A program made the translations under genes and the position numbers. Positions 1-23,226 of a stretch of 23,226 nucleotides of DNA are shown piece by piece. Numbering within the stretch: position 1 is the stretch's first letter; each line of letters opens with the position of its first letter. Source of the stretch: a virus; IMG/VR virus record IMGVR_UViG_3300032163_000453, positions 1-23,226 of that record; one strand, written 5' to 3'. The notes below the pieces were generated by a model. It did not search any database. It had not been told where the DNA came from and saw only the letters and a list, made by a program, of their open reading frames with translations.

Positions 1-830
1 TAAAACGGGAAGATAAGCAACTTTCCATTTCGGCTACAAAAATCAAGTTCGAGCGCTTTGTTTTTAACATCACAAAATGCAAGCCTTTACTCGATCATGT
101 GGCCAAATACCGTAAGAAATGGAACGAACAACAGGGAAGATTTGTCGATGAGCCTTTACATGATGTTAACTGTTTTGTTGCCGGGACACTTGTAGATACA
201 ATTTCTGGTGAAAAACCTATTGAAAATTTGAGAGTAGGTGATGCTGTAAAAACTCCGTTCGGATATCAAAAAATTACAAAAACATTTAAATATAAAACAA
301 AAAAGCTTGTCACGGTATCGTATGGAGGTAAAAGTATTACTTGCACACCACATCATAAGATATTCACAAATAAAGGTCTTGTTTCCGCCGATTCATTGAG
401 TTGTGATTTTCATATTATCACTAAAAAAAACGAGGATATATGGAAAAAATATACATACCCTAGAAAGGAGAAAAACTTAGGATTCAAGGATTATTTCTTA
501 TCAATGAATCAGAAACAATTATCTTTTTTGATGGAAGAAAATACAAGAAAAATAAATTCAATTATTGGCTCGGAAACTCTTGCACACTACAACGCTGCTG
601 CTCTAAGTCTTGCGGACAAATTCTCGGGCACAGAAATCGAAGTTTATGACATAGAAGTTGAACATGACCACTGCTACTTTGCCAACGGATTTCTGGTTAG
701 CAACTCAAATTATGCTGATTGCGTACGGTATGTTTCGTCCGCTGTCACATACTTAGAATCAATGGGAAGCCATTCCGGCGCTTTAGAACAACACAGAAAG
801 TTAACCGAGCAGCGTAGCCGGATGATATAA
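1..830 (+). CDS. Terminase large subunit, C-terminal part, 5'-truncated and interrupted by an intein
   Basis: The frame is open from the window edge (first full codon at 3), so the gene starts upstream; the GTG at 99 is an internal Val. Terminase large subunits pump DNA into the procapsid with an N-terminal ATPase, which is outside this window, and cut it with a C-terminal RNase H-like nuclease. Removing the intein (171-704) joins EPLHDVN to SNYADCVRY, which fits the HDxxSHxADAxRY-like motif of the TerL nuclease domain. A 41-residue C-extein ends at 828-830. The portal follows in the same frame, the usual packaging order. The TerL call rests on this motif, the position before the portal and the intein junction. 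The ATPase motifs cannot be checked here. Confidence 0.85.
   Translation, partial: KREDKQLSISATKIKFERFVFNITKCKPLLDHVAKYRKKWNEQQGRFVDEPLHDVNCFVAGTLVDTISGEKPIENLRVGDAVKTPFGYQKITKTFKYKTKKLVTVSYGGKSITCTPHHKIFTNKGLVSADSLSCDFHIITKKNEDIWKKYTYPRKEKNLGFKDYFLSMNQKQLSFLMEENTRKINSIIGSETLAHYNAAALSLADKFSGTEIEVYDIEVEHDHCYFANGFLVSNSNYADCVRYVSSAVTYLESMGSHSGALEQHRKLTEQRSRMI
171..704 (+). other. Intein (178 aa) without a recognisable homing endonuclease
   Basis: Block A starts with Cys1 (CFVAGTLVDT, then PIENLRVGD). Block B has the TxxH signature as TPHH at intein residues 59-62. Block F reads YDIEVEHDHCYF at 159-170, and block G is NGFLVSN, ending in Asn178 with Ser as the first C-extein residue. The penultimate residue is Ser rather than the common His, a substitution known in working inteins. 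Between blocks B and F lie about 85-90 residues with no LAGLIDADG or HNH motif that I can see. It could be a mini-intein with an enlarged linker or a decayed endonuclease. G+C is about 33% by hand count of 181-660, lower than the adjoining portal gene, consistent with acquisition. It must self-excise for the terminase to be active. Confidence 0.93.
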
Positions 831-893
831 TCTTTTTTGTTTAATCCTTTTTTGTCATCAGGTATACGGAAGAAAAACTTTGTAGGCCTATTT

Positions 894-3050
894 GTGTCCG
901 ATCAGGAAATAAGACAAGAGTTCGATGAAAATTATCGTTATTCTTCGGATTACTGGAAAGATTTCCAGAGAGATGCGCAAATCTTCACGCTTGCCGCTTC
1001 TGGCTATACGTGGAGCGATCAAGAACGTAAAATATTGGTCGCTTCTGGGAGAGATCCTCTAGAATTCAACATCATCAGACGGCCTCTTAATTTCTTTTCG
1101 GGCTATCTTCGTGACAACATCAAAAGCATTGTCTATTCCCCGGTAGAGGGAAGCGACCAAAAGACCGCCGATCAGCTCACAAAACTTTCGTATCATATCT
1201 GGGATAAGGGTTTCGGTTATTCGACATTTTTAGATGCTGCGGATGAAGGCTTTAAAAGCGGTATCGCCTTGTGCGGTATCCAGATGGACTATTCCCGTGA
1301 TTTTATAAACGGTGACATCTCTTTTTATAAGCGCACATATAACAGCTTTTATCTCGACCCGATGTTTGAAAGCATTGACCTCAAAGATTGTGCTTTCGGT
1401 ATTACCCGCGACTTAGTCGATAAAAACTATGCGAAACAGCTGTTGCCCTTTATCGATCCCGGTGACATTGATGATATTGTGGGCGGTGCTCAAGATAACA
1501 AGTTTCTTTCCTTCCATCCGCAGTTTCAAACCTATTCTCGGCGCAAGAATTTGATCGCTTACGATCAGTATTACCGACGCATCACAAAGAAGCGTAAATT
1601 TTTGGTCGATGTCGAATCGTCGTTTTATCGGGATATCACTGATTTACCGAAAGAAGAGCTCGACACATTAAAAATCGGCATTAGACGTTTGAGAAGAACA
1701 CGTGAAGAGTTTACGGCGCTTGATTACGATCTTTCAGAAGTGCCGAATGTCGAAATCATGGACATCGATCGCGACTTTGTAGAGCTCAATATTTTGCTCA
1801 ATGGGCAATGTCTCTACCAGGGAGACGATAAGACGGGCGTTAACAAAACGTTTCCGTTTGTGCCATTGATTTGCTACATGGAACCCTCGATATGGATGCC
1901 ATCACAGCGCTTGCAGGGTATTGCCGCATCGAATTGGAGCCTTCAGCGTCAGTTCAATAAGCGCCACATGAAAATCATTGATATGATGGACAGCACGATA
2001 TCAACGGGCTATAAGTATTTGATCGGCTCGGTGCCAAATCCTGAGGATTTACAGCAATCAGGTCAAAACCGCTTGATTGGCGTGAGTTCCGATCCTGTAA
2101 AAGCTCCGCTTGGTCTCGGTAGTGTTGAAGAGCTCCGCGGTGGTGGTGCAAATCCTGATTTGATGGCTTATCAGCAAATACTTGATCAGCTTTCGTTAAC
2201 CCTATCCAATGTCAATGAGAGCAGCTTAGGCGTTGATGAAGGCGGAAATACGCAGGTGTCCGGAAAGTTAGCAGAGACAAGAATCGCCCAAGGCCTTCGT
2301 GGTAATCGTAAGATTTTTGATAACGTCGAGACGTCTCAGCAGTTGTTGGGGGGTATTATTCTTCAAGCCATTCAAGAAAACTACAAGCCAGCAAAAGTGG
2401 AAAGAATCATTAACGAAGAGCCCACAGAGCAGTTTTACGACAAGAACTTTGAACAGTATGACTCGACGATTAAGGAAGGCGTGAAATCTAAATCTCAGCG
2501 CGACGCTTACTATTATGAGCTTGTCAATCTTAAGAAAGATGGCATTGTCGATGTTCCCGAAAGCGAAATCGTCCGTTCTCTTTCTATTGCAGGCCTTAGC
2601 GATCTTGAAGAAGCCATCGCACAGCAAGAAGAACAGAAAGCCGCACAGCAACAGAAAATCGATGCTCTTGAACAACAACAATTAGAGCTTGGAAATGCCC
2701 AAAAAGAACAAATGCTGGCACTCGCACAAGAGCGAAGAGCCCGAGTGGTTGCCGACATTTCGCTTGCAAGTGAGAGAGCTTCGGAAGCGGAAGAAAACAG
2801 AGCGCAAGCAGCGCTTGCTCGCGCGAAAACAATCACGGAAATTGGGAGCATGGAAAATGAAAAAATTCTTAGAGTGCTCGAATTCGTGAATCAGATGGAG
2901 CGTGATGAAGCGGAAGATCGGATGAATATCGACAAACAGATCCATGCGCAATCCGACGCAATCAACACGGAAACGCAAGGGTCGGCTGAAAACATACAAG
3001 CTACACAAGCACAACAGCAACCACAAGAAACGCAAGGAGAGATGTTATGA
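894..3050 (+). CDS. Portal protein (P22-like)
   Basis: Portal dodecamers form the DNA entry and exit channel at one capsid vertex and bind the terminase. The start is uncertain. The frame opens after the terminase stop, with TTG at 837 and 852 and GTG at 894, and no ATG before the conserved N-terminal region. I chose GTG 894, which has an AGG about 7 nt upstream and gives 718 aa, close to the 725 aa of P22 gp1. The N-terminal third (RDAQIF, then DPLEFNIIRRPLNFFSGYLRDN) resembles P22-type portals, where conserved residues precede the clip and stem. The last 150 residues are Gln/Glu/Ala-rich and strongly helical, like the P22 portal barrel. The next gene starts inside its stop (ATGA). Confidence 0.87.
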   Translation: MSDQEIRQEFDENYRYSSDYWKDFQRDAQIFTLAASGYTWSDQERKILVASGRDPLEFNIIRRPLNFFSGYLRDNIKSIVYSPVEGSDQKTADQLTKLSYHIWDKGFGYSTFLDAADEGFKSGIALCGIQMDYSRDFINGDISFYKRTYNSFYLDPMFESIDLKDCAFGITRDLVDKNYAKQLLPFIDPGDIDDIVGGAQDNKFLSFHPQFQTYSRRKNLIAYDQYYRRITKKRKFLVDVESSFYRDITDLPKEELDTLKIGIRRLRRTREEFTALDYDLSEVPNVEIMDIDRDFVELNILLNGQCLYQGDDKTGVNKTFPFVPLICYMEPSIWMPSQRLQGIAASNWSLQRQFNKRHMKIIDMMDSTISTGYKYLIGSVPNPEDLQQSGQNRLIGVSSDPVKAPLGLGSVEELRGGGANPDLMAYQQILDQLSLTLSNVNESSLGVDEGGNTQVSGKLAETRIAQGLRGNRKIFDNVETSQQLLGGIILQAIQENYKPAKVERIINEEPTEQFYDKNFEQYDSTIKEGVKSKSQRDAYYYELVNLKKDGIVDVPESEIVRSLSIAGLSDLEEAIAQQEEQKAAQQQKIDALEQQQLELGNAQKEQMLALAQERRARVVADISLASERASEAEENRAQAALARAKTITEIGSMENEKILRVLEFVNQMERDEAEDRMNIDKQIHAQSDAINTETQGSAENIQATQAQQQPQETQGEML

Positions 3051-3277
3051 CCGCTCCGTTATCTGTAAACGCTACAGCCAGCAACTCACGGCCCACAGAT
3101 TGTGATTACCCGATTGTGTCGAAGTGCTGTTTATTCCCATTTGCTGCGCACCAACGTCACGACAAAGAGTGTCCAGCTAATAAAATGCACACAGTAGTCG
3201 TTAAAATCATCGTGGATAAAGACGGCGACGCTCATGCCATCTCACGATTATACAAAGCTTCCCAAACGGGTGAATAA
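3047..3277 (+). CDS. Small Cys/His-containing protein of unknown function
   Basis: This 76-residue protein starts in the ATGA overlap with the portal stop, with AAGGAGA a few bases upstream, so translation is probably coupled to the portal. I do not recognise the family. Cys19, Cys27, Cys28, His35, His38 and Cys42 cluster in the N-terminal half and could bind a metal, but the spacing matches no zinc finger I can name. The C-terminal half (VVVKIIVDKDGDAHAISRLY) looks like a short beta-alpha element. Its place between portal and scaffold suggests a head-assembly or packaging accessory, on position alone. Confidence 0.65.
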   Translation: MTAPLSVNATASNSRPTDCDYPIVSKCCLFPFAAHQRHDKECPANKMHTVVVKIIVDKDGDAHAISRLYKASQTGE

Positions 3278-3294
3278 AAAAAAGGAGGTATGCA

Positions 3295-3498
3295 ATGGCA
3301 TACGGAAAACCAAGCAAGTCAGGGTCGATGACAAGCCCCAAGGGACTTTGCAGCTCTAAAGGCAACCCATTAAGGGCGCCTAAAGAGCTCAAAACAGCAA
3401 TCGGGCCTAACTCGAACGCTGATTCCCAAAAAGCCAACAGGCTCTTGCAGAAAGCTCAGAAACAGCAAGATAGCTTGCGTGGAAAGAGTGGGATGTAA
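3295..3498 (+). CDS. Small basic protein of unknown function
   Basis: A 67-residue Lys/Ser/Gly-rich protein beginning MAYGKPSKSGSM, with a near-perfect Shine-Dalgarno (AAAGGAGGT) just upstream of the ATG, one of the strongest in the window. The first half is likely disordered and the second half (ADSQKANRLLQKAQKQQDSL) a short amphipathic helix. It has no signal peptide or membrane segment. It sits between the portal and scaffold genes, so a minor head component or assembly factor is possible. The strong ribosome site argues that it is a real, well-translated gene. Confidence 0.65.
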   Translation: MAYGKPSKSGSMTSPKGLCSSKGNPLRAPKELKTAIGPNSNADSQKANRLLQKAQKQQDSLRGKSGM

Positions 3499-3500
3499 AG

Positions 3501-3893
3501 ATGAATGAAAAAGACGTGGGTATATGTCCTGTAAGCGGTTTAGTGCTTCCCCGACAATTCATCGATGAAAAAACATCGTTAAAAAATTGTATTAATGAAT
3601 TGTTAGAGAAAACCATTAACTGTTTGTCACACATAAAAGAAACCTATTTTTTGACATTGCACGCAATGTTCGATGAATTTGATCCCACGGTTTTCAAGAT
3701 GAGTGCTCCGAAAGCGAGTACCAAAATACCAACCTTTCGCAGTAATACACTCGTTTATTGGGTCAGCCCACAACGCGGTATCTGTGAATTATTATGGATG
3801 GTTGCACCCGTAAAGAAGGGGCAAAAACTAAAAGTAGAATTTAATCAAAATGGCGTTGCTTATCTACAAGCTAAAGGCGCTATGCCGACGTAG
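3501..3893 (+). CDS. Hypothetical protein, 130 aa
   Basis: It starts 2 nt after the stop of the preceding gene and has only a weak ribosome site (GGGATGTAAAG), so it may depend on coupling. The N-terminus (DVGICPVSGLVLPRQFIDE) resembles the short CPxSGxVLPRxxxD stretches seen in several small proteins, but I cannot name a family. Residues 28-55 are helical and the C-terminal half alternates like a beta fold (LVYWVSP, then VKKGQKLKVEFN). There is no signal peptide or membrane span. It is followed by a stem-loop and the scaffold gene. Confidence 0.6.
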   Translation: MNEKDVGICPVSGLVLPRQFIDEKTSLKNCINELLEKTINCLSHIKETYFLTLHAMFDEFDPTVFKMSAPKASTKIPTFRSNTLVYWVSPQRGICELLWMVAPVKKGQKLKVEFNQNGVAYLQAKGAMPT

Positions 3894-3913
3894 CGGTTAA
3901 TCGTACGTGTGTT

Positions 3914-3932
3914 CGTGAGACACTATCTCACG
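3914..3932 (+). promoter_or_regulatory. Stem-loop just upstream of the scaffold ribosome site
   Basis: A perfect 7-bp inverted repeat, CGTGAGA (3914-3920) and TCTCACG (3926-3932), with a 5-nt loop, sits directly before the AAAGGAG of the scaffold gene. No U-tract follows, so it is not a standard terminator. It could be an mRNA processing or stabilising hairpin at the 5' end of the scaffold-coat message, or modulate ribosome access. The role is inference. Confidence 0.5.
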
Positions 3933-3944
3933 CAAAGGAGTGCT

Positions 3945-4613
3945 ATGTTAGTCGATGAAGTCATAGATCATCAAGAAACGGTAGAAGAAGTAGCTGGCGA
4001 TGAAATCCTTGGAGATATGCAAGCTGGTCTTGAAGAAATTCAAGGAGAAGAAGCCGATCAACAAGTTGAAACGCCCGCTGAAAAGATGGTGCCTTTATCC
4101 GCTGTGTTGAAAGAGAGAAAAAAGCGGCAAGAGTTGGAGATGCAGACCACGTGGCAGCAACAACAATTGCAGCAATATCAACAACAGCAGATTGCTCCAG
4201 TTGACCCTGTTGACGACTCAAGTAAATATGAGACCGTCACCCGGGAAGAACAGCAGAAGGCACAGAATGATACCATCAGGACTATCGAAGAGCGTCAATG
4301 GATGCGCGATAATCCAGAAAAGATGGAAATATTAAATGAGCATTTAAAAACTTTCTTAGATCAAAGACCTAACCTAAAATCGGCGATTAGAGACTCTGGC
4401 AATAGGTATGAAGAGGCTTTTACACTTATGAATGCATTAACACCGAGACAACAGCAGCAGTTGAAAACCGCATCGGCACAGCCGAAAAAGCCGGCGCCTA
4501 ATTCGCCCGCTTCCATGCCAAAATCAGCTGCTCTTAATCACGCTGTTGATGTCATGAAAATGAGTGACAAAGAATATCTGGAGTGGAGAGGCTCTAAGCG
4601 CAAGAGTAGATAG
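3945..4613 (+). CDS. Scaffold protein (putative)
   Basis: The start is ATG 3945 with AAAGGAG 5 bases upstream; a GTG at 3909 in the same frame lies before the hairpin and has no ribosome site. The 222-residue product is what phage scaffolds look like. It has an acidic N-terminus (about 1-50), the common VPLSAVLKERKKRQE motif near residue 55, a Gln-rich coiled coil, a helical middle (NPEKMEILNEHLKTFL) and a basic C-terminal tail ending GSKRKSR. In P22 a basic C-terminal helix-turn-helix binds the coat protein, and the tail here is suited to that. It lies directly before the major capsid gene, as scaffolds do. No protease domain is visible. I am confident of the role, less so of the family. Confidence 0.82.
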   Translation: MLVDEVIDHQETVEEVAGDEILGDMQAGLEEIQGEEADQQVETPAEKMVPLSAVLKERKKRQELEMQTTWQQQQLQQYQQQQIAPVDPVDDSSKYETVTREEQQKAQNDTIRTIEERQWMRDNPEKMEILNEHLKTFLDQRPNLKSAIRDSGNRYEEAFTLMNALTPRQQQQLKTASAQPKKPAPNSPASMPKSAALNHAVDVMKMSDKEYLEWRGSKRKSR

Positions 4614-4627
4614 GCGTAAGGAAAATC

Positions 4628-5566
4628 ATGACTGTTACAACAACAGCAGGCTATGGCTCGATGTCCGATAGTTGGGCGCATCGAGCACTTTTGCAGCGTT
4701 CAAAGCCAAGATGTATTCACAATATTCTAGGGAGAGCTTTTAGCCTTCCACAGAAGAATACAGACGCAATGATATTTAGAAGGCAGGAGAATTTAAATTC
4801 TGATCCTGTTGTTCTTCCACAAGATTCCGATCCGGCTCCTGAACAAGTGCTGAAATTTGATATTGCAGTGACGGTTCAAGAGTTTGGTAAAGTGGTTCTA
4901 TTGGGAAGAAAAGTTTTGCTCGTTGTCGAAGATGATACCGCTGTTGAAACAGCCGATAACCTTTCTCAGTGCATGCACACCATGCTTGATAAAGTGACTA
5001 GAGACGTTTTTGACAGTTCCGTTGCTTCTATTTCGTGCTTGAATGGTACGAATGGTAACGCAATTACTGAGTTGACGCAAACAGACGTTAACCGTGCAAT
5101 TGCTTATCTTGATATCAACAACACGGAAAAGATGACGCCAACGATCGATGGATCTTCGCGTTTCGGCACCGGACCGGTGGAAAGCGCTTTCTGGGTAACG
5201 GCTCACGTAGCTCTTAAACCAGATATTCGCGCTTTGGATGCATTCTTGCCTACGGCTCAGTACGGGTCTCAAGAAGCAGTGCTTCAAGCGGAATTTGGAG
5301 CGACTGACGAAGCTAGATGGTTGACATCAACACTTGTAAAAGTTTCATCAGCAAATCCTCCGGTGTATAACAACACCTTTGTTGGGGCAAATGCATTCGG
5401 TTATGTGGGAATTGATGATGTCTCTACAGAGATGATTCTAAAACCGCTTGGCTTTAACGATTACTTGAATCGTTTTCAGTCAATGGGCTTTACAGCATGG
5501 TTTGCTGCTGGCATTCTTGATGATAGCCATATCGTTACTCTATTATCAACAAAAGCAGCTGCATAA
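4628..5566 (+). CDS. Major capsid protein (N4-gp56 family type)
   Basis: The coat protein forms the HK97-like icosahedral shell around the scaffold. It is 312 aa with AAGGA before ATG 4628. The stretch with FRRQENL, then a Pro-rich SDPAPEQ loop, then IAVTVQEFGKVVLL and a long helix (ETADNLSQCMHTMLDKVTRDVF) follows the N4-gp56 plan: E-loop strand, the QYG-type strand motif, then the spine helix. The central section FWVTAHVALKPDIRALDAFLP fits the A-domain. The length is at the short end of the family. The position after the scaffold is standard. Family assignment is by pattern only, and coat identity is more secure than the subfamily. Confidence 0.85.
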   Translation: MTVTTTAGYGSMSDSWAHRALLQRSKPRCIHNILGRAFSLPQKNTDAMIFRRQENLNSDPVVLPQDSDPAPEQVLKFDIAVTVQEFGKVVLLGRKVLLVVEDDTAVETADNLSQCMHTMLDKVTRDVFDSSVASISCLNGTNGNAITELTQTDVNRAIAYLDINNTEKMTPTIDGSSRFGTGPVESAFWVTAHVALKPDIRALDAFLPTAQYGSQEAVLQAEFGATDEARWLTSTLVKVSSANPPVYNNTFVGANAFGYVGIDDVSTEMILKPLGFNDYLNRFQSMGFTAWFAAGILDDSHIVTLLSTKAAA

Positions 5567-5581
5567 AAAAAGGAAATATCT

Positions 5582-6346
5582 ATGTCTGACCTATTTTTGG
5601 GACAATCTTGCTCAGAGGCCTTCACTTTTCAGAGTGCAGCCGCTGCGCATACATTCACGTTCAATTTCCAGCCGGATAAGGTCGTTTTTAACAACCTGAC
5701 AGGATGGACATCAACAGCCGGTAAGTTGCCTATTTCTACTTGGTTTAGAGATCAAACAACAGCGGCTCACGCCTATCAGCAAAAGGTTATTGACTCGGCA
5801 GCGGCTCAGTCATTTAACTTTGTAGACTTGTCTTCTAACGGGTTTACTGTTGCCGATACAGACGGTGGGCAATCGACATCTAAATGTACTATTAGCGCCG
5901 CTACACAAGCTGATCCTTGTGTAATCACGCATAGTACATTTACTTTCCAAACGAATCAGATTGTGCGCATTACTGATTTGGGAAGCGATATGCCGACGGC
6001 ACGTGGAATGGACCAATTGAACAACAATCGTTATCGTGTTGTTGTTCTTTCTTCGACGACAATTTCGTTGAAAGATCCTATTACAGGTGAGCCTATTGAT
6101 TCGACAGCATTTACAGCTTATGTAAGTGGGGGCCGTCTCACGTTGGAAACGCATGTGTTAGCGTTGAATCATCCGCAAGTAACGCCTTACAGCAATACTA
6201 ACCCGTATGATCCAAATGCTTTCCAGTACGATCCGATCTCTTACCAGTTGACAGCTGGAACGGGCGTCATGGGGACAGATAATGATCTGTTCTTTATTGA
6301 GTCGTACAAATTCGGTCAAATTACTGCATTGGGCGATTTGGCATAA
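5582..6346 (+). CDS. Virion protein with FCCH-like beta module
   Basis: A 254-residue protein, 15 nt after the coat gene, with AAGGAAA before ATG 5582. The N-terminal part (about 1-90) is a beta-rich domain (HTFTFNFQPDKVVFNNLTGW) followed by a mention of residual-mean style segments that I do not recognise. Residues about 101-186 match the pattern often labelled E1 FCCH-like in phage proteins: a strand pair, then QIVRITDLGS, then LNNNRYRV, then SLKDPITGEPIDST and YVSGG. Such modules are small beta barrels in virion proteins. The next gene carries a related copy. Position suggests a head decoration, stabilisation or head-closure protein. A strong stem-loop follows the gene. Confidence 0.7.
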   Translation: MSDLFLGQSCSEAFTFQSAAAAHTFTFNFQPDKVVFNNLTGWTSTAGKLPISTWFRDQTTAAHAYQQKVIDSAAAQSFNFVDLSSNGFTVADTDGGQSTSKCTISAATQADPCVITHSTFTFQTNQIVRITDLGSDMPTARGMDQLNNNRYRVVVLSSTTISLKDPITGEPIDSTAFTAYVSGGRLTLETHVLALNHPQVTPYSNTNPYDPNAFQYDPISYQLTAGTGVMGTDNDLFFIESYKFGQITALGDLA

Positions 6347-6352
6347 AGTCAG

Positions 6353-6387
6353 AAATCAGTCGGTGACATTTTGTTACCGACTGATTT
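6353..6387 (+). terminator. Strong stem-loop after the capsid-region genes
   Basis: A 15-bp stem with one G-U pair, 6353-6367 with 6373-6387, and a 5-nt ATTTT loop, begins 6 nt after the stop of the preceding gene. The right arm runs into TTTTATAC, giving a short U-run, so a partial rho-independent terminator is plausible. Because tail genes continue on the same strand, it could instead set a step-down in expression or protect the 3' end of the coat message. Confidence 0.6.
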
Positions 6388-6403
6388 TATACTAAGGATA
6401 GAT

Positions 6404-6721
6404 ATGGGTCAGACATCACACAAAACGACGGTGACGAATATAACGAACGCATTGCCGTGTGAAGTGACCACAGATGAAGATCATGGGTATAGTACAGATG
6501 GGTTTGTCCGTCTCACGGATTTAAATGGACGGATACCGATTCCGCGCGGTGAAGATCCTTTGAATAATCTGAGATGGAAAATCATTGTGACCGGTGACAC
6601 CACATTTACATTAAAAGATCCGATTACAAACAATCCTGTTGACTCAACGAATTATCCACCGTATGTTGAGGGCGGTTTTTGTAATTTGATAGAGACTAAT
6701 TTTATTTATAATGCAGACTGA
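6404..6721 (+). CDS. Small FCCH-like module protein
   Basis: A 105-residue protein starting at ATG 6404 with AAGGA just upstream; an in-frame TTG at 6371 lies inside the stem-loop and is unlikely to be used. Almost the whole protein (about residues 7-92) is one FCCH-like beta module: EVTTDEDHGYSTDGFVRLTD, then DPLNNLRWKI, then TLKDPITNNPVDST and YVEGG. It resembles the module in the previous protein closely (LKDPIT, then P-I/V-DST, then YV-x-GG), so the two probably arose by duplication. No signal peptide or membrane span. It is probably a small virion component, with decoration or adaptor roles both possible. Confidence 0.7.
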   Translation: MGQTSHKTTVTNITNALPCEVTTDEDHGYSTDGFVRLTDLNGRIPIPRGEDPLNNLRWKIIVTGDTTFTLKDPITNNPVDSTNYPPYVEGGFCNLIETNFIYNAD

Positions 6722-6727
6722 GGAAAA

Positions 6728-7177
6728 ATGGCAAAATTAAAAGAACTTGAGACAATTGATAATGTATTGGCAGCACCTGAAAAGTTAGCGATTGAGGATA
6801 TGCCTCTCGAAACATTTCGCGATTATCGCATGTATAATGAGGAAGCCCGTCGAATAAACAAGAAATTACGTGTCTTGCGCTACCCAATTAAGCAGTGCCC
6901 CGTGGAACTGCATCCGCATCAGCGGGTGCGTTTTAAGCGCATTGATCAGCCTCAGAATACGCTTCCAGTCTTTTTAAGTGATCATCTTATTCATTTCGAA
7001 AAGACGCTTTATCCCGGTAAGGATTATGATTTACCCGATTGTGTGATTCATCATCTCGAAGAAAAGGGTTATCCGATTTGGGATTGGGTCGATTTGCCGG
7101 ATGGATCAAAAGAGACCAGAATCATTAATAAGACACCCCGATTTTCGTTGAGAACGGTGTATAAGGAGTCCGATTAA
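6728..7177 (+). CDS. Conserved-looking phage protein, unknown function
   Basis: A 149-residue protein with AGGA before ATG 6728; its stop overlaps the next start (TAATG). The N-terminal 55 residues are helical and charged (EEARRINKKLRVL). The middle contains CPVELHPHQRVRF and later DLPDCVIHHLEEKGYPIWDW, a short beta-helix fold rich in His, Asp and Trp. I do not recognise a catalytic motif. Location between head and adaptor genes in a translationally coupled pair suggests a structural or assembly role at the head-tail junction. The functional call stays open. Confidence 0.6.
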   Translation: MAKLKELETIDNVLAAPEKLAIEDMPLETFRDYRMYNEEARRINKKLRVLRYPIKQCPVELHPHQRVRFKRIDQPQNTLPVFLSDHLIHFEKTLYPGKDYDLPDCVIHHLEEKGYPIWDWVDLPDGSKETRIINKTPRFSLRTVYKESD

Positions 7178-7878
7178 TGGCACAGGGATCACGCTATGTT
7201 TCAGATGTTTTGAGAATCATGCGGCAAGCATTGCAGCGACGCAATGCTAATGATCCCGATGCTACGGATGCCGTATTTCTAAGGTATATCAACGACTTTG
7301 TCAGTTTGACGATGTCTAACGATATGCGCATCGCGGAACAGTTTGGCACGTTGTCATTTACCGTTGATGAAAATAGCTTAGACGGCGTTTACACATTCAA
7401 TGATGTGGCGGCCTCAAGCGATTTCGTCGATATTTCAAGCGAAGCGTTTATCTCTCTGTATGATCCCGTGGACAATTCGATTTCATGGAATGAGTTGTTG
7501 ATTTATTACGATCCGCAGCAGTTTTTCGAAATGTGGGGGATCAACAATAATGAAACGCTGATTCGTGGCAATCCGACCGAAATGCTTTTTTATGGCAATG
7601 AGATGACTTTTCGGACATTGCCGGATACCTCCTATCTCGTTAAAATCTATGGCTATAAGAAATGTAACGATTATTCCCTTGAAGGCGATCCTGAGCTTCA
7701 GTTTGATTACTGGTTGCGCTATGTCGCTTATGGGGCGTGTGTCAATTATGCCAATGATTACGGCTTTGATCAAGAAGCGTTAGATCGATTGTACAAAACA
7801 TTCAATCGTGAACGCTGTTTAATGCTCAATCACACACATAATCGCATCAAAAAAAGTCGCTGTTTCCCTCAATTTTAA
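7177..7878 (+). CDS. Putative head-tail adaptor (P22 gp4 / T7 gp11 type)
   Basis: A 233-residue protein, ATG 7177 overlapping the previous TAA, with AAGGAG 9 nt upstream. The N-terminus (YVSDVLRIMRQALQRRN, then AVFLRYINDFVSLTM) is the helical, membrane-free start seen in adaptors. The middle is beta-rich, and the end (WLRYVAYGACVNYANDYG, then ALDRLYKTFNRER) resembles the C-terminal helices of phage adaptors that form a ring under the portal and take the tail. The family usually runs about 160-250 aa. No lytic motif of the kind reported in P22 gp4 was identified. The assignment rests on fold pattern and gene order. Confidence 0.6.
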   Translation: MAQGSRYVSDVLRIMRQALQRRNANDPDATDAVFLRYINDFVSLTMSNDMRIAEQFGTLSFTVDENSLDGVYTFNDVAASSDFVDISSEAFISLYDPVDNSISWNELLIYYDPQQFFEMWGINNNETLIRGNPTEMLFYGNEMTFRTLPDTSYLVKIYGYKKCNDYSLEGDPELQFDYWLRYVAYGACVNYANDYGFDQEALDRLYKTFNRERCLMLNHTHNRIKKSRCFPQF

Positions 7879-7890
7879 AAGGAATGAATT

Positions 7891-8595
7891 ATGGCATGGT
7901 CTTCACTCGCACCGGACGGCGCTAAAAGCGTAAAAGCAAATTTCCCGATTTTGTCAGCTAACACAACCTACACTCAAGTTACGTTAGGAATGGTGGCTAA
8001 TGGATCAGCAAATTCAACGTCGACTAAAGATCATTATTGGAATATCGATAGTAATTTTGATGGTCGTCACCGTTACATCAATTCCCCTGCGTATACTACC
8101 AGCACTGCGGGCGCCGTTGATCCTCTTATTGGTGCTGGTATGGATGCTGTCTTGTACGCGAAAAGAAAACTGGTAGGAGAAGCCACTGCTCAACAGGACG
8201 TTCAGTTCTTTCTCAAGAATAGTTCTCAGGTGATGCAGATGTTAGGTATTAGAGCATGCATTGTTTTTAACTGGAATATTCCTGTTCCTACTAATCCTAC
8301 GGTAGTCTACTCGCACAATTGCACACTTGATGCCTCGTTACTTGGTCAAGGACTTTCTGAAAGACGCTTTTCAATGCTTTTCACAGAAGCATTGCCAAGC
8401 GTAAATTATCTTGGTTTTGGTGGTGCAGTAGGAACGACAGGTTTAACATCTGCTCAAGTTTTCCCTAATACGGGAGCTGTTTTGAGTGACGTAAAAACAC
8501 AAAATTTCATGCAATTTTATATACAAAACACTTCTAATAATTTTACGCAATTTCGATATCCCATTCAGGTTTGGGCATTTGTTTTCGGAGGCTAA
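7891..8595 (+). CDS. Unknown virion protein, beta-rich
   Basis: A 234-residue protein with AAGGAATG before ATG 7891. Composition is rich in Asn, Ser, Thr and Ala, with many beta-type stretches (TYTQVTLGMVANG, then QVFPNTGAVLSDV, then YPIQVWAFVFGG) and one long internal segment AGMDAVLYAKRKLVGEATA that may be helical. No signal peptide, membrane segment or enzymatic motif is seen. Its stop overlaps the start of the hub gene (TAATG), so the two are probably made in step. A structural virion role is likely from context; head decoration, tail accessory and receptor contact are all possible. Confidence 0.6.
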   Translation: MAWSSLAPDGAKSVKANFPILSANTTYTQVTLGMVANGSANSTSTKDHYWNIDSNFDGRHRYINSPAYTTSTAGAVDPLIGAGMDAVLYAKRKLVGEATAQQDVQFFLKNSSQVMQMLGIRACIVFNWNIPVPTNPTVVYSHNCTLDASLLGQGLSERRFSMLFTEALPSVNYLGFGGAVGTTGLTSAQVFPNTGAVLSDVKTQNFMQFYIQNTSNNFTQFRYPIQVWAFVFGG

Positions 8596-10484
8596 TGGAT
8601 ATCTATGAAATTACAGCATGGTCATCGGGTGTTAACAAGTCAGGCGTTAATTATTTGCAGCCATCGGATTCTTTTCAAGATGTTATTGACGGCTATATTT
8701 ATCGCCAAGTTTTGCAATCGCGTAGAGGATTCGGTTATTTTGCTCCTAGACTAGCCGGGGCTACACGTATTATGGGGATCTTTGACTTCATAAAACCTGA
8801 TGGGACATATGAATTATTAGCCACGGATTTGAACTTTCTTTATCGCTACAACACAACTACCGGCGTTTTTGATCAATTAGCATTTGGTGGCTCGATGGCT
8901 GGTTATGCAGGATTCGCAATCGGAGGAGTGCCTAAGGATGACAATGACGGCTATATATCCGGTGTCAGCTATCCTACCGCTTCTAATGGAACGCGCTTCG
9001 TATTCACAGGGAAAGGCATTGCAGCCAATGCAGCAGGATCAGCAGTTTTCTTTTATGACGGGACAAATGTAAAAAATTTTACTAGTGTCATGGACAATCT
9101 AAATTATGCGGCGCCGGTAGAAGGCGCTTTATCCCGTGCAACTTATGTCTTTTACCTTAATGGACGTATCAATTTTGTTATTCCGACGGTGAATGCTGTG
9201 CAGCGCAATCAGGGCGTTCTATACTCGGGTATTCGCACGACAAGCGGAAACGGGGATAAATTCAATGTGGCAGGGGCAGGCCTCTTTCAATTTAGTACGT
9301 ATGAAGATATCCGTTCTTGCGGCATCTTAGGGGATGACTTGATTGTATGGTTTTCAAATTCCGTTCGTGCATTGGAAATCACTTCTGATGCGTTTAACCC
9401 CTATCGTCCTTACAATATCCCGAGTGCAATCGGCGTGGATGCACCCTTCTCTTGTGTTTCTTGGGCTCAAAATAATATGGCCTTGGGAAAAGAAGGTGCT
9501 TTGCAAACAGATAGTCGAGCAGCATTACGTTTCGATAATAAAATCCCCTCATTTACAGCAGATGAAGTTGATGAGCTCAATTTTGGATTGACTTACGGTG
9601 GCTTTGATCGCATTACAGGGCAGTTTCTTTGGTTTTATAAATCAGCTGATTCAGATGCTTCTGATATCACTCAAGATAAAACACTGGTATACAATTACGA
9701 AGAGAAAACGTGGTCAATTTACAACCAACGCTTTAGCGTATTAGGTCAAACCGTTGTAGGCACGAATTTAACGTGGAATGACATTGATGAAACTGCCGGT
9801 AATCTCTCATGGAGCCGATGGGATACGACAGAGGAAACATGGAATAATATTGGAATCGGAAATAATATTAAGAAAACGCTTGCTGGTGATGATCTCGGAT
9901 TCATCTATGAATTGAATCAAGATTTTGATGACTATTTTGCTTCTGTCAGTGCGATTACTAAAGCGTCTAATGCTGTGGCAACCATTAGTGCATCGTCTTT
10001 TAAAGCGGGTGACGTGGTCATTTTTGAAAATATCGAAGGGATGACACAAATCAATGAAATCGAGGCGTTGATTGTTTCTGCAACACCAACCAGCATTACA
10101 ACTAACATCGATTCCACCTTATTTGATACCTTTACAGCTGGTGGAACGGTTACAAAACCTGTGCGTTTTTCCGCTAAAACAATCCCACTGAATCCGTATC
10201 GCAACCAAGGAAGAAAAATCCGCATTGCTTATGTAGAGTTTTTGCTCGATTGCAATGGGGGATCACTTAATGTCGATGTCTATGATGATGAAAATGAAAC
10301 GCCTTTTTTAGCAGATCGACCAATTGCAACAACTTTGACGACGCAAGAGCGGGAGTGGGTGACGATGACCGTCAACCATGAAGCTAATTTCATCACATTT
10401 GCTTTGAAACAGTCGAGTTATAAAAATCAAATTAGGCTCACCAATATGCGCATTCATGCGTTGCCGGGAGGATTAACAAGCTAA
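8595..10484 (+). CDS. Tail hub / DNA stabilisation-type protein with FCCH-like insert
   Basis: I chose ATG 8595 (GGAGG about 5 nt upstream, TAATG overlap) over an in-frame TTG at 8571; the product is 629 aa. Repeating beta stretches such as ELLATDLNFLYRYNTTTG and LVYNYEEKTWSIYNQRF suggest a beta-propeller-like fold as in P22 gp10 and T7 gp12-type hubs, which plug the tail and hold the packaged DNA. Residues about 450-520 (KASNAVATISASSFKAGD, then NIEGMTQINE, then FTAGGTVT) form a third FCCH-like module inserted before the C-terminal domain. That last domain (KIRIAYVEFLLDCNGG, then LTNMRIHAL) ends as in hub proteins. Hub assignment is moderate. Confidence 0.6.
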   Translation: MDIYEITAWSSGVNKSGVNYLQPSDSFQDVIDGYIYRQVLQSRRGFGYFAPRLAGATRIMGIFDFIKPDGTYELLATDLNFLYRYNTTTGVFDQLAFGGSMAGYAGFAIGGVPKDDNDGYISGVSYPTASNGTRFVFTGKGIAANAAGSAVFFYDGTNVKNFTSVMDNLNYAAPVEGALSRATYVFYLNGRINFVIPTVNAVQRNQGVLYSGIRTTSGNGDKFNVAGAGLFQFSTYEDIRSCGILGDDLIVWFSNSVRALEITSDAFNPYRPYNIPSAIGVDAPFSCVSWAQNNMALGKEGALQTDSRAALRFDNKIPSFTADEVDELNFGLTYGGFDRITGQFLWFYKSADSDASDITQDKTLVYNYEEKTWSIYNQRFSVLGQTVVGTNLTWNDIDETAGNLSWSRWDTTEETWNNIGIGNNIKKTLAGDDLGFIYELNQDFDDYFASVSAITKASNAVATISASSFKAGDVVIFENIEGMTQINEIEALIVSATPTSITTNIDSTLFDTFTAGGTVTKPVRFSAKTIPLNPYRNQGRKIRIAYVEFLLDCNGGSLNVDVYDDENETPFLADRPIATTLTTQEREWVTMTVNHEANFITFALKQSSYKNQIRLTNMRIHALPGGLTS

Positions 10485-10750
10485 TGGGTAAAATTGCAAC
10501 CACTTTTAACGTCGGTGATCGCACAGCTATAACCCCAGAAAAGCTTCTTGTTTTGATGGAGCGCATGTACAAAGATTTGGCAGAGGCGGTAAATGGAAAA
10601 CCTGATATATACGAACGTACAACGGATGGCCAAACAAGTGATACTTTTCTGTCTCAGGGGTCTATTAATATCAATACGGCAACGGATAAAGTCGAGATGC
10701 TGACAAATCACATCGACACGACAACCGTTACTTGGAAAACACTTACTTAG
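10484..10750 (+). CDS. Small protein of unknown function
   Basis: An 88-residue protein starting in a TAATG overlap with the hub gene; GGAGG lies about 13 nt before the ATG. The first 40 residues include a helix (PEKLLVLMERMYKDLAEAVNG) and the rest is polar and beta-prone (INTATDKVEMLTNHI). No motif or membrane span is visible. Similar short helix-plus-beta proteins occur between hub and ejection genes in podoviruses, sometimes as trimeric fibre attachment or needle pieces, but I cannot assign one. Confidence 0.6.
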   Translation: MGKIATTFNVGDRTAITPEKLLVLMERMYKDLAEAVNGKPDIYERTTDGQTSDTFLSQGSININTATDKVEMLTNHIDTTTVTWKTLT

Positions 10751-10758
10751 AGGGATTT

Positions 10759-11472
10759 ATGGTTTTACCACTCTTAGCAGCAGCCGGAATATCAGCAGCG
10801 GGTTCGCTTGCTTCGGCGGGATTATCATCTGGTATCAATGCCTATAGCCAACGCAAGCAAAATGCGGCTCAAGGGAAGGCAAATAAGCCCTATATGCAAC
10901 ATCAAGAGCGTAAAAATAGGCTTATTGATGAGCTGCTTGCTTCGATTGAGGGTAATGGAAAATACAGCGGACTTTTTAAAAATAGTGAAGCTGATTTTCA
11001 GAAATCCTTTGTCGATCCTGCTAAAGCGCGGTTCAATAATCAAATAGCTCCTCAGATTCAACAACAGTCTATTTACGGTGGCACGGACAATAGCTCTCAA
11101 TTGGATGACCAGCTTTTACGTGCAGGTGTCAATATGGATCAACTGTTGAATCAAAGCTATGCGGACTACCAAAACAAGGGAAAGGATCGTATTCAAAATA
11201 CTTTAAATTCGATTCTTGGACAGTCGGCACCTATGCCTTTGCAAGCACAAACGAATCCTAGTCCGTGGGCAGATGCAGCCCAGGGCTTTTTGCAATCAGG
11301 TGCTTTAACGAATTTAATTGGCGGACTTACTAGCGGTGGTGGGCAAACACAGACAGGAGCCGCTCCGCAAATGTCACAACAGCAAATTGATGCGCTTAAT
11401 CCTCCAACATTTAGGCGTTTAGACGCTTCGAATCCGCGTCAAGGATTTATCAACAACAACACTTACGCATAA
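10759..11472 (+). CDS. Putative internal virion / DNA ejection protein
   Basis: A 237-residue protein starting at ATG 10759 with AGAGGGA upstream; GTG/ATG-like codons before this at 10732 lie within the previous gene. The N-terminus (LPLLAAAGISAAGSLASAGL) is a hydrophobic, Gly/Ala-rich helix of the kind found at the start of T7 gp14 and in P22 gp7-type ejection proteins, which leave the capsid and form a channel through the cell envelope. A helical, Gln/Asn-rich body follows, and a flexible Gly/Gln-rich segment near residues 190-215. Size is close to gp7 (229 aa) and gp14 (196 aa). It is followed by a very large protein, as in ejection gene clusters. Confidence 0.6.
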   Translation: MVLPLLAAAGISAAGSLASAGLSSGINAYSQRKQNAAQGKANKPYMQHQERKNRLIDELLASIEGNGKYSGLFKNSEADFQKSFVDPAKARFNNQIAPQIQQQSIYGGTDNSSQLDDQLLRAGVNMDQLLNQSYADYQNKGKDRIQNTLNSILGQSAPMPLQAQTNPSPWADAAQGFLQSGALTNLIGGLTSGGGQTQTGAAPQMSQQQIDALNPPTFRRLDASNPRQGFINNNTYA

Positions 11473-11482
11473 GGGCTATATA

Positions 11483-14400
11483 ATGGCATACGATATGACA
11501 GGAATCGAATTAGCTCGCAATGCCTCTAATAATGTGACGGCTGGATTTAAAGAAGGGCAACAACGAAATATTATCGAGGATATTCTTTCCGATGCGCAGC
11601 AGTCCGGGGACGTTGATCAATTGCAAAAGTCTTTGGGAAAGATCCTTTCTCAAGTTGAACCTTCCCGGCAGCAAGCGGCTATTCAAGTTATTGAAGGGAT
11701 CGCGCAGAATATGCAGCGCAAAAAGCAGAGCACGGCATTGCAAGATGTTGGCGTCAATCCTAATTTGCCTCCTAAACTGCAAGAAGCACAATATAATACT
11801 AACTTATCGAATCAGCGTGCGGCGGCAATCTTAGGTAATGGTGGACAACTACAGCAACCGCAAGGCGGTCAACTTCCTACAGCGCAGCCAGGAGCGCCGG
11901 GACAAAATGGACAAAACCCCGGATTTGGTGGTTATGGTGATCTTTCCGATCAACAGTTGATTGCCTTAACGGGACTTGCTGAACATAAAGAGCCTGCTAA
12001 AGCAGAATTAAAGCGAAGAGAAACAGCACGCAAACCGACAAAAAGAGATGAGAAGCGTCAAGAGAAAGTTGATGATTATATCGAAGAAATGACTAAGACA
12101 GCTCCTCGCGTCAAAGAAAGCTTAGCCCACATCAAACGTATGCGTGAATTATCTCAGAACCTTACAGGATTGGTAGGGTATGGAAAAGCAGCTATTGGGT
12201 CAGCTGATGCTAAGGAATTCAACGCCTTAGGAGCCATTTCTCTTGAACCAGCAATCAAGGCTTTATTTCCGCGTGGTACGATTGCACGTGAAAAATTCAA
12301 CTTTTTGAAAGATGCATTGGTTCCTACCGCTTCTGAAACTTTTCGTGGGCAACAAGGAAAATTGAATGCCCTCGAATCATTTATGACGGCAGCAGAAGCT
12401 CAAGTGCAAAAATTTGAACGTCTCTATAATCAATATGGTGCTGATATTCCTTTTGAAGAACTGCACCGATTAGAATTAGAATCGGAAAATCTGGTCAATA
12501 GTGCGATTTTGTCAGACATTGATCAAAAAAAAAATGAAGAATCCGGCGCTATAGCTCAAGAGCAACCTTTACAGCCTCAGGAATCGAATCAACAACTTCA
12601 ACAAGGTCAGCCTATTGGCCAATCTCAGCAACAGCAGCCAGAGTCTTTAGAATCGTCCGATGACCGCAATCTTTTACAACGTCTCAATGATTATCAAACC
12701 GATCGCGCAGCTGAGCAATGGAATGCAATCGGAAGCGGTGCGCGTGGTGTAGCAAAAGCCGTTGGTGCAACAGGTGATTTTGCTACTTGGTTAGGTAGTT
12801 TCCTTGGTGATAGCGTTCTTTTTCATGGTCTTGCCGGTGAACTGAAAAAGAACACAAAAGAAATTTTCGGGAAAGAGATGAATCTTGAACAACTTTCCGA
12901 AAAGGCTTTTGATTATATCACTAAAGATTTGGGTGTTCCTAAAGGGAAAGTCGCAGAATATTTTCAATCTGCTTCTAAGGTGGGCACAGAATTTGGACTA
13001 TTCGGAGGAGGGCCGGCAGCAATAGAAGGAGCCATTTCTGGAATTGCTTTGCAATCTGCGCATGATGCAGATGCCGGACCATTAGCTGAATTAGGAGCGG
13101 TATTTTTAGGGCCTATTGCAGCTAAAGGGCCAAAGTTCTTAGAGTTCGCGCAAAACGTAGCTAAAGATCCTCAAGTTCTTTTGAAAATGGGAAAAGATTT
13201 TGTCAATTGGGTTAAAGATGTTCCCGGCAAGCTAAAAGAAAAATTGCGTGAACCAGCAGCAAAAGCAACGATCGAACAATTGGAATTGAAGCCTAGTCAA
13301 ATTAAAAAGACTGGCGAATTGCGTACAAAGACAGAAGGAAAACAGCCACTTAGTGAAGTTTTCAATAATGAGCACGTCAATGCAATCGAAGCAAAGATGT
13401 CTCAGTCTCCGGAAGGCGCAAAAATTTACCAGCCTTTATTTGAAGAGATTTCTAGAGAGAATTTTAACAAGTATGAAGAGATTTTGGCTAATAGCGCTCG
13501 AGCAGAGCCAAGAAATTACGTTCATAATTTTGATACTCCTCAGGCTCATAAAGAGCTTACGGAAGAATTCTTTCAAACTGTTTTTCAAGAGAATGCAGCC
13601 ACAAAGGCTCAATTCCGCACGGAGTTTGGCAATCTGACAAAGGCACGCCCTAAAGATGCCCGTATTGATTTAACGCAAACAAATCGAGCGATTAGAGCTA
13701 TTGATTCGGGTATCCAAGAACTGCAAAAAGGAGGAACCATTCCGAAAGATGCGGAACCAATCAGATATCTAGAATCTCTCAAAGAACGGTTAACGGAATT
13801 GCCAAAAGAGCAAGCTGAAAAAGTATCCAAATTAAAATCACAAGTTGAAGCAGGTAAAAAAGAATTAACAGCAAGCAAAGAAAAATACAACGCTCCTAAG
13901 GGGCAAATTGCCTATAAACCTCCGGGAACAGATGAAAGACTAGCTAAATTAATATCTACAATTGCAAGAGATGAAAAAGAGATTGCTCAATTGAGCAAAA
14001 TAGGCGCCCGCGTTGAAGAAGTCGAAAAAGGCTTTCGCAAGATCAATAAAGCATTGAATTGGGAAAAAGCTTTTGAATATAAGGATTTACCCCGTTTGAA
14101 ACTGAAAGGTATCTTTAGTGATATCTTGGAAAATGGGTACGGAAAGACGAATCCAAAATATGCTAAGGCATTTAAGACAACAAATTCTCAATATTCTAGT
14201 ATGTCAGATACCATCTTATCCGATATGGTTTTTGATTTTCTTCATAGTGAAAACCCTGAGATGGTCAAAAAATGGCTTCAAACAAGCCCAAAAAGCGTTG
14301 CGGATTTTGATCGATTGACAGCAAGTACAGGCAATCTCTTTTTTCAGAATTTAGGAAAAACACTTAAATCGGCCACCGCATATGAAATGACGGTACCGAA

Positions 14401-14905
14401 AATTTTCACTAAAGATTTCCGGGTAAGACCTAATCCCGGACGGTTCACTCCTAAAGACCAACGCATTTTACATTCACTATTGGGAGATGCAGCCTATAAC
14501 CGTTTTGACGCTCTGCAAAAAGTCTTTGCTAAAGATGCTAAAAAGTTTGATGCCTACCTCAACAAAAGCAATACGTATACTCAGCTTAACCAAGATGCCA
14601 AATTGCTAGCAAAATTCACAGGTTTTTGGGATTTGGTCAAAGGAATGGCTTCTATCTATTCTGGTAAATTTTCTATGGGATTAAAGAAGGGAGCCGTTGC
14701 AGGAGGGAAACTTGCTTATGGTAAAAAAGATAAGATTTTATCGCATTTACTTACTGATAAAGATTTCCAAAGTGCCCTTATAAAGGTTGTTAATGAAACT
14801 CAGAAAGCTAAACCAGATTATACAGCTTTAGAAAATCTTGCTAAAATCGTGAAGAAACGAGGACTTCCCATTCATGATGTCATTGAAAAGGAAAATCAGC
14901 GTTAA
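11483..14905 (+). CDS. Large 1140-aa virion protein, ejection-protein candidate
   Basis: Starts at ATG 11483 with AAGGG upstream. I do not recognise the family. The order is a helical N-terminus (residues about 1-110), a Gln/Gly/Pro-rich low-complexity linker near 120-155, a helical region to about 350, a second Gln-rich linker near 355-395, a Gly/Ala-rich amphipathic or membrane-active zone near 500-560, coiled-coil segments around 770-860, and a basic C-terminus. No lytic transglycosylase signature is obvious. Length and order after a gp14/gp7-like gene match the large ejection proteins of podoviruses (T7 gp16, P22 gp16/gp20), so that is the best inference. Confidence 0.55.
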   Translation: MAYDMTGIELARNASNNVTAGFKEGQQRNIIEDILSDAQQSGDVDQLQKSLGKILSQVEPSRQQAAIQVIEGIAQNMQRKKQSTALQDVGVNPNLPPKLQEAQYNTNLSNQRAAAILGNGGQLQQPQGGQLPTAQPGAPGQNGQNPGFGGYGDLSDQQLIALTGLAEHKEPAKAELKRRETARKPTKRDEKRQEKVDDYIEEMTKTAPRVKESLAHIKRMRELSQNLTGLVGYGKAAIGSADAKEFNALGAISLEPAIKALFPRGTIAREKFNFLKDALVPTASETFRGQQGKLNALESFMTAAEAQVQKFERLYNQYGADIPFEELHRLELESENLVNSAILSDIDQKKNEESGAIAQEQPLQPQESNQQLQQGQPIGQSQQQQPESLESSDDRNLLQRLNDYQTDRAAEQWNAIGSGARGVAKAVGATGDFATWLGSFLGDSVLFHGLAGELKKNTKEIFGKEMNLEQLSEKAFDYITKDLGVPKGKVAEYFQSASKVGTEFGLFGGGPAAIEGAISGIALQSAHDADAGPLAELGAVFLGPIAAKGPKFLEFAQNVAKDPQVLLKMGKDFVNWVKDVPGKLKEKLREPAAKATIEQLELKPSQIKKTGELRTKTEGKQPLSEVFNNEHVNAIEAKMSQSPEGAKIYQPLFEEISRENFNKYEEILANSARAEPRNYVHNFDTPQAHKELTEEFFQTVFQENAATKAQFRTEFGNLTKARPKDARIDLTQTNRAIRAIDSGIQELQKGGTIPKDAEPIRYLESLKERLTELPKEQAEKVSKLKSQVEAGKKELTASKEKYNAPKGQIAYKPPGTDERLAKLISTIARDEKEIAQLSKIGARVEEVEKGFRKINKALNWEKAFEYKDLPRLKLKGIFSDILENGYGKTNPKYAKAFKTTNSQYSSMSDTILSDMVFDFLHSENPEMVKKWLQTSPKSVADFDRLTASTGNLFFQNLGKTLKSATAYEMTVPKIFTKDFRVRPNPGRFTPKDQRILHSLLGDAAYNRFDALQKVFAKDAKKFDAYLNKSNTYTQLNQDAKLLAKFTGFWDLVKGMASIYSGKFSMGLKKGAVAGGKLAYGKKDKILSHLLTDKDFQSALIKVVNETQKAKPDYTALENLAKIVKKRGLPIHDVIEKENQR

Positions 14906-14909
14906 TTTT

Positions 14910-15086
14910 TTATATCTTCCCTATATCTTCTTTGAGCTTTGCTAATTGAGCGTCAAAGGCTTTATTCATCAACTTTGACAAGCTCAAATGCGTGAGAACG
15001 GCCATGATCTTCATCGATTCATACGTCCTTCTCTGCATTCGAATTGTCGTCACTACAATTTCGTTTTTATCTCTGTTACTTTTCAT
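14910..15086 (-). CDS. Ribbon-helix-helix (Arc/MetJ-like) regulator
   Basis: The only complete gene on the - strand. The core VVTTIRMQRRTYESMKIMAV, then LSLSKLMNKAFDAQL, is a ribbon-helix-helix DNA-binding domain: an N-terminal strand that enters the major groove, helix A, a turn, then helix B. Such proteins, like P22 Arc and Mnt, repress as dimers. The ATG at 15086 gives 58 aa. The frame also opens at GTG 15131 (73 aa), and a start at GTG 15053 would give 48 aa and keep the strand. The start matters, because a consensus promoter overlaps the ATG (see 15085-15113). It ends 4 nt from the large gene, tail to tail, and lies upstream of the first fibre gene. Confidence 0.75.
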   Translation of the reverse strand: MKSNRDKNEIVVTTIRMQRRTYESMKIMAVLTHLSLSKLMNKAFDAQLAKLKEDIGKI

Positions 15087-15113
15087 TATATGATACTTTT
15101 TCCTTTTTGTCAA
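15085..15113 (-). promoter_or_regulatory. Consensus sigma70-type promoter on the - strand
   Basis: On the - strand, TTGACA (15113-15108) is followed after exactly 17 nt by TATAAT (15090-15085), a perfect match to the sigma70 consensus in both boxes and spacing. The expected start site near 15078 lies after the ATG at 15086, so if this promoter drives the regulator the ATG at 15086 cannot be used. Confidence 0.7.
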
Positions 15114-15145
15114 TGAATACGAATATATCACTTATTTTATTGACA
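15108..15145. promoter_or_regulatory. Inverted repeat TGTCAAT / ATTGACA, possible operator
   Basis: TGTCAAT (15108-15114) and ATTGACA (15139-15145) are perfect 7-bp inverted arms separated by 24 nt. The left arm contains the - strand -35 box. The right arm contains a TTGACA pointing toward the fibre gene, but I see no good -10 at 16-18 nt from it. It could be divergent -35 elements or a binding site for the regulator; both are inference. The surrounding 15132-15219 is AT-rich and holds no gene. Confidence 0.35.
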
Positions 15146-15219
15146 CCTTAGTTTCTTCGATCTTTTTTTACGATCCTTCAGGCACGGTAAAAATAAAAAC
15201 TTAAATCGAGGACAATCCG

Positions 15220-17358
15220 ATGCCAAAATTCCCTAATCCATCCGGTTATGCAGGAAGAAAATCAAATCAACACCTTAGCGGTCAATCACGATTTGCTACA
15301 GCCGCTGAATCAGCCGACGGCACAGCAACTGATCTTGTTATTTCACCTGCAACACTGTCTTCAGCAGGGGATCTTTTGATTCCTGATGCAACGACAGTTA
15401 TTAAAGGCAAGGCGCGTTTTGCTACACCAACGGAAGCCGCAGCTGGTATAGCAACGGATATTTTTGTTAATCCGGCAGCTCTTGCCGCGTTGGTTCTTGC
15501 TGGCTCGGTAAACTGGTCGGAAACGGTTTCCGGTATCGGGCAGCTTGCTACTCAGGCCGAAACGAATACAGGGACGGATGACAATACAGCGATTACTCCG
15601 CTTAAGCTTAAGACTAATTTGACGACACCTCCGGCCATTGGAGGATCAACACCGGCAGCCGGATCGTTTACAACGCTTACAGCGTCTTCCACTGTCACTT
15701 TCACTGGTGGAGTGCTAAATCTTGGCACCGATAACGCTGCTAATGCTCTTAATATCGGTTTGGGAACAGTCGCAAGAGCTATTCATGTCGGTGATTCGGC
15801 AGCTGCTCACGTCATTACGATTGGCTCAACAACTGGTGCTGCATCAATCACAGAACTCGTTGGAACGGGTAATTACTCGCTTGATGGAGCCGCAACATCC
15901 ACTTACGCATGGGGAGCTTCCACAACCACAGGAACATTTACTTTCGGTGGAACCGCACAGACGGGGACTATCACTCTAGGAAGTTCTTCTGGCACAAATA
16001 TTGTGGCTATCGGAGCCGGAACGGGCGCGACCACAGTGAATATCGCTGGTGGTGCTACTTCAGCCAAGGCTGTAAATATCGCCACGGGAGCCGTTGCCAA
16101 CGTGGTTATTATTGGTAGTGTTACCGGCGCAGCATCGCTTGCGCTTAAAGCTGGTACAGGCAACTTCTCCTTAGATGGGGCTGCAACGACAGGTTATAGT
16201 ATTGCTCCGAGTGTCACTTCGGGAACAATTGTTATCGGCGGAACAGCTGGAACAGGAGCGATGACTTTCGGAAGTTCTTCAGGCACTCAGATTGTTAATC
16301 TGGGTACGGGTGAAGGGGCAGCTACCGTAAACGTGGCGACGGGCGCAACATCCGCTAAAGCAGTCAATATCGGAACAGGCGCCGTTGCTAACGTGTTGAT
16401 TCTAGGCTCTACTACTGGCGCCGCTTCTATGGCTCTTAAGGTGGGTACTGGTCACTTCGTGTTGACTACGGCAGCTACTTCAAACATCACAATAGGTGCA
16501 GCTCAAACCACAGGCACAACCACGATTGGTGGCACAGCGCAGACAGGAACGATTACTCTTGGCTCCTCAAGCGGAACAAACATTCTTGCTTTGGGTGTCG
16601 GAGAAGGTGCAACCACGGTTAACATTGCAACAGGAGCGACAAATGCCAAAGCGGTCAATATCGGAACGGGTGCGATTGCTAACGTTCTTACATTGGGTAG
16701 CGTTACTGGTGTTTCTTCTATCTCGTTGCTCGTAGGTACAGGTAATTTCTCATTAGATGGTAACGCCGCTTCTGTATATGCGTTGGGAGCTTCCACGACT
16801 ACAGGAACAGTGACGATCGGCGGCACAGCACAGACCGGCACAATGACACTCGGTTCTTCAAGTGGAACGAACATTGTGGCTATCGGTGCTGGTGAAGGCG
16901 CTACTACTGTGAATATCGCTGGTGGTGCTACAGCAGCTAAGGCTGTGAATATTGCCACGGGAGCAGTCGCTAACGTCACAACAATCGGAACAGCGACGGG
17001 AGCAGCAGGGATCAACTTGATTGGGGGTTCGGCGCTTGTGAAGGTGTCCAGCTCTCACTTCCAGATTGCGACCACAGGTAAAGGGTTGCAGATGAAAGGT
17101 GGCGTCGTAACTGATATGTGCGGAACGGGCGTATTGACAGCCGGAACGCAGACGATTGCCAACACTAACATTGCAACGGGTGATTTGATCTTGATTTCAA
17201 GGATCGGTGCGGCCGCTTCGACGACGCTCGGCGTGCTAAGTTACACGATCAGTAATGGTGCGAGTTTCACCGTAACCTCCTTAATCTTAGGGACACCCGG
17301 TTCAACTCAGACGGGCGACGTGTCAACATATTCCTATATGATTGTCAGACCTGTTTAA
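15220..17358 (+). CDS. Fibre-type protein with 97-aa tandem beta repeats
   Basis: 712 aa, GAGGA before ATG 15220. Three N-terminal motifs of the phage fibre type (FATAAESADGTATDLVISP, then FATPTEAAAG, then QLATQAETNTGTDD) lead into IGGSTPAAGSFTTLTA, another frequent fibre motif. Residues about 249-600 hold tandem 97-residue repeats anchored by GSSSG at residues 254, 351, 448 and 545, plus a looser copy before them. The C-terminal domain (about 628-712: GTGVLTAGTQTIANTNIATG, then LSYTISNGASFTVTS) resembles beta-sandwich caps on phage fibres. Such proteins trimerise into long beta rods that touch the host surface. No chaperone domain or DGR variable repeat is seen. It may form a tail fibre or head-bound fibre. 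Confidence 0.75.
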   Translation: MPKFPNPSGYAGRKSNQHLSGQSRFATAAESADGTATDLVISPATLSSAGDLLIPDATTVIKGKARFATPTEAAAGIATDIFVNPAALAALVLAGSVNWSETVSGIGQLATQAETNTGTDDNTAITPLKLKTNLTTPPAIGGSTPAAGSFTTLTASSTVTFTGGVLNLGTDNAANALNIGLGTVARAIHVGDSAAAHVITIGSTTGAASITELVGTGNYSLDGAATSTYAWGASTTTGTFTFGGTAQTGTITLGSSSGTNIVAIGAGTGATTVNIAGGATSAKAVNIATGAVANVVIIGSVTGAASLALKAGTGNFSLDGAATTGYSIAPSVTSGTIVIGGTAGTGAMTFGSSSGTQIVNLGTGEGAATVNVATGATSAKAVNIGTGAVANVLILGSTTGAASMALKVGTGHFVLTTAATSNITIGAAQTTGTTTIGGTAQTGTITLGSSSGTNILALGVGEGATTVNIATGATNAKAVNIGTGAIANVLTLGSVTGVSSISLLVGTGNFSLDGNAASVYALGASTTTGTVTIGGTAQTGTMTLGSSSGTNIVAIGAGEGATTVNIAGGATAAKAVNIATGAVANVTTIGTATGAAGINLIGGSALVKVSSSHFQIATTGKGLQMKGGVVTDMCGTGVLTAGTQTIANTNIATGDLILISRIGAAASTTLGVLSYTISNGASFTVTSLILGTPGSTQTGDVSTYSYMIVRPV
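15964..17010 (+). repeat. Tandem 291-bp repeats within the fibre gene
   Basis: The GSSSG codons recur at 15979, 16270, 16561 and 16852, exactly 291 bp (97 codons) apart each time, with no indels between units. Copies differ mostly at synonymous positions, so the protein repeat is conserved while the DNA has drifted. The last copy degenerates into the C-terminal domain after about 17010, and a diverged partial copy lies before 15964. Confidence 0.85.
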
Positions 17359-17374
17359 GCTGTTCAAATTTGGT

Positions 17375-17408
17375 CTCTTAGGTTATCTTTCGCGAGATAG
17401 CCTAAGGG
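17375..17408 (+). other. Stem-loop after the first fibre gene
   Basis: A 14-bp stem (17375-17388 with 17395-17408) with two G-U pairs and a TTCGCG loop lies between the fibre stop and the next gene. No U-tract follows, so it is an imperfect terminator at best; it may be an mRNA 3'-end or processing hairpin. Confidence 0.5.
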
Positions 17409-17442
17409 CATTAAATTAAATAGCAAAACAAGGAAGAGTAAA

Positions 17443-17733
17443 ATGGCAGAATTAAAGCAACAACAAGATACGTTCCTAGAAGCAGTCGTCGGGGCAAACA
17501 CATACAAACTCCTTTGCAGCGGTGAATCTCCTTTGGGCGAATTGCATGATGCTATTCAACAATTCAAGGGATATTGCATCGATCGCATGGTTGAAGCTCA
17601 CAAAGCGGAACTAGAGCAAATCGAAGCGCAGAAAGCTAAAGATGCAGAAGCACAGCTCGAAGAGCCAGCACCGCATCAAGAAAATTTACCGGAAGCGCCT
17701 GTTGAAGCACCAACAGAAGTGCAACCAGAATAA
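17443..17733 (+). CDS. Small acidic protein, unknown function
   Basis: A 96-residue protein with AAGGAAG before ATG 17443. Residues about 1-60 are helical (DTFLEAVVGANTYKLL, then ELHDAIQQFKGYCIDRMV). The rest is a long Glu/Ala coil followed by a Pro/Glu-rich tail (EEPAPHQENLPEAPVEAP), probably disordered. It lies between the first fibre gene and a small beta protein. The helix plus disordered tail is compatible with a fibre-assembly helper, but nothing proves this. Confidence 0.6.
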   Translation: MAELKQQQDTFLEAVVGANTYKLLCSGESPLGELHDAIQQFKGYCIDRMVEAHKAELEQIEAQKAKDAEAQLEEPAPHQENLPEAPVEAPTEVQPE

Positions 17734-17750
17734 CATCCTATGGGGGAACA

Positions 17751-18083
17751 ATGGCAGCATTAGCAAGTTTTGATACACTGAGAAGTTTAAATTTTTCTGG
17801 AATTTCGGCTGCTTATGCTGCTGTTGGTTCCCCTACTACACATCCCATTAGAGCGGTGTGCATTAGCAATAATACACATGGTGACATGCTATTTTCAACA
17901 GATTCCTCTATTTCAGCCGGGCAATTGTTTGTGGCGGCAGGGAGCTTTAAACTGTTCGATATTCAAGCAAACATCAATCCTCAATTCGATGATAAATACA
18001 CGCTTCCTGTAGGCGCGCAATTTTATTGCAAACAACTAACGGCTCCTGTTGATGGCGATGTCTATATTGAGTGCTTGCGCTAA
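17751..18083 (+). CDS. Small beta-rich virion protein (fibre or decoration partner)
   Basis: A 110-residue protein with GGGGGA before ATG 17751; its TAA overlaps the next ATG. The pattern, LASFDTLRSLNFSGISAAYA near the start, AVCISNNTHGDMLFSTD in the middle, and FKLFDIQANINPQFDDKYTL with a final VYIECLR, is a compact beta sandwich like those of small phage proteins encoded among fibre genes. I recognise the pattern but not a named family. It has no signal peptide. It may cap or decorate a fibre. Confidence 0.6.
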   Translation: MAALASFDTLRSLNFSGISAAYAAVGSPTTHPIRAVCISNNTHGDMLFSTDSSISAGQLFVAAGSFKLFDIQANINPQFDDKYTLPVGAQFYCKQLTAPVDGDVYIECLR

Positions 18084-18748
18084 TGGGTTTTTTGAATCGA
18101 ATGGATCTTGTCAAGCAATTTGAACTCGTGGTGAAGCAAGAAATCAAGAACCATCAAGATTCGATTCTTCAGACAAATTTAGCAATTAATGCATTGAATA
18201 CGCGTCTCGATGAACTGCAAAACAATCTCAATCGGGTATCTTCTACTCACGTTTCCCATATGGCCTTGCACAACAGCAGTTTTCTTGAAATCGAGAAAAA
18301 CTTTCGTGTCTTAGAGTCCAAGATCTATGCTGAAAATGCGGAATCTAAGGGCTATCATGAAGAACATCAAGAAAAGCTAAAAAAGGTAGAAGAGCATGCT
18401 AGGGACTTTTTTGAAAATGTTGAGTGGCTTAAAGCAACGATCCATTCGCTTTTGTCTGCGAACAATGAAAGAGATGGGCGAATTGATGGAATTTCTCGAT
18501 CTATAGCCGATGAAATCGAGCGTTTAGGGCTTCAATTCGCAGAAAAGTTGCAAAAAACAAAGCAAGAATTGCTCGATTTGCCATCGGAAGCTCAGCAAGT
18601 CAAAAAAGAACTCGAAGAAAAAATGCATGATCAAAAGATTGATTTCTTAGGGTGTATGCGTGAGATCGAAGTTGGTAAAAAGACCATCTTCATTATAGAA
18701 AAACATATCGAGAATCTTTATACACAGATTCAACGCTCAAAAAAGTAG
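18083..18748 (+). CDS. Coiled-coil protein, fibre-region
   Basis: A 221-residue protein whose ATG overlaps the previous stop (TAATG), so it is probably coupled; the in-frame GTG at 18071 is inside the preceding gene. Nearly the entire protein is helical with heptad-like spacing (LNTRLDELQNNLNRV, then EEHQEKLKKVEEHARDFF, then LQFAEKLQKTKQELLDL). No membrane segment is seen. Long coiled-coil proteins next to fibre genes may serve as fibre shafts, linkers or assembly factors. The function is unproven. Confidence 0.6.
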   Translation: MGFLNRMDLVKQFELVVKQEIKNHQDSILQTNLAINALNTRLDELQNNLNRVSSTHVSHMALHNSSFLEIEKNFRVLESKIYAENAESKGYHEEHQEKLKKVEEHARDFFENVEWLKATIHSLLSANNERDGRIDGISRSIADEIERLGLQFAEKLQKTKQELLDLPSEAQQVKKELEEKMHDQKIDFLGCMREIEVGKKTIFIIEKHIENLYTQIQRSKK

Positions 18749-18757
18749 GAGTGCCTC

Positions 18758-21700
18758 GTGTCCCAAGCAGGAACAATCGACATCGAGAAGGCCAATCCAA
18801 CGATTGCCACTTCTTACACCTCTGACAGCGGGACGGCTGTTCCGATTCTCAATAATTTAGAGATTCTTGGCGGCCTAGGCAATACCACTTCAGCCTCGGG
18901 AAAAACACTCACGATTGATTCAGTACTGACCCTTTCAGGTAATTCTGGTGGAGCGATCAACTTTTCCAGTGATAACTGGAATGTTGTTGGCGATGGCAGT
19001 GTCACCACTTCTGGGCTAGGCAGTACATTAACAGTCAAGCTCCAAGGTCTTGATCAGTTTTCTTTACTTGTAGGCGCCAACACAACTACGATTGGCAAGA
19101 TTGCCGCCATTCCCCAATCAGGCATTCCTTTGGTGTCTAAAGGCAATGGAGCTAACCCGGCCTATGATATAGCTCAGGTTATTGGCGGCGGCACAGGATT
19201 AGCCACATTGCTCGCCAATTCTCTATACGTAGGCAATGCCGCTTCTCCACCTACAGCTGTGGGTGTTGGTGCTAATGGAACGCTTTTGCAAGGTTCGGGA
19301 GCCATTCCTGCATGGACAACGGCGACCTATCCAGCAACCACCACGATCAATCAGATTCTTTATAGCTCGGCAGCCAACACAGTCACAGGTCTTGCCACGG
19401 CAAATAGTGCCGTGTTAGTGACAGGAGCAACAGGAATTCCTTCTCTCCTAGGATCGATGACGGATGGCCAATTTCTTATCGGATCGACAGGGGCTATTCC
19501 TGTTTTGGCAGCGCTTACGCAAGGCGCTGGCGTCACCATCACTAATGGAGCCGGAAGTGTTACTATTTCGGCAACAGGTGTCACATGGAATACAGTAACT
19601 GCTGCCAGTCAGACGATGGCAGTTGGTAATGGTTATATTTCTAATCGAGCCGGTCTTATTACGTATTTATTGCCAGCAACAGCGATTGTTGGGGATGTTT
19701 TAGCTGTTACAGGTATCAACACAGCAGCCGGTTGGATCATTACTCAGAATGCCAATCAGCAAATATTTTTCGGTACGGGTCAAACAACACTAGGTGCCAC
19801 TGGAAGTTTATCCAGCACGAATATTCGAGATACCGTTTATCTTGAATGTGTGGTTGCTGGTGCAAGCACGGTTTGGAACGTCACTGATGGGGTAGGTAAT
19901 ATTGCCATTGATGGAACAACAACGACCATTAATGTATGCAATCTGGCAACAGGAGCACTTGGTACGACTCTTATCGGTCAAGGAGCTTCAGTAACTCCTG
20001 TATTTTCGGCGACATTATTGTTGTCAAGCTCAAGTTTAGCGCCTTTAAATCTTGTTAGCACTGATGCAGGAGCGACAGCCGGTCCGATCATCGACATCTA
20101 TCGCAATTCGGCTAGTCCCGCAGCATCGGACATTATCGGCCAGCTTACATTTTCAGGCGCATCTTCAACGGCTGTTAAGCGCACTTATGCGAGCATTCAA
20201 GCAAACATTACCGATCCTGTAAATGCTACAGAAGATGCGACGATTACAAGCACAGTGATGATTGCAGGAACAGGAACGATTGTAAGCACTTTGACAGGGA
20301 CAGGCTTTAACTCAACGGCAATTGGAGCAACAACACCGTCTACCGGATCGTTTACAACAATCAATAATAATACAAGCGCTGGAAGCGCTTTAACAGCGGC
20401 TACCGTAACAACACCAAGCGCTACAATAACCGGTGGTACGATTGATAATACTATTATTGGTGGATCAACAGCCGTTGCAGGAACATTCACGGCGGTCACA
20501 TTAGTCTCCGCAGCAGCATTGACATCTCTTACTATGAGTACGACAGATGGGGGCGCCACTGCCGGTCCGATCATCGACATCTATCGCAATTCGGCTAGTC
20601 CCGCAGCATCGGACATTATCGGCCAGCTTACATTTTCAGGTGCTTCCTCGACAGCGGTTAAGCGCGTGTATGCCAGCATTCAGGCAAATATAACTGATCC
20701 GGTCAATGCCACTGAGGATGCAACGATTACAAGCTCTGTGATGGTGGCAGGAACGCCGACAGTAGTCAGCACGTTGACAGGCACGGGCATTAATTCTACA
20801 GCGATTGGAGCGACAACCGTTTCAACAGGCGCTTTCTCGACGGTATCCGCAACAGGCGTAATCACTTCTACATTAGCGACTGGAACAGCGCCTTTTACAA
20901 TTGCTTCAACAACAAATGTTGCGAATTTGAATGCTTCTTCTTTGGGAGGTGCGACCTTTGCAGCGCCGGGGGCAATCGGCGGAGGAACGCCGGGAGCCGC
21001 TACGTTTACGACTCTTACAGCCGTTGGCACGACAAACATCAATGCAACTGGTGCAGCAACGACGAGTATCGGCACAGGCGGCACAGGTGTTGTCAACATC
21101 GGAAACGCAACAGGCAATACAGCCGTTACAGGAACACTCACGGCATCGGCAAATATCACCGCTTCAACGGGTGGTGTTACAGCTACGGCTGGTGATGTGA
21201 CAGTCACATCCGGCAATCTTGTATTAAGTGCTGGTACGGCGACGATCACAGGCGGTGCAACGCTTACCACTATTACTACAAGCACAACGGATGGTGGAGC
21301 GACAGCAGGACCGATCTTTGATGCGTATCGTAATTCAGCAAGTCCAGCGGCGGCAGACATTCTCGCTCAGAAACTTTATTCGGGTAATTCATCGACGGGT
21401 GTAAAGCGAAATTACGCTTCGATCGAAGGCAACATCGTTACAGCAACTAACGCCTCGGAAGATGGATCGATCACTTTCGGGACAATGAGTGCCGGAACAC
21501 TTGCGACACGTGCAACTATTGATAAAACATCTGTACGATATGGCAATAATTCCCTTGGATATGATCTTAATCTGGCCATATCTTACGCTTCAAATACGTT
21601 GACCATTCAGGGAAGATCGGCTGCATTATCAGCAACGAATCCGGCATGTATTTGGATACAGGATAACTCAACACCCGGACTTGGAAAACTTTATACAGTC

Positions 21701-22507
21701 ACTGCTAATCAAACATTTATCGATTCTACGGGCGCTTCTCAAATCATTGGAAATTTACTAGGCATGACCACAGGAGTCGCTGTTACGGCTGATATCCCCA
21801 TATACGTGTATGCGTGTACTGATGGAACATCGATTACATTTGGACTTTCAAGGGTTCCTCACATGGCGGTTGCTCCTGTTGTGGCAAATATTGGATCAAG
21901 TGCTTCTGCTACTGCTGATACACAAGGATCATTATTTCTTTTAGCAAACGTAACAAGAGCAAACTATGCAGGGCTTCCAGTGTTGCTTGTCGGATCATTT
22001 AGAATGCGTATGAATACCTCAGATGATTGGGCTGTACAAGCTTTAAGTACAAGTGATGGTGTTGGTCAATTTCAAGAAGGGGTTATATTTACTACACCGT
22101 CTGGACAGTTTGGAGCTAATTCCGGAACTTATTGCCTTCCAAATGGTGGAACGGCACCGGTATGGACGACTAATAATTCTGGCTATCATATTAATCGTAG
22201 TGGACGTGTGCATCTAGAAATGTATATGAATGGAGATGGTGGAACAGATGGATCAGGTGCAGTTAATTCAACGGTAGCCATCCCATTTATAGCATCAAAT
22301 GATACGGCTACTGGTGGTACGACATTGGGATATGGTTTACAAATTCAAGCCGCTGGAACTCAAACATTTTCATATTTAAATATATCTCCTAATGCAAATA
22401 CAGTGGCTTTGGGATTAGCGGGTGTAGTAACTACATGGGGTGCATATACAAATGGAAATAGAAGAGCATGGTTTCAAATGGATTATGTAGCAAGTTTAAG
22501 TGTTTAA
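18758..22507 (+). CDS. Giant fibre-type protein, 1249 aa, modular beta repeats
   Basis: Starts at GTG 18758 with TAGGAG 6 nt upstream. Domain order: a repetitive Gly/Thr/Ser N-terminus (about 1-275) with VIGGGTGLATLL and several NG-LLQGSG type repeats; a Trp-containing beta domain near 276-382 (WNTVTAASQTMAV, then GWIITQNANQQIFFG); then three copies of a YRNSASPAA module starting near residues 441, 602 and 850, linked by AIGATTPSTGSFTTI-type motifs; and a unique C-terminal region of about 320 residues, likely the receptor or trimer tip. Between copies two and three lies GTTNINATGAATTSIG, common in phage fibres. A second long fibre next to the 712-aa one suggests two attachment organelles or one composite fibre. 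Confidence 0.75.
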   Translation: MSQAGTIDIEKANPTIATSYTSDSGTAVPILNNLEILGGLGNTTSASGKTLTIDSVLTLSGNSGGAINFSSDNWNVVGDGSVTTSGLGSTLTVKLQGLDQFSLLVGANTTTIGKIAAIPQSGIPLVSKGNGANPAYDIAQVIGGGTGLATLLANSLYVGNAASPPTAVGVGANGTLLQGSGAIPAWTTATYPATTTINQILYSSAANTVTGLATANSAVLVTGATGIPSLLGSMTDGQFLIGSTGAIPVLAALTQGAGVTITNGAGSVTISATGVTWNTVTAASQTMAVGNGYISNRAGLITYLLPATAIVGDVLAVTGINTAAGWIITQNANQQIFFGTGQTTLGATGSLSSTNIRDTVYLECVVAGASTVWNVTDGVGNIAIDGTTTTINVCNLATGALGTTLIGQGASVTPVFSATLLLSSSSLAPLNLVSTDAGATAGPIIDIYRNSASPAASDIIGQLTFSGASSTAVKRTYASIQANITDPVNATEDATITSTVMIAGTGTIVSTLTGTGFNSTAIGATTPSTGSFTTINNNTSAGSALTAATVTTPSATITGGTIDNTIIGGSTAVAGTFTAVTLVSAAALTSLTMSTTDGGATAGPIIDIYRNSASPAASDIIGQLTFSGASSTAVKRVYASIQANITDPVNATEDATITSSVMVAGTPTVVSTLTGTGINSTAIGATTVSTGAFSTVSATGVITSTLATGTAPFTIASTTNVANLNASSLGGATFAAPGAIGGGTPGAATFTTLTAVGTTNINATGAATTSIGTGGTGVVNIGNATGNTAVTGTLTASANITASTGGVTATAGDVTVTSGNLVLSAGTATITGGATLTTITTSTTDGGATAGPIFDAYRNSASPAAADILAQKLYSGNSSTGVKRNYASIEGNIVTATNASEDGSITFGTMSAGTLATRATIDKTSVRYGNNSLGYDLNLAISYASNTLTIQGRSAALSATNPACIWIQDNSTPGLGKLYTVTANQTFIDSTGASQIIGNLLGMTTGVAVTADIPIYVYACTDGTSITFGLSRVPHMAVAPVVANIGSSASATADTQGSLFLLANVTRANYAGLPVLLVGSFRMRMNTSDDWAVQALSTSDGVGQFQEGVIFTTPSGQFGANSGTYCLPNGGTAPVWTTNNSGYHINRSGRVHLEMYMNGDGGTDGSGAVNSTVAIPFIASNDTATGGTTLGYGLQIQAAGTQTFSYLNISPNANTVALGLAGVVTTWGAYTNGNRRAWFQMDYVASLSV
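20078..20157 (+). repeat. 80-bp perfect direct repeat, copy 1
   Basis: Identical over 80 bp to 20561-20640. It encodes the GPIIDIYRNSASPAASDII core of the first module. Both flanks are diverged between copies, mostly at synonymous sites. Confidence 0.9.
20561..20640 (+). repeat. 80-bp perfect direct repeat, copy 2
   Basis: Second copy, 483 bp (161 codons) after the first, in the same frame. A third, clearly diverged copy starts near 21304 (encoding GPIFDAYRNSASPAAADIL). Exchange between the perfect copies would delete or add 161 codons in frame. Confidence 0.9.
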
Positions 22508-22515
22508 GGTAAATT

Positions 22516-22860
22516 ATGGATGCAAAAAAAAGAGCCGCATTTCTGGCAGAACAAGAGCGATTGAAAAACATTCCTTTAGAACTTCGTGACAAATCATTTG
22601 AAGATGCCAAGGTGCAAGCAATGCAAAATATTTGCTCAGCATGTGATATGAAAGGTTCGTTACTTGCCCGTTTCCAAGAAGCGCAAATGCTAGGTGATGA
22701 TGCATCACTTAAACAGATTCAACTTGAGGCACAGGCATGGAAACGACGTGAAACACGATTACTCGCTAAACTTGATAAATGCGAAACTATTGAAGATATG
22801 GGCAAGCACTTAGGTTCGATTGGTGGTAAATTGGAAGATATAGACTTAAAAATAGGCTAA
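22516..22860 (+). CDS. Small helical protein, unknown function
   Basis: A 114-residue protein following the giant fibre by 8 nt, with AAGG upstream of ATG 22516. It is mostly helical and charged (KKRAAFLAEQERLKNI, then LEAQAWKRRETRLLAKLD). It has a Cys pair (ICSAC, residues 40 and 43) and Cys89 that might bind metal, but no clear motif. There is no membrane span, so it is not an obvious i-spanin. It directly precedes the lipoprotein gene. Confidence 0.6.
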   Translation: MDAKKRAAFLAEQERLKNIPLELRDKSFEDAKVQAMQNICSACDMKGSLLARFQEAQMLGDDASLKQIQLEAQAWKRRETRLLAKLDKCETIEDMGKHLGSIGGKLEDIDLKIG

Positions 22861-22864
22861 AATC

Positions 22865-23080
22865 ATGAAGAAGTTTTTGTTTTTGATGGCTTTCGCGATA
22901 TCCTCATGCGCAGGATATAAATACAATGAGGATAACCTTGGTGAAGAGTTGACCGAATTGGCGATCAAGATGGAAACGGGTCAAGATTTGGACTTGTCTC
23001 CCGCGACTCCTGAAAAAGGCTTTAGCCCAAAGAGCCTTTATCCTGTAGAGAAAGAGGCCAACACTCCATCGGAAAAGTAA
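22865..23080 (+). CDS. Small lipoprotein
   Basis: A 71-residue protein starting 4 nt after the previous stop. The N-terminus MKKFLFLMAFAISSC is a short lipoprotein signal peptide with a lipobox (ISSC) and Cys15 as the acylated residue. Position +2 is Ala, which favours outer-membrane sorting in diderms. The mature part is acidic and Pro-containing (SPATPEKGFSPKSLYPVEKE), likely extended. Phages encode such lipoproteins as Rz1-like outer spanins or superinfection-exclusion proteins. No partner inner spanin with a membrane helix is visible beside it, so I leave the role open. Confidence 0.7.
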   Translation: MKKFLFLMAFAISSCAGYKYNEDNLGEELTELAIKMETGQDLDLSPATPEKGFSPKSLYPVEKEANTPSEK

Positions 23081-23116
23081 AGGCCACGCAACGAATTGCG
23101 CAGCCTCTAGATTTTT
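23081..23116. terminator. Bidirectional terminator between convergent genes
   Basis: AGGC (23081-23084) pairs with GCCT (23103-23106) and CGCAA (23087-23091) with TTGCG (23096-23100), with a 2x2 internal mismatch and a CGAA tetraloop. TTTTT follows at 23112-23116 for the + strand. On the - strand the stem follows the Gly-rich frame's stop. It would end both transcripts. Confidence 0.55.
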
Positions 23117-23226
23117 CAGCCATCGCCTAAGCCTAAGCCATAGCCTGAGCCTGAGCCTAAGCCATAGCCTGAGCCTGAGCCATCGCCTGAGCCTGAGCCA
23201 TCGCCTGAGCCTGAGCCTGAGCCTAA
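23116..23226 (-). CDS. C-terminus of a - strand protein with a Gly-X repeat tail (partial)
   Basis: The - strand frame is open from the window edge (23226) to a TGA at 23118-23116, giving 36 codons in which every second residue is Gly and the alternate residue is Ser, Asp, Tyr or Leu (GSGSGDG and GSGSGYG units). Gly is always GGC. The start is beyond the window. Gly-rich alternating tails are known in small phage and bacterial proteins, but I cannot tell the domain before it. An open + strand frame also crosses the repeat (L-S-type codons), but it lacks a plausible start and the convergent terminator favours the - strand. Could also be non-coding repeat DNA. Confidence 0.5.
   Translation of the reverse strand, partial: LGSGSGSGDGSGSGDGSGSGYGLGSGSGYGLGLGDG
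23119..23226. repeat. Hexanucleotide-type repeat GCCTGA / GCCTAA / GCCATC / GCCATA
   Basis: The last 108 bases consist of six-base units beginning GCC and differing in the last three bases. The array reaches the end of the window, so its true length is unknown. Such units can change copy number by slippage without breaking a frame, as six is a multiple of three. Confidence 0.85.

Follow-up and report, generated by a model that had tools for sequence, protein, structure and literature searches.

In most descriptions, an intein consists of two domains fused in a single reading frame. Phage terminase large subunits (TerL) are known hosts: the inteins of mycobacteriophage TerLs are all in the ATPase domain, those tested splice, two cut the intein-free TerL, and the available passages report no overlapping-frame endonuclease (PMC5050341). 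A homing cycle that includes endonuclease loss has also been described (PMC3229294). The closest published case to the arrangement reported here is the ShiLan domain, which, like the Pacc40 gp60 insertion, is an out-of-frame HNH insertion in an actinobacteriophage DNA methylase; its authors found neither intein blocks nor an intein fold there and concluded that it is not an intein (PMC11855218). For overlapping frames, that paper cites a preprint by Gosselin et al. 2025 on actinobacteriophage inteins of 'non-canonical architecture' and Gorbalenya 1998, 'Non-canonical inteins', and inteins with overlapping endonuclease ORFs may already have been described in those works. Literature text searches found no other report beyond the ShiLan-type case and the works cited in PMC11855218.

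The DNA analysed here (the window) was a 23,226-base IMG/VR virus record, IMGVR_UViG_3300032163_000453, consisting of a single metagenomic contig. An open frame at 3-830 (+ strand, 275 aa) lacks its 5' end, which the contig start cuts off, and is followed by a P22-like portal gene (837-3050, + strand; Pfam P22_portal, E 3e-53), which identifies the locus, and by an N4-gp56-type major capsid gene (E 8e-41); the presence of these two genes after TerL indicates the structural region of a tailed phage. Comparison of the window ORF with viral contigs found zero relatives, and the portal was therefore taken as the anchor. This yielded 80 loci, in most of which TerL lies directly 5' of the portal gene. 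With positions 171-704 removed from the reading, the flanks joined as an N-extein of 56 aa from the C-terminal nuclease part of TerL (3-170, + strand) and a C-extein running from Ser+1 (SNYADCVRY...) to the TerL stop (705-830, + strand). The joined flanks align gap-free at the junction to intein-free TerLs beside the same portal gene (best 64% identity over 94 aa, locus L031), which bears out the proposal of the initial annotation that the interrupted host is a terminase. The related TerLs hit the terminase large subunit family phrog_2 (E 2e-24), and a profile built from them matches T4 gp17 (E 2e-7); homology to the ATPase and RNase H-like nuclease domains is present in these portal-adjacent relatives, and the window holds the C-terminal part only.

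The insertion site, HD-x-x^SNxAD (HDVN^SNYAD in the window), is the last conserved acidic motif of the TerL C-terminal domain, with an acidic Asp codon at 717-719 in the C-extein. From the motif and established knowledge of TerL, we take the site-motif Asp to be a catalytic nuclease residue. Alignment with uninterrupted relatives agreed with the earlier reading that a single nuclease motif is divided here, and the site differs from those of the mycobacteriophage TerL inteins, which are confined to the ATPase domain of the same protein (PMC5050341).

The insert (171-704, + strand) is 178 aa long, begins with Cys, contains CTPHHKIF, ends in DIEVEHDHCYFANGFLVSN and is followed by Ser; its G+C content is 0.34, against 0.41 in the flanks. 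The residues of a class 1 intein are present on the + strand as Cys1 (codon TGT, 171-173), T59-P-H-H62 of block B (TPHH, 345-356), Asn178 (702-704) and Ser+1 (705-707), all invariant or nearly so in relatives, T59 and H62 being invariant in 33 of them. Blocks F and G (EVYDIEVEHDHCYFANGFLVSN, 639-704, + strand, ending LVSN) are recognised by the NCBIfam intein_Cterm model (E 7e-7), and the insert also matches Pfam Intein_splicing (E 3e-9, 37.2 bits against a cut-off of 35.8) and Hint_2 (E 1e-7). The penultimate residue of block G is Ser177, an unusual choice that most relatives share; a His at this position is common in inteins and is not essential. AlphaFold modelling gave a Hint fold with mean pLDDT 86, and Foldseek ranked an intein-like PDB domain (2lwy) and the gp41-1 intein highest, at E 1e-9 to 1e-8. 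By sequence gp41-1 is the nearest solved structure, and by fold it is one of the nearest; it is split into two genes, as is NrdJ-1, whereas the window intein is one uninterrupted frame. Contiguous intein-free homologues exist at this conserved site, and the intein is absent from 49 of 58 long TerLs in the portal-linked set. The segment could instead be imagined as an RNA intron or an ordinary domain insertion, since its middle has no domain match in the TerL frame; the complete set of splice-junction residues, the intein models, the Hint fold, the uninterrupted relatives and a frame that is open throughout leave this reading with a negligible probability, and it was rejected. The assignment of 171-704 as an intein in TerL was thus confirmed at the level of sequence and predicted fold. 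A class-1-type mini-intein of this kind would excise from TerL by protein splicing, with Cys1 and Ser+1 as nucleophiles and cyclisation of Asn178, and the nuclease motif would be restored only after splicing.

Taken alone, the window copy is an ordinary mini-intein, and the interest lies in the content of the second frame. Exactly the same site is occupied by an intein of 326-348 aa in six of the portal-linked loci, five of them distinct. The window intein is 44-51% identical to these, and their middle is missing from it. Read in the intein frame, the middle of the full-length relatives has no domain match; read in offset +2, it encodes a protein of 223-243 aa, located between intein blocks B and F, that has CxxC zinc-finger-like motifs and a core matching Pfam HNH_3 at E 1e-15 to 1e-18 and whose best PHROG match is an HNH endonuclease family (E down to 8e-36). 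The set was widened by searches with HNH and intein alignments and by tblastn of phage records, and HNH_3 cores in offset +2 were found in the full-length relatives at E 1e-12 to 1e-18. Among 39 representatives less than 80% identical to one another, 33 had an HNH match (32 full-length and one remnant), always in offset +2, and no HNH was seen in frame in any member of this intein family. Besides the window site, insertions occur within its motif at a point three residues further downstream (HD.xSHA^[S/C]DA.RY), and at a few other positions. In a Pfam check of ten divergent members, HNH_3 was detected in nine (E 1e-12 to 1e-17); a helicase intein (L144), in which Pfam detected no HNH, was placed outside the family. 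A scan of genome contigs with the HNH alignment gave no matches, and with the intein alignment it gave one MAG contig, which also bears the out-of-frame HNH arrangement. In the structural model of one full-length member (L044) the Hint fold is confident, the first 80 and last 40 residues being mostly at pLDDT 92-97, and the stretch overlapped by the HNH gene is mostly at pLDDT 31-59.

The hidden gene belongs to the same protein family as the phrog_15471 phage HNH endonucleases, which are free-standing and are often encoded next to TerL, lying beside it in several phages, whereas the hidden gene lies inside an intein. Free-standing genes of the same family were observed between or beside TerL and portal in five loci (L155, L156, L157, L158 and L160), and such genes are a possible source of the intein-hidden one. 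As in ShiLan and Pacc40, an HNH gene is hidden out of frame in an insertion through which the host frame stays open; here, however, the interrupted gene is TerL and a complete intein is read in its frame, so that the relatives do not belong with ShiLan-type insertions, which have no splicing domains.

The window retains the remains of this second gene. A Shine-Dalgarno sequence (GAGG, 432-435) and an ATG (440-442), both on the + strand, survive at the position homologous to that in L038, in keeping with the Shine-Dalgarno enrichment of the family. From there, offset +2 relative to the intein (440-649, + strand) reads MEKIYIP, a stop, then KGEKLRIQGLFLINESETIIFFDGRKYKKNKFNYWLGN joined to SCTLQRCCSKSCGQILGHRNRSL and a final stop, which is the start of the HNH protein fused to its end: codons 1-46 (440-577) adjoin the last 23 codons (578-646) and a TGA (647-649), and codon 8 is a TAG (461-463). 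The HNH core and most of the zinc-finger motifs are deleted. The remnant nevertheless scores 85 bits against the HNH profile, compared with a maximum of 44 in 2000 shuffles that preserved the intein frame. The residues of the window spacer are thus the out-of-frame reading of what remains of an HNH gene, and by this evidence the window intein is a deletion derivative of a longer HNH-bearing intein. The short architecture remarked on in the initial annotation is real, at 178 aa; its cause, the decay of an intein with an out-of-frame endonuclease, had been overlooked. Four other mini-inteins (L100, L104, L106 and L117) bear similar fossils, that of L106 being weak, and the mini-inteins are scattered over a poorly resolved intein tree in which the starred branches require at least three changes. 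Scattered mini-inteins with fossils are consistent with the endonuclease having been lost several times over, in the manner of the published homing cycle (PMC3229294).

Constraint on the two frames was assessed in the 33 representatives with an HNH match, which had been collected by searches that imposed no requirement for an open intein frame across the HNH gene. Synonymous codon shuffling of the HNH frame predicted 106 stops in the intein frame and none was observed; the sum of log10 P was -73, a value that is descriptive, as the representatives are related by descent. In the same test, stops in the third frame occurred as expected, and 1-12 stops interrupt the equivalent frame of six HNH relatives that are free-standing genes in other phages. 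These counts ruled out the possibility that the intein frame is open by chance. In 549 of 549 pairs the HNH-frame proteins were more alike than the intein-frame ones, and divergence was greatest at the third position of HNH codons (0.62, against 0.47 and 0.45). This pattern shows protein-level selection on the HNH frame; the intein frame is held open over the HNH gene and is otherwise little constrained.

These results also bear on whether the out-of-frame position is a sequencing or assembly frameshift artefact in an ordinary HNH intein. Inteins are usually described with an in-frame endonuclease and metagenome contigs may contain indels, but divergent contigs, dozens in number, and complete phage genomes from GenBank all have the identical offset, purifying selection acts on the HNH frame, the intein frame is free of stops and in-frame members were not seen. 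An artefact was rejected as extremely improbable. The GenBank genomes include Tetrasphaera phage TJE1, Acinetobacter phage Highwayman and Rhodobacteraceae phage LS06-2018-MD07, in each of which the +2 HNH lies within a terminase-annotated CDS with zero internal stops; in the GenBank TerLs examined, the endonuclease is not annotated as a separate feature.

Entry into the HNH frame was examined at the start codons. Within the same inteins, Shine-Dalgarno-like matches were stronger before HNH starts (mean best match 3.15) than before the remaining start-like codons (1.94; resampling P 5e-5), and in several members no Shine-Dalgarno was recognisable. The HNH stop is usually a TGA formed by the VYD codons of block F (TAT GAY), as in the window, and otherwise lies a few codons later. 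Alternatively, ribosomes translating TerL might shift by -1 and so make the HNH protein of the full-length relatives as part of a TerL-intein-HNH fusion, which would leave the remaining explanation unchanged. Offset +2 corresponds to a -1 shift, and a slippery-type heptamer lies near the HNH entry in 14 of 32 members; however, the heptamers vary in position, the other 18 have none, the five closest members have a +2-frame stop just ahead of the start codon, the Shine-Dalgarno matches are enriched at HNH starts, and a second intein family uses offset +1. No conserved -1 slippery site was found among the 32 members. Frameshifting is accordingly considered unlikely, and internal initiation appears favoured because of the Shine-Dalgarno enrichment and the inconsistent heptamers.

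The second family consists of TerL Walker A inteins that are overlapped by a NUMOD4-HNH gene in offset +1 and whose host frame is open over its whole length (L131, on the same contig as L163, and L166, L167 and L168). In L131 the intein lies at 895-1821 and the HNH frame at 1076-1708. Another TerL (L140) has a second intein, before DELAAW, at 1291-2166, with an HNH_3 frame in offset +2 at 1500-2108. Since the +1 family differs from the +2 family in offset, in the type of endonuclease and in its insertion site, the out-of-frame arrangement seems to have arisen independently at least twice. Among L131, L163, L166, L167 and L168, some TerLs additionally hold an intein of the +2 family further on. 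Walker A inteins of a different, ordinary kind (ARQLGM^C...HN^ST), at another site of this TerL family, were also observed in TerLs beside the portal in L036, L043 and L061; those of L036 and L043 have an in-frame LAGLIDADG-like stretch (MSGMLDGEGSL). The TerL ORF of L112/L113 (about 1200 aa) is interrupted twice: an intein in the ATPase part has in-frame LAGLIDADG-like motifs, and another in the nuclease motif has a +2 HNH gene.

The window copy was very probably derived from a composite element, with the Hint domain in the TerL frame and an internally initiated HNH gene for homing in offset +2, that decayed to a mini-intein by in-frame deletion. The ancestor would have been a mobile element whose intein frame encoded the Hint domain only and whose +2 frame carried, between blocks B and F, an HNH homing endonuclease gene in complete form. 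Translation of TerL in intact relatives would run straight across the overlap, and the resulting spacer, which has no confidently predicted fold, would be removed with the intein. Translation of the HNH protein would most likely begin at a start codon of its own inside the intein, served by a Shine-Dalgarno sequence, and the protein would insert copies of the element into unoccupied TerL genes. The endonuclease of the window copy would have been lost through an internal deletion of about 145-155 codons, in frame, and the TAG, leaving a splicing-only remnant. The initial annotation had suggested that splicing could act as a timing or condition switch for packaging. A domesticated mini-intein of this sort, kept without its endonuclease because conditional splicing times DNA packaging, would draw on the interruption of a motif required for nuclease activity and on the proposal that inteins in general are environmental sensors (PMC5050341). 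The features of the window intein give no sign of conditionality, endonuclease loss in scattered members is what the homing-cycle model predicts (PMC3229294), most related TerLs manage without an intein, and the full-length relatives resemble homing parasites; the switch is thus unsupported, and we regard it as very unlikely.

It is fairly probable that these inteins represent a widespread and largely unrecognised phage class in which the splicing element and the homing endonuclease are overlapping genes in a fixed register, which is +2 in the one family and +1 in the other, independent family, the host frame serves as a long, disposable, stop-free spacer, and mini-inteins keep readable fossils in the second frame. 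A mobility gene that overlaps the splicing gene out of frame would decouple endonuclease expression from the host protein, and its placement hides the endonuclease from annotation. The overlap also suggests a route by which endonucleases could invade mini-inteins or lead to split inteins. It provides a natural test of dual coding, with one frame under protein-level selection and the other mainly selected to stay open, and cultured phages such as Tetrasphaera phage TJE1 make the site and the HNH proteins testable.

Elsewhere in the window, two long repetitive ORFs were observed at 18758-22507 and 15220-17358, with, for example, repeated STAVKR.YASIQANITDPVNATEDATIT and repeated GTAQTGTITLGSSSGTNI modules; neither has a Pfam match, and they are possibly tail fibre or appendage proteins. 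The sole convincing small ORF on the minus strand (14910-15131, 73 aa) has no Pfam match, and by eye its product looks like a ribbon-helix-helix type regulator. A tandem array of a hexamer and an 18-mer (GCCTGA, AGCCTGAGCCTGAGCCAT) occupies the extreme end of the contig at 23118-23224 and is the likely reason for the assembly break.
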